64,000 nt of DNA. Origin: Tupaia tana (taxonomy: Eukaryota > Chordata > Mammalia > Scandentia > Tupaiidae). The position numbers were made by a program, and so were the translations under genes. The DNA lies in NCBI GenBank assembly GCA_026018925.1, contig JAKSZU010000003.1, positions 6,306,367-6,370,366 of the forward strand, written 5' to 3'. Of this stretch, positions 1 to 64,000 are shown piece by piece. The notes under the pieces were generated by a model. It saw only the letters and a list, made by a program, of their open reading frames with translations. It was not told the origin of the DNA and searched no databases. Within the stretch, counting starts at the first letter, position 1, and each line of letters begins with the position of its first letter.

Positions 1-32
<32 letters not shown>
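1..32. repeat. (TG)n(TA)n microsatellite
   Basis: TG dinucleotides run directly into TA dinucleotides at the left edge of the window, so the tract may extend beyond it. Confidence 0.9.
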
Positions 33-33
<1 letters not shown>

Positions 34-324
34 AGCTATAAAACAGAACCTGGTTTTCTACTGAGCTTGTTAATTCCTAAGAAGATTCTGAGTTCCAGCG
101 CTATCGTGAGTATTGAGCTTGCAAGGTCTAAGGAGGCGCACTTGAGAGTCAGCTATTATCTGCCAAAATTCTATGCACATAATCTGTGAGCAGCAACCCA
201 CAGCTCATTTGCATAGTCATTTGTAGACTATAGATGTGTACATTTTTATGTTTATAGACTAGCAGTGACATTGATACATAGATCCATGTTTATAAACAAA
301 TACTGACAAATGGAGCATCTAAGG

Positions 325-475
325 CAGTGGTTTTCAAGTGGGGGCAATTTGGATTCCCAGGGGACATTTGGCAGTATCTAGAGGCAGATTTTGTTGGTAA
401 AAGCGGGGATGGCGCTACTGGCATCTAGTGAGCAGAGGCCAGGGACACTGCAGCAGCCCAAATGCACAGGCCTTC
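325..475 (+). mobile_element. MER5A-like hAT-Charlie DNA transposon relic
   Basis: The stretch begins with the CAGTGGTT terminus typical of MER5-type non-autonomous hAT elements. It continues through the recognisable GGGGACATTTGGCA and GGCATCTAGTG blocks to a region ending near CACAGGCC. It is an ancient element with no coding capacity. Recognition is from the remembered family consensus. Confidence 0.8.
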
Positions 476-1029
476 GCTGTGTCACAGGCTGTGTTATCCT
501 GTACCTCTCTCATGTTGGTAAGTCTCGCCCTTCACTAGACTGTGAGTCTGTCTGGCAAACGCATAGCAGGTGTCAGTGAGGGACTGTGGAACAGATGGGG
601 TAGAACGGGATGGCGTTAAGATGAGGCACTGAGGTCGGTGAGAAAGTGCACAGCAGAGAAGTTGAGATGATAAACCTCACCTCTAGATAATTCCACTAAG
701 GGCCAGTTCTTTCCAAGGGAAGCGTTCTGTTTACTCCAGTCCCAAATGACATTTGAGTGTCTTTACTCCAAAACAGTGTATTATTTCTTTTTGTTAAAAA
801 GTGTCTTGACAGCATCAACTTCTTTCTAAATTGGAGTGTGTTCTCTGGATTTGGAATCAATAAATTGCCACATTGCAGAAGGATATGGTGGTAGTGGAAA
901 TCGTCCTTTCTCCATACAGAACTGAGACACTGGATTTGGATCTGGGTCTCAGTCACTCAAATGCTCACAGCAAGGGATGTTACTGTGTGTATCAGTGAAT
1001 AGCACGTCATTCTGGAGCTGGGGGTGGGT
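476..1029. other. No feature recognised
   Basis: Short open frames occur on both strands but none shows a recognisable domain or splice context. I see nothing supportable here. Confidence 0.5.
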
Positions 1030-1049
1030 GGGTAGGGATGGATTACAGA

Positions 1050-1190
1050 GGGCCTCGGGCCATTTCTGGGTCTCTTGATTGTATTGTTTATCTTGATTGT
1101 GGAGATGGTTTCACTGGTATGTCCTCATGTCAAAACTTACCAAACTATACACTCTAAGTATGTGAAGTTTATTGTATATTAAAATGCCTA
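1050..1190 (+). mobile_element. Old L1 (L1M-type) 3' end fragment
   Basis: The segment has the layout of an old mammalian L1 3' UTR: a stretch reading GGAGATGGTTTCACTGGTAT, then CAAAACTTACCAAACTATACACTCTAAGTATG, abbreviated here by its key words CAAACTATACACT and AAGTATGTG. It ends in AT-rich sequence. Confidence 0.6.
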
Positions 1191-1214
1191 TTCATATTGT
1201 CTATTTATAAATGG

Positions 1215-1300
1215 AGTTGCCTTTTTATTAATGAGTTTTAAGAGTTCTTTACATATTGCTTTTTATAGGTTCTTTATCAAATATACATGCAAATTCTTTT
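1215..1300 (-). mobile_element. Old L1 ORF2 fragment, antisense
   Basis: Antisense L1 ORF2 wording is visible (GAGTTCTTTACATATT). A SINE interrupts it immediately downstream. Confidence 0.45.
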
Positions 1301-1422
1301 TTAAAAGAATTATTTACTTAATTATTTATTCATTCATTTATTTTAATTTGACCAGAGAGAGACACACAGGCCATGTGGGAGTGTCCAGTGCCTTAACCAC
1401 CAAGCCACCAGCTGGTCCCCTG
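1301..1422 (-). mobile_element. Short-form tRNA-derived SINE
   Basis: Read on the minus strand it begins with the tRNA-like head GGGGACCAGCTGGTGG and ends A-rich. The flanks carry a direct repeat CATGCAAATT (1287-1296 and 1423-1432), consistent with a target-site duplication. It lacks most of the long SINE body. Confidence 0.7.
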
Positions 1423-1739
1423 CATGCAAATTATTTCTAAGATATGTTACTTGAAAACATTCTCTCTCATTTGTGGGCTTGCTCTTGTTTTCATTACTTC
1501 CTTCCTTACTCAGCTTAAGGTATATCTTGTCTTGATTAATTTTCATTTTTAAAAACATTTATTTATTTCTTCCACTAGCAAGCGATACAGAGAGACAAGC
1601 ACTCCCAACAGAGTCTTCACGATCCACACCCAGCCTCAGCCAGCTTGGGTCACGGGCACGCATATGTAGTCGAGCTACAAGAAAGAACCAGAGTAACTCC
1701 TTTTTAAACGTGGAATAATAGACTATCTCTTAAAGACAT

Positions 1740-2182
1740 TTTGTTTCCCTTTTGCTAACTGACCACTTTACTATTTAAAAGTCCTGCAACAAAAGTCCTA
1801 ATGATAGCTTTGCAGAGTTTTCTCAGGAACTGGGTCTTGAAACTACAGCCAGAGAGCATATATGTATAGAAAGCAGAAAAAGGAAAAGATGCTGGCCTTG
1901 AGGCTGAGAGGACCACAACTGTGAATAGCAAGGTTAGTGCCAACAAGGCTTCTGTGTCCAGGAAGATGATCGCGGTGCAGAGGAGCACAGAGCCTCTTCC
2001 CTTCCTGCTTCTCTCATCTTTCCTTTAAAACTCTTTGTTCCAGCCTGAGTCTTGGGAGATGGACTTTAAACATTAGTTTGCCTTCTCCCCAGATCACTGG
2101 TTTTCTGAATAAAGCTCTCTTTCCTTTCCACCAACACTTTTCTCTTGAGTATTGGCTTTTGAGTGACTGGTAGACAAACTTG
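1740..2182 (+). mobile_element. Probable class I ERV LTR fragment
   Basis: The right part looks like a retroviral R-U5 region. AATAAAGCTCTCTTTCC at about 2108 is a polyadenylation signal in the usual setting, followed by a pyrimidine-rich U5. The left boundary is uncertain. No paired LTR or internal region was recognised next to it. Confidence 0.5.
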
Positions 2183-2382
2183 GATTTGGTCACCAGACTG
2201 GGCCTGAAGCCATATTTGGCATGTGCAGGGAGGTGTTGGGATAGAAACCCTGGGTCTTCACGTTTGGGTCAGTCTCATAGTGTTGTATTACTGCCGTGCC
2301 GCCATCTGGCCCTTCATTTTCATTCTCTTTTTTCTTTTCTAATATATATACTTAAAGCTAAATTTAAAAAAATATTTTCTAT

Positions 2383-2384
<2 letters not shown>

Positions 2385-2443
<59 letters not shown>

Positions 2444-2676
2444 GTATAGGGCACATGATCTCACTGGAGACACACACATACACAGAGAAAGTGAGAAATC
2501 ACATCCCAGTGGGAATAGCCACACTGTAATCCCTTCTCCACCATTCTCATCTCAAGATTTTGGGCATGCATGCACATGTGCCTGGCATGAGTTTTAAGCT
2601 GCTGGGTCTGGGACTAAACCATGGTCAACCATGTGGGAGTCCAGCGCCTTAACTACTATGCCACCTGCTGGCCCCT
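2385..2676 (-). mobile_element. tRNA-derived SINE with long A-tail
   Basis: The T-run at 2385-2442 is the A-tail on the minus strand. The body (GTATAGGGCACATG onward) and the tRNA head ending at CACCTGCTGGCCCC follow it. The head still shows a B-box-like segment (GTTTAGTCCC). Confidence 0.85.
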
Positions 2677-2689
2677 ATACTTCATTTTT

Positions 2690-2795
2690 AATTTACACTT
2701 AGTCACTGTACATCTTTGCTTTGTACAGCATGGTTTTCCCCAGCATGAATATGGTGCGTGTAACTATTTCTTTCACTGCATCTCGTAAGCTTTGA
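2690..2795 (-). mobile_element. L1/HAL1-type 3' UTR fragment, antisense
   Basis: The words TTTGTACAGCATGG and TTTTCCCCAGCATGA match the antisense 3' module also seen near 14400-14450, so this is a small piece of the same 3' UTR family. Confidence 0.55.
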
Positions 2796-3115
2796 TGAGT
2801 GTTCTTTTAGTTATCCGTTAGTTCTAAACATTTACCAGTTTTTATTATCCTATTTTATTTAATACATGAGTAACTAAAACTAGTCTCTCCAATTCCACAG
2901 CATACAATATTTTGTATATTTATCTTTTAATTATGTTGCAGCCAAGAAATATGGCCTATGCTATTCCAATCCTATCAAATGTTTAGAGTTTTCATTTATG
3001 AACAAACGTAAGACCAATGCAGCTTGAATGTCCCTAGTCCAAGCTGTAGGAAAACTAGACTGCAGTGTTAGTGTTGGAATGGACACTATATATGGCTTGA
3101 AGAAATAGAAAATAG

Positions 3116-3380
3116 GGTCCAACAAATGGTTTTGCAGTTACAACTCTGGAATCCCATGTGACTGACTATGCTTTGAGTCCTGGAACTGGTGACTTGAAAC
3201 TCACTCAGGGCAGGTGTGCGTACATTCCCATGATCCCAGGAGGAGAATGGAGAAGGGATTGTGGCATGGTCACCCTCCCTGGGGGATGATTTCTCACTTT
3301 CCCTCTCACTGTCTCTCTCTCTCTCCCCAGCAAGTGCACATGCTCTGCAGCAAAAACCTCTTAAAAACAAGAAAAAGAAA
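3116..3380 (+). mobile_element. tRNA-derived SINE, old copy
   Basis: All parts are present in diverged form: the tRNA-like head, GGAGAATGGAGAAGGGATTG, the T/C-rich stretch, and the terminal AGCAAAAACCTCTTAAAAAC. Confidence 0.8.
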
Positions 3381-3904
3381 CAGAAAAATAAATGTGAAGT
3401 TCTATGCTAGAAGTAATGGACAGAAGTTAATGAAAAATAGGAAAACACTCTATAAAGCTAAAAATGAAGACATCGATTATGCATGGAAAGATCGGCTCTG
3501 TCATGTCCCAGAGGACGCATACATCTATTGGTGTGCTAATCATGAATCAAGTGGAGATCTATCATAATGACCTGAAAATTCAAAGAAGCTGTGGATTTTC
3601 AACAAATGGGTTGCAGAAATTTAGGGAAAGATGAGGCATTAAATTTGTAAAGAATTGTAGTGATAAAGCACCTGCTGATCAGGAAGCAGTGAAGAAATTC
3701 ATTGATGAGTTTGCCAACACCATGAAAATATGACACGAGGACAAGTATATAATGTTGATAGAACATCACTGTTTTGGCATCATTGCCCCAGAAAGGCACA
3801 GATTATAGCTGCAGAGCGAGCCTGAAAGGTACAGAATAACTGTGCTGGGGTGTGCTAATGCGGCAGGCATGCAGTTTAAACTTGCTATGACTGGTCAAAG
3901 CTTC

Positions 3905-4187
3905 TCTATTTTTTAAAAATTAATTTGAAGAGGTCTTTGCCTTAGGGCATGTGTGCCCATGGGGAGAGAAAGAGAGACAGAGAGAGACACACACAGTGAG
4001 AGGGAAAGGAGAAATAACCTCCCAGGGAGGATGGCCACGCTACAATCCCTCCTCTTCCATTCTCCTCCTGGGACCTTGGGAATACACACACACCTGGTGT
4101 GATTTTCAAGCCACTAGTACAGGACTCAAACCATAGTCGGCCATGTGTGAGTCCAGCTATGTAATCACTACGTCATTTGCTGGCTCC
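3905..4187 (-). mobile_element. tRNA-derived SINE inside the transposase pseudogene
   Basis: Minus-strand SINE with the typical purine-rich AGAGAGACAGAGAGAGAC segment, the body and a diverged tRNA head ending at ATTTGCTGGCTCC. Confidence 0.8.
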
Positions 4188-4194
4188 TATTTTT

Positions 4195-4226
4195 TAATTT
4201 TTTAAAAGTTCATTTTTTATGAGTGA

Positions 4227-4265
<39 letters not shown>

Positions 4266-4456
4266 CAGAGAGAGAGAGAGAGAGCGCACCCCCTGTAAGG
4301 TCTTGATCCAGTGATCAACTCACTGTATCACTCAGCCCCAGGTCATGGCACATGTATACCTGACATACTTAGGAAGGTCTCCAGACACGAACCTTCCCTG
4401 TTGGTCAACCTCACTGAACATTGTGTTTTACCACTGTACCACCAACTGGCCCCCAG
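4195..4456 (-). mobile_element. SINE copy carrying a (CA)n(GA)n microsatellite
   Basis: T-rich start, a (CA)n tract at about 4227-4263 and a GA tract precede a minus-strand head ending at CCACCAACTGGCCCC. The middle is unlike the standard SINE body, so this may be a different subfamily or a rearranged copy. Confidence 0.55.
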
Positions 4457-5063
4457 AAACTGTTTTAAAGGAGTGAATTGTTTACCGGTTTATTATTATG
4501 CTAACAAAAAGATACAGATCAACAGGGACACCTGTTCTGATTGATCTCACAAACATTTTGTACCAGCAGCTCCCGCTCACTACAGGGAAATGGGACTGGA
4601 TGGCAAGTGCAAGATTTCTATTCCTTAACAACTGTCTTGCTCACCCTTCAGCTGAACTTTTCATAAAAAATATTGTTTATGGCATGTACTTTTTCACAAA
4701 TGTGACTTTGTGAATTCAGGATATCCTTAGATCAATGATGAGTAAGAATAAAACATTTTTCTGAGTAGCGTACAAGCACCAGGGAACAGTCACAGGTGTG
4801 GAAGGTTTTCAAAAGGAGCTTGGCATGAAGGTGGCTGTGCATGCTGTAACCAATGTTTGGGACAATGACTGAAGAAGACACAGCTGTGCATTCCTGGCAC
4901 AGCCTTTGGTCTGTATCCTGGTTATCAATCTTTTATCTGAGGCTAGTTTGCAAATATTTTCTCCCATTCTGAGGGTTGTCTCTTCAACCTAGTTATTGTT
5001 TCTTTGCTGTGCATAAGCTTTTTAGTTTTTGATGTAGTCCACTCTTTGTGTGGACAGAAGTCC

Positions 5064-5834
5064 GACTGATTTTTCCTATGTTTCCAAAGTCCTTTCCAGA
5101 GGGCCTAGGGGGAGTCATGCCCACAAACATTAACAGACCATTTTCTTCCATTAACAAGATTCTTCTTACACCCTGTCACTGGCATGGTATCTTTGAGATG
5201 TATATTCAACCAATTACAGTATATTCTTTCGCTTGTCTCTTCCCAAGACACAGAACTTCCCTTTCCTTGAGATGTAGAGTAAGCATTTTGGGACCAGCAG
5301 TTAGCATAATGGCTATGTTGCTGAACTCCCATGTAGCTGACTACGGTTCGTGTCCCGGACCCAGTGGCTTAAACTCACGCCGGGTGTGTGTGCATGCATG
5401 CCCAAGATCCCAAGAGGAGAATGGAGGAGAAGGGATGGCGGCGTGGCCATCCTCCCTGGGGGGGTGATTTCTCGCTTTCTGTCTCTCTGTCTTTCTGGTG
5501 AGCGCAGAAAAAAAAAAGAGAGGTAGATTAAGCATTTCTTTTATGAATCTCTTTCCAAGACACAGATCTTCCCTCTCAATCACCAAACTAAAAATTGTGG
5601 AACCCACCTATAACCCACAAGCTCCTGCTTCAACATGTCCCTCCTTTTTGGGATAGACCAATGGAAATCTCTTCACTAATTTTGTCTATCACTCTCAAAA
5701 TCAAATAAAAGAAACCCCTGAACCTGATCACCCAGAGAAAGTCATGTTTGCCTCCTCTCTGGGCCTATGTCACTCATATTTCTGCTTGGAAATAAACCGC
5801 ATTAATTATGTATTTATTTCCTTAATTTCAATTT
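5064..5834 (+). mobile_element. Probable solo LTR inserted in the old L1
   Basis: This segment interrupts the old L1. It contains a duplicated block CAAGACACAGA-CTTCCCT (5245-5262 and 5556-5573), which could be U3 enhancer repeats, and AATAAACC at about 5791, which could be a polyadenylation signal. The family was not recognised. The second repeat is displaced by a SINE insertion. Confidence 0.45.
5289..5517 (+). mobile_element. tRNA-derived SINE, long form
   Basis: Well-preserved copy: head GGGACCAGCAGTTAGCATAA, B-box-like GGTTCGTGTCC, body, pyrimidine stretch and A-tail. Flanking near-identical GTAGAGTAAGCATTT and GTAGATTAAGCATTT are a target-site duplication. Confidence 0.9.
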
Positions 5835-6472
5835 CTTAATAAATATTAATTTTTCTAGAGTTGGCTATTTTCCGTCGACATCTGTTTTTGGAATTAGTGC
5901 CTGTGCTTTAGGGGTCTTATTAAGAAATCTTTGCCTACTTTAATGTCTTCAGTGTTTCCTCTGTGTTTTCCACCAGAAATTTGATAGACTTGAGGTTTAC
6001 ATTTAAATATTGAATATATTTTGAGTTGCGTTTTGTTAATGGTGAGATATTGGAGTCCAGTTTCATTTTCCTGGAGGTGGATGTCAGTTCTCCCAACACC
6101 ATCTGCTGAAAAAACTTTCTTTTCTCTACTCCACTGACTTGTGTTGTCAAAGATAAGTTGGCTGTATGTTTTGGGGTTTATATCTGAATTCTCTATTCTC
6201 TTTCTATATTTTTGTGCCAATACTGTTTCATTTTGATTATCACAATTTTGTAATATATTTTGAGATCAGGTAGTGAGATGCCACCTACTTTATTATTTGG
6301 CACAGGATTGCATCAGCAATACTGTCTTTTATGATTGTCATAAATTTTAGAATTGTGTTTTATCATTTCTGTGAAGAATATCACTGGTAATTTGATTGGA
6401 ATCAAATTGGAATTTATACATTAATTTGGGTAGAATTTACATTTAAATTCCATTCACACTCTCTACCCCAAT

Positions 6473-6690
6473 CTTTTTTTTTTTCTTTTAGAGAGATTTT
6501 TGCTATAGGGTGTGTACATTTGCCAGAGAGATAGAGAGAGACAGAGATACAGGAAGCGAGCAATTACCCGCCCCCCCCAGGGGGATGGCCATGCCACATT
6601 CTCCTCTCAGGATTTTGGGTAAGCATGTACAGACTCCCAGCATGAGTTTTAAGCCACCAGGTCCGGGATTTGAACCATGGTTTATATATA
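6473..6690 (-). mobile_element. tRNA-derived SINE, 5' truncated
   Basis: A-tail and body on the minus strand (TTTTTGCTATAGGGTGTG). The tRNA head is lost after TTTGAACCATGG. Confidence 0.85.
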
Positions 6691-6699
6691 AACTCTAGA

Positions 6700-7019
6700 T
6701 GGTATTACTCTTATTCTGTAAGAGTAATATTCATTCTTGTTTAGAGTTAGTGCTTTTTCTCTCTCTCTTTTAAACTCTGATATACTATCTAGAATTACTC
6801 TTCTCATGCCTCAAGTATGTTCTTTTGAAATTCCTTTAATGAAGTTGTGCTACTGGCAGGCACTCTCGGTCTTTGTTGTCTGAAATCTGTTTATCTTGCC
6901 TTTATGTTTTAACAGCCATTTTCCCTGAGTCCAGCATTTTAAGTTCACTTTCTTTGTTAATATCAGGAAAACAGTGTCGTTGTAGCCATTTCTCTTTCAA
7001 AAGTTGTTAGGGTGGTTTT
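6700..7019. other. No feature recognised
   Basis: AT-rich sequence, possibly further antisense old L1, but I cannot assign it. Confidence 0.4.
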
Positions 7020-7854
7020 TGTTGTGGGTTGTGAAAGAATTTACAAATACAGAGAGAAAGCAGAAAAAGGTTTATTCACTTTCTGGTAGTGGAAAAGAGT
7101 CAAATGTAGAGAGTCATATGAGCCCTGAAGGGTGAGGCCAGGAGGTTTCACTGGATTATAAAAAAGAGGGCTTATGGTTGGTTAATTCAGGTGATTCTGG
7201 GTCAGGACGTCTGTTGATCTTTCACAATCTCTATCTCTTCACTATATTTGGTTGTCTTGTCTGATCACTTTGATCTGCCATATATCTGAAGTGTCAGTCA
7301 TATATTCCAGTGTCAGCAAGGTCTCAGTCTTCATGTCTGAAGGCAGAAACTTAGGAAATAAAAAGTCAGCCATCTTTGGTGAGGTCAAGTAGAGGCCAGC
7401 TAGCCTAGGAAGAAAACTGGAGAAGAAAGAGTGTTTGAAGAATCTGGGAGTTTCAGATGGGCCTTTCCAGTTAAAATATCTAAGAGATGCTGAATTAATA
7501 TGGTGCCATGGAGACACTGGGACACTGAGTTAACCCTTTCTAATCCCTAAGGTGCTCCGGAAACTTTTTTTTTTTTTGGAGAGGTTTTGCTATAGGGCGC
7601 GTGTACTTGCCAGGAAGATGGAGAGAGACAGAGAGACAGAAAGCGAGAAATCACCCCTTGGGGGGATGGCCACGCTGCCATCCCTTCTCCTTCATTCTCC
7701 TCTCGGGATCTTGGGCACGCACACACACGTGCCTGGCATGAGTTTAAGCCACCGGGTCTGGGACTCGAACTGCGATTGACTACATGGAAGTCCAGTGACA
7801 TAGCCATTACGCTAACGGCTGGTCCTGTGCTTGGGAAACTTTTAACCCTTTTAA
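7020..7854 (-). repeat. 3' LTR of the ERV
   Basis: It matches 13264-13860 along most of its length, including the words GATCACTTTGATCTGCCATATAT and CTTATGGTTGGTTAATT, given here as key words. It ends in CA on the minus strand (CCCACAACA). A SINE (7563-7826) splits it. The polypurine tract lies just outside at 7855-7865, as expected for a 3' LTR. Confidence 0.8.
7563..7826 (-). mobile_element. tRNA-derived SINE within the 3' LTR
   Basis: Complete minus-strand copy from T-run to GCTAACGGCTGGTCC. It is absent from the 5' LTR, so it inserted after the provirus formed. Confidence 0.9.
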
Positions 7855-8087
7855 TCCCTCCTCTAGTTTTGAAATGTTTATTTTTAATGACTTGACTTGG
7901 AGGATCTGGGAATGAGGATGATCTTTTTTTCTTGTAGCTGCTTCCTGCTGAGTTTAGGATGGTAGGGTTGGCCCTACATGTTGACTTGGTTCAGGGTTAT
8001 TAAGAGAGAGAGGATGGTGTTGAACCATCTGGAAGGCCAGAGCATTGGCCTGATGATTTTTAATAACCACATCTCTTAGTGTTTGGA

Positions 8088-8343
8088 CTGTTTTTTTTTT
8101 GGGGGGGGGGAGGGTGTTTTGCCATGGCAAACACGTGCTCGCTGGAGGTAGAGGAAAAATGAGTAATCACTCCCACCAGGGAGATGGCCATGCCACAGTA
8201 CCTTCTCCATTTTCCTCTGGGGACCTTAGGCACACATGCTCTTGTGCCTGGTATGATCCTCAAGCTGTCAGGTCTAGGGCTCATACCGCAGCAGGCCACG
8301 TGGCAGTCCAGCACATTAATCATCACATCACCTGCTGACCTCT
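8088..8343 (-). mobile_element. tRNA-derived SINE inside the ERV
   Basis: Minus-strand copy with T and G runs at the tail end, diverged body and head ending at CACCTGCTGACC. Confidence 0.8.
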
Positions 8344-8344
8344 G

Positions 8345-8542
8345 GACATTTTTTTGAATAAAGGTTATTATAAAATAGAGAAGGTAAAGTCCAAAGATGA
8401 AGAGGAAGAAAAGAACTTTTAGCTCACTGAGAAAGGAGATTAACCAGGAAAACCAAGGCCAGATATTAGTTTTAAAATCCTGCCAAGTGAATCCTTTGAC
8501 ACCCCCCCTCATGACCTCATGAAGATTATTGTCCTTTTTCAA
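8345..8542 (-). pseudogene. ERV env transmembrane-subunit relic
   Basis: An open minus-strand stretch encodes a tryptophan-containing pre-anchor region followed by about 30 mainly hydrophobic residues. This is the arrangement at the end of gammaretroviral env. It lies just upstream of the purine tract and 3' LTR. The frame then runs into the neighbouring SINE. The rest of env is not intact. Confidence 0.6.
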
Positions 8543-8615
8543 AATGTTATTGAGGTTTTTGTGGAATTGTCCTGACCTGTTAATATATATGCAGCATTAT
8601 TCTCAAGAATTCTTT

Positions 8616-8764
8616 ATTATTATTATTTTAAAATTTGCTGTAGGACACATGCGCCCACCAGAGAGAGACAGGGAGTTAAAGTAAGTCATCAGGTCCAGTA
8701 CTCAAACCACAAACAGCCATGTGGGAGTCCAGTGCCTTAACTACCATGCCACCTGCTGGCCACG
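8616..8764 (-). mobile_element. Short-form tRNA-derived SINE inside the ERV
   Basis: A-rich tail, a short body and a head reading (minus strand) GGCCAGCAGGTGGCATGGTA, characteristic of the shorter subfamily. Confidence 0.8.
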
Positions 8765-9204
8765 CTTTTTTTTTTTTTTTTTTAAGGAGGACACTTGATT
8801 CTCCTTGGACTGCTGTGAGGGGTTCTAAGGCTTGCCTATTTTGTAAAACCGCTGCTATTAGGGAGTCCAGTTGTTCCGGAAGTAGTTTTAGTTTGATCAG
8901 CTATTATAGTTATTTGGTCAGCTGTTTTGAGAGACAGATACTGGGTGGCAGCAAAGGAACGGATGATTGCTGCTGTTGACAGATGCCAAGGTGTAAGGAT
9001 AGTGGTTGGCTCCCTCTTTACTCTATAGGAGACGATAGAGGGAAGAGGAATATGGACAGCCCTGCCCTATCATTATTTTAGGTATGAGGGACGCAGGAGT
9101 GTATTTTTATGTCCAGTTTGGAGACAAGCAGAGATAGGTGGAAGTTCCATAAAGAAAGTATAACCCTGGGAGTCATGATTGAGATGTTAAAGAGGGGAGT
9201 GTTA

Positions 9205-9465
9205 GGTGGCCTGGACATTAAGGTGCTGGATTCCCACACGGCTGACTGTGCAGTTCGAGTCTTGGACCCCATGACTTGCAAATCAACTGCTGGCCATATG
9301 TGAATGTGCCCCAAATCCCAAGAATACTGGAAGAGAAAAAATTATGGCATGGCTACTCGCTCATGGCGGGGGGTGGGGAGTGGCAAGGGGCAGGGGTGTG
9401 ATTTGTCACCTTCCCTCTCTCTGTGGCCAGCACATGCCCTATAGCAAGAAATAAACAAACAAAAA
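9205..9465 (+). mobile_element. tRNA-derived SINE inside the ERV, plus orientation
   Basis: Head with B-box-like GTTCGAGTC, diverged body, a G-rich interruption and a terminal CCTATAGCAAGAAATAAAC tail. Confidence 0.8.
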
Positions 9466-9825
9466 TAGAGGAGAGTATTAGCCTATAAAAGAGAATGGTG
9501 GTTATAAGAAACTGTCTTAACAAAGAGTTTAAATAGGCCCTGGAGATTGGTAAGGTTTGGGAGGTGTTATCCCAGGCGAGAAGCCGTGGAATGGGGTCAA
9601 AGCCCCAGGATTGTTGGCAAAGAAACTACCTGTGAATTTTGGCTTGTGCTTGTAATACCAAGATGAGGTCAAAATCTGTGGTTGAAAAGGAAACAGTTTT
9701 GGAAAGAAGAGGGAGGACATCCAGATGTTTCAAAGTAGGACTGTGACTGTTGGGTAAAGGTCAAAGGCAAAGACCAGATTTTTGGTTTAGGTCATCTAAT
9801 TTATCTATAAGGAAAGTAGGATTTT

Positions 9826-9829
9826 CTTT

Positions 9830-9892
<63 letters not shown>
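9826..9892. repeat. (CT)n followed by poly-T
   Basis: A low-complexity pyrimidine tract. It may be the remnant of an antisense SINE tail, but no SINE body is attached. Confidence 0.85.
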
Positions 9893-9896
<4 letters not shown>

Positions 9897-9908
9897 GAGG
9901 AAGCCCAT

Positions 9909-10190
9909 GGAGGGTGCGACTACTGTCTAGCTGAAGAATAGTGCTAAACTTCAGTGATCTATTTATTGACCAGACTTTCTGGTCCTTCCAGTTTGTATTG
10001 GGGCAAGGCTGTGTCATATGTAAAAATCAGGTATTTGTGTTTGAGGTCAACAAATCTTAGAGCCTTCAGGTTTTTTGTTTGTTTGTTTTTTTGAGTTTTC
10101 TTGAGAGACATTTTTGCTATAGGGTGTGTGTGTGTGCTCGCTGGAGAGACAGAGAGAAATAGAGATAGACAGAATCTGAGAGGGATTGGA
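9909..10190 (-). repeat. Left copy of an ERV-internal duplication
   Basis: About 160 bp (9909-10070) repeats 11870-12032 at high identity (shared words include ACTACTGTCTAGCTGAAGAAT). It is followed by the start of the same SINE seen after the right copy. The duplicated piece therefore includes retroviral gag-region sequence plus SINE sequence. Confidence 0.75.
10075..10190 (-). mobile_element. Truncated SINE at the left duplication copy
   Basis: Only the tail side and purine-rich body (TTTTTGCTATAGGGTGTG onward) are present. The head is missing, probably lost at the duplication breakpoint. Confidence 0.75.
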
Positions 10191-10769
10191 GAATAGACTT
10201 TGGTTACAATCCTAACAGGATAAGGTTTCAACAGGGTGAAGCTCCCTGAACGTGGAGGTGTAGATGGGTCCAATGGAGGACACGTTAGGCCATCTGACTT
10301 TCTAAGAAGTATAATTAGCCAGGATGCAGAGGGGATTGAGTTCATAACTGGACATTTTGGAATACTGTCCTTTGGAACATAAAGGGAATTGGGGTAGTGA
10401 AGAGGACAATTACCCAATCAGCAGCTCCAAGGAGGAGGTTTTGGTCCCAGTTGAGGGGTAGCTAAGAGAGAGAAAGTAGTTCAGCTTTGAGAAGGGGCAG
10501 GAAATGTAATGAAATTAGTGTTTTTTACATTAATGCATATCCAGCAATATTTGTATTTGGAAGGGTCTTGTTATTGTATTATATAGTTTTATTAATGGTC
10601 TGGAAATATGGGTAATATCTAGCAAGAGGTAAAGTTGGGAGAGAAAATTGGAGCCTGGTTAAAATAATTCTAAATGTAGAAAGTTCAGATTATGAGATCT
10701 GAGGGCCCTTTTCTAATTTTTGGAGTTTATGCAAACTATCAGGGCTGACAGGGAAAGGAATTGTGTTGG

Positions 10770-10910
10770 GAGGATAGATTACTCTTCCCTGGAGTCTGGG
10801 CCTAAATTTGTATAGAGGTGGAAGGCCTCCAGCAGCCTGGAGAGGAAGGAAGCAGGGTTTTCACCTGGGCCTAGGGTAATCTCCTTAACTCTAGCATAAC
10901 CGATGGCTTC
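10770..10910 (-). pseudogene. ERV gag capsid-region relic
   Basis: Conceptual minus-strand translation gives a stretch resembling the capsid region around the major homology area of gammaretroviral Gag, with the conserved Glu-Asn-Pro and Leu-Glu-Ala elements in the right order. Flanking stops and indels show it is dead. Confidence 0.55.
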
Positions 10911-11084
10911 CTTACAGCCCTCCTTGTTCCCTCAGTGAGGCAGGAGAGCATATGGTCTCAGCAGACCCATGCTGACAGTGCCAATTAGGATCTGGATCGG
11001 GGACAACAGTAGGACCAGCCATATAAGCATCAGACTACTTCCAAATTAAGATCAGGTATAATACCAGGGAGGCCGTCTATAGAT

Positions 11085-11345
11085 ACTAGAGACAGTATTG
11101 AAGGGGGTGGGTAATAGGAGGTGGGAGGGAGGGGATCAAAGAAAACAAACAAACAAAACACTTAATAGACAGAAATGGAAAGTTATCTATTGATGATAAT
11201 GTATATGGCAATGCCTTTCACTTAACTAATATGCACTGTATTCATGCTGAGAAAAACTATGTAGTACACTGATTAAATGTAAATTAAAAAAACTAGATTG
11301 TACAGTGATTAAATGTAAATTAAAACTTTTTAAAATTAAAATAAA
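11085..11345 (+). mobile_element. L1/HAL1-type 3' end inserted in the ERV
   Basis: A purine-rich G tract (GGTGGGAGGGAGGGG), then TTGATGATAATGTATATGG, then ATGCACTGTATTCATGCTG, and an A-rich end with a short internal duplication of GTGATTAAATGTAAATTAA. This is the same 3' module as in the 36-38.7 kb half-L1 and the 14-kb composite element. Confidence 0.7.
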
Positions 11346-11550
11346 AAATTAAAAGGTCATCTCTGTATTTTCATTGCTTTAGCCCAGACATGACCTTTTT
11401 CCTCAAGATTAGCACAAGTTGAGAAAACGATGTGAATGTCTCACCAGGATAGATCATAATGTAAGGTATTCAAATTCCTTTGTATATTTAGTTGGGTTGA
11501 GTGTGAACATTGAAAAAAGGCATGCACTCGGATAATGCCTTCAGATCCTG

Positions 11551-11811
11551 CTACTTGTGAGGGAAATTGGTGTGCAAAGTGGGAAGATCCCTGAGAAGAC
11601 TGGCCTGGGGAAAGGGGAGAGGGACATGAAGGGGAGGAGGTGGATGAGGAGAGGCGGGTGACAGATGAAGATGGGGGAGGAGAAGAGGACTTCCGAGGTG
11701 GCTCAGAAGGGTCAGGTGGGTAATAGCGAGGGGTGCCAATGCCGACAGGGCAACATCCTCAGAATCTTGGTTGGGGAAAGGGGGTAAGAGAGTAGAATTG
11801 AGAAGATGCAT
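11551..11811 (-). pseudogene. ERV gag proline-rich region relic
   Basis: A minus-strand open stretch of 86 codons is rich in Pro, Leu and His. It sits between the 5' LTR side and the capsid-like relic, where gammaretroviral Gag carries a proline-rich segment. Assignment is by position and composition only. Confidence 0.45.
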
Positions 11812-11869
11812 TTGACAGGAGCAATGAAGATCAGAATTGCGAGAGAGTTCAAAGAAATCTTGAATCTCT

Positions 11870-12150
11870 TAAGGGTGCTACTACTGTCTAGCTGAAGAAT
11901 AGTGTTAAAATTTAGTGATCCATTTATTGGCAAGACTTTCTGATCCTTCCAGTTTGCATTGGGGCAAGGCTGTGTTGTAGGTAGATTAGTCATTTGTGCT
12001 TGAGGTGGACAAGTCCTAAAGCCTCCAGGTTTTTTTGTTTTGTTTTGTTTAATTTTGTTTTTGAGACAGATTTTTGCTGTAGGGCGTGTGTGCTCACTGG
12101 AGAGACATAGAGAGAGAGAGAGACAGAGTCTGAGAAATCATCCCCCAAGG
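11870..12150 (-). repeat. Right copy of an ERV-internal duplication
   Basis: Partner of 9909-10190. It is also followed by a SINE in the same orientation and position, here complete. Confidence 0.75.
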
Positions 12151-12315
12151 AGGATGATGGCCATGCTGTAGTCCTTTCTCCTCCATCCTCCTTTCGGGAT
12201 CTTGGGCATGCACACACATGCGCACAGTGTGAGTTTTAAGCCTCTGGGTCCAGGACTCAAACTGCAGTCAACTATGTGGAAGTCCAGCAATGTAACCATT
12301 TCTCCGCCTGCTAGT
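12034..12315 (-). mobile_element. tRNA-derived SINE inside the ERV
   Basis: Complete minus-strand copy with a (TTTTG)n-type tail, body and a diverged tRNA head. Confidence 0.85.
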
Positions 12316-12607
12316 ACAAAGCCTTTAGGTTTTTAAGGAGACATCTCAAGGGGAGTTGTTGGGAGGGGCCACCTGAATCTTTTCCATGGTGAGAACTAGG
12401 AGAAAGAAAATAGGGAAACCTCTCAGGACTTTAACCATGTCACCAAGGGAGGGGCAAGTCTGAAGAGGCCATCCCATCTCAGAGGGTTTAGAGATCTATT
12501 CTGGGCTAAGTATTCCTCGATCTGGGCCTAGACCGACTTTAGCTGTGTTCCCAAATCCAAGGACAAGACCACCACAGTGGGAAAATGTTCAAGGGATGAC
12601 CCCCAAT

Positions 12608-12852
12608 TTTTTTTTAAAGAGAGATTTCTGTTATAGAGTGTGTGTGCTTACTGGAGAGACAGACAGAAAGTGAGAAATCACTCCCCAGGTGGGGTAGCCA
12701 TGCCGCAATCCCTTCTCTTCCATTCTTTCAGAATTTTGGGCATGCACGCACATGTTCCTGGTGTGAGTTTCAGGCCTCTGGGTCCAGGACTTGAACTGCA
12801 GTTGGCCATGTGGGACTCCGGCATGGAACCATTATGCCATCTGCTGGTCCCC
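12608..12852 (-). mobile_element. tRNA-derived SINE near the ERV 5' LTR
   Basis: Minus-strand copy: T-run, GTTATAGAGTGTGTG body start, and a head ending CATCTGCTGGTCC. Confidence 0.85.
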
Positions 12853-13263
12853 AACCCCCAATTATTGAATCCTGCTATGAAGTGATAGACCTGACATGAG
12901 GAATTTCCTAAACCTAAAAAGCTGTCACTCTGACCAGGGAATGTTAATATCCTGAGGGTAGAGAGAGGGAGAGAGGCCAGAACTTACAGGCAAAGATCCA
13001 CAGATTCACTCTGGTGATGATGCTGCTGACTGCAGAGGCTAACTGCTGAGTGAACAGATTGGAGAGGAATGAAAGACAGGAAAGAAAGCCTTCCAACACC
13101 CCCAGAGACAGGACTAGGGAGTTTATCCTGAGTTACTCCCCTAGGTTCAAGTCTCTGAGATTACAAGGGAGGGTTAGTGTCTTCTCTTTAGGGGAAGGTT
13201 CCCAGTGCAGAGGAAGGGGTCCTGAGGAGGAAGTCCTCATACAAGCCACCAAATGTTGGTCTT

Positions 13264-13860
13264 TGTTGTGGGCTGAGAAAGAATTCACAAACACTGAGAG
13301 AGTGTGGATAGATAAAGGTCCATTCACATGCTGATAGAGGAAAGGGGCCAGATGTGGAGAGCTGTACTGGCCCTGAAGGGTGGGGCCTATTAACCAAATT
13401 ACCCTAATTTTATTGGGTTATAAAGGTGAGGGACTTATGGTTGGTTAATTAAGATTTGGGGACAAGATTTCTGTTGACCTTTCACAGTCTCTGGACTATT
13501 ACTTCATCGTCTTTGGTTCTCATGTCCGATCACTTTGATCTGCCATATATTTGGAGTGTTGGTCACATATTCTAGTGTCAGCAAGAGACAGGCCTCAGTC
13601 TTTATATCTAAAGGCAGAGAGTTAGGAAAACAAAGGTCAGAGATCTTTGGTGAGGTCAAGGAGGAACCAGCTATCCTGGGAAGAAAAAGGCGGGGAAGAA
13701 AGAATGTGTGAAGCACATGGGAGTTTTAGATTCGCCTTCCCAATTAAAATATCTAGGGTGCCAGTGAGACACTGAGTCAATCTGGCACCAGAGAGACACT
13801 GAGAAATGGGGTTAAATCTTTCTAATTCTTAAGAAGCTTGGGAGACTTTTAACTCTTTCA
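13264..13860 (-). repeat. 5' LTR of the ERV
   Basis: On the minus strand it starts TGAAAGAG and ends CCCACAACA. It matches the 3' LTR at 7020-7854. A primer-binding-like segment (about 13234-13252) lies about 11 bases inside. It resembles the gammaretroviral TGG-start type but is too decayed to name the tRNA. Confidence 0.75.
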
Positions 13861-13929
13861 AAGGTCATTTGTTTGTTTGATTTTTTTTTTAAGTTTCGTT
13901 ATTTTTTAAGAGTTATTTATTTTATTTAT

Positions 13930-14098
13930 TATTGTTATTATTTTTCCAAATGTGCTACAGGTCATGTGTGCTCACCAGAGAGAGACAGAGAGAGAGGGAA
14001 AGTGAGAAAGCAAGCCAAGCCACCAGGTCCCGGAGACGAACCATAGTCAACCATGTGGGAGCCCAGTGCCCCAACTACCATGCCACCTGCTGGCTCCC
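13930..14098 (-). mobile_element. Short-form SINE inserted in the composite element's A-tail
   Basis: Minus-strand short-form SINE whose head ends at CCACCTGCTGGCTCC. The flanks GTTATTATT (about 13933) and GTTATTATTG (about 14099) look like its own target-site duplication inside T-rich sequence. Confidence 0.75.
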
Positions 14099-14129
14099 GT
14101 TATTATTGTTTTTTTTTAAAAATTTTTCT

Positions 14130-14640
14130 TTCTCAGATTAGATTCACATTCCACACAAAGTCCCCACCATGATGCACACAATATACATACACATATACAG
14201 TTTTCAATAGAGAACTCCACATTTCTCTGGTGCTAAATGTTTCCTCCCCCCAACCCCCACGCCCACTCTCCACCACCCACTCCCCTCCCTTACAGCCTCT
14301 GGCATCCACATTCAACCTTTCCACTATCATATCTTCAGATCTTTCTCCCTTTGCCAGAGTGCTGATATATATATATATATATATATACTTTTTATCATTG
14401 CACATCTTTACAGTGTACAACATGGTTTTTCCCAGCACGAGTACAGTGTACATTAGTCAAGACAATGACATCACCATATACATTATCATCAACAGACAAC
14501 TTTTCATTTTTGTGTCTGTTAAGTGTGTTGTTTGTTCCCTGAATCCCTCCCTTCCGCCCTCTATTACTCATTCCCATTACCTCTCCCATACTGTCTCCAG
14601 CATCTGCAGTTGCCATCCCTGCTATTATATCCTCCAGTTC
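14130..14640 (-). repeat. Two tandem L1/HAL1-type 3' UTR modules
   Basis: On the minus strand each module has a purine-rich part (for example GGGAGGGGAGTGGGTGG) and a second part ending in AT-rich sequence. The first carries TTGATGATAATGTATATGG and TGTACACTGTACTCGTGC, close to the module at 11085-11345. A (TA)n tract at 14365-14388 lies between the modules. Confidence 0.65.
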
Positions 14641-14663
14641 TTTCAGTTTTTTTTTTTTTTCAA

Positions 14664-15102
14664 TTATCAGCTCATAAAGTTTTCAACAATAGGGAACACA
14701 GATTCTATTCAGGGTTGGATTAAGGGTGGGTCTCATGCAGTTCTGCAATTGTAGGTGAGTCTCCATGGAACACAGTTTCAGGAAAGCGGTTCTGGTGAGC
14801 AGAGATGGTTATCAGTTGATGCGGCACAGCATCCATCTTGTGATTACCGGGAATGGTGTTGTGGGGATCTGCACCGTGAGTCATCCTCGGGTATCTGGCT
14901 GGCTTCCTTAAGTATGGTAGAGTAGTTCTTGTTTTTCCCTGAGGTAATGCAGGGCTGGTAACCATCATCTTCTCACTGTCCATAGGCAGAGAAAATCCTC
15001 CTATACAATATATTTCTCAATTGGCCCAAGACAGCTAAAGTTTCTTTCTGTTGCTTATAGTTGCAAGTTCTTAATCCTTGTTTTTGGCTTCAGTTTGTTG
15101 TC
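14664..15102 (-). other. LTR/ERV-derived segment of the composite element
   Basis: The inner part (about 14664-14860), read on the minus strand, aligns with the + strand at 42199-42405. Shared words in the same order are TAATCACAAGATGG, TTTCCTGAAACTG, CCCTTAATC, TCCCTATT and ACTTTATGA. The remainder has no match in the window. Confidence 0.6.
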
Positions 15103-15925
15103 TGCGGCCGGTGGCCACGCGCAGGCGCAGGCCCGGCAGCCATGCGTAGGTCCGGGGGCCACGCGGAGGCGCAGGCCCGGCGGCCACGCACAGGCGCAGG
15201 CCCGGCAGCCACGCGCAGGCCCGGCGGTCACGCACCGGCCTGGCGGCCACGCACAGGCGCAGGCCCGGCGGCCATGCATAGGCCCGGCGGCCACGTGCAG
15301 GCACAGGCCCGGCAGCCACTCGCAGGCCCGGCGGTCACGCACCGGCCCGGCGGCCACGCACAGGCGCAGGCCCGGCGGCCATACGTAGGCCCGGCGGCCA
15401 TGCGCAGGCGCAGGCCCGGCAGCCATGCGCAGACCTGGCGGCCACGCTCAGGCTTCGCGGCCACTCGCAGGCCCGGGGGCCACACGCAGGCCCGGCAGCC
15501 ACGCGCAGGCGTAGGCCCGGCGGCCACGCGCAGGCCTGGTGGCCACGCACAGGCACAGGCCTGGCAGCCACGCGCAGGCCCGGTGGCCACGCGCAGGCTC
15601 GGCGGCCACGTGCAGGCGCAGGCTTGGCGACCACGCGCAGACGCAGGCCTAGCGGCCATGCCCGGGCCCAGCGGCCACACGCAGGCACAGGCCTGGGGGC
15701 CACGTGCAGGCCCAGCGGCCACGCACAGGCGCAGGCCCGGCAGCCACGCGCAGGCCCGGGGGCCACGCGCAGGCCCGGCGACCACGCTCAGGCCTGGTGG
15801 CTGCGCGCAGTTGCTGGCCCGGCGGCCACACGCTGGCCCAGCGACCACACTCAGGCCTGGTGGCCGCGCGCAGGCACAGGCCCAGCGGCCACGCGCAGGC
15901 CCGGCGGCCACACGCCAGCCCCGAG
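15103..15925. repeat. GC-rich CpG-dense VNTR (18/24-bp units)
   Basis: Units of about 18 bp (core GGCCCGGCGGCCACGCGCA) alternate with about 24-bp versions carrying an extra GGCGCA-type hexamer, for roughly 40 units. Both strands stay open in several frames because the units avoid stops, which yields long spurious frames of Gly/Pro/Arg/Ala. With the GC head it forms a CpG island of about 1 kb. Confidence 0.95.
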
Positions 15926-16139
15926 CGCGCAAATGTGCGCGGGTCCCAGTGCTACCTTCCGCCCACCCGCCCGGTCAAAGAAAGGAAGGACGGCGACCTT
16001 GGCCGATCCGCGCCGCTGGCCCGCGTCGGCACCGAGCGCAGGACACACCCAGTGCCGGAGAGGCAGCAGGGGCCGGGCGGTCCGGGCCGCGGCACGTGGA
16101 GCTGAGCCCCGGCCGGGCCGGCCCTCCGGCCAGGGCCCC
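15926..16139 (-). promoter_or_regulatory. GC-rich unique head of the composite element (possible promoter)
   Basis: This is a CpG-rich non-repetitive segment at the 5' end of the composite on the minus strand. By analogy with GC-rich 5' ends of SVA and L1 it could initiate transcription. That is inference from composition and position only. Confidence 0.4.
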
Positions 16140-16259
16140 TTGTTTGTTTGATTTTTAAGATATTCTTTTTGATGTTATACAGTTTCAGTATTATGTGTTA
16201 AGGCTGATTACTTACTTTTCTTCTCTGGGATTTATTAGAGTTCTTCATTTGTGGCTTGG

Positions 16260-17070
16260 TGAGTCTGTCTAGTTCAGGAATAAAGCAAGATCCAACTATA
16301 TGCTGCCTGCAAGAAACCCTTTCTTTCTGTAAGAGACACAGAAGTTAAAAGTGCAAAGATAGAGGGCTAGCAGGTGGCATGGAACTTAAGGTGCTGGATT
16401 CTACATGGCCATCTTTGTGGTTTAAGTCCTGGACTTGACGGCTTGAAAATCACATTATGCGAGTGTGCATGCATGTCCAAAATTCTGAGAGAAGAGTGGA
16501 ATATAAGGGATTGCAGTGTGGCCACTCCTCCTGCAGGTGGAGGGTGATTTCTTACTTTCCCCCTCTTTCTCTGTCAAGTGCATATGCCTTATAGCAAAAA
16601 GAAAACCAAAAATATAAAATAGTAAAGAGACAGAAAAAAAGTATGTTATCTTAACACTAAAAAAAGAAAGCCGGAGCGATTGTACTATTTAGATTTCAGA
16701 ACAAATGTTATTATTGGGGTTTAAAAAATTCATAATGATAAAGGAGTCAATTATTGAGAAGGACATAACAACCCTACACCATTATGCCACTAATAGCAGA
16801 GTTTCAAATACGCAAAGCAAAAACTGATAGACTTCCAAGAGGAAAAAAATGAATCCTCAATTATAATTGAAGATTTCAATTCTCCTCTCTCAAATGAGAA
16901 GGCAGAAATGTAGTAAATATATAGGACACTTGATCACATTATTACCCAAATGAATCTAATTGATATTTATAGAATATTTCTTCTAACAATAGCAGACTAT
17001 CCAGTACTTTCAAGTGCACATGGAGTGTTTACTAAGATAGACCGTATTTTAGGCAACATAGGGCCCAATG
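16260..17070 (+). mobile_element. Old L1 ORF2 endonuclease-region fragment
   Basis: Diverged L1 ORF2 wording includes AACTATATGCTGCCTGCAAG and GATTTCAATTCTCC, then AATTGATATTTATAGAATA and TTTCAAGTGCACATGGA. A SINE at 16362-16605 interrupts it. No open frame survives. Confidence 0.7.
16362..16605 (+). mobile_element. tRNA-derived SINE in the old L1
   Basis: Plus-strand copy with head GCTAGCAGGTGGCATGGA, body and tail CTTATAGCAAAAAGAAAAC. Confidence 0.85.
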
Positions 17071-17224
17071 CAGTAGTCAAATGAAGGTCCTGTTTGCTTC
17101 TAGCAGATGACTCAGAGGACACACTAGCCATGGCAGCTCTCTTGTCTTCCCACAGTAATGGGAGAAGATGCTCACCCTAACACAGGCCTATGGCATCAAG
17201 AGCAAATGTTTATGGGAGGCCTTT

Positions 17225-17375
17225 AAAAATTTTTGCCAGAGGGCATGTATGCTTGCAAGAGAGACAGACAAAGAGAGAAAGTGATAAAGCATCTCCCCAC
17301 GAGACATGGTCACACCACAATTCCTTCTCCATTTCTCCCTCCTCTCAGGATTTTGGGCATGCCCATACAGGTTTC

Positions 17376-17380
<5 letters not shown>
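17225..17380 (-). mobile_element. tRNA-derived SINE, 5' truncated
   Basis: Minus-strand tail and body only. The head is replaced by a TG microsatellite. Confidence 0.7.

Positions 17381-17414
<34 letters not shown>
17379..17414. repeat. (TG)n microsatellite
   Basis: Uninterrupted GT dinucleotides for about 35 bp. Confidence 0.95.
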
Positions 17415-17415
<1 letters not shown>

Positions 17416-17417
17416 AA

Positions 17418-17545
17418 ATGAAACAAGAAATGGAGAATTTTTGTTGATGATAACAGGTGTGATTAAGCTGCTACACCGTGTATTCTGGATGGGAAATCAC
17501 ATTCTGTGATGTTCAGTGAATGAATGTAAAATAAATTTTAAAAAA
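17418..17545 (+). mobile_element. L1/HAL1-type 3' end
   Basis: TTGATGATAACAGGTGTGATTAAG followed by TATTCTGGATGGGAAA and GAATGAATGTAAAATAA (key words). It matches the half-L1 3' end near 38100-38200. Confidence 0.75.
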
Positions 17546-18059
17546 GTTTTTAATAAAAAGAAGAAAATTATTTTATATATATATAAATAAAAAGCTGCTG
17601 GGAAGAGGCGGGCACCCAGAACTGAAGAGTGGTCGTCCATGTAGAATCTATCCGCCTTTGCCGCCATGCCACGGGCTGGCCCGGGAGGCCTAACTGTGCT
17701 AAACAGCAGGTCCAGGGACTCAGGGGTCTTTCAGAAGAGCAAGCAACATTCTTATTCTGACCCAGCAGTTTCTCCCTGAATTACACAGCATGACCCACAG
17801 CATGTCGAGTCTGTGGGGTCCAGCATGTAGCTGCCAGGCAGAGGGAGCTATTTAATTTCAATGTTAAAATGGAATTAAAATAATCAGTCTTGTGATCATA
17901 CTGGTCACACTTTAAGGGCTCAGCATCCACCTGTGACGAATGGTTCCCATACTGGACAGCACAGGACAGTCCCATCACTGCGGAAAGTTCTGGTAGTCTG
18001 CTGGCCCACACAGGGGGCAGGTCTCATGCACAAGCCACTTTGGACAGCTCCGCCCCTCA

Positions 18060-18142
18060 CTTCCTCTCTGCTCCTCTTTCTCAAAATCCTGTAAAAGCAG
18101 CTCCTGCCAAGTGAGAGAAAGGCACAGGATCAGGTTTTCCAG
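18060..18142 (+). other. GIMAP4: Candidate untranslated first exon of GIMAP4
   Basis: Upstream of the coding exons, a segment ends in TTTTCCAG followed by GTAAGG (18143 on), a strong splice donor. It is preceded by CACTTCCTC, an ETS-like site of the kind used in lymphoid promoters, and a weak TATA-like TGTAAAAG. GIMAP genes normally have a non-coding first exon. The exon start is unknown and a transcript would be needed to confirm it. Confidence 0.35.
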
Positions 18143-18186
18143 GTAAGGGGATGGGTGTGTGTAGGGCACAGGGGTGTGCGATTTGT

Positions 18187-18530
18187 AGAAGGGTCCTCTC
18201 CCCTGGACTTATATCTTAGACCGCCTGGAAAATTTGCTCTCAGAGTCTATTTCTTATTGGTTCCTGTTTCCTGTCCTTAATGGTTTTAGGTTGTATTGTG
18301 TTTCGAAAGCTGAGCCCTGCATATGAACGCCTGTGTCAGAGGTAGCTGCTCAGAGAGACTTGTTTTACAAATAAATTATACTTTTCAGGGGTGGTACAAT
18401 TTATAAATAAACATGATTCTTTCAGGGGCAGAGTTGACTGAGCAGTCAACTCTGGGGAAGCAGGGAGAAGGACATTGGGACAATCAAGGGGCAAACTCGG
18501 CATGCAACTCACAAAGCCCACGCACGGTCC
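18187..18530 (+). repeat. Upstream copy of a ~340-bp duplication in GIMAP4
   Basis: It shares ordered blocks with 19413-19760: TATATCTTAG, CTGGAAAA-TTGCTCTCAGAGT, TTTAGGTTGTA and AATTTATAAATAAAC versus AATTTGTAAATTGAC. Divergence is considerable. The family is unknown. It could be two LTRs or a local duplication. Confidence 0.65.
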
Positions 18531-19377
18531 AGATCAGAGACTGCAGTCCCGAAGACTCTGCTCAGATCTGCCCCCTGGGAACCTGCCTCCTCAGGGACAG
18601 TCTCATGTGGGCTCACTGGAGTGGAGTTCCCCTTAAAAATGTAGGAGGAGGGATAGGCCACCTCCAGACCCTCTGCAGTTCAGTGGAAGCGGGGGACCCT
18701 GAATGCCTGTTCTTTAAGCAGAGGAAAGAGAATTCAGACCCTGAGGTCTGCACTCACAGAGGCACGGGCTCCCAATTTTGCATCTGCCTTAGAATCCACA
18801 GAGTGGCAGAACAGAGCCGTGCCCTGGAAGGGGGTTTAAGACCCATCCCAGGCCCCTGTGTTTTCCTGTTGCTGGTTTCTATCAACTTCCTTGACACCAA
18901 TCACCGACATCAACTTAGTGGACAAAGCTGAGTTTTACAAATTGTATGATTTTACTTCTAATTTATAGGATCTCTTTCTTGCTCACCATTTCTAAGGGAC
19001 AAAGACATAACCCTCTTTCAAAAGAGGTATTCAGCTTTCTAACAGTGTTTCAAATTTGTATGTGATGGCTTTCTGCTTGGTGACCTTGCCCTTATCAACT
19101 AACATTGCCCAGTCTGTCCTAGTCACAATCTGTTCCTAAGAGTTTTTCAAGCATCTACCCTCCATTGAAAAATGTTCATAGGTAGCAATGACAGGAAACA
19201 GAAAAAAAATCAATACCACCTTTCTATGACATGAGCATTGATGACTAAGGAAAAGATTGTCACTTTACAGTTCGAATATGTGTTGGACATAATGATCAAA
19301 CAGAGAGACAAAAAGCAGTGACATTGTTTATCAATTTACTTACTTAAAAGAATATTTATTGAGAATCACCCTTTTTA

Positions 19378-19378
<1 letters not shown>

Positions 19379-19408
<30 letters not shown>

Positions 19409-19409
19409 G
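19379..19409. repeat. Poly-T tract
   Basis: A T-run of about 30 immediately precedes the second copy of the duplication, suggesting retroposition in antisense or an insertion scar. Confidence 0.8.
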
Positions 19410-19412
19410 AGA

Positions 19413-19760
19413 CTTCTCCTGGGTCTATATCTTAGGCCTCCTGGAAAACTTGCTCTCAGAGTGTATTTCTTGTTTCCTATTTCCTTTCTTTGCTGATTTT
19501 AGGTTGTAATGAATTTTGGAGACTAAGCTTGTATCAGAGGCTGCTACTTAGAGAATATTTGTTTTATAAATAAATGAATCTTTTTGCAGGTTATAGAATT
19601 TGTAAATTGACTTGACTCTCTCAAGGATAGTTGGGTGAATGAACTAAATTAGCTCTCGAGGAGCTGGTGAGAAAACAAACATTGGGACATATACGGGGCA
19701 CAGCTTGGATGTCCCTCCATCCCCACAAAGTCACACACAGTGTTAGGCTTGTCCCTGGGA
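19413..19760 (+). repeat. Downstream copy of the ~340-bp duplication
   Basis: Partner of 18187-18530, about 1.2 kb downstream in the same orientation. Confidence 0.65.
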
Positions 19761-20625
19761 AATGAAGAGAAATAGGAGATGCACACAGCCATCCCATAGC
19801 AAAGCTTATGGTTTAAGGGGAGATGGTAAAAAGTCACACACGTCACTCCCTGCTGTAAGGTCCACTCTCTAGGAGATCCAAGGATTTAAGCCATCTTCTA
19901 TAAGTAACAGGCAGCCACCAGGGGATTTAAATAGAAAAAAAAATCAATTTCAATTTAAAATAACACCTAATTGTACAACTGAAAAGGGATTGAAGGTGAA
20001 ATGTCAGATAGGAGTTTCTTACATTGCAAACAAAAGTCAGTGGACTGGAGTGTCATAAAGATGGAGAGAAATAGATAATTTTGAATTCTTGAAGGCAGAA
20101 TCAATAGGATTTGGTGATGTCCGATGAGAATATGAGGAAATGAGAGCTACAGATGACCACTAGGTTCTACAGGTGGTTCTAAGGATCAAGGTGGCAGGGC
20201 AGACTGGGGTGGAGGTTGTAGGTTTAATTCTGGCCATGTTCTATTTGAGATGCCCATGAATCTTCAAATGGAGAAGTTGAGTGGGATATAAAAATTTGGA
20301 ACTCTGAGGAAGGTACAAGCTCTGGACTACACCTGTAACAGGCATTACAGTAATTATTCATTTGTTGGTGGTAGAGGGGCATAAGGCTAGAACTAGTGCT
20401 AAGTAAACAATGGAATAATTTCTGATTGTGTGGGGAAAAAAGGAATGATCTGAAAATGAGACTGAAAATGGAAAGTTGAAGAGTTTTGGGAAACGGGGCA
20501 GGGAAAATCAAAGTATCAAGTTTATGTTAAAAAAATGCTGGCTATAGGAGATTGGCATGCTAGTAACTTTCCATTTCCCTAAAATGACATAGTTATGCAT
20601 TTTTCTTACAGGAATTCAAGCTACA

Positions 20626-20644
20626 ATGGCATGCCAATATGATG
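20626..20644 (+). CDS. GIMAP4: GIMAP4 coding exon 1 (six codons and one base)
   Basis: The exon starts after a good acceptor (TTTTTCTTACAG, AG at 20610-20611) and has 14 bases of leader. Coding then begins ATGGCATGCCAATATGATG and meets the donor GTGAGT at 20645. The 19 coding bases leave one base of a split codon. The main exon at 26838 supplies the other two, giving Gly and the correct frame. The predicted start, Met-Ala-Cys-Gln-Tyr, resembles the known GIMAP4 N-terminus. The exon is shorter than in the human gene, which adds about a dozen residues here. The intron is 6.2 kb. Confidence 0.75.
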
Positions 20645-20784
20645 GTGAGTCCAACCCCAGCAAACCAAGGGCCAGCCATGGTGAGAGGGTGAGAGGATGC
20701 TGGGGGTTCCGTAGGCCAGTGTGCAGGGATGAAGGGAAGGATAGGGCGGAGGTGCTTCCTGTCCTGAGATCCAGATCCTCATCT

Positions 20785-20970
20785 ATCCTAGTCCCTTTTA
20801 TGTTGCTCTAACAAAATACCATAGACTAGGTAACTTACAATGAAAGTTAATTTATTTATTGTAGTTCTGGAGACTGAAAGTTCAAAATCAAGGTGCCAGC
20901 AACTGGCAAGTAATTCTTGCTGCATCATCCCATAGTGGAATGTGAAAGGGCAAGAGTGTGTGCGTTTGTA

Positions 20971-21023
<53 letters not shown>

Positions 21024-21225
21024 GGGAATGGGGTCACACTCACCATCTCAACAGGATCCTGATCCTGTGATATTTAATCTACATTGCAATAACAGTCTTG
21101 ATCCACTCACTAGCGTAACGTCATCATGGCCTGATCACCTCTTAAAGGTCCCACCTGTCAGCACTGTGGCACTGGAGATTAAGTTCCCAACAGATGAACA
21201 AGAATGCATTCAAACAATAAAATTT
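20785..21225 (-). mobile_element. MaLR (MST/MLT1-type) LTR, antisense
   Basis: The plus strand shows the familiar antisense MaLR words AACAAAATACCATAGACTAG, AGTTCTGGAGACTGAAAG and AAATCAAGGTGCCAGCA. GTCCCACCTGTCAGCAC comes later. A (TG)n(AG)n microsatellite (20966-21020) has expanded inside it. Confidence 0.8.
20966..21020. repeat. (TG)n(AG)n microsatellite
   Basis: TG repeats switch to AG repeats inside the MaLR LTR. Confidence 0.95.
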
Positions 21226-21309
21226 TGCCCCTGGCCTCCAAAATTCATGTCTTTCTTAGCAAAATGTGTCAACTTCAAAGTTCAAAATCTCATATACATA
21301 AGGTATATG

Positions 21310-21560
21310 TATTTTTATTAATTAATTAATTTTTTTATATACATTCGATCACATTGTTTAGCTTACAATGTGAGCATTTCAATATGTGGACATTTCTCCC
21401 CTGTCCTGTTGATCAAAATATCTTTAACCGATAACACCACACCTCCCCATCCCGTCAATGCTCTACCTCCGTATCCCTTCTTCAAATGTCCTTTGTTAGG
21501 CCCCACTCCTCCACACACACCTCATCTGACATTCACACCCATCTCTTGTGTTTGTACAGA
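21310..21560 (-). mobile_element. L1 3' UTR, antisense
   Basis: Close to the complement of the full-length L1's 3' UTR (62330-62590). Shared words include AGCTTACAATGTGAGCATTTC and CATCTCTTGTGTTTGTAC (key blocks). Confidence 0.85.
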
Positions 21561-21720
21561 AAGTGGAAGAATATGGAAGATATATGTTGATGATTATGTG
21601 TAGATAACGTTTTTGTCTCAATTGATATGCAGCATATTCATTCTGGAAAGATTCCTTTTTTATGATGTGGAAATGTACAGTGAATAAATATAAAAAATAA
21701 GAAAATAAGAATAATATTTA
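21560..21720 (+). mobile_element. L1 tail pieces in sense orientation abutting the antisense 3' UTR
   Basis: Starts with CAGAAAGTGGAAGAATATGG, which belongs to the end of L1 ORF2/3' UTR. It then switches to the other 3' module (GTTGATGATTATGTG, ATGCAGCATATTCATTCTGG, ACAGTGAATAAATAT). The orientation flip at 21560 marks a rearrangement. Confidence 0.6.
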
Positions 21721-21846
21721 AAATTTTAAAAACTAAACAACCACCACAAAAATAAGATATGTGTGTGATTCAAGGAATTGTTTATCCTGAGGCAAATTTC
21801 TCTCCAGCTGTGAATTCATGAAATTAAACAAGTTATCTACTTGCAA

Positions 21847-21926
21847 AATACTGGGTTGTTGGAAAGGTCATGATGCATTTTTGCATAGAAAAATATGTCA
21901 TAAGGTTTCCGATGACCTAATACAAG
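21847..21926 (+). mobile_element. Mariner-like miniature element (MITE), copy 1
   Basis: An almost palindromic ~78-bp unit. Left end CTGGGTTGTTGGAAAGGTCATGA, with a complementary right end ending GACCTAATA. The loop includes TTTTGCATAGAAAAATATG. A second copy in inverse orientation lies at 52482-52556. Confidence 0.65.
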
Positions 21927-22079
21927 GGTGGGATTAAACATTCCCATTTCAAAATAGAGAAATAGGCAGGAATAAGAGTAACAGGCCCCAAGCAAGTTCA
22001 AAACTCAGAAGGGTAAAGATCATTGCTTTATTCCATCCTGTTGCTAAAAAGAGAACATGGGGGGTGGGGGTGGGGCAGA

Positions 22080-22285
22080 AGGTGGGGCAGTAGTAAAACA
22101 CAGCTCTCTGTGAGGCTGACCCACATGAGAAGGTTCTAGGTCTGTATCTGGAGACCCTCTCTGTGTATGCCTGGCATGTGCATGCCCATGATCTGGGACT
22201 GGCTGAAACTAGGGTAGATTGCAGTGTTAAAATCTTGTTGGGATACTATCTGTCTGTCTCCCTCTTGCTCCTAGAAGAAATAATA
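22080..22285 (+). mobile_element. Probable old SINE copy
   Basis: Weak resemblance to the SINE order: GCCTGGCATGTGCATGCCCATGATC, in the body position, and a CTGTCTGTCTCCCTC pyrimidine part before an A-rich end. The head is not recognisable. Confidence 0.4.
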
Positions 22286-22289
22286 ATAA

Positions 22290-22650
22290 ACAGAACTCAA
22301 AATACCTTAAACTGGCTGATTTATAAGAATAGAGTTTCTATCCAGTTCACAATTTGGAGGTCCAAAGTCTAGGGTCCACCTCTGGTGAGGATCTTCCTGC
22401 TGGCGGATGACATGACAAAGAGCAAAAGATGCGTGTGCGTGTCTGTGTGCTCCTGTGCTTGTCCCTTTCTCTCTTCTTGTAAGTGCACCAGCTCCAATTA
22501 CTGGGCTCACCCTAATGACCTTAATCCTAATCTCCTCCCAAAGACCATACCGTTCAACATCACAGTTAGAAATAAGTTTCTATCCTCTGAATCTGTCATA
22601 ACCAAATCCCAACACATGAATTTTTAGGGGACATTCCAGTCCTAACAAAC
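22290..22650 (-). mobile_element. MaLR-type LTR, antisense
   Basis: Antisense MaLR words: CAAAATACCTTAAACTGGCTG at the start, CACCCTAATGACCTTAATC in the middle and CCCAACACATGAATTTT at the end. Confidence 0.8.
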
Positions 22651-23395
22651 GTTAAGTATTAAAGTTAGAGAATAATCTCCTCTGACTCCATGTTCCATAT
22701 CTTGGGATGTTCCATATCTTGGGAATCTTGGGATACGATGAAGACAGGACTCTGAGACAACTGGTAGCCCTGCCCCTAGGGTCTCTGTCTTCAGTCCACC
22801 AGCAGCTCTCCCTCGAGTTGTACATGGTGGCCCTACAATTTGGGAGTCTCAGTGGTCACCCCACTTCCATGGCTCCACTAATCTGTCCTAATGTGAACTC
22901 AGTGTGGTAATTTTCTCGCTCTGACAAGTCTCTGCTGGATCCCCAGGCCATTTGACATTCTTTGAGATTAAGGTGTGTGCCATGGCCCCACAGCCCACAC
23001 ACTGTGCATCTACAGAGTTAGAGCTGTGTGCGTGCCACCAGAGCATACAGCTTGTGCCCTCTAGAGCTGTGTCCTGAGTGGTAGCTTGGGCTGTCTGACC
23101 CATGACGTGATAGCCATGCAGAATTGACTGGAATGTAGGGCACAGACACTTACGCAGTGAAGGGCAGTAAATGCTGATTTCCCATCTGTGCCCTGGGATT
23201 CTCTTTGGGAATCTCGACCTCAAGCCCTTTTACTGTCCCTGTCATAGAAGGATCAGCCTGTGAAATCTTGAAATACCTTTGGGGATGGTCTCCTAGTCTC
23301 CTAATGAATATTATAGAATCAGATTTCTCTCTACCCATTGCATGGTTGCTTGACTACACTTTTGGCATTCTCTCCCAAACACACTTTTCATTGCT
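22651..23395. other. Intronic sequence, no gene recognised
   Basis: Apart from a 17-bp tandem duplication (ATGTTCCATATCTTGGG at about 22689 and 22709) I see nothing assignable. Confidence 0.5.
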
Positions 23396-23399
23396 TCTT

Positions 23400-23661
23400 T
23401 CTTTCTTTTTTTCCTTTCTTTTCTTGCTATAGAGCATGTGTGCTAACCAGAAAGACAGAGAGAGACAGAGAGACAGTAAGTGAGAAATCACCCTCCCCTG
23501 GGGGAATGGCCATGGTGCAATCCCTTCTCCATTCTACTCTCAGGATCTTGGGCACGCACACACATACGCCCAGCATGAGTTTAAGCCACTGGGGCCAGGA
23601 CTTGAACCAAGGTCGACTATATGGGAGTCCAGCGACATAGCCATTTCACCAACTGCTGATC
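23400..23661 (-). mobile_element. tRNA-derived SINE
   Basis: Complete minus-strand copy from CTTGCTATAGAGCATGTG to the head ending CACCAACTGCTGATCC. Confidence 0.85.
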
Positions 23662-23790
23662 CTCTTTTCTTTTCTTTTCTTTTCTTTTCTTTTCTTTTCT
23701 TTTCTTTTCTTTTCTTTTCTTTTTTCTTTTCTTTTTTTCTTTCTTTCCTTCTTTCCTTCTTTCTTTCTTTCTTTCTTTTTTTTTTGAGAG
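23662..23790. repeat. (TTTTC)n/(CTTT)n pyrimidine tract
   Basis: Expanded tail of the downstream antisense SINE, about 125 bp. Confidence 0.95.
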
Positions 23791-24027
23791 AAATTTTTGC
23801 TATAGGGTGTATGCACTTGCTGTAGAGACAAAGACAGAAAGTGAGAAATCACCCCCCATGGGGAGGGTCACACCACAGTCCCTTCTCCAATCTTCTCTTG
23901 GGATCTTGGGCACACATACACATGCACCTGGTGTGAGGTTTTTTTTTTAGTCCCTTCATCCAGAACTCAAACTCCGGTCAACTATGTGGGAGTCTAGCAA
24001 TGTAACCGTTACACCATCTGCTGGTCT
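23783..24027 (-). mobile_element. tRNA-derived SINE with expanded tail
   Basis: Minus-strand copy with the body TTTTTGCTATAGGGTGTA and a head ending CACCATCTGCTGGTCTC. The pyrimidine tract at 23662-23790 is its tail, so two SINEs sit end to end. Confidence 0.85.
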
Positions 24028-24629
24028 CATACACACTTTTATTCTTTCCATGGCCAAAGAGGGTGCTCCAAATGGTAACATTCTGCTTCCCTTTTAATTA
24101 TATATTCTGTCTTCAAATCATTTGCCTTCTCTCACTTTACTGTATGCAGTGAAAAAGAGCCAAATATTAATAGTTCCTTCAGTGTTTTGCTTAGAAATTT
24201 CTTCCACCAGGTAGCTTAGTTCATTGCTCTTAGATTCTGCTTTCCATAAAGTCCTCTGGCATGGACACGATTTAGCCACGTTTTCCCACTTTCTAAAAAG
24301 AGCGGCCTTCATGCCAGTTTCTGACCTTGTTCGTCAGTTCCTGACGAGACCTTGTGAGCATGGCATCACATGTCTGCTAACAGTCTAGTCTCAGCCACTT
24401 AATTGTTCTCTAAGAAGTTTCAGCACTTCCCTACAGTTCGTTTCTTATTCTGAGCCTTCCCTAGTATCACCCCAGACGCTTCATTCACAGCAATGATGGC
24501 TTTTTTTTTTTTTTCCCAGAAAGATCCTTCAGATTCTTCTAGCCTCATCCTATTACCTATTTCTAAAACTATCTCCACATTTTAAGGTGTGTCGCATAGC
24601 AACAGCCCCACTTCTCATACAAATTTTCT

Positions 24630-25035
24630 TCCTTGGTCTGTTTTGTGTTGTTATAAAAGAATAACCTCAACGAGGTTATTTATAAGAACACAGATTTATT
24701 TTTTGTAGGTCTGGAGCCTGAGAAATTCAAGACTGAAAGGCTCGTGGACGGTGTATGGCAAAGGCCTTTTTGCTGTGTCATCTGAGGACAGAAGGCAGAG
24801 GTCGAAAGAGGATATGAGACAAAGAGAGGGGGAGAGAGAGAGAGAGAGAGTGAGAGTGAAAGCGAGAGCGAGAGACAGAAAGAGATAGAAGGAAAGGGGG
24901 TGGAACTCATCCTTTATCAGGAACCCCCTACTGAGATAGCTAAGCCACTCCCACAATAATGGCATCTCTTAATGATCCTACCTCTCAACACTGTTTCAAT
25001 GATAATTGAAACACATTACATCTTCAAACCATAGC
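24630..25035 (-). mobile_element. MaLR-type LTR, antisense
   Basis: Antisense MaLR features: TTTGTGTTGTTATAAAAGAAT, TCTGGAGCCTGAGAAATTC and, later, CCTACCTCTCAACACTG. A (GA)n tract (24826-24875) lies in the middle. Confidence 0.75.
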
Positions 25036-25494
25036 CCCAGCAAAGAGAAAAATGTCCCCAACCAACTTTCTCATTTTCTCATCGCTTACCCTTCTATTTC
25101 TTCTGAATCTCTACACTTTCTTCTCATGATGTAGCCATAATAGCCAAGTTGAAGAGAGACTGAAACATTCTCTGATTTGTCCAGGGCTTGACACAGTGTC
25201 TTACCTCCCGCTTTCCACATTGAGGATACATCAGGATAGCTAATTCTGCCTCACTATCCAGTTTAGAGGAGGATTAAGATGGAGGAGGTGGGAGTAATTG
25301 CTTATAAGTAATTCTTATCCAGGTCCCTAATTTCTCTGCTCCTGGGGGCCTTGTTATAACCAATGACTGAACAGGCTGACTCTCTTGGTGTGTCACGTAA
25401 CCCTCCCTTTGCTCCCTTATCAGTAGAAATTGACTTTGTCAGTTGAGCTTTTTCTGGCTTAAAGTGCCATCATCTAGCTGGGTCTAAATTCTGC

Positions 25495-25763
25495 AGGAAG
25501 GCTGGGCAGTTGTGAGTCTGGACCAGCGTGGCTAATGGTGGGCACTTGCTCCTGCATAAGTGGTTAGACAGTGGTTCACTTTCCATTGGCAAGAGCTTAT
25601 ATTGCCTCACGAATGAGTCTAGCAGTTACAAGAAGCTGGGCAGCTCTTGGGTCTGGACCAGCTTGAATAATTGTGGGCACTGGTTCCTGCATCTGTGGTT
25701 AGAGGATGTTTCACTTTGCACCTGCAAGAGCTTATGTAGCCTCACAAAAGAGTCTGGCAGTTA
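25495..25763 (+). repeat. Tandem duplication, two ~134-bp units
   Basis: Units 25495-25628 and 25629-25763 share GTCTGGACCAGC, GTGGGCACT-G-TCCTGCAT, GTGGTTAGA, AAGAGCTTAT and GTCTGGCAGTTA-type blocks. One frame is open through both units (25528-25830), but with no recognisable protein domain and no splice support. Confidence 0.8.
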
Positions 25764-26837
25764 TCAGATTCCTGGGAAGGCCTGGATGACAGGGATAACT
25801 GGGCCTTCTGACCACCATCAACTAGGGTAGCACAGACTTCTTTGCAGGCAGTTGCAGGGGGAGCAGAAAGAGAAAGCAAATGACAACGCATCGGCCTTCG
25901 CAGGGCTGCCTGCATCATGCTTTCTGTTGTGATGTTGTCCAAAGCAAGTCCCACAGCCCACCCAGATCACAGGGCTGTATCTTGAAGGAGGGGTTACAAA
26001 TCCATGTCCCAAAGAGGCGTGCACACAGGGATGGGCTCATGTGTAGCCATGTATGCAATCTCCATCGATTTTCATCCACGCTATCAACACTGGCCAGCGG
26101 GTGCAGTGCTAGAGTTGGCCTCTGGTACGTTTTCATTCACCGCCCTTTGCTGCCTTTTCTATTCCCCTTCCCTATGTCCAACCAGTGCCCTCAGGATGTC
26201 CCTGGGAGGAAGCCATCCACTGTGTTGCTGACCAATAATTATGTGGACACCCATCCTCAATTGATGCAGACAGTCTTAGCCTTCCTCTACCTGGTGCTCT
26301 CAGTCATAAAACTTTTGGAAATAGACTTTTTACACCCCAGGATTCTGGTTGTCCAACATGGGAGACTCAACCTTAAGGATAGGGAAGGGTTGTACAGCCC
26401 ACCTCTATAGTTTCATAATGAGAAGAAGAGCTGCATTTTGAAACTAAGTTGGAGAGGGAAATCTCACAATGCCAATGTCCCAAGGTAGGATTTTGTGTTA
26501 TCTCCTGCATGACCTCCTTAGGAACAGCAACTAGAGCAGCTCATAGTTCCAACCTGAAACCTTGTATCTCCTCCTCTGTGGGCTACAGAGGTATAAAGGT
26601 CAGAGAAAGAAGCCCAGAAGAGTCTTGAAAAGAGAAACTGAAGACAGGAGAGGGCAACGACCCATGTCCTGGGAGATGGACACCAGGCCAGAGGGGTTTC
26701 CAGGAACTTCCTGTGAGTTCAGAGGGAGCTCAGGGTGAAGCCACCATCACAGAGAGGGACAGTGGAGTGTGGGCTCTGCAGGGAAAACTGCTGGAGGGAC
26801 ATTCTAACACTATTGCTTTTGTTCCTTGATGTCCCAG
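25764..26837. other. End of the GIMAP4 intron, no other gene recognised
   Basis: Moderately GC-rich sequence with overlapping short frames on both strands. None shows a family match. It ends at the acceptor of the main GIMAP4 exon. Confidence 0.55.
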
Positions 26838-27769
26838 GGTTGGAAAATGAAGATTCCAGAGATTCCCAGCTGAGAATTGTCCTAGTGGGTAAAACTGGAG
26901 CAGGAAAAAGTGCAACTGGGAACAGCATCCTCGGAGAGAAAGTGTTTCGTTCCAGCCTGTCAACTAAGTCCATCACCAAGACCTGTGAGAAGCGCAGCAG
27001 CAGGTGGCAGGGAAGAGAGCTCGTCGTGGTGGATACACCTGGCATTTTTGACACAGAGGTGCCAGATTTCGACACGTGCAGGGAGATCGCTCGCTGCATC
27101 CTGCTGACCTCCCCGGGGCCTCACGCTATGCTCCTGGTGGTCCCGCTGGGCCGTTACTGTAGGGAAGAGCAGGAGGCCACAAAGAAGGTCCTGACAATGT
27201 TTGGAGACAGGGCAAGAAGATTCATAGTTCTCGTTTTCACCAGGAAGGATGACTTGGAAAACACTGATATCCACGAATACCTGGAGGACGAGCCAGGAGG
27301 CATTCGGGAGCTGGTGGACGAGTTTGGTGGCCGCTACTGTGCATTGAACAACAAAGCAACGGGGGCTGAGCAGGAGGCCCAGAGGGAGCAGCTGCTGGCT
27401 CTGGTCCAGCGCGTGATGAGGGAGAACCAAGGAGAATGCTACACTAACAAGATGTACCGGAGGGCGGAGGTGGAGATTCAGAATCAAATCCACCTGTTGC
27501 AAGAAAAGCACAGAGCAGAGCTGGAGAGGGAGAAAGAACAGATAAGATTGGAGTATGAACAGGAAATCAGAAAGCTGAAAGATGAGCTGGAACAGGAAAA
27601 GAGAAAGGCACAAATGGAGAAGGAATTAGCAAAAAGGGAGGCTTTCTATGATGACAGGCAGAGAAATGCCAGAAGCGAAGTTGAGAGTCAGAATCAGGTC
27701 CTTGACATAATCCTCAAAGTATTAGAAATTGCTTCCTGTGTTTTCAAATCTCTGTTTAAGGATGATTAA
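26838..27769 (+). CDS. GIMAP4: GIMAP4 main exon: GTPase domain and coiled-coil tail
   Basis: GIMAP4 is a cytoplasmic, membrane-associated GTPase of lymphocytes in the AIG1/septin-like GTPase family. It is linked in mouse and rat to T-cell death kinetics. Joined to 20626-20644 it gives 316 aa. AIG1 domain: P-loop [11 protein letters not shown] (residues 24-34), G3 DTPG (72-75), the family box SPGPHAMLLV (98-107), G4 TRKD (141-144) and a G5-like ALNNKA (175-180). From about residue 225 to 290 the sequence is Glu/Lys-rich heptad-like coiled coil. The extreme C-terminus is weakly hydrophobic. The acceptor GATGTCCCAG ends at 26837. The open frame continues upstream into intron, but the phase supports the splice. 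All motifs are intact, so this is very likely a working gene. Identification over other GIMAPs rests on the C-terminal coiled coil and overall similarity. Confidence 0.93.
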
Positions 27770-27905
27770 ACTGCCAAAAACCAGTCTATATTTTCTGCAT
27801 ATTCCCTGGCTGCCCTGCCCTATGCGAGTCATTAGGGTGCTCTAGTTTGTTTCCCAGGTCCAGGAAGTGTGCTGGACTTCATTTTTGTCAATCTGTACTT
27901 GATTG

Positions 27906-27911
27906 AATAAA
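27906..27911 (+). terminator. GIMAP4: GIMAP4 polyadenylation signal
   Basis: AATAAA lies 137 bases after the stop codon, in a short 3' UTR. A SINE inserted about 25 bases downstream, close to where cleavage would occur. Confidence 0.6.
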
Positions 27912-27936
27912 CAGGAGAGGGATAAATCCATAATTT

Positions 27937-28192
27937 TTTTGAGAGGTTTTTGCTATAGGGTGCGTTCACTCACCAGAAAGACAGAGAGAGACAGAGAGAC
28001 AGGAAGCGAGAAATCACCCCCCAGGGGGCATGGCTACACCACAATCCCTTCTCCTCCATTCTCCTCTTGGGATCTTGGGCATGCATGCACATGCGCCCAG
28101 CGTGAGTTTAAGTCACCAGGTCCGGGACTCGAACTGCGGTCTACTTTGTGGGAGTCCGGTGACATAGCCATTATGCTAACTGCTTGTCCCTA
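27937..28192 (-). mobile_element. tRNA-derived SINE just past GIMAP4
   Basis: Complete minus-strand copy. Flanks TAAATCCATAATTTTT and TAAATCCGTAATTTTT form the target-site duplication. Confidence 0.9.
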
Positions 28193-28205
28193 AATCCGTA
28201 ATTTT

Positions 28206-29877
28206 TGAAAGTGATTAAATGTTTAAAAAGTAAGAAAGTCTAAAAAAAAAAAGTACTGATGTTTGCTCCCTTGAGAATTTTTCCTCAGACATAAAAGGAA
28301 CGTAGGAGACCAAAGAAGATGACGCCAACCTGTATCTCCCAATTATTTAGAGTTTTTCCTCTAGATTCTTTCAAGATTGGCAGATAATCTTCCCCTGTAG
28401 CTTCTTCTCATTTACTTTTGCCTTTAGGAACACAGTGATCATCTTACCCATATAGTCTCTTAGACTGATTTATCTTTTTGCATTAAGTAATCTAACAGAG
28501 ATAGTCGTAGCATTCTTTCTAGATGAATGACAATTTGTTTAATTATGTTTTAACATAAGGACTCACATCATTTCCTATATTTTGCTCTTTGAAGAACAAA
28601 GATGTTTTTGAAAATAGATGTCTCAGAACTCAACTACACAGTGATCCCCAGATGTCAAAAGAGAGAAAGAGAGCAATCAGTTCAACAGAAAATGGAACAA
28701 TACTTGGTTTAATCCTGTCGATCTGTGGAAACTCTGAAGAACCTCAATTTAACCAATGAGGTAAATAACCATGGGTCTTTTCTCGAGGAACAAACTGCTG
28801 CAACCCCACCTCCATAGAGCTACACTTTGAGTGCTCGGCTTCTGCCCTCACCCAGTTGGATCATTTGCTTATTGTTACTATAATAAAACTTTCAGTTCTC
28901 TCATGTTTGTTCAGAATTTTCATCCATTTTGTCTTGGAAAATACCACTGTAATTTCTAATAATATTGGAATGAATTTCATTATTTGGTGAAAATTTTAAG
29001 ATGATGTTGAAGCTAGACTTGGTCTACTGTCATGACATCTCCCCTTCTTATTTTCCCTAAAAAGTTTGAGCCACCTTCTCAACCCTTCCATGACCTAAAT
29101 ATCACCATGTACTTGGCTTTCATTATGTGTTGATAGAAATTATGAGCAACCAAGTTTTCTGAGACTTGTGCAATCCTATTCAGGCAAAAAAGTTCTTGTT
29201 GCACAGATAAAATACTAGGTGAAGTCCATCCGTTTTCTACTGTGCCCTCCTTGTCTAATACTCTCTAGGAATCCACAAAGCATGTTTACGCCCTGGTGGT
29301 CACATGACCTATGTCAACTTGCCCTGTTTTGCCATCTTCAAATTGGTTTCTCCATGTCCTAAACTAGAACATACACCTGTCCTTTATTTTCCAAGATCAC
29401 AAATTAGTTTAGAGTGAGCATTTATAAAGATGTTAGCAAAGGCTAGAGGACAAGAGAAGCATCACAGAATGACGTGATTCCTTAGAAATGGTCACCCAGA
29501 GTGAGACAGTCTGTCTCCTTGTACTGAATGTGAGTGTACTTCACATTTACTGTTTCCATCATTGGAGTTTCTGCCAAAATTTTGAGAATGAATTTAATTT
29601 TCTATCATACTATAAACTTTTATAAGTGATACTTGAACAGAAATCCACAAATTCTTCCCCCCAAAAAGTAAATATAGATTTACTATGAAAAGAAGTCTTT
29701 AACTGTAGCAGAGTCTGTGTAACGCACACTCGATTATTCTCACCCTTGCAGTCAGATTACTACTGTAGATGAGGGAGACAGAAAAAAACAAAAACAAACA
29801 AACAAAAAGTTGTGCCCTTAATATAAGGTGGGGGTGTGAAAAGTCCAAGTGAAAAACCTGGCAACCAAGGAAACATA
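28206..29877. other. Intergenic, no feature recognised
   Basis: AT-rich sequence without a recognisable repeat body or coding exon. It may contain old decayed elements. Confidence 0.5.
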
Positions 29878-30010
29878 CAGGTCCAGCAGGTGGTGTGTTG
29901 GTTAAGGCTCTGGACTCTCACACGGCCGATTGCGGTTCGAGTCTCAGAAGTGGTGGCTTGTTTTCTTCCTTTCTCTCTCTCTCTCTGGTCAGATTAAAAT
30001 AAATGTATAA
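29878..30010 (+). mobile_element. Short-form tRNA-derived SINE
   Basis: Head GTCCAGCAGGTGGTGTGTTGG with a good B-box-like GGTTCGAGTC, then a pyrimidine stretch and GATTAAAATAAATG end. The long body is missing, which defines the short subfamily. Confidence 0.85.
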
Positions 30011-30834
30011 AGCAATAAAATTAATTATTAAAAGAAAACATACAACTATGGATGGAGGATGTCATCCCATTTTAATAACAGCCACTGTAATCAAATCAAG
30101 ATTTTACTCACATAGGAGTAGACAAGCAGAAAATATTAGAAACAAAAATCCTGACATAAATATCTTAGAGAATATGAGATTTTGACAAATGACAAATGTG
30201 GCATTTTCAGTTCAGTGGGAAATGGACCCCTAATTTACCAAATCAGGCACAAAAATTAGTTGAAAAATAAAATTGACTTGCTTAAGCTTTTGTAACAATC
30301 TGCTGAGTCTGGGGAAGGCTGGAGGCAGGGACTTCTGAAGGGAGACCACAGATTGGAGCACCTGACCACAGATCTCCATCCAGAAGATGAGCAACTGGAC
30401 AGGCCTGAGGCCATGTCTTCTGATTTCTGATCCTCCTCCATCACTGTCAGCACCTGTTACCCTCCCAGGAGGAGACAACCAGAGACCCACTGCTACACAG
30501 CGTGAAAATAGCAAAAGAGGATTGTGTGGGGAGGCATTTTCCGTATTTCCTCTCATTGCCTTGCTATCAGTTGGTCAAACTCCCTGGAAGGGCTTGAACC
30601 TGAGAGCAGTGGAGGTGCATCTGGGGTGCATCGGTGTGCTGACAGAAGAATGGGTTTTGAACGTGTTCAACATAAAGTAACAGTAAGTAGTGCAGATGGT
30701 GGATCTGTTATTGCTCTGATTTGATCAGCACACATTATGTATGTGTTTTGCAAAACCACACTGTACCTCACAGTTATGTACAATTACATGTAGAGTGGAA
30801 ATTACAACAAAAATTAATATTAAATTTTTTTAAA
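30011..30834. other. Intergenic, no feature recognised
   Basis: Short frames on both strands near 30230-30700 lack any recognised domain. Nothing supportable. Confidence 0.45.
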
Positions 30835-31925
30835 AAACAAGGCAAGTAAAAGTTGGTTCTTTGAAATACCAACAGAATTAATAAATTGTTAAGTAGTCTG
30901 GAAACAGAGAGAAGGCTAAAATTACTAAAATCAAGAATGAAGGAGGGTTATAAGTAACTGACCTTATAGAAATAAAAAAAAGACTATAAGAGAATACTAA
31001 GAATAACTGCATGCCGATAAGTCATATAACTTGAGTGGAAATGGACAAATTCCTAGAAAGACACAAACTACTAAAACTTACTCAAGAAGAAATAAAAAAC
31101 TTGAACAGGCCTGTAACAACTGAAAAGACTGAATTAGAAATGATTATTTAAAAACCAAACTGTCCATAAAGAAGAATTCAGTGTCTGACGGCTTCATTGC
31201 TGGATTCTACTACACTTTGAAGAAGAGTTAATAAGAACACTTTCAAAAAAACGAGAGGAGGGAACCAGCAGTTAGCGTAATGGCTATGTCGCTGGACTCC
31301 CACGTAGTTGACCGCGGTTCGCGTCCCGGACCCGGTGGCTTAAAACTCACGCCGGGCGCGTGTGCGTGCGTGCCCAAGATCCCGAGAGGAGAACGGAGGA
31401 GAAGGGATTGCGGCGTGACCATCCCCCCTGGAGGGTGATTTCTCGCTTTCTGTCTCTCTGTCTCTCTCTGTCTGTCTGGCGAGCGCACGCGCCCTATAGC
31501 GAAAACCTCTCAAAAAAAAAAAAAACAACAACAACAACAAACAACAACAACAACAACAACAAAAAACGAGAGGAGAGTGTAAGTCACAATTTATTCTATG
31601 AGGTTGGTATTATCTGAAGATATACAAATAAAACTATGGACAAGTATTTTTTATACTTTTAGACATAACAAAAAATAACTAGCAAGTTGAATATAATAAT
31701 TTATAAGAACAAGTATATATTATGAAAAATAAAACCATACACAAATCATGCATAGCTGGGATTTATCCCCGGAATGCAAGATTGGTTCAATATATAATTA
31801 CTGATCGCTGTATGGTACCATATTAATAAAATGGACAAAAATCATATGATCATCTCAATAGATGCAGAAAATATTGACAAATACTAGTTTATGATAAAAA
31901 ACCGTTGATAGTGGCAAATAAGATA
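30835..31925 (+). mobile_element. Old L1 ORF2 reverse-transcriptase region, split by a SINE
   Basis: Decayed L1 ORF2 wording: AGTTGGTTCTTTGAAATACC, AAATGGACAAATTCCTAGAAA, GGAATGCAAGATTGGTTCAA, ATCATCTCAATAGATGCAGA. Stops are frequent. Confidence 0.8.
31260..31560 (+). mobile_element. tRNA-derived SINE, near-consensus, with (AAC)n tail
   Basis: Very well preserved CpG-rich copy: GGAACCAGCAGTTAGCGTAA head, B-box-like GGTTCGCGTCC, CACGCCGGGCGCG body, CCCTATAGCGAAAACCTC end. Its tail grew into (CAA)n. Flanking AAAAAACGAGAGGAG (31245-31259 and 31561-31575) is a perfect 15-bp target-site duplication. Confidence 0.95.
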
Positions 31926-34900
31926 ATAAAGTTCTTCAACTTTATTCTTTTATACCTCCCCTTTGTCCCACAGGTTCCAAACTCCTGGTCTTTAAACAAA
32001 GTCTTCATGTGGTGGTGCTCATCTGGACCTCACTCTTACTTCTCACTGGTATAGCCACAGGGAAGGGCTCTACCCTTTTCCAGCATCTTTGCTTCTCAAC
32101 AAAATCTCTCTCCCCTCTAAGTGCCCCCACCCACCCGACATATGTGCATGTGCTTTGGGTGACTACTCTAATTCGTCATGTAGGTTTAAGAATTCATCAT
32201 AAATCTCAGATTCATGAGGAAGGGTCTTTGACCCACTCAGGGCTGACAACTATTTGAGTCTATCACATTCGATGCCTACCTGATCAAGGGCTTTCTATTT
32301 CCCCAAGAGTATTGTAAAATCCTTGAAGACAGAAGACTCTCTGTTGCTCATTTGTATCTGAATACGTGTTGTTTACAAGGCTCTCAATTACTGATTTGTC
32401 ACTCAGGTACCAGTTGTCCCTACTCCATGACGAATTGGTTAAATTTCCTGTAATTACACAATGTATACGGGCTCTAGGTTCTCCCTGCTATTTTTAAAGC
32501 TCCCTTTACCTTTTCCTCAGCTTCCTCATTCTCATGAAGTTATACACTGTTTTGATGTCAGCTTCTGACTTGAAAAGTCTAACATGCAATGTTTTTATTG
32601 TTTTTAAGCTGTATTCACACATATAGTTATTCACAATTGGCTTTTTCTTTCCATTTTAAAATAAATTTAGTTTAGGAACGTAACCAAAGACTCTGCAGAG
32701 TATGAGCTGGCACACCGCCACCCTTCCTCACTGATCACTCCTTCCCTTTTGTTTCTCTGTTTTCGAAAAGTTTAAGGCACTTTTATTTATGCATATGTGG
32801 TACTGTACCTTAGAGAATAATATCTCTTTTAGTAGGTCAATATTTGTTTAAAAAACACATCTTTCCACCTCTCCCTCCACCATTGTATTAAAAGGTAGAG
32901 AAAGTAAACCTTTAAAAACATTTATATCCAACATGTTCAGAATATTGGACAAAGTAAAAGTGAATACCAGCTGTGGGCATAGGAATGTCCAGGGCACCCC
33001 ATTAGGTTTAACAGGAAGATGTATTTGCACTGGTTTCTGATGTCCAGCCTGTTTGCCATGAATATCTAAACACCTAAATCTTCTAGCTCCAGGAGGAATG
33101 TCTTTCTTGAATTTTCTCCTATGGATGTTTTCTCACTGTTTGCCAGTTGCTACTTGTTATTTCAGTTTTGTGATTGAGTTCAGTTTCGTCTTTAGGGTCT
33201 GATCTTTTTTGTCTAGTTATAAGCCATTTTCAAAAACTGACCCTGAAAACAAAGGATGAATGAGGCCAAAATCTGCGTAAGAGGAAGCGCACCACAAAGT
33301 ATCTTCTCAGCCAGCTTGATGAGTCTCTCATTTTTGGCTGAAAAGAACTATGTTGTGCTGTGCTTCCTGTTTTGCTTCCTTTAATTGTAAGCCATTTTCA
33401 AAAATAAAGGCTAAGACAATGGGAACCAAAAGCAGTAGACTTCAAGATAGAATTCTTCAGTGTTGGCTGAGAGATAAGCCTGTGATGTGCTTCCTGTTTT
33501 GCAGCTTTGGGCTTCGTTTTTCCATTGTTTATGGGGGCTGTTTTTGAAGATGGCTCATAACTTGTCTTCGTGGTTTCACATCTGTGTAGCCTCTCCACAT
33601 ACAGGTTGAGATCAATGACTTGCTCATTTCCCCTCGCTGGTGTTCTCAAAACCATTGCAAAACTAGCTCCTCACTGGCACTGTGCTTAGAACTGTTTGAT
33701 AATCTTCTAATTTCACTGGAAAGAACTACATCTAAATTCTCTGCTAAGGAAACCACCATATTTCTGCATTTCATGGCACATTATACTTGTGCAGGATAGA
33801 GCTAGTAGAGTGCAAAACACCCATCACGAACACACAAGCTGGGGACCCATGTAGCAGCTAAATCGCACCTCTTCTTACCTGGGCACCATAGTATGTGAAT
33901 CTGTGGTTTATTATATTCAATGACTCCTTTTGTTTCCTTGATTTCCAAACTCACATAGAAGTAGCATGGCTGTATGAAGGTTCAAGTAGACTATTATGAG
34001 GATCATTTCCAGGGACAAGTTTACAATCACACAGCAAGGAGAAAAGTCGCTGCTTTGGCAAGAGTTTGACTAGAATGCCAAAGTCATCAGAAATGAGATT
34101 GTTGCAGTTTAGAATATTTGTTATCATCAGTAGGAAACTATTATTTTGCCAACATCTTTACTTATTTTTTACCAATTTCCCAGTAGCTTTTAGGTTGTAT
34201 ATCTCTATATCCTTATCGGCCTTAGATACTTTTTGAGTAATGTTTCATGATATTCACCAAAGTAAGGTACAGATTTACTCTAATTAAAAAAAGGTGCACT
34301 CTTACTTTCAGTAACGTACACATGTATGGTTGTGGTTCAGGGATGATATAAATAATTGATCTTTTGTGCAGATCAACTTATATACGATATAATCTAATGT
34401 ACTTGTTATTTATCTATAACTTTTCCTTCACTTTATGTCTTTCAGGGTCTTGGGTTGGCTGACTGTGGCTGTGGGGCTCTCCTGCTCCATGAATGACTAC
34501 TGGGTGCTGTTTATGTGAGAGTTAAATCAAAGGTTAAGGTGTCTTGCCAATTTGTAATATCATTTTTCTGAGTTATCTGAGAACTTTTTAAAAAAAATAT
34601 ATCAGTTCTGAAATGTAAGAGTTCTTACACTGAAAAGTGAAACTAAATTCCAGTAGCTCCTGCAGCTGAGTACTGCCAAGTGCATGGAGCCCCATTTGTA
34701 GGCTTTACAAAGCATCTTCCTTATTGACTATACAAAACCCTAGCTGGAGAATGCAGTCTTAATTTAAATTTTTGTTTTTCTAGCTGGACCTCTTGATCAT
34801 TTATCTAAGGGGAGAGTCTGGTGGGGAAGAGGGCTAATTAAAGAGAAACAGGAGAACAAGAAGGCAGAGAGGGAGGAGGCAGCCGGGGGCTCTAGCTTTA

Positions 34901-35722
34901 ACTTGTCTCACCCCATTCCCTGAGACTTCTACTCTATTAAGTTTTCGGTTAGGAGTTTTTCTCTGATACATAGGCCCAATTTTTATTAATTGTTCATGAT
35001 TATCTTTTCCATCTCACCTTGGGCAGTTCAATATGTTCTGGAGGAGTCATTAAGCTTATAAAAATAGAATTACACATATCCACATATACTGATTGGTAGC
35101 TTATGAACATGTACAAACAAACAACAATAGCAACAAAACTTGTTTTAACAACTTTTTCAATGCAAAACTGAACAATCTAACAGACTCTCCCAATTTTATA
35201 AAACTTAAAGACCAACAATAGGAATAACTAAAGCAGGTTAACTTAATAACAAGAATTATAAGGAGGACTCAGAGAGAGCCAGGCGGCAATGCTCTCATGA
35301 GTTCATGCTTAACACTGAACTTATATTTTTTATATCAATTTTACCTTTTTAACCCAGGTACATTGTATTGGCTACTTAACATGTAATTTTGTCAAAACAT
35401 TTTACCTTTCTTTGGTTAATTTTGGCTTAACAGTTTAGAAAACTAATTTGTTTACACAGAAAATGAAAATTTTACCCAGTTACATGATTAGATTTTTAGA
35501 AACTTGTACTTGTAAGAGTACATTCTCTTTCCACTCTTTCTGTGAATTTTCTTGAGGACCTGATATTAGGATTATAGCCATAGTAAATATTCTGACAAAA
35601 TTCATAACTGACAAAGAAATTTGGCTAGATACCAATTTAACATAAGAGCTTACCACATGACTGATAAATATTCCATTAAAAATTCCTGGGAATTTCAAAT
35701 TATTTTGGAACATAATACATAT
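31926..35722. other. Intergenic, mostly unassigned
   Basis: About 3.8 kb, AT-rich, without a recognised gene. A weak local repetition is visible around 33215-33520: AAGCCATTTTCAAAAA occurs twice, and GTGCTTCCTGTTTTGC occurs twice. These point to a decayed ~165-bp tandem duplication or ERV material. Confidence 0.45.
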
Positions 35723-35738
35723 ATAGATGTACAGTGAT

Positions 35739-36019
35739 TGGGGGACCAGCAGTTGGTGTAATGGCTATGTCGCTGGACTCCCATGTAGTCGATCATGGTT
35801 TGAGTCTCGGACCCGGTGGCTTAAACTCATGCTGGGCATGTGCGTGTGTGTGACCACTATCCCGAGAGGAGAATGGAGGAGAAGGGATGGCGGTGTGGCC
35901 ATCCCTCCTGGGGGGTGATTTCTCGATTTCTGTCTCTCCACCTCTTTCTGTCTTTCTGGAGAGCGCACATGTCCTATGGCAAAAACCTCAAAAAAAAAAA
36001 AAAAAGTAAAGAAAAAAGA
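35739..36019 (+). mobile_element. tRNA-derived SINE upstream of the half-L1
   Basis: Complete copy. Flanks AGATGTACAGTGATT and AGATGTGCAGTGATT are the target-site duplication. Confidence 0.9.
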
Positions 36020-36055
36020 GAAGATGTGCAGTGATTAAATTTAAGACACAAAACA

Positions 36056-38706
36056 GCTTGAAGACACAGCTTCATGGATTCTGCAAACTAGCCATTTTGG
36101 GGAAACAGAAATCAAGATTTCCCACTGATAATTCGGCCTCCAGCACACAAAACTTGCGTGGTAGGAAGACCCCTTTAAGGCCTCCTGTCTCTGTACCTGT
36201 CTTTGTCTCTCTCTACCTCTGTCTCTGTTTCCTCTCTTTCTTTTTAATGTTTGCTTTTTAGAATTTTGTGTGGCACGCTTGTGCGCCACACGGTTTTCCA
36301 ATTTTTGTTTTTTTACTGAAATTTGTTTACATATCAATTTTTTTAGTTTTATTGAAAAGTTTTTATCTTCGTTTTTTCTTCTCTTTTTCTGTTTCTTGTT
36401 TGCTTTTTGCTGTTGTTGCTGTTTTTTTCTCTCTTTCTGTTTCCTTTCCTGCACGCTCCTCGACGCTCAGATTGAACTTCCAAGTTTGGGAAGAAACAGA
36501 CCATCAACCAGATGACTAGAAATTGCAGCAGGACCACAAGAAATTGGGAAAGCAGGAAAATACCTCTTCTCCAAGGGAAAAGGATAACTCGTCTTCATCC
36601 ACACACAGTTCAATGGAATTCATGGAAATGTCTGATAAAGAATTCAGAACATTCATAATGGCAAAACTAACAGAGATGGAAGAGAAGAGAGACAATGAAC
36701 TGTGGAAGAGGAAGGAGAAAGAAATTGTGGAGTTCCAGGAGGTGAGGAAATTCATGCAAGATCTAAAAGAGGAATTTCACACTTTACAAAAGAATCAGAT
36801 GGAACTGTTAGAGATGAAGGGTACAATACAGGCAGTCAAAATCTCCCTTGAAAGTATTAAAAGGAGACTAGATCATACAGAAAATAGAATCTCAGACGTA
36901 GAAGAGAAAATTGATAGCCTAGAAAAAATCCACCACGAAGACTGAGAAAATGACCCCAAAATTTGAGATTAATATACGAGAAATACTAGATACCATTGAA
37001 CATCCAAACATCCGGATAATAGGCATCCCAGAAGGCAAAGAGACTCATAAGGGCATTGATAATCTATTCCATGAAATCCTGCAAGAAAACTTTCCAAACC
37101 TAGAGAGGCACTCAAAGATTCAGTCCCAAGAAATACAGAGGACCCCAAATAGAATCAACCCAAGAAAATCTTCTCCAAGACACATTATAGCCAGGCTGAC
37201 CAAAACCACAGACAAAGACAAGATACTAAGATTGGCAAGAGAAAAACGGCAAGTTAGCTACAAGGGGTATCTTATCAGACTAACAGCAGATCTCTCATCG
37301 GAAACAATGCGGGCGAGGAAGGAATGGGAAAATATATTCAACGTATTAAGGGAAAAGCAATTTCAACCAAGAATACTGTACCCAGCAAGATTATCGTTCA
37401 TTTGGAAAGAAAAGACACAAACATTCCCAGATAAACAAAACCTGAAAGAATTTACCAGCGCCAGACCAGATCTCCAAGAAGTTCTCAAGGGAGTGCCATG
37501 CCAGTAAAATTAAATGCAGACACACAGAAATAAGAGTTCAAAAACTAAGAAAATGGGCAACTTAATTGTAGGGACAATGTCTGGAGATGAATATTACATC
37601 CCAGAATTCAATCTGGAAGATCGAACCACAACAGAAGAAAGATTAAGTACATGAGACTGAACTGATGAAGCAACATTCTGTGACTTGACTAAAATATTGC
37701 TGCTTTTCTTCTAAGCTTTGTTGTCCAGTTTTAAAGGATTTTTGTCCTGCCTTGAGCTGTCAATAGGTTCATGTACCTACTATTTGAACAGAATACTAAC
37801 CTGTTTCTAGGCTTTAAGTTTCCAAGAAATATCCTTACCAGCTCAAAACTGCTTTTCTTGAAATTACCAGCTGAACTTGCTATTGAAAGTAGTTAGATTA
37901 CTTATGATATTATGTGATCAACAAAATGTTGGGGGAAAAGGAATTGAAGACAAGTGTAGACAGCATTGATAGTGTATTAAGAGAGTGGGAAAGGGCAGAG
38001 GGTCAGACATGGGGTAAAAAACATATATATAGATATATATTTTCATATATATATATACATATATATGAACGTAAAAATGGAATATTATTGATGATAACAT
38101 GCATGATTAAGCCACTATGCAGTTTATTCTAGATGGGAAACCACATTTAGTATGTTGTGATAATGCTCAGGGAATGAATGTTAAGTAATTAAAAAAAGGT
38201 TGCAGGAGAAAAAAAAAACAGTAAAACTGTTCTTATCAAAATTTAAAAAATGCATATTTGATGACTGCAGTAAGCTATATAGCCCCAGCTAGGTATTACT
38301 TTATAGTATGTTCATTCTACTCACTGAGGTTTATGCCTAAAGTCAGACTTGAGTTCATGTATTTACATATCAGCTGTGCTAGCTACTGGATATATTTAGA
38401 CTAATTAAGTTCATTAGCAAATCAATTAAATGGGGGGGAAAGGCATAGAAAGCAACCATGGATACCAGAGACAATGGGAGGAGGGTGGGACATGGCAGAG
38501 GGTGAGGGATAGGGAATCAAGTATGGCAAAACAAAAAACAAAGTATACAAGACATAAGAATTGAAAAAATTATTTGCTGATAACATGTATGTTGATGTGC
38601 TTGATTGAGCCAATATACAGTGTATTTTGGATGGAAAATTCATTTGCATGTTGTAATGATGTATAGTGAATTAATGTAAAAATAAATAATTTTAAAGAAG
38701 AAAAAA
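36056..38706 (+). mobile_element. Half-L1 (HAL1-like) element: ORF1 only
   Basis: Complete insertion with a 13-bp target-site duplication AAGACACAAAACA (36043-36055 and 38707-38719). Order: 5' UTR (36056-36522), ORF1 (36523-37507), a remnant of the ORF1-ORF2 junction and ORF2 start (about 37510-37590), then a unique 3' region with two related modules (37915-38215 and about 38220-38700) and an A-rich end. The whole of ORF2 except its first codons is missing. It would need L1 enzymes in trans. HAL1 elements with this layout are known from mammals. Subfamily assignment needs a consensus. Confidence 0.8.
36523..37507 (+). pseudogene. HAL1-like ORF1 (RNA-binding protein), one frameshift
   Basis: The L1 ORF1 protein is a trimeric nucleic-acid chaperone that coats L1 RNA. 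Two overlapping-by-homology pieces encode it: 36523-36945 (140 codons; an N-terminal and coiled-coil part rich in Glu and Lys) and 36950-37507 (185 codons; RRM-like and C-terminal domains, with the typical PNIRIIGIPEG and SSETMRARKEW segments). They are in different frames, so one small indel near 36940 breaks an otherwise well-kept gene of about 325 codons. Good conservation suggests a rather young element. Confidence 0.8.
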
Positions 38707-39120
38707 AAGACACAAAACAAAAGCAAGATCCTATTATATGCAATCTAAATGATACCCCACTTTAAATATAATGACAGACATTAAAAATAAAATAATTGAA
38801 AATAATATACTGTGCATGCATTAACACAAAAAAACTTCAGTGGCCATACTGATGATTTGGCAAAGTAGATTTCAGAATAATATAATTATTCAGTAATCAT
38901 AAAGAAGGATATTTAGTAATGTTAAGTAGCTTAATTCACTAGCAAGGTATTATAATACATGATATGCTTGCATCTAATAACTAAAAAAACTTCAATAAAG
39001 AAGAGAACTTGAGCATTCAAGAACCAAAAACTGACAAAAATGATTGGAGACATACTAAGTCCATAATTACAACTAGCGATTTCAACACTCATTTCTCAGT
39101 AACTTTATTTCCAAACATCT
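38707..39120 (+). mobile_element. Old L1 ORF2 fragment, target of the half-L1
   Basis: Diverged L1 words AAGCAAGATCCTATTATATGC and GTGGCCATACTGATG flank the half-L1 insertion on the right. Confidence 0.55.
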
Positions 39121-39429
39121 TTGTTTTTAAGATTGAGCACAGATAAGGGAAGAGAAAATGTGTTTCCTAATTTCCTAATTTGATGGGTTTCTACCCACAA
39201 ACTTTGACTTGAGGTTTCAATTCCACATTTCCCACAATCTTATCATTGAGTGGATGGGGTGGGGTCTGAAGACGTTCATGGAGCATAGAAGGAGAATGAA
39301 CTATAAAACTTAGATTAGGTTTCAGATCTTGCAAAGGTGACTTTGTATATGTCATCTAAGCATCCTGGGCCTGTTTCCTCAATCTGAAAATAATAGTCTC
39401 TCTCTGCTGTCTTTGAAAAAATCATACTC

Positions 39430-39605
39430 AAGACCTACAGGTGGCATGGTGCTTAAGGCACTGGACTCCTACATGGCTGACTGTGGTTGGAGTCCTGGAT
39501 CTGATGGCTTTCTCTCTCTCTCTCTCTCCCTCTCTCTCTGTTTCTCTGGTGAGTGACTGTTCCCTATAGCAAATTTAAAAATAAAAATAATAATAAATAA
39601 AATTA
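39430..39605 (+). mobile_element. Short-form tRNA-derived SINE
   Basis: Head CTACAGGTGGCATGGTGCTTAAGG, anticodon-arm-like CTGGACTCC, pyrimidine stretch, CCCTATAGCAAATTT end with an AATAA-rich tail. Confidence 0.85.
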
Positions 39606-39639
39606 AATAAATAATTCCTAATGAAGAAAAAGATCAGAT

Positions 39640-40330
39640 TCAGCAATGTCTGGCTTCTTTCACTTAGCACAATACTTTCAATGTTCATTCATGTTATAGC
39701 ATGAATATTTACTTCATTCTTTTTTATGGATAAATAATATTCCATTATATGGATATACCATCTTTGTTTGCTCATCAGTTGATGGGCATTTGTTTTGTTT
39801 TCATTTCAGGTTATTATGAATAAGGCTGCTATGAACATTCATGTAGGAGTTTTTGTATAAACATACCTCTTTAATTCTCTTGTATACATACCTAGGAGTG
39901 GAATTACTGAGTCACATGGTAACTTTAACTTTTTAAAGAAATGAAAAGTTGTTGGCCTCAGTGACTGCACCATTTAATATCCCTACTAGAAATGTATGAG
40001 CATTCAATTTCTCTACATCCTCACCAACATTAATTATTTTCTGTTTTGTTTTTTAAAATTATAGCCATCTCAGTGGGTAGCGGTGGTATTAGTTTGCATT
40101 TTCCTATTTACTGATAGCATTTATCATCTTTTCATTGGCCTTTTGTATATTTTCTTTGAATAAATGTGTATTTGCCTTTTTAGTGTTAAATTGTAAGAAT
40201 TCTTTATATATTCTGGGTATTAAATCCTTATTAGATACATGATTTTTCAATTGTTTTCTTCCATTCTGTGGGTTGTCTTTTAATGTTCCTGATAGTGTAT
40301 AATTTTTTCATTTGGTGAAAATATTTTCCA
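39640..40330 (-). mobile_element. Old L1 ORF2 3' part, inverted segment
   Basis: Antisense L1 ORF2 words: ATATTCCATTATATGGATAT, GAACATTCATGTAGGAG, ATACCTAGGAGTGGAATTAC, CATTCTGTGGGTTGTCTTTT. It abuts a sense L1 3' UTR at about 40330. Confidence 0.85.
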
Positions 40331-40790
40331 TTTTGTTGAACTCCCATTTATTATGCTAAATGATATAAGTCAGACACAGAAAGATGAATACTATATGATC
40401 TCATTAATGTTTGGAATCTCAAATAGTCAAAAATCATAGAAGCATGTAGAATGGTAGTTGTCAGTGGTTGGAAAGAGTGTAAAATGGGAAGATATTGGTC
40501 AAAGTGTATCAAATTTGAGATATACAATAAGTTCTAAAGAGCTAATGTATAGTAATATGACTATGGTTAACAACACTGTGTTATATGTGTGAAATTTCCT
40601 AAGAGAATAGATCTTAAGTGTTTTAACCACATACACGCATACACAGTATCTATGTGAAATTATGGCTATGTTAGTTAGCTTAATTGGGATGATTATTTAC
40701 TATATCCATATATCTACATATGCATATATCAAAACACCAAATTATACACCTTAATTATGATGTGATTTCAAAAAGTTTGTGGAACAATTA
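40331..40790 (+). mobile_element. Old L1 3' UTR (L1MA-type), sense segment
   Basis: Sense wording of an old L1 end: GATGAATACTATATGATCTC, GGTAGTTGTCAGTGGTTGG, AAAACACCAAATTATACACC. With 39640-40330 it forms one insertion with an internal 5' inversion. Confidence 0.8.
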
Positions 40791-40799
40791 AATTAAAAG

Positions 40800-41330
40800 T
40801 TAAAAATTAAAAATGTAAACTTTATCTCACAAAATAAGATCCAATGAAATCAAGATACTTTTATAAGCAGTTATACCTGCTATTTAGCCCATCCCTAAGA
40901 ACCAAGCCTCATGGGATTTAATCGTATCATTTTGGTCTTTCTTACATTATTAACTTAAGGAAAATGAGTGTCCTTTTTACTGTTAAACTCCCCCCCCCCC
41001 CACACACACACACAATAAATCAGAAGGAGCCAAATCAGGACTATAAGGTGGACACCAAATGACCTCTTATTAAACTCTCAAAATAGTCATTGTTTGATGG
41101 GAGGACTAGTCACAGCAGTGTTGTTGTGGAGAAGGACTCTGGCAAAACTTTCTCAGGTGTTATCCTGCTAAAGCTTTAACTAAATATCTCAAAACACTCA
41201 AGCAGACATCGTTGTTTTGGTCTTCCAGAGTCAACATGTAAAATTCCTCCAGCATCTCAAACAACTTTTGCCCTAAGTTTTGTTCTTGCCAATTCACTTT
41301 TGCTTTGACTAGACTTCTACCTCTTGATAA
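40800..41330 (-). mobile_element. Possible decayed DNA transposon (mariner-like)
   Basis: Words such as GGAGCCAAATCAGGACTATAAGGTGGA and a GTTGTTGTGGAGAAGGACTC stretch recall mariner-type transposase on the minus strand, but stops are dense and no catalytic motif is certain. A C-run/CA tract lies at 40990-41012. Confidence 0.3.
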
Positions 41331-41339
41331 TTGGAGGAA

Positions 41340-42620
41340 TCCGACCCGGTGGGGCCTCAGGATCTGTTTGAGCCTTCCACCTTTGAGCACAGCCTTAGTT
41401 GGCTCAGCACATTGGCAAGGCCACTGCTTTACGCCCCCCCCCCCCGCCCCCCCCCCCCCCCCCCCCCCCCCCGACCTGTGAACAAAGCTTGGGTCGACTC
41501 AGCATGTTGGCAAGGCCGCTTGCTGTATGCTCCGGAGACTGCAGTAGCCTTGCTGGGAATCCACCCCCCTCTGACTCCCTGATATACTACTATAAAAGAA
41601 TTACATAGCTCTCTCATACATCTTGAGTATGTGGTAAGATTTCCCGAAAGTCCCCGACCACTCCCTTTTGCCCTGACCACCTACTGTTAATTATAATACT
41701 TCATCCCTGTGGTCACAATAGAGGGTGTGCTGAAGTTCTATCTAGGCAGAAATCTTCTTGACTTTTGGAAGGCCCTTCAAGACATATTTAATATAAATAA
41801 CCTTTTTACATACAATAGGATTAGGTCGAAACTGGCCCAGGACACTCTCGCCTAATGGTAACTAATGTTCTAACAAAATACATAACAGTGGTGCCATAGG
41901 CTACACAAGTGAATCCACAACAAAACACTTAGGTACCATAAACCCATTTTAAAGTTTTTCATTAACTTGTTAGTCATTTTAATTTTGACTTAAGAAAAAC
42001 TGGTACTGCTAGTTGGAGAAGCTGTTTAAAGTATCCCCTTATTCTCACCAAGGGAACAGTAGGCTCATCCCTTTAAAATAGATAGATATATTAGAATTTC
42101 TTGAATTAAGTTTTAGATCCCTATAGAATTATATAAGTGTCATTCTTTATTGAGATCCATAACAACTAATACCTATACTTGAGATTTTCTTTTAGTAATC
42201 ACAAGATGGCTGCTGCCGAACATCGGCTGATAATTAACTCTGCTTGCTGGAACTGTTTCCTGAAACTGCACTCCTTGAAGTTCCCAAGAACCTGCTTTCA
42301 TCAGTCAAACAATTGTTGAATTGTATCGATGATTAATAGACCTGCCCTTAATCAAATCCTGAATGAAATTTATGATCCCTATTATTAAAACTTTATGAAT
42401 TGATAATTAGAGCACGTAGCCCCTCACCCGTTTACTTGCATGTATCACATTTTCAATAAAAAGGCACAATGATTCCTAGCAGTTGTCACTCTTCAGAGAG
42501 CAATCTCTTAGGATGTCCGACACACAACATGCACGAAGAAGGCACCGAGGCCTCATTCTTTCCTTCCAGCATTGCCTCCGACGAGTCAACCCACCCCCGC
42601 TGAGGCTGGTCCCCGGCAGA
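41340..42620 (+). mobile_element. Probable class I ERV LTR/internal remnant
   Basis: A U3-like left part carries two copies of a ~50-bp block (CTCAGCA-TTGGCAAGGCC) around a poly-C tract, and a TATA-like ACTATAAAAG at about 41588. The right part (42190-42620) looks like another LTR region: ATAAAAAGGCACA at about 42457, then TCTTCAGAGAGCAATCTC and CGACACACAACATGCACGA, as in class I R-U5 sequence. The middle is unassigned. Whether this is one LTR, two LTRs with a short internal part, or separate elements is unclear. Confidence 0.45.
41434..41472. repeat. Poly-C tract
   Basis: 39 bases, nearly all C, broken by a single G at 41446. Such tracts are unstable and are often sequenced imprecisely. Confidence 0.9.
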
Positions 42621-43317
42621 TAGTCATTCCTTTGACTGTGCTTTATCTTCAGGATCATACTGATAAAGTCATGTGACATCTTTTGCTACAATTCTTACGA
42701 GAAATGCTTCAGGATCTTGATCTTAATGCTTAAAATATCCATGGAAAGCTTGGCTCTTCTGTAGCTGATCTGGGTGCAATAGTTTTGGCACCCATCACGC
42801 CTAAAGTTTGATATACTTTAATTTTTCATCTAGAATCATGTAAGCTGAACCAGTTGAGACGCCTATGATGTTGGCTATTGTTTATTCTATCAGTTGTGAT
42901 TCTTATTCAATTAGGGCATAAACAAGGCTAATTTTACCATTGAAAATTACTGTAGATTATATGTCACCACTGGTACTATCTTCAAAATCATCTTATCTCT
43001 TAAAATGAGTTACCCATTTTTAAGCTGCTGACTTCATTGGGACATTGTCCTGTAAACTTTCCATAAGCATTAATAATGTCATCATTTTTATAACCATATT
43101 TCACCATAAATTTGATGTTTCTTCCTACTTCCATTTCAGGAGAATTCATGTTGCTCTGATAAGTGCTCTTTTCAAACTAATGTCTTATCCTTCTTAATGT
43201 CTCAAACTAGATCTTGTACAGACATGTTATAACAACTTAGTACAAGTTTATTTTGGTGAACAAACCTTGAAATCCATGTATAGTTTTTTCATAGTACACA
43301 TATTCCATATACTTTAA
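42621..43317. other. Intergenic, no feature recognised
   Basis: AT-rich sequence. It may continue the ERV remnant but no motif supports this. Confidence 0.4.
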
Positions 43318-43565
43318 AAGAATTTCATCAGAGAGTGTGTTGTTCACCAGGGAGAGACAGTGAGACAGAAAGAGAGAGGGAGAGGGAGAAACCACTGTCC
43401 ATGGGGTGTAGTCCCACCACAATCTCATCTTCATTTCCTCCTACTTTCAGAATTTGGGGTACATATGCACATGTGTACAGTATATTTTCAAGCCGCTGGA
43501 TCAAGGACTTGAACTTCATGGTTGACCATGGGAGATTCAGCTTTCTTAACCACCAGTACCTAATG
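43318..43565 (-). mobile_element. tRNA-derived SINE, diverged
   Basis: Minus-strand purine-rich part (GAGAGACAGTGAGACAGAAAG), body and a diverged head (TTGACCATGGGAGATTC). Confidence 0.75.
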
Positions 43566-43569
43566 AAGG

Positions 43570-45375
43570 CACCCTGTATATACAATTTTTACTGGTGAAG
43601 TATACCTCAATAGAACTAGAAAAAGAAAAAGTGTCTATTTCTCTTTGGTGCTTGTGCTTTTGGTGTCCCCTGTAGGAAACTGTTGCCTAATCCAAGATGA
43701 TGAAGATATACATCTGTATTTTCTTTGAAAAGTTTTATATTTTTAACTCCTATATTTAGGTATTTGACATTTTGAACTAATACCTTTTTTATTATTTAAT
43801 TTTATTGTTTAATATATTCAATCACATTATTTAGCTTACAGAGTGAACATTTCAACATGTGAACATTTCTATCCAGTCCAGTTGATCAAGATATATTCAA
43901 CAAATAACACCACACCTCCCCATCCCAGCAATGCTCTGCCTCCATATCCCTCCTCCAAATGTACTTCCCCAGACCCCACTCCTCCACACACACCATGTCT
44001 GGCATTCACACCCATCTCTTGTGTTTGTACATCATTTAGTCAATCAGTTTCAGTCATAGAGTGCAGACATTCGGTATATATTAAGTGGGGACATACAGTG
44101 TTTCTCCTACATTGCCTGGCTTGCTTCACTCAGCAGTAAATCTTCCATATTCTTCCACTTTCTGTCAAAAACCAGGGTTTTGTTGTTGTTTTATGGCTGA
44201 ATAGTATTCCATAGAGCATATGTGCCACAGTTTTTCAATCCATTCATCTGTACGAGGGCATTTGTGTGGTTCCATGTCTTAGCAATCATGAATAGTGCCA
44301 CAACAAACATCGATGTGCAAGCACTTTTCCAATGAAGAATTCTTCTGTCCTTTGGGTAGATACCAAGGAGTGGGATTGCTGGATCATATGGTAATCCTAT
44401 TTGTAGATTTTTGACGAATCTCCAAATTGTTCTCCACAGTGGCTGGACCAATTTACTTTCCCACCAGCAGTGTAAGAGTGTTCCCCTTTCACCACACCCC
44501 CACCAACATTTATCTCTTTTTTTTAAATCTTATACATTCTGACTGGGGTTAGGTGGTATCTCAGTATTGTTTTGATCTGCATTTCCCTTATGATGATGGA
44601 TGTTGAGCATTTTTTCATATGCCTTTTGGCTATTCATATGTCATCTTTAGTGAGTGTTCTTTTCAACTCCTTCTCCCATCTTTTAATAGGGTTGATCATC
44701 TTTTTTCCAAACAGCTTCTTTAGTTCCTTATGTATTCTGGTTATCAGTCCCTTATCTGATGCATAATTTAAAAAATATATTCCCATTCTGAGGGCTGTCG
44801 ATTCATACTAATTACTGTGTCTTTTGCCATGCAGAAACTTCTTAGTCTGATGTAATCCCACTTGTCTATTTTGGGGATTATTGACTGTGCATTGGTGGTC
44901 TTATTTAAGAAGTCTTTCCCCTACACCAATGTTTCCTAGAGTTTCCCTAGTGTTTTCTAGGAGCAGTTTTATAGTTTGAGGTCTTAGGTTTAGATCTTTG
45001 ATCCACCTTGACTTGATTTTTGTCAAAGGTGAGAGGTAGGGGTTCAGATTCATCTTTCTACAGGTGGAAATCCAGTTTTTCCAGCACCATTTGCTAAAGA
45101 GGTTTTCCTTTTCCCACTGGATTGATGGTACCCCTTGTCAAAAATCAGTTGACTGTATGTTTGGAAATTTATTTCTGGGGACTCTACTAGGTTCCTTTGG
45201 TACATATGTCCATTTCTGTGCCAGTACCATGCTGTTTTGCTTACCAGAGCTTTGTAGTATATTTTTGGGTCAGGGAGAACTAATACCTTTATATAGTGTG
45301 AGACAAGGGTCTAATTCTTTCTTTTACACATGGATATTGTTGTCCCAGTACTATAGTTTTTTTTTTCTTTCCTTT
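43570..45375 (-). mobile_element. Old L1 ORF2 fragment, host of the younger L1
   Basis: Antisense old-L1 words (CCTAATCCAAGATGATGAAG, AAGTTTTATATTTTTAACTCC before 43774; GACAAGGGTCTAATTC and GTTGTCCCAGTAC after 45291) become continuous when the younger L1 is removed. Confidence 0.65.
43789..45276 (-). mobile_element. Younger L1, 5' truncated (ORF2 C-terminus and 3' UTR)
   Basis: Antisense copy of the L1 family seen at 61.2-62.6 kb. The 3' UTR complement is at 43800-44150, then the ORF2 C-terminal region. Flanking GAACTAATACCTTT (43774-43787 and 45277-45290) is the target-site duplication. About 1.49 kb. Confidence 0.9.
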
Positions 45376-46615
45376 TATATATTAATTTGTTTCTGACACT
45401 TTTCTTGGCATCCTTCATCCTTTTCCATTTATCTCACATTTACCAAGCCCCATAACACACTCTATGCAAAACACTCTCTTCCTCAGTGTGTCCTTAATTC
45501 AGCCTTATCTGGGTGTGCATTGAACCAGACAATCCCTGGAGTGGACAATCCCTCCTCCATATTCCCACCAGTCACTCACTGACTCTTGGGAACGTCTGAA
45601 GTCCCATTTCTCTCCAACTAAAGACCAAGAATCAAATGCTTCTTATGTGATTTGGGTTAGGATTTAAGCTTCCCATTGTTCACCCTGGACACTTTGCCAT
45701 TCTTTTTTCACACTTATTTTCACCAGTAATGATATCCTTTCTCAGCAGAGTGCCAATGGTATGTTTTTCTGTTTGTTTACTGTGAGAGTGTACTGAAAGG
45801 TGAGCAAGACCAAATTCTGACTCCCTGCTGGGACCTGCTGGGGGCTGTTCACAACTCCTTAAACCAACCTGGCCTCAGCATTAGCACCAGGTTCCTGCTG
45901 GTGTTTGCAATGGCTTCCACCAGGGGCTGCAGGCCTCTCCTCCAATGTGGGCTGAGCTGTTGCAGGTTATTTCCCCCTTACACCTCTCTTCAGCAGTCTG
46001 AGGTCATGAGTAACCTGAGAGTCTGGCTGTGAAGTAAATGCAGAGGACACTGTAGGGCAGATGTTTGGCATCAACAGGAGCTGAGCTGGAGCTCATGGGT
46101 CAGGGCTGGTGCCAGAGCCAAAGCACATGTGGGCAGAGCCTCAGGGAGGTGCCAGAGGGATTGACAGGCAGGCCAGCCTGCTTGCTTTCACCTGGAACAG
46201 AGCTGACACTCCAGATGTGCCTGGACAGATGACCACATCCCACTTTGTCTCACTCACAAAGACTCGTGTGCCCTTTTTGGTGAGAGTGAAATAAAAAATA
46301 GAAAAAAGAGAAAGAAAGAAAGAAAATCCAAACCTCATACATTTTTCAGTTTACCCCTGAGTGGAAAAGATCTCCAGAACGTGTTCATCCTGCGTAATTT
46401 ACCCTGTGAGTGTGTAGGCCAGTGAGAAAACTCTTCTTGGAAGTGGAGTTCCTGCAGACTCTCTGTGGCCCCCAGGGTCGAATATATTCTCTTTGGGCTT
46501 GCAGAATCATCAACATTCAGGTGACGGAGGGTCTGAGTGGGGATGCCTGGGGAGACATTCCTGGTGGTAAAGAGCAGTTCTATCCAGTATGTTCCCTCCT
46601 TATGATTACATGCCA
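45376..46615. other. Intergenic, no feature recognised
   Basis: Partly GC-rich sequence with short frames only. No domain or splice context identified. Confidence 0.45.
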
Positions 46616-46619
46616 CAAT

Positions 46620-46620
<1 letters not shown>

Positions 46621-46652
<32 letters not shown>
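46621..46652. repeat. (GT)n microsatellite
   Basis: Uninterrupted GT repeats next to a young SINE. Confidence 0.95.
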
Positions 46653-46686
46653 TATCTGTCTGCAGGGCACGGCTGACAATTTTTTT

Positions 46687-46943
46687 TTTTTGAGAGGTTT
46701 TTGCTATAGGGCGCGTGCACTCGCCAGACAGACAGAGAGAGACAGAGAGATAGAAAGCGAGAAATCACCCCCCGGGGGGATGGTCATACCGCAATCCCTT
46801 CTCCTCCATTCTCCTCTCGGGATCTTGGGCACGCACGCACACGCGCCCGGCGTGAGTTTAAGCCACTGGGTCCAGGACGCGAACCGCGGTCAACTACATG
46901 GGAGTCCAGCGACATAGCCATTACGCTAACTGCTGGTTCCCAG
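46687..46943 (-). mobile_element. tRNA-derived SINE, young
   Basis: Near-consensus minus-strand copy with many CpGs retained. Target-site duplication GGCTGACAATTTTTT at 46671-46685 and 46944-46958. Confidence 0.95.
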
Positions 46944-46989
46944 GGCTGACAATTTTTTAAAATAATCATTATTCATTTAGTTTTATTTA

Positions 46990-47148
46990 TTATTTTAAAA
47001 AAATTCCTATAGGACACTTGTGCTCAACAGAGACAGAGAGGGAGAGACAGAGAGAGAAAGTGAGAAAGCAAGCCTCCAGGTCTGGAACTCCATGGAGGTC
47101 CACCATGTGGGAGTCCAGCACCCCAACCATCACTCCACTTGATGGCCC
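46990..47148 (-). mobile_element. Short-form tRNA-derived SINE
   Basis: A-rich tail, TATAGGACACTTGTGCTC, purine-rich part and a head ending CCACTTGATGGCCC. Confidence 0.8.
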
Positions 47149-47621
47149 AGGGATGACATCTTGAACTGTGCGCTCAGCAGGCATATAAGGTGAGTGAACA
47201 GTATCCACAAATACTGATCTTTAACAACACAGTACATTTACTATGGAGATAGGTTGAATTCGAATGAACAAGTGTGCACTGAGACCTGCTTGGCACTGGT
47301 TCTCCTGGGTCCTGTGGGGTGTGTGGGGACAGAAGGACGGACGCTCCTCCTCTGATTTCAGGAGAGAAGCCAACCCAAGGATAGCGGAGAGCAGCCTGAG
47401 GGGGAGGGGGAAGTAGGCAAAGGCACCAGAGGTCTCGGGGCTTCCTTGGGGCAGGCTGGTGGTGGTGAGTGTGTAGGGGTGGGAGGTGGGAGATGGGGTT
47501 CGGCAGGACTCTCAGGTGGAAGATCATGGCGAGCCAGGAGGAAAGGAGCCTGTGCAGGCCTGAAGGGCAGAGCACCCGGCGAGGAAAATGCATGTGGAAG
47601 CGAAGCGCACAGCTGGACCAG

Positions 47622-48525
<904 letters not shown>

Positions 48526-49490
48526 CTACATAAGGTAGGTCAAGCAGAATGTCCTTACCTTTAAGAAGACAAAAGCGTGGTGGGGGGTAGGGGATGGAGA
48601 TTTGAACTTTCCCATTAAACTTGACCTTTGAGCAGTCATCTGCTTAAAGAGTTTTGTCCTGGGCAGTTCGCCTCCATCCTTCCATGTATTGTCTGAATTT
48701 TCCGCAGGTAGCTCTCTATCTCCAACTGCTCCGGGCATTTCAGACAATGCTCCCGTGTCGTTTCAGGTCATTACTTCATGTGACACTCTCTCTGGCCACC
48801 CACACACCAGCAGACCAATTTTACATTTGACTACATCGCTGGACTCTGATATTTTCCCAGACACCATCCCGAGCAAGGCAGTACTGCCTGGTAGTTAGCA
48901 GAGCCACCTGGAATCCCAGACGCCACATTTTCATTCACAGCCCCTCAGTGGGCTGGTTGTGTAACTTTCATGACGTGGCTTTTCTTGCTTTAATCCTTTT
49001 CTGCAGAGTGGGACTAGCAATATAGGGTTGGTTTTCTTAAGGTTGTTGAGAGGCTTAGATAGGGTAGGGTGTCTTACCTTCTTCCCTGCCTCTCCCTTCC
49101 CTCCTTCTCCCGTCTCTTAACCCTGATGCCTAAACAATACCTGCTCCAAGCCTACGTCCTCATTCTCTAATATATTCTACCTAGCAAATTGTGTTCACCT
49201 AGAGCAAGATTGATCCCTTCGCATCTCCTTCTGTGGCGATCTGAGCAGATTTACTGTCCTCCTTTCATACGTTGGGAACCGAGGGACAGGCTAGTCAAAG
49301 AACTTAACATCTCACAGCGAAGCAAAGGCACAGGTCCAGCTGGCGAATCTCAGGGTTCTTGCTGTTTTATCCCAGGGTAGAGTAACCTCCAGGACTTATC
49401 TCTGATCAGTCTTGAGTGAACCCCATTCTCCTCAGTACCCTAAGCTCAAACCTGGGTGTGGGGGAAGGAGTTGCAGAGATGTGTTCTTAC

Positions 49491-49533
49491 CGTAGGCGTT
49501 TTCTTCATCTCTTGCCATCTTCCGTCCTCCCAT
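49491..49533 (-). CDS. GIMAP1: GIMAP1 coding exon 1
   Basis: On the minus strand, ATGGGAGGACGGAAGATGGC starts just after an acceptor (TGTTTCAG). The 43 coding bases end at donor G|GTAAGA (49490-49485). The encoded Met-Gly-Gly-Arg-Lys-Met-Ala start and the split Gly codon agree with the known GIMAP1 gene structure. The first of the two Met codons is taken as start because the family N-terminus begins there. Confidence 0.85.
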
Positions 49534-50485
49534 GCCTACCTGAAACAGTCACCAACACAACGTGTACATTTATTTATTCATTCCTCACGTAGGCGTCGTC
49601 ACCCATAATGTGTCCAGTGGAGTCTGAAGAGCTAGTGACACTGCAGTGAGGAGACGTGACTTCTGCCTGCCAGCATCTTAGGAGATAAGTTTGTGTCTTG
49701 GGGGAGAGGCAAGTGACTCTTGTCTCTTGTTTAATCTTTTTACAGCTACCAATTAGACAATTACTATTATTTCTAATTTGCATATAATAATTGTACATAT
49801 TTAGGAGTACAGCATGTTTTTCTAAAACATGTAGACATTGCATAATGATCAAGTTAGGGCAATAAATATATCCACCATCTCAAATATTTATCACTGCTTG
49901 TGTGAACAGTCAAGACCCTCTCTTCGAGCTATTTTGAAATATATGAAGAAATCTTCAGAAAGTTCAGGGAATTTACATATTATGGAAAAATACTACACTT
50001 GGATTTAAAATTTTTACCAAAAGAAAACTCAATTAATTTTTTTACACACTTTGTGACTTCTCTTGTACAGTAATGTGTCACCAACCATCATTACCTGAGA
50101 ACCACTCCACTTGTCTGTCCTCCCATATCTGTGAACTACGTGCTTCCTCTTCCCCCAGCTCTGTCCCGTTGCCCACTCTGGTATCCACCATTATGTTCTC
50201 CATTTCTGTGCAACAGAATCTTTTAGTTTTCACTGAGTGTGGACACACGGCATTTAAGACAGGTAAATCGTGTCAATTAAAATAAATTGTGCCAGTCCTT
50301 ATTTAGGGATAACATCAGAATGTTCAAGAATAACATTGGAAGGGCTGTCGTTCTGACCCTGGGTTGGAATGACAGTCTAAGAACATTTGGTGAGCCTTGA
50401 TTTGTCCTTTTAGGGACTTCAGATACAAACAGCAAGAGATACTCTTTCCTCTATGCCAAGGGGTAAGCTATGGGTATTACTTTTT

Positions 50486-50754
50486 TTTTTTTTTTCTTTT
50501 TTTGGAGAGGTTTTTGCTATAGGGCGCGTGCACTCGCCAGACAGACAGAGAGAGACAGAGAGATAGAAAGCAGGAAATCACCCCCCAGGGGGGATGGCCA
50601 CGCCGCAATCCCCTCTCCTCCATTCTCCTCTCGGGATCTTGGGCACGCACGCACACGCGCCCGGCGTGAGTTTAAGCCGCCGGGTCCGGGACTTGAACCG
50701 CGGTCGACTACATGGGAGTCCAGCGACATAGCCATTACGCTAACTGCTGGTCCC
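50486..50754 (-). mobile_element. tRNA-derived SINE, youngest-looking copy
   Basis: Near-consensus with intact CpGs throughout, in the GIMAP1 upstream region. A perfect 20-bp target-site duplication (50466-50485 and 50755-50774, beginning AGCTATGGGTATTAC) indicates recent insertion. Confidence 0.97.
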
Positions 50755-51337
50755 AGCTATGGGTATTACTTTTTCCCTGGTAATACTACGTCAGTGATTG
50801 GAGCTACTGATATTAAATTTCCCTAGGGGATTCAGGAGCCAGGGGAGACTGAGACAAATCCTGAGAAACCAACACTTGGGATTTGAGACTTAGAGTGGCA
50901 GGCCTAGGAAACAAACAGCAATGGAATTCTTTTGGAAACTGGAAAACAGACATAGCTCCCATAGTGATCTGAAGTGTCTCCTACTCTTCTCTCATAAAAC
51001 CAAATAATCTGGCTTCTCTGAGGCCATATTTCTAGCCATATTTCTAAATACGATCTGTGTGCTGGAGAGACTGGGTGCTTCCCTCAACTCCTCATGTTCT
51101 TCCCTCCAAATCCCAGGGCTTTCTACGTACAGTGATCAGGCCCTTTCTAGCCGTTAGTACAATTAACACTGTGACTGAGTAGACTGACCACAGGAGGACC
51201 CACACACAAAAGCATGGCCTTCCCTGCACTTCTCCAGCATTGTTTCAAGGTGGGCCCAGAAGGAAATGAGCTGTGTGATAAGCAGATTTCGAGGCCTTCC
51301 CTCCCCACTTTGACCTTCCATTCTTGAGACTACCGTC

Positions 51338-51385
51338 CTCTCCCACGCTTCTGTCTGAGCTCCCACGCTTCTGTCTGAGCTCCCA
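51338..51385. repeat. 20-bp tandem duplication
   Basis: CTTCTGTCTGAGCTCCCACG occurs twice head to tail. Confidence 0.9.
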
Positions 51386-52036
51386 CCTGCCTTTCACCAG
51401 CCATTTCAAATTCTCTCTCTGCAGGTTTCCCCCCTGGTTATTGCTGGTGGCTGTGTTCTCTTCCAGGGGGACTGTACAGACAGAAAAGCAGAGAGACCAG
51501 CCTTTCCTGGAAGAAAGATTGGCAATGAGATTACTCTGGTACTCAATCCTAAATTGTTTCTGTTTCTACAGTAACTCTCCTGCTATCTCCCCAAACCTTC
51601 AGTAAACCCATCACCCACGGGTTTTTTGTGTTTAATTATTTTACACGTAGATATCCACAGACTTCCATGACTGACACCAGAGAAGAAAGGACCACAAGAT
51701 TCAGAGCAAAGACCAAAAATGTAGGTGAAGCAAAAAGTCCTTGTCACAGATGAAAGTGAGAAAGCAGATGCCAGAAAATTCGCAGAATTCCCTGGACAGG
51801 CCATTGGAATTTCCTAGTATTGAATGGGGGTAAGAATGATTTGAATGTTTTTATGAAAGGAGTAAGCCCCAGGTGAAATCTAGTGTGACAAATGATTCTT
51901 GTTGAGAAGTATAAAAAAGGCAGACTTGTATTCGTAATACTTTAAGAGACCCCCAAAGTTTATCTAGTTCTTTGCCCCCCAGACTTGCTGTTTTTCAGAA
52001 TTACTTGAGTATTCTGTAAAAATTTACATTTATTGG

Positions 52037-52203
52037 CCCAGCTGCAGAGTACGCAGGTTGAGGCTACAGGTTGGGGCATGTGTTGGGTTTGACTCCTGGC
52101 CCTCCCTAAGCGCAGGCTGCAGTGGAACGCATCTGTAGTCCCAGATACTTGGGAGGCCCAGGTAGGACGATCATAACAGTAAGACTTTGTCTTAAAATAA
52201 AAA
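52037..52203 (+). mobile_element. Chimeric tRNA/7SL-derived SINE
   Basis: The left part (52037-52105) has a tRNA-like look with a B-box-like GGGTTTGACTCC. The right part (52110-52200) is Alu/7SL-like: GCATCTGTAGTCCCAGATAC, TTGGGAGGCCCAGGTAGGA and AGACTTTGTCTTAAAATAAA. ATTTACATTTATTGG before and AAATACATTTCTTGG after suggest one insertion with a decayed target-site duplication. Confidence 0.7.
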
Positions 52204-52481
52204 AAATACATTTCTTGGACCAGCTTCAAACAGATTCTGACTCGTGAATCTAATACTTCTTATGCAGTCAGTCCACAAGTCAAGGTTTCTGAGTCAGTTC
52301 TTTTTTTCAAGCCGCATTATTATACAGATGAGAAAATTGCGATACCCCTGCAGCTAGGCCAGGAGAAGCTTGACTTAGAGAGCTTAAGGGTCCATGGAGG
52401 GAAAGAGGTTAAAGGCCAAGTTTCCACCCTGTATGTCTCCAAGGACCCCCTACTGGGGGCAGTGAGGACAGAGTTCAAATA

Positions 52482-52556
52482 TTAGGTTGTCAGGAAAGGC
52501 GTGACATATTTTTTCTATGCAAAAGTGTGTCATGACTTTCCCAACAACCCAGTACA
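52482..52556 (-). mobile_element. Mariner-like miniature element (MITE), copy 2
   Basis: Ends TTAGGTTGTCAGGAAAGGCGTGAC and the near-complement GTCATGACTTTCCCAACAACCCAG (described by their outer 10-12 bases: TTAGGTTGTC and ACAACCCAG). TA dinucleotides flank. Inverse copy of 21847-21926. Confidence 0.7.
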
Positions 52557-53007
52557 TGGAGTTTCATCACATTGTATCTCACCCCAAGGTTAGACTGCTT
52601 GTGGGGCCACAGAAGTATCTTATGCCTTTGCTGAATACGCAGCTTGGGGAATGCTTAATGCCTTTGAAACTGTTTTGTTCCTGGAAGGATGTCTAGTGCT
52701 CACTTCTCTTACTGTATTAAGAGTTGTGGGAGGACATAGGCTTCACTTCCCAACAAGTGTGTGCTCCAGACCTGGGGAAGATGCTCCTAAAACTTCCCTT
52801 TAGGTTGCTCTGGTTGAAACTCGGAACCTCCCTAACATCCTGGAAGCAGGATCCTGATTGCTCTGGATCTTGCTCACCACAAGGTGCCTGAGGAAGGCAG
52901 GTGCTCAGGCAGCAAACACTCCAGAAACCTCGTTCCCTCTGGTTCTCACAGAGACTCCCCACTACCTACTGCCCGGCCCCACCTCCGGCTCCCAGGCTCA
53001 GGCTCAC

Positions 53008-53110
53008 CTTTCGTGGTGACAGATTCTGACCTTGGCTCCGGGAAGCCCCTGCCCTGCTGCCTTCCCTTTGCTTGTGAGTGCAGAAGGCTCTTCCCTCCCA
53101 GCACACAGAG
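53008..53110 (-). other. GIMAP1: Candidate untranslated first exon and promoter of GIMAP1
   Basis: On the minus strand a segment ends ACGAAAG followed by GTGAGCC (donor GT at 53007-53006). Just upstream lie AACTTCCTCTG, an ETS-like site, and a moderately GC-rich region. It is placed 3.5 kb upstream of the first coding exon. The exon limits are a guess and need RNA data. Confidence 0.3.
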
Positions 53111-53354
53111 GAAGTTGCTCAGAGCTCAGAGCGCAGGGAGGGCCCTCTAATGATCACTTAAAGGGACAGAGACATTTCCCATCCAATTACGGGTTTGCCA
53201 CGTTTCTCCTACAGGATCCACCTGCTGCTGAGATGAAGGTGTGTGTGTCCCCAGCAGGGCCCCATGATATCAAATCTTGTGTCAGACCCTAAGAAGGGAA
53301 GGGCATTATAGGCCCCTGAAGCCAGATTTTATTTCTGGAATGGAATTGGTTACT

Positions 53355-53745
53355 GAGTGTTCTAGTCTGTTCCCTTGCTAAGTGGAAAATTCCCGAGTCT
53401 GGGTGGTTTAAGAGAATACAGGTTTATTCGACTCTTAGTTTGGAGACCGATGGTCCAGGGGCTACCTCCAGTGGGCTTTCCTCTTGGTGGGGTTCTGAGG
53501 CCATGCAAGATGTCGCATTGTGAGTGAACAGGAGCACAGGCCTCAGTGTTCTCTGTCCAAGTGCATCTCCGGGTCTCATTCCCTCTCCTCATAAACCCAC
53601 CAGGAGTCAATCCCGGGGCCCCACCCTAATCACCTACTCACTCCCAAAGGGCCCACTTTTCAACACCAGGAAAATGCCATTTCCTCTTGGTATCTTCACA
53701 ATCAAATCTCAACACATGAAGGGAGTGGGGTTGTCACAACCATAG
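53355..53745 (-). mobile_element. MaLR-type LTR, antisense
   Basis: Antisense MaLR words: GTCTGGGTGGTTTAAGAGAA, CCCCACCCTAATCACCTA and ATCTCAACACATGAAGGGAG. Confidence 0.75.
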
Positions 53746-55290
53746 CACTAAACTAATCTTCTGTTGGTTTTTGCTCTTTAGAATTTTTTTTTCCCTCAGT
53801 AAAATAGGTCCAGAGAGTCTCTTGCCCAGACAAATGCCATCGCAGCTATTCTCAACAGCTGTCCCTTGACTGGGCATCCATGTATCTGCCAGCCCAGGGT
53901 CCAGTCTGCCAGAAAAATCCATAAGTAAAGTCTCACACTATCTGACTGGGATGGCTGGTATGCTAAAGAGAGACACCTCTGTACTGTTCTTAAAGTAGCC
54001 TTTTTAGGAGACTTGGACTTCTCACCCATGTTGCTGATTTTTCTCCCTTCTCTCAAGAAAATCACACAGTCAGCAAGAAGCTCAACTGTCTGCAGCAGAT
54101 CCCCCTTACCACGGTATACAGTGGTAATCTACTCATCAAGGCATCCTGTGTGGCTGCTTTCCATTCCTTTCCTCACATTGACCTCCTTCCCTATGGGTAC
54201 TTCTGGGATCACCTTCCTATCAAAAGTAACTGTTTCTTCCTCAATTTCCCTCTATGCTCCTGTTAACTTTTGGTTATTTCTTGCTGTCTCTGGGCTTGGT
54301 CCTATTATTCACTGATACTTACCATCAATTGTGGAAATCCATGGGAAGGCTCAAGAAAACAGCAAGACATTATTTGGTTCCATATATTATCACTAGGTAT
54401 TATGAGTGAAGTAAAATAATATTAAATTAAAGCCTTACACCCTCCCAGGTCAGTGTTCACTAGATAAGAAAGCTGGCAGCGGTTGTGAGGGAGGTTATTG
54501 CAGGCTGCATGAATCAGAAGTGAACTTACTTTATTCAAAGTGGTGACTCATTGCTCATCAGGAGCAAATGGTGAAAACATTCTAAATATCAGACATAAAT
54601 GAACTTGCAGTCTACAGAAAATAAATTAAAGCTGAGTTACATATACTTCAGACTTTAGTTTTATTGCTTGGGATACAATAAAAATTTTGTATGACATACG
54701 AAGAATCAAGAAACTATGACTCATAAGAGATTAAACAGTAGAAGCAGAGCCACAGATCACTTATTCATTGTAATTACCAGTTAAGAACTTTAAAATTATA
54801 AAAAAAATATGAAAAATTTAGAGAAACATTAATAGGTTATGAGATAAAGAATTTCAGGTTCAAAATATAAACTCTAGAAAAAAATCAATTCTGAAATTAT
54901 GAAATAAAATAAATGTAATAAACTTAATTAGATGGACCTAACAGCATATGGGACATTGAAGAAAGGATTCAAGAACTTGAAGACATGTCAGGAGAAATTA
55001 TTCAGACTGAAGCACAAAAAGGAAAAAAAAAATGAGAAGATAAATGAACATAGAACTAGTGATCAGTGGCATAATATCAAGAAGTCTACTGCAATTAAAA
55101 TCCAAAATTAAGCAAAGAACTAACTGATTATAAAAAAATATTTGAGGATATAATAAATTAAAAAATTAATTTTAGAAAAACAAATAAGTTAAAAAATCTT
55201 AACCTTAAACAGAAAATACAAAGAAAAAAACAATTGTAGACCTTTTACAGTCAAATTGATTAAAAAGATCTTAAAAAGAGAGAGAGAGAA
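53746..55290. other. Intergenic, no gene recognised
   Basis: Unique-looking sequence, increasingly A-rich from 54600. Short frames without domain matches. Confidence 0.5.
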
Positions 55291-55803
55291 ATTTCAAATT
55301 AGGCAGAGAACTGAGGCAGGGCACCCCAGCCCCAGCTCCAGCTTCCCCAACCCCAGGGACCCCTTCTCTGTTAGCAAGGACTGCTCCCAGCTGTCCAGCA
55401 GAGCCCATTTCCATCTCCAGCCCCCTCGCAAAATTGCAGGCCATGCCTTTTTCTTTATTCTCTTTCATACTCTTTTTCTCTTCCGTCTTATATTGCCATC
55501 TCTGGCTTATCCTCTATGCACCAAGAGGGACTAGAGAGGTCTAGAAACACAGTTTTCAAATACTCTGGTATTGTGAGGCTCCCTGGGATTCTCCCTTTTA
55601 CTTAACCAGCTGTGAAAAAAGGAGAGACTGCTCTTCATACTCCTGAATAGAAGACTCCTCCTGTGGACTCCACATTGCAAAACACAGCAGAAAAGAGGCT
55701 TTGGCACACATCAGTCCACAGCAAAAGGGAAGCACACGTTTTCCCAGTCAAAGAGACATTCTCCAAAAAGTTATACATTCTCCCAAAGTGAATACATCTC
55801 CCA

Positions 55804-56404
55804 GTGGCTAGAAGTAGAAGAGCATCAGGTCTGAATATACCAGGAAATATGCCTTCATCAGAAGAACACAATAACTCCCCTCCAACTCTTGAAAAAATAG
55901 AAGATGTTACCAAAATATCAGAGAAAGAATATAGAACATTCATGGTGACAAAACTCTACAAGTTGGAACAGAAAAGAAACCACGAGCTACAGGAGAATAG
56001 GAAGTCCAACCATGATATGAAAGAAGAAATGGACACTCTAAGACTGAATCAGACAGGGGATCAGCAGTTAGTGTAATGGCTATGTCACTGGATTCCCATG
56101 TAGTCAATCGCGGTTCGCGTCCCGGACCCGGTGGCTTAAATTCACACCAGGTGCAAGTGCATGCGTGCCCAGGATCCCAAGAGGAGAATGGAGGAGAAGG
56201 GACTGTGGTGTGGCCATCCCCCCTGGGGGGGTGATTTCTCACTTTCTGTCTGTCTTTCTCTGTCTTTCTGGTGAGTGCATGCACCCTATAGCAAAAGACC
56301 TCGCCAAAAAAAAAAGAAATAAAAAGAATCAGATGGAAATATTAGAGATGAAGTCTATAATACAGGAAATCAAAAACTCTCTTGAAAGTATTAAAAGTCA
56401 ATTA
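55804..56404 (+). pseudogene. L1-A ORF1, first part
   Basis: Codes the L1 ORF1 N-terminus (MARSRRASGLN-type start if GTG is read as start) and coiled coil. It is split by a SINE and by L1-B. Homologous to 57476-57790. Confidence 0.8.
56069..56325 (+). mobile_element. tRNA-derived SINE in L1-A ORF1
   Basis: Complete copy inserted between GACTGAATCAGA and AAAGAATCAGA, a decayed target-site duplication. Confidence 0.9.
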
Positions 56405-56697
56405 TAAGACCCCAAACTACTAAACTGCTTCTAGAAAACACTGGGGAAACTCTGGGAGACATTGGGGTAGGGAAAGACTTCTTAAATAAGACCCCCAAAG
56501 CACAGTCGATAATCCCCAAAATAGACAAGTGGGATTACATCAGACTAAGAAGTTTCTGCATGGCAAAGGACACAGTAATTAGTGTGAAACAACAGCCCTC
56601 AGAATGGGAAAATATTTTGTAAATTATGCATCAGATAAGGGATTGATAACCAGAATACACAAGGAACTCAAGCAGCTGCTTAGAAAAAAGATGATCA

Positions 56698-57213
56698 GAT
56701 TCTCCTTGCCTGCTAGCTGGCGCAAGGCCCACCTACAAGCCTCTGGCAGCAAGGGATATTGAGGGAGGGTCTCCTCTGACCCCTACCCCCACTTCCAGAC
56801 TTCCCAGTCCAAGACTCCACCTTCTAGATTCTCCTTGCCTGCCAGCAGGCACAAGGCCCACCTACAAGCCTCTAGCCAGCAAGGGATATTGAGGGAGGGT
56901 CTCCTCTGACCCCTACCCCACTTCCAGACTTTCCAGCCCAAGACTCCACCTCCTAGATTCTCCTTGCCTGCCAGCAGGCGCAAAACCCACCAACAAGCCT
57001 CTGGCCAGCAAGGGATATTGAGGAAGGGTCTCCTCTGACCCCCACCTTACTTCCAGACTTCCCAGCCCAAGACTCCACCTCCTAGATTCTCCTTGCCTGC
57101 CAGCAAGCTCAAGGCCCACCTACAAGCCTCTGGCCAGCAAGGGATATTGAGGGAGGGTCTCCTCTGACCCCCACCCTACTTCAAGACTTCCCAGCCCAAG
57201 ACTCCACCTCCTA
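56698..57213 (+). promoter_or_regulatory. Four tandem 129-bp 5' UTR monomers of L1-C
   Basis: Four copies start at 56698, 56827, 56956 and 57085, each GATTCTCCTTGCCTGC and each ending CACCTCCTA or a near variant. Units are equal in length and highly similar. Tandem monomers serve as promoters in mouse L1 families. The same role here is inferred. Confidence 0.85.
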
Positions 57214-57475
57214 GAGGGACTAGACCGGTCTAGAATCAGATATCTGAAATTTCCTAGTGAGGTAAGTGTCTCTGGGATCCTCCCGTGTACTGATCCACCT
57301 GTGAAAACGGAGATACTGCTTTTTAGACACCTCAGTAGAGTTCCCCTCTTGAAAGGGGAAAAACAACAGAAGAGAGTCTTTAGCAAACATCTATTCCCAT
57401 CCAAAAGGAAGCACTCTTACTCCTAGTGGGAGAAACGTTCCCCCAAGAGGTTTTCAAAAGGGAATAAATTTTCCA

Positions 57476-58436
57476 ATGGCTAGAAGTAGAAAAAGAGCCT
57501 CAGGTCTGAATAAACAAGGAAATATGTCTCCAACAAAGGAAAACACCCCTCCATGTCTCGTAAATATGGAGGACGTTACCAAAATGACAGACATAGAATT
57601 TCAAACATTCATGGTGACCAAATTCTGTGAATTGGAACAGAAAAGAGACAACGAACTGCAGGAAATTAGGAAGTCCTTCCAGGATATGAAAGAAGAAATG
57701 GATACTCTGAGAAAGAATCAGGCAGAACTATTAGAGATAAAGTCTATAATACAAGAAATCAAAAACTCTCTGGAAAGTATTAAGAGCTGATTAGACCATG
57801 CTGAAGATCGAAACTCCGATGTAGAAGATAAAACTTCTGATCTAGAAAAAACCACCAAAAACATCGAGAAAATAACTAAAAAACACGAGGATAATATGTG
57901 AGAAATACTAGACTCTATTAGACGCCCGAACATCAGAATAATTGGCATCCCAGAAGGTGAAGAAACTAATAGCGGAATGGAAAATCTATTCCATGAAATC
58001 CTGGAAGAAAATTTCCCAAGCCTAGAAAGGCACCGAACCATCCAGACCCAAGAAATACAAAAGACCCCAAATAGAATCAACCCCAGAAGATCATCCCCAA
58101 GGCACATCTTAGCCAGGCTGTCTAACACCACAGATAAAGACATGATACTAAAACTGGCAAGAGAGAAACGAGAAGTAACTTACAAAGGCCATCCAATAAG
58201 GCTAACACCAGACCTCTCATCAGAAACAATGCAAGCAAGGAAAGAATGGAAAGACATATTGAAAGTGTTAAGAGAGAAACAATTTAAGCTGAAACTATTA
58301 TATCCTGCACGATTATCCTTCATTTGAGAAAAAAAAGATTAAAATCTTCTCAGACAAACAAAACCTGAAAAAATTCGCCAACACCAGACCAGCTCTTCAA
58401 GAAACCCTGAAGAAAGTACTGTTCCAGGAAAACTAA
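57476..58436 (+). pseudogene. L1-C ORF1, broken
   Basis: L1 RNA-binding protein. ATG at 57476, coiled-coil part to about 57900, then the RRM-like and C-terminal domains (segments NIRIIGIPEGEE and SSETMQARKEW). In-frame stops at 57788-57790, 57898-57900 and 58325-58327, and a shift in an A8 run near 58330. Otherwise colinear with the half-L1 ORF1. Confidence 0.85.
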
Positions 58437-58480
58437 AGAATCAACAGCCAGAAACAAAGAAATAACAGGCAACTAAGACA

Positions 58481-61400
58481 ATGGCCAACTTAAATGTCGG
58501 TACAGATCCTGTTACATCGATAATAACATTGAATGATAATGGTTTAAATTCTCCAATGAAGAGACACAGATTGGCTGAATGGATAAAAAAACAGAAACCC
58601 TCTATCTGTTGCCTACAGGAAACCCACCTCATGGAGAAAGACATACATAGACTGAAAGTGAAGGATTGGAAAAAGGTTTTCCATGCAATTGGGAACCAAA
58701 AAAGAGCTGGAGTAGCGATACTAATTTCTGACAAAATAGGCTTTAAAACAAAAACTGTTTGAAGAGACAAAGAAGGACACTATATTGTAGTAAAAGGCTC
58801 TATAGATCAAGAAGATATAACGCTTATTAATATCTATGCACCTAACACAGGAGCACCCAAATATGTGAAGGAAAGACTGTTAGATCTGAAAGGGGAGATA
58901 GACTGCAACACACTAATTGTTGGAGATCTCAACACCACATTATCCCCTCTGGACAGATCATCTAGGCAAAAAATAGGTAAAGAGATAAAGGATCTAAATG
59001 ATATCATAAATCAATTGGACTTAACAGACATTTATAGAACTTTCCACCCCAAAACCACAAGATAAAGTTTTTTCTCACCCCACCATGGAACTTTCGCGAA
59101 GATTGACCACATCATAGGACACAAAGCAAGCCTCTATAGATCCAGAGGCATAGAAACTATATCCAGCATCTTTTCTGACCATGATGGAATTAAACTTGAG
59201 TTTAATTTCAAGAGAAATATTCAAAAATACCTAAAAACATGGAAACTAAATAACCTACTCCTGAATGACTCCACTATTACAGAAGAAATAAAGACTGAAA
59301 TCAAAAGATTCATGGAAGCCAATGACAATGAAGACATGAGTTTCCATAATCTTTGGGACACTGCTAAAGCAGTCGTAAGAGGGAAGTTCATAGCAATTAG
59401 TGCACATAAGAGGAAGACAGGAAGAAGGCTAATGTATCAACTAACATCAAGCCTCAGAGAATTGGAAAAGGAACAGCAAAAAAATCCAAAAAATTCCAGG
59501 AGAAAGGAAATAATAAAGATCCGAGCAGAAATAAATGAAATAGAAAATAAACGTACTATACAGAAAATAAATGAAAGTAAAAGCTGGTTTTTTGAAAGGA
59601 TAAACAAAATTGATACACCACTAGTGAGACTTATTAAGAAGAAAAGAGAAAGGAACCAGGTGAATCAAATCTGCAATGAGGCTTGTAACATAAAAACAGA
59701 CATAGTAGAAATTCAAAACATCATCAGAGGATACTTTGAACATCTATATGCTAAGAAACAAGACAATCTGGATGAGATGGACAAATTCCTGGACAAATAT
59801 AATCTACCAAGAATGAGCCAGGAAGAAATTGAAAGTCTGAATAGGCCCATAACAATCCAGGAGATTGAATCAGTAATAAATAACCTTCCAACAAAGAAAA
59901 GCCCTGGCCCTGATGGATTTACCTCTGAATTCTACAAAACTTTCAAAGAAGAGTTAATTCCCATTCTGCTCAAGTTACTTCTAAAGATCCAAAAGGGTGA
60001 ATCTCTCCCTAATTCATTCTATGAAGCCTCTATCACCCTCATCCTTAAAACAGACAAGGACAGGACAAGGAAGGAAAACTATAGACCAATATCTCTGATG
60101 AACATAGATGCAAAGATTCTCAACAAGATATTAGCAAATCGTATTCAACAACTTATAAAGAAGATCATACACCATGATCAGGTAGGCTTTATTCCAGGAA
60201 TGTAAGGTTGGTTCAACATACGCAAAACCATAAATGTAATCCATCATATTAACAGGAACAAGGATAAAAACCATATGGTCATATCGATTGATGCAGAAAA
60301 AGCATTTGATAAGATATAACATCCCTTCATGATCAAGACTCTCAGGAAAATCGGAATAGAAGGGCCATTTCTCAATACAATAAAAGCCATCTGTGAAAAA
60401 CCCATAGCGAACATCATCCTGAATGGAGAAAATCTGAAAGCTTTCCCACTAAACACAGGAACAAGACAAGGATGCCCACTGTCTCCACTCCTTTTTAATA
60501 TAGTACTGGAAGTCCTCGCCAACGCAATCGGAAAAGAGGAAAAAGATAAAGGGCATTCAAATAGGAAAAGAAGAGGTGAAACTCTCTCTATTTGCAGATG
60601 ACATGATTGTATACATAGAAGACCCAATGGTCTCCATGGGAAAATTACTGGAAGTAATACGTGATTACAGTAAAGTTGCAGGATATAAAATCAATATACA
60701 GAGGTCAATAGCATTTCTATATATGAACAACAGGCAGACTGAGATAGAACTGAAAAAAGTTATTCCATTTACCATAGCCACCAAAAGTATTCAATATTTA
60801 GGAATAAATCTGACCAAAGAAGTTAAAGACATCCCCAAGGAAAACTATGAGAAGCTAAAAAAAGAAATTGAAAATGACACTAAAAAAAATGGAAGGACAT
60901 CCCATGTTCATGGATTGGAAGAATTAATATAATCAAAATGGCAATTTTACCCAAATTAATCTACATATTTAATGCAATGCCAATCAAAGTACCAGACACA
61001 TTCTTCACAGACCTAGAAAAGACAATCATAAAATTTGTCTGGAATCATAAAAGACCCCATATTGCCAAAGTAATTCTACACAAGAAGAGTGGAGTGGGTG
61101 GCATCTCACTCCCCAACCCAAAAATACAAAGCTATGGTAATCAAAACAGCATGGTACTGGCACAGAAACAGACACGTGGACTAATGGAACAGAATAGAGT
61201 CCCCAGAAATAAATGCCCAAACATACAGTCAACTGATCTTTGACAAGGGGTACCAGTCAACCCAGTGGGAAAAGGAAAACCTCTTCAGCAAGTGGTGCTG
61301 GAAAAACTGGATCTCCACTTGCAGAAAGATGAATCTGAACCCCTACCTCTCACCTTTGACAAAAATCAAGTCAAGGTGGATCAAGGATCTAAATCTAAGA

Positions 61401-62189
61401 CCTCAAACTATAAAGCTGCTCCTGGAAAACACTGGGGAAACTCTGGGAGACATTGGTGTAGGGAAAGACTTCTTAAATAAGACCCTCAAAGCACAGTCGA
61501 TCATCCCCAAAATAGACAAGTGGGATTACATCAGACTAAGAGGATTCTGCATGGCAAAAGACACGGTAATTAATGTGAATTGACAGCCCTCAGAATGGGA
61601 AAATATTTTTTTAAATTCTGCATCAGATAAGGGACTGATAACCAGAATACACAAGGAATTAAAGAAGCTGTTTGGAAAAAAGATGATCAACCCTATTAAA
61701 AGATGGGAGAAGGAGTTGAATAAAACACTCTCTAAAGATGACATATGAATAGCCAAAAGGCATATGAAAAAATGTTCAACATCTCTCATCGTAAGAGAAA
61801 TGCAGATAAAAACAACATTGAGATACCACCTAACCCCAGTCAAAATGTCTAAGATTAAAAAAACAAAAAATGATAAGTGTTGGCGGGGATGTGGTGAAAG
61901 GGGAACTCTTTTACACTGCTAGTGGGAATGTAAATTGGTCCAACCACTGTGGAAAATAATTTGGATATTCCTCAAAAATCTACAAATAGATCTACCATAC
62001 GATCCAGCAATCCCATTCCTTGGTATCTACCCAAAGGACAGAAGAATTCTTCATTGGAAAAGTGCTTGCACATTGATGTTTATTGCGGCACTATTCACAA
62101 TTGCTAAGTCATGGAACCAACCCAAATGCCCCCGTATGGAGGAATGGATTGAAAAACTGTGGCACATATACTCTATGGAATACTATTAA
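58481..62189 (+). pseudogene. L1-C ORF2 (endonuclease/reverse transcriptase), broken
   Basis: Starts MANLNVG. The endonuclease domain covers 58481-59200 and includes CCLQETHL and VGDLNTTLSP. The reverse transcriptase covers roughly 59800-60930, with [27 protein letters not shown] and the catalytic FADD (60591-60602). The C-terminal region, with [10 protein letters not shown] and [10 protein letters not shown], ends at 62189. Stops at 58760, 59063, 60203 and 60317, and a frameshift near 60550, inactivate it. Total length fits an intact L1 ORF2 of about 1,236 codons. Confidence 0.9.
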
Positions 62190-62644
62190 GCCATAAAAAA
62201 CAACAAAACCCTGGCTTTTGACAGAAAGTGGAAGAATATGGAAGACTTACTGCTGAGTGAAGCAAGCCAGGCTATGAAGGAGAGACACTGTATGTCCCCA
62301 CTTAACATATACCGAATATCTGCACTCTATGACTGAAACTGATTGACCAATGGTTGTACAAACACAAGAGATGGGTGTGAATGTCAGATGAGGTGTATGT
62401 GGAGGAGGAGGGCCTAATGAAGGACATTTGGAGAAGGGATAAGGAGGTAGAACATTGATGGGATGGGGAAATGTGGTGTTATCGGTTGAAGATATTTTGA
62501 TCAATGGGACTGGGGAGAAATGTTCACATATTGAAATGCTCACATTGTAAGCTAAACAATGCAATTTAATGTATATACAAAAAGAAATAAAAAAAAGAAT
62601 AATAAAATAAGTAAAATTAAATAATTCTTTTTTTTTTTTTTAAA
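62190..62644 (+). other. L1-C 3' UTR and tail
   Basis: Contains GGTTGTACAAACACAAGAG, a purine-rich G tract (GTGGAGGAGGAGGGC), and ends near AAGCTAAACAATG, followed by AT-rich tail with a T-run at 62629-62641. This 3' UTR differs from that of the half-L1. Confidence 0.8.
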
Positions 62645-63564
62645 AAAAAAGATGATCAACCCTTTTAAAAGATGGGAGAAGGAGTTGAAAAAAAACACTC
62701 ACTAAAGATGACATATGAATAGCCAAAAGGCATATGAAAAAATGCTCAATATGCCTCATCGTGAGGGAAATGCAGATCAAAACAACAATGAGATACTACC
62801 TAACCCCAGTCAGAATGGCTAAGATTTAAAAAAAACAAAAAAATGGTAAGTGTTGGCAGGGGGGTGTGGTGAAAGGGGAACACTCTTACATTGCTGGTGG
62901 GAATGTAAATTAGTCCAACCACTGTGGAGAACACTTTGGAGATTCCTCAAAAATCTACAAATAGAACTGCCATATGATCCAGCAATCCCATTCCTTGGCA
63001 TCTACCCAAAGGACAGAAGAATTCTTCATTGGAAAAGTGCTTACACATAGATGTTTATTGCGGCACTTTTCACGATTGCTAAGTTACGGAACCAACCCAG
63101 ATGCCCCCGTACGGCTGAATGGATTGAAAAACTGTGGCACATATACTCTATGGAATACTATTAAGCCATAAAAAACAACAAAACCCTGGCTTTTGACAGA
63201 AAGTGGAAGAATATGGAAAACTTACTGCTGAGTGAAGCAAGCCAGGCTATGAAGGAGAGACACTGTATGTCCCCACTTAATATATACCGAGTGTCCACAC
63301 TCTATAACTGAAACTGATGGGCTAAAGGGTGTACAAACAGAAGAGATGGGTGTGAATGCCAGATGTGGTGTGTGGAGGAGTGGGGCCTGGGGAAGAACAT
63401 TTGGAGGAGGGATACGAAGACAGCATTGTTGAGACAGGGAGGTAGTGTTGTTATATTTTGATCAACTGGACCGGGGAGAAATGTTCACATATTTAAATGA
63501 TCACCTTGTAGGCTAAATAATGTGATTGAATGTTAAAAAATGTAAATTAAAAAAAAGTCAATTA

Positions 63565-64000
63565 GACCATGCGGAAGATCGAATCTCTGACATAGAAGAT
63601 AAAATCTCTGACCTAGAGAAAAATCACCAAAAAGATAGAGAAAATAACAAATAAACAAGAAGATAATAGAGGAGAAATACTAGACTCCATTAAATGTCCA
63701 AACATCCAAATTGATATCCCAGAATGTGAAGAAACTAATAAAGGCATGGAAAATCTATTCTGTGAAACCCTAGAAGAAAATTTCCCAAGTCTAGAGAGGG
63801 ACTCAAGCATCCAGACCCAAGAAATACAAAGGACCTCAAGTAGAATCAACCTAAGAAAATTTTCCCCAGGGCACATCTTAGCCAGACTGGCCAAGGCCAC
63901 AGATAATGACAAGATACTAAAATTGGCAAGAAAGAAACGACAAGTGACATAAAAAGGTCATCCCATCAGGCTAAAACCGGACCTTTCAGCAGAAACAATG
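63565..64000 (+). pseudogene. L1-A ORF1, second part, cut by the window edge
   Basis: Resumes with GACCATGCGGAAGATCG directly after the L1-B target-site duplication. It codes the central and C-terminal ORF1 region with stops and an indel, and ends at the window edge. Confidence 0.85.

Follow-up and report, generated by a model that had tools for sequence, protein, structure and literature searches.

A probable family of SVA-like VNTR composite retroposons in Tupaia tana, and signs of an RNA-edited founder in one of its two groups

In the accessible parts of two reports, retroposons composed around a VNTR are described as hominoid-specific (PMC4432496; PMC7353768). According to the first of these, hominoid VNTR composites share a CT-hexamer/Alu-like 5' region, the SVA VNTR is made up of units of 30-50 bp, and LAVA contains an L1ME fragment (PMC4432496). 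Among the matches listed in the open-licence literature, whose texts were available in part, all VNTR composites were from hominoids, and none of the matches described a subfamily that goes back to ADAR editing. In this study, we analyzed a stretch of 64,000 nucleotides from Tupaia tana (hereafter the window), together with related copies in the same genome, and compared a composite element at this locus with the hominoid systems and with L1.

The composite retroposon occupied 13886-16139 on the minus strand and was enclosed by a perfect 17-bp duplication, the 17-mer TTGTTTGTTTGATTTTT being present in identical copies at 13869-13885 and 16140-16156. In minus-strand order it consisted of a GC-rich head, a VNTR, an LTR-like piece, an A-run, a first 3' module (module 1), a TA-rich run, a second one (module 2), an A-rich stretch and a SINE. 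A preliminary description of this DNA had reported the head, VNTR, LTR-related stretch, A-run and two 3' modules within a perfect 17-bp repeat; we read the same order, and the 17-mer proved to be exact. However, the last 213 bp, which that description had counted as part of the element, are a separate SINE and no part of the family. The features are as follows, in window coordinates.

13869-13885, unstranded: target-site duplication on the element's 3' side (perfect 17-mer)
13886-14098, minus strand: SINE and A-rich tail, inside the duplication and outside the family (diverged relatives in the window; no other long row of the genome search spans the SINE)
14099-14122, minus strand: A-rich stretch with which the family ends on its 3' side (30 of the 41 other long rows stop at query 2017-2067; end sequence common to the eight loci read)
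14123-14365, minus strand: module 2, a weakly L1-type 3' end according to shuffle-tested alignments, with 26 of 33 A>G sites (at 14151-14349)
14366-14388, minus strand: TA-rich run between the modules, an A-run in other copies (junction comparison of loci)
14389-14646, minus strand: module 1, an L1-type 3' end (relatives at 11057-11298, near 38440 and in the flank of L002)
14647-14660, minus strand: internal A-run, interpreted as the remnant of an earlier poly(A) tail (found in all eight loci read)
14662-15105, minus strand: LTR-like piece, non-coding (resembles window 42195-42408)
15106-15922, minus strand: VNTR of GC-rich 19- and 25-bp units (unit count and TRF)
15923-16139, minus strand: GC- and CpG-rich head (CpG observed/expected), its 5' end shorter than in four other loci (L002, L005, L006 and L007 extend further)
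16140-16156, unstranded: target-site duplication on the element's 5' side (perfect 17-mer), with TCTT before it when the minus strand is read

The G+C content was 0.77 in the head and 0.80 in the VNTR, and the CpG observed/expected ratios of these two parts (0.91 and 0.83, respectively) were above that of the whole window (0.29). Of the 38 pieces into which the VNTR could be divided, 21 were 19-bp units and 14 were 25-bp units, and TRF reported periods of 19, 25, 44, 63, 82 and 107. When reading frames were judged by eye, no ORF1 or ORF2 domain was recognized in the composite, and frames of at least 110 amino acids lay over the VNTR or were antisense. A scan against Rfam gave nothing at gathering score in the window copy (L001) or in seven other copies (L002-L008); the window copy had two lncRNA matches below the threshold (E 0.14 and 0.82), and the other seven had none up to E 0.1.

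Using the whole element as query, we obtained 54 matches from the 40 that were scored among 9755 loose candidates, and at least 41 long rows besides the window copy were found in the same genome, some of which were neighbors. Most of these 41 rows ended at query positions 2017-2067 (30 rows), the others at 2123 (one), 1886-1959 (five), 1751-1777 (four) and 1455 (one). We read the eight loci that scored best against the window copy, L001 itself included. The junctions between VNTR and LTR-like piece, between LTR-like piece, A-run and module 1, and between the two modules were present in all eight (seven of seven besides the window copy), and the junction of head and VNTR in seven (six of seven), the exception being L008, which is cut within the VNTR. 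An A-run followed the LTR-like piece on its 3' side in all eight loci, and an A- or TA-rich run was found after module 1. The test that the preliminary description had named for itself, further copies with the same junctions and different target-site duplications, thus turned out in its favor. We consider it very probable, judging from sequence comparison, that the window element is one copy of a non-autonomous composite family of L1-type retroposons. At L003, the first VNTR composite was directly followed downstream by another one (approximately 3800-5059), whose head looked different and whose 3' end lay beyond the fetched stretch.

Target-site duplications, A-rich 3' ends and variable 5' ends are the marks of target-primed reverse transcription by L1, and all of these were observed in the family. 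Exact duplications, all different in sequence, were found in L001 (17 bp), L002 (13), L004 (17), L005 (12) and L008 (16). In L006 a 10-bp duplication abutted both ends of the element, and in L007 the duplication matched at 16 of 17 positions with one mismatch (by eye), whereas no duplication was accepted for L003, where the longest match (10 bp) lay in an A-rich run and was within the control range. Duplications were therefore clear in five loci, probable in two (L006 and L007) and absent in L003. As a control, the upstream flank of one locus was compared with the downstream flank of another in 56 crossed pairs; the longest match was at most 9 in 53 pairs, and 10, 12 and 14 once each. In view of this control, the duplications of L006, whose 10 bp are within this range by length, and of L007 rest on their position. 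With regard to the 5' ends, the heads of L002, L005, L006 and L007 reached approximately 40-60 bp beyond that of the window copy (by eye), and the 5' end of L008 lay inside the VNTR. On the 3' side, L002 had about 200 extra bases with AATAAA and then a short A-run, and L004 had about 80 extra bases similar to the 3' end of the L1 in the window (z 8.8); together with the window copy and its SINE, three loci carried extra sequence on this side. With regard to the signs of L1 targeting pointed out earlier, TCTT precedes 16140-16156 on the minus strand, and a TT/AAAA-type endonuclease site was seen by eye in L001 and L007, with variants in the other loci. We also observed by eye that the L002 and L003 copies each lie within or next to a 3' end of L1 type, similar in the two loci.

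An Alu sequence would appear as an SRP family in Rfam, and no SRP family was found in the scan of the window copy and L002-L008. The Alu start (allowing up to three mismatches) had no match in the 64-kb window or in the 39,223 bases of the eight loci. Near-matches to CCCTCT in the window copy occurred only within the SINE (13981-14004), and there were none in the 300 bp around the head start of seven loci. The family resembles SVA in being non-autonomous and in having a GC-rich central VNTR, which is a feature of the hominoid composites, a retrovirus-derived part, an A-tail and target-site duplications. It differs from SVA in its VNTR units (19 and 25 bp versus 30-50 bp in the accessible text on SVA), in the two additional 3' modules after the LTR-like piece, and in that the CT-hexamer and the Alu-like 5' domain were not found. 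As far as the same text goes, LAVA, PVA and FVA of gibbons are also VNTR composites whose 3' ends carry other sequences, but they have the CT-repeat/Alu-like 5' region of SVA, which was not found here; this comparison concerns the build of the elements. Compared with L1/HAL1 3' ends, module 1 is similar to L1-type ends of the same genome, whereas the composite as a whole had no recognized ORF1 or ORF2 domain. Because no Alu start was found in the window or the loci and VNTR composites are called hominoid-specific, the assembly of this family looks independent of the hominoid VNTR composites. The name SVA-like, as used in the preliminary description, is appropriate for build and insertion marks and not for membership, since neither a CT-hexamer nor an Alu-like domain was found; its suggestion that this lineage made a VNTR composite of its own gained support both from the missing Alu start and from the same junctions at seven other loci.

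To trace the parts, we aligned them with six stretches of the window, mostly 3' ends, and calculated z scores from 60 shuffles each. The LTR-like piece aligned to 42195-42408 (z 35), which continues into a stretch bearing AATAAA. This relative supports an ERV-LTR-like origin of the middle part, as had been proposed. Module 1 aligned to 11057-11298 (z 61) and to a stretch near 38440 (z 24), and remained unmatched against the 3' end of an ORF1-bearing element (37500-38240; z 0.8) and against two 3' ends of L1 (62190-62640, z -0.7; 63180-63570, z -0.8). In the flank of L002, a relative of module 1 (z 9.8) was found within sequence that resembles the end of the L1 in the window (z 24); this pairing with an L1-end-like stretch supports the assignment of module 1 to an L1 3'-end type. 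For module 2, a z score above 6 was obtained only with the stretch at 11057 (z 7.9), and scores of 2.8-4.1 with three L1-type stretches, suggesting more weakly that it might also be an L1-type 3' end. Hence, of the L1/HAL1 3' end claimed earlier, the L1 type appears to hold for module 1 and less firmly for module 2, whereas the HAL1 label was not supported, given the z score of 0.8 against the ORF1-only element. None of the six stretches contained a relative of the head. Other L1 remains lie in the window: ORF1 domains were located at 36950-37504 and at 57977-58324, and part of a reverse transcriptase at 59312-60202. A HAL1-like element was observed at 36523-38240, in which L1 ORF1 domains are followed by non-coding sequence and an A-run, with no ORF2-type frame of at least 110 amino acids listed after them, and L1 pieces at 57977-63570 comprise remnants of ORF1 and of reverse transcriptase, together with two 3' ends in succession that resemble each other.

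The window is rich in repeats, and separate old insertions could have piled up by chance at this locus alone. However, the recurrence of identical junctions at seven other loci with differing duplications makes such an origin extremely improbable, and we rejected it for the family on that ground; it may still apply to the SINE alone. It is also unlikely that the family is an internally deleted L1, in which head and VNTR would be the L1 5' UTR of this lineage, with tandem promoter monomers, joined to an L1 3' UTR. Tandem 5' monomers are known in some L1 families, and the L1 3'-end type of module 1 would fit as well, yet an LTR-like piece lies between the VNTR and the 3' modules in all eight loci read, and the head had no relative among window stretches that were mostly 3' ends. 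With regard to the SINE (13886-14098), it is a fair question whether it belonged to the mobilized unit of the window copy as a 3' transduction or was inserted later into the A-tail. Transduction is a serious possibility, slightly less likely than not. The SINE lies within the 17-bp duplication, no clear duplication of its own was seen by eye, and one other row enters it for about 80 bp (C1197:1039899). On the other hand, 39 of the 41 other long rows stop at or before the SINE start (one reaches query 2067, one 2123, and none spans it), and the A-rich surroundings would mask a short SINE-specific duplication. The SINE is putatively of tRNA type; ARAGORN found no tRNA gene within the window. Its relatives are scattered across the window and must be diverged, since the first 28 bases of the SINE, allowing up to three mismatches, matched only themselves.

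An alignment of 984 bp, which began with the LTR-like piece and ran up to the 3' end, divided the eight loci into an A-rich group (L004, L005 and L008) and a G-rich group (L001, which is the window copy, L002, L003, L006 and L007), a split that the earlier account, describing a single element, had missed. Divergence was 5.4-8.3% between the groups and 2.6-3.2% and 2.3-4.6% within them. We rejected the use of age to tell which group is ancestral, because within-group divergence was similar and does not show which one is older. When near-fixed differences were defined by agreement in at least two of three A-rich and four of five G-rich loci, 41 were found, of which 33 were A>G on the sense strand and eight were others, including two G>A and two T>C; positions 1514 (A>G) and 1888 (C>T), at which only three of five G-rich loci agreed, were excluded. 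Twenty-six of the 33 A>G sites fell in module 2, whereas A>G accounted for 6 of 42 and 6 of 82 private changes in the same alignment. The base 5' of the changed A was G at one of 33 sites, as compared with 85 of 366 when every A is counted (Fisher p 0.002); it was T at 18 of 33 (p 3e-5). According to the accessible part of one report, hyper-edited sites show strong depletion of upstream G, and downstream G is preferred in mammals (PMC5625713). Both the clustering of A>G and the upstream-G depletion expected of ADAR hyperediting were present here; the mammalian downstream-G preference was not clear (8 of 33 versus 69 of 366 in the background). In the predicted fold of L005, a single copy considered without statistical test, changed A were moderately more often paired, at 0.48 versus 0.34 (31 sites). 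With 33 A>G changes clustered in module 2 and G avoided upstream, we read the pattern as a hyperedited founder: the G-rich group, the window copy included, probably descends from one reverse-transcribed RNA that had been hyperedited by ADAR.

This reading depends on direction. The A-rich version of module 2 aligned better than the G-rich one to both relatives tried (80 versus 53 and 44.5 versus 34), and when it was the query, A was found in the relatives at 20 and 17 of 25 sites, respectively. When a G-rich copy was the query, the 11057 relative had G at seven sites, A at six and C at three, with ten unaligned, and the L1 3' end at 63180-63570 had G at three and A at one of 25 sites. The base found in relatives thus depends on the query, so that the direction from A to G is favored rather than settled. 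The split might have arisen without RNA editing, by APOBEC-type G>A change or decay from a G-rich ancestor, or by exchange of module 2 with the 3' end of another L1 subfamily. DNA-level editing of retroelements is G-to-A, of the APOBEC kind, in the accessible part of one report (PMC2873906). Read as G>A, the sites had 3' neighbors G 14, T 10, A 5 and C 4 versus A 90, G 73, T 53 and C 33 in the background, so that a GG context (14 of 33 versus 73 of 249) would suit such an origin. In addition, among the 82 private changes of the G-rich group, G>A (27) and C>T (22) were the most frequent, and the relatives found with the G-rich query lean slightly to G. However, decay acts on both strands, yet the reverse reading would contain 33 G>A and only two C>T, and an exchange of module 2 should leave differences both ways, yet there were 33 A>G versus two G>A. 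Neither the avoidance of G 5' of the changed A nor the better fit of the A-rich version, with A at most sites in that comparison, favors these explanations, and we regard an origin of the split without RNA editing as rather doubtful.

3' transduction is known for SVA, and a similar process may account for the present family. In the mechanism we propose from sequence, the CpG-rich head and the VNTR would carry the promoter, and the polyadenylated RNA would be inserted by L1 proteins in trans via target-primed reverse transcription. The 3' end would have grown through successive 3' transductions, by which module 1 was gained first and then module 2; the internal A-runs would be old poly(A) tails, after each of which flanking DNA was acquired by read-through. 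Candidates for assembly intermediates are the row that stops at query 1455, C420:105337208, and the four that stop at 1751-1777, C309:170157677, C111:8379901, C403:206580 and C353:28390534. The extra 3' sequences of L002 and L004, and possibly the SINE in the window copy, might represent the same 3' capture, still continuing. Taken as a whole, we are inclined to believe that a non-ape mammal built its own VNTR composite by a 3'-transduction ladder that still continues, and that one subfamily was founded by an ADAR-hyperedited transcript.

If the assembly was indeed independent, the family could separate general features of SVA (a CpG-rich head, a VNTR and an LTR-derived part) from accidents of descent. 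The A>G split, if confirmed, would represent RNA editing that was carried back into germ-line DNA and subsequently multiplied in the form of a subfamily; RNA editing would in that case be a heritable change of a mobile-element lineage.

Several other features were observed in the window. Reading frames of AIG1-family (GIMAP-type) GTPases were located at 26735-27769 on the plus strand and 47833-48447 on the minus strand. In addition, a 135-bp unit was present in two tandem copies at 25501-25763, and a 129-bp unit in four tandem copies with 93% match at 56697-57215.
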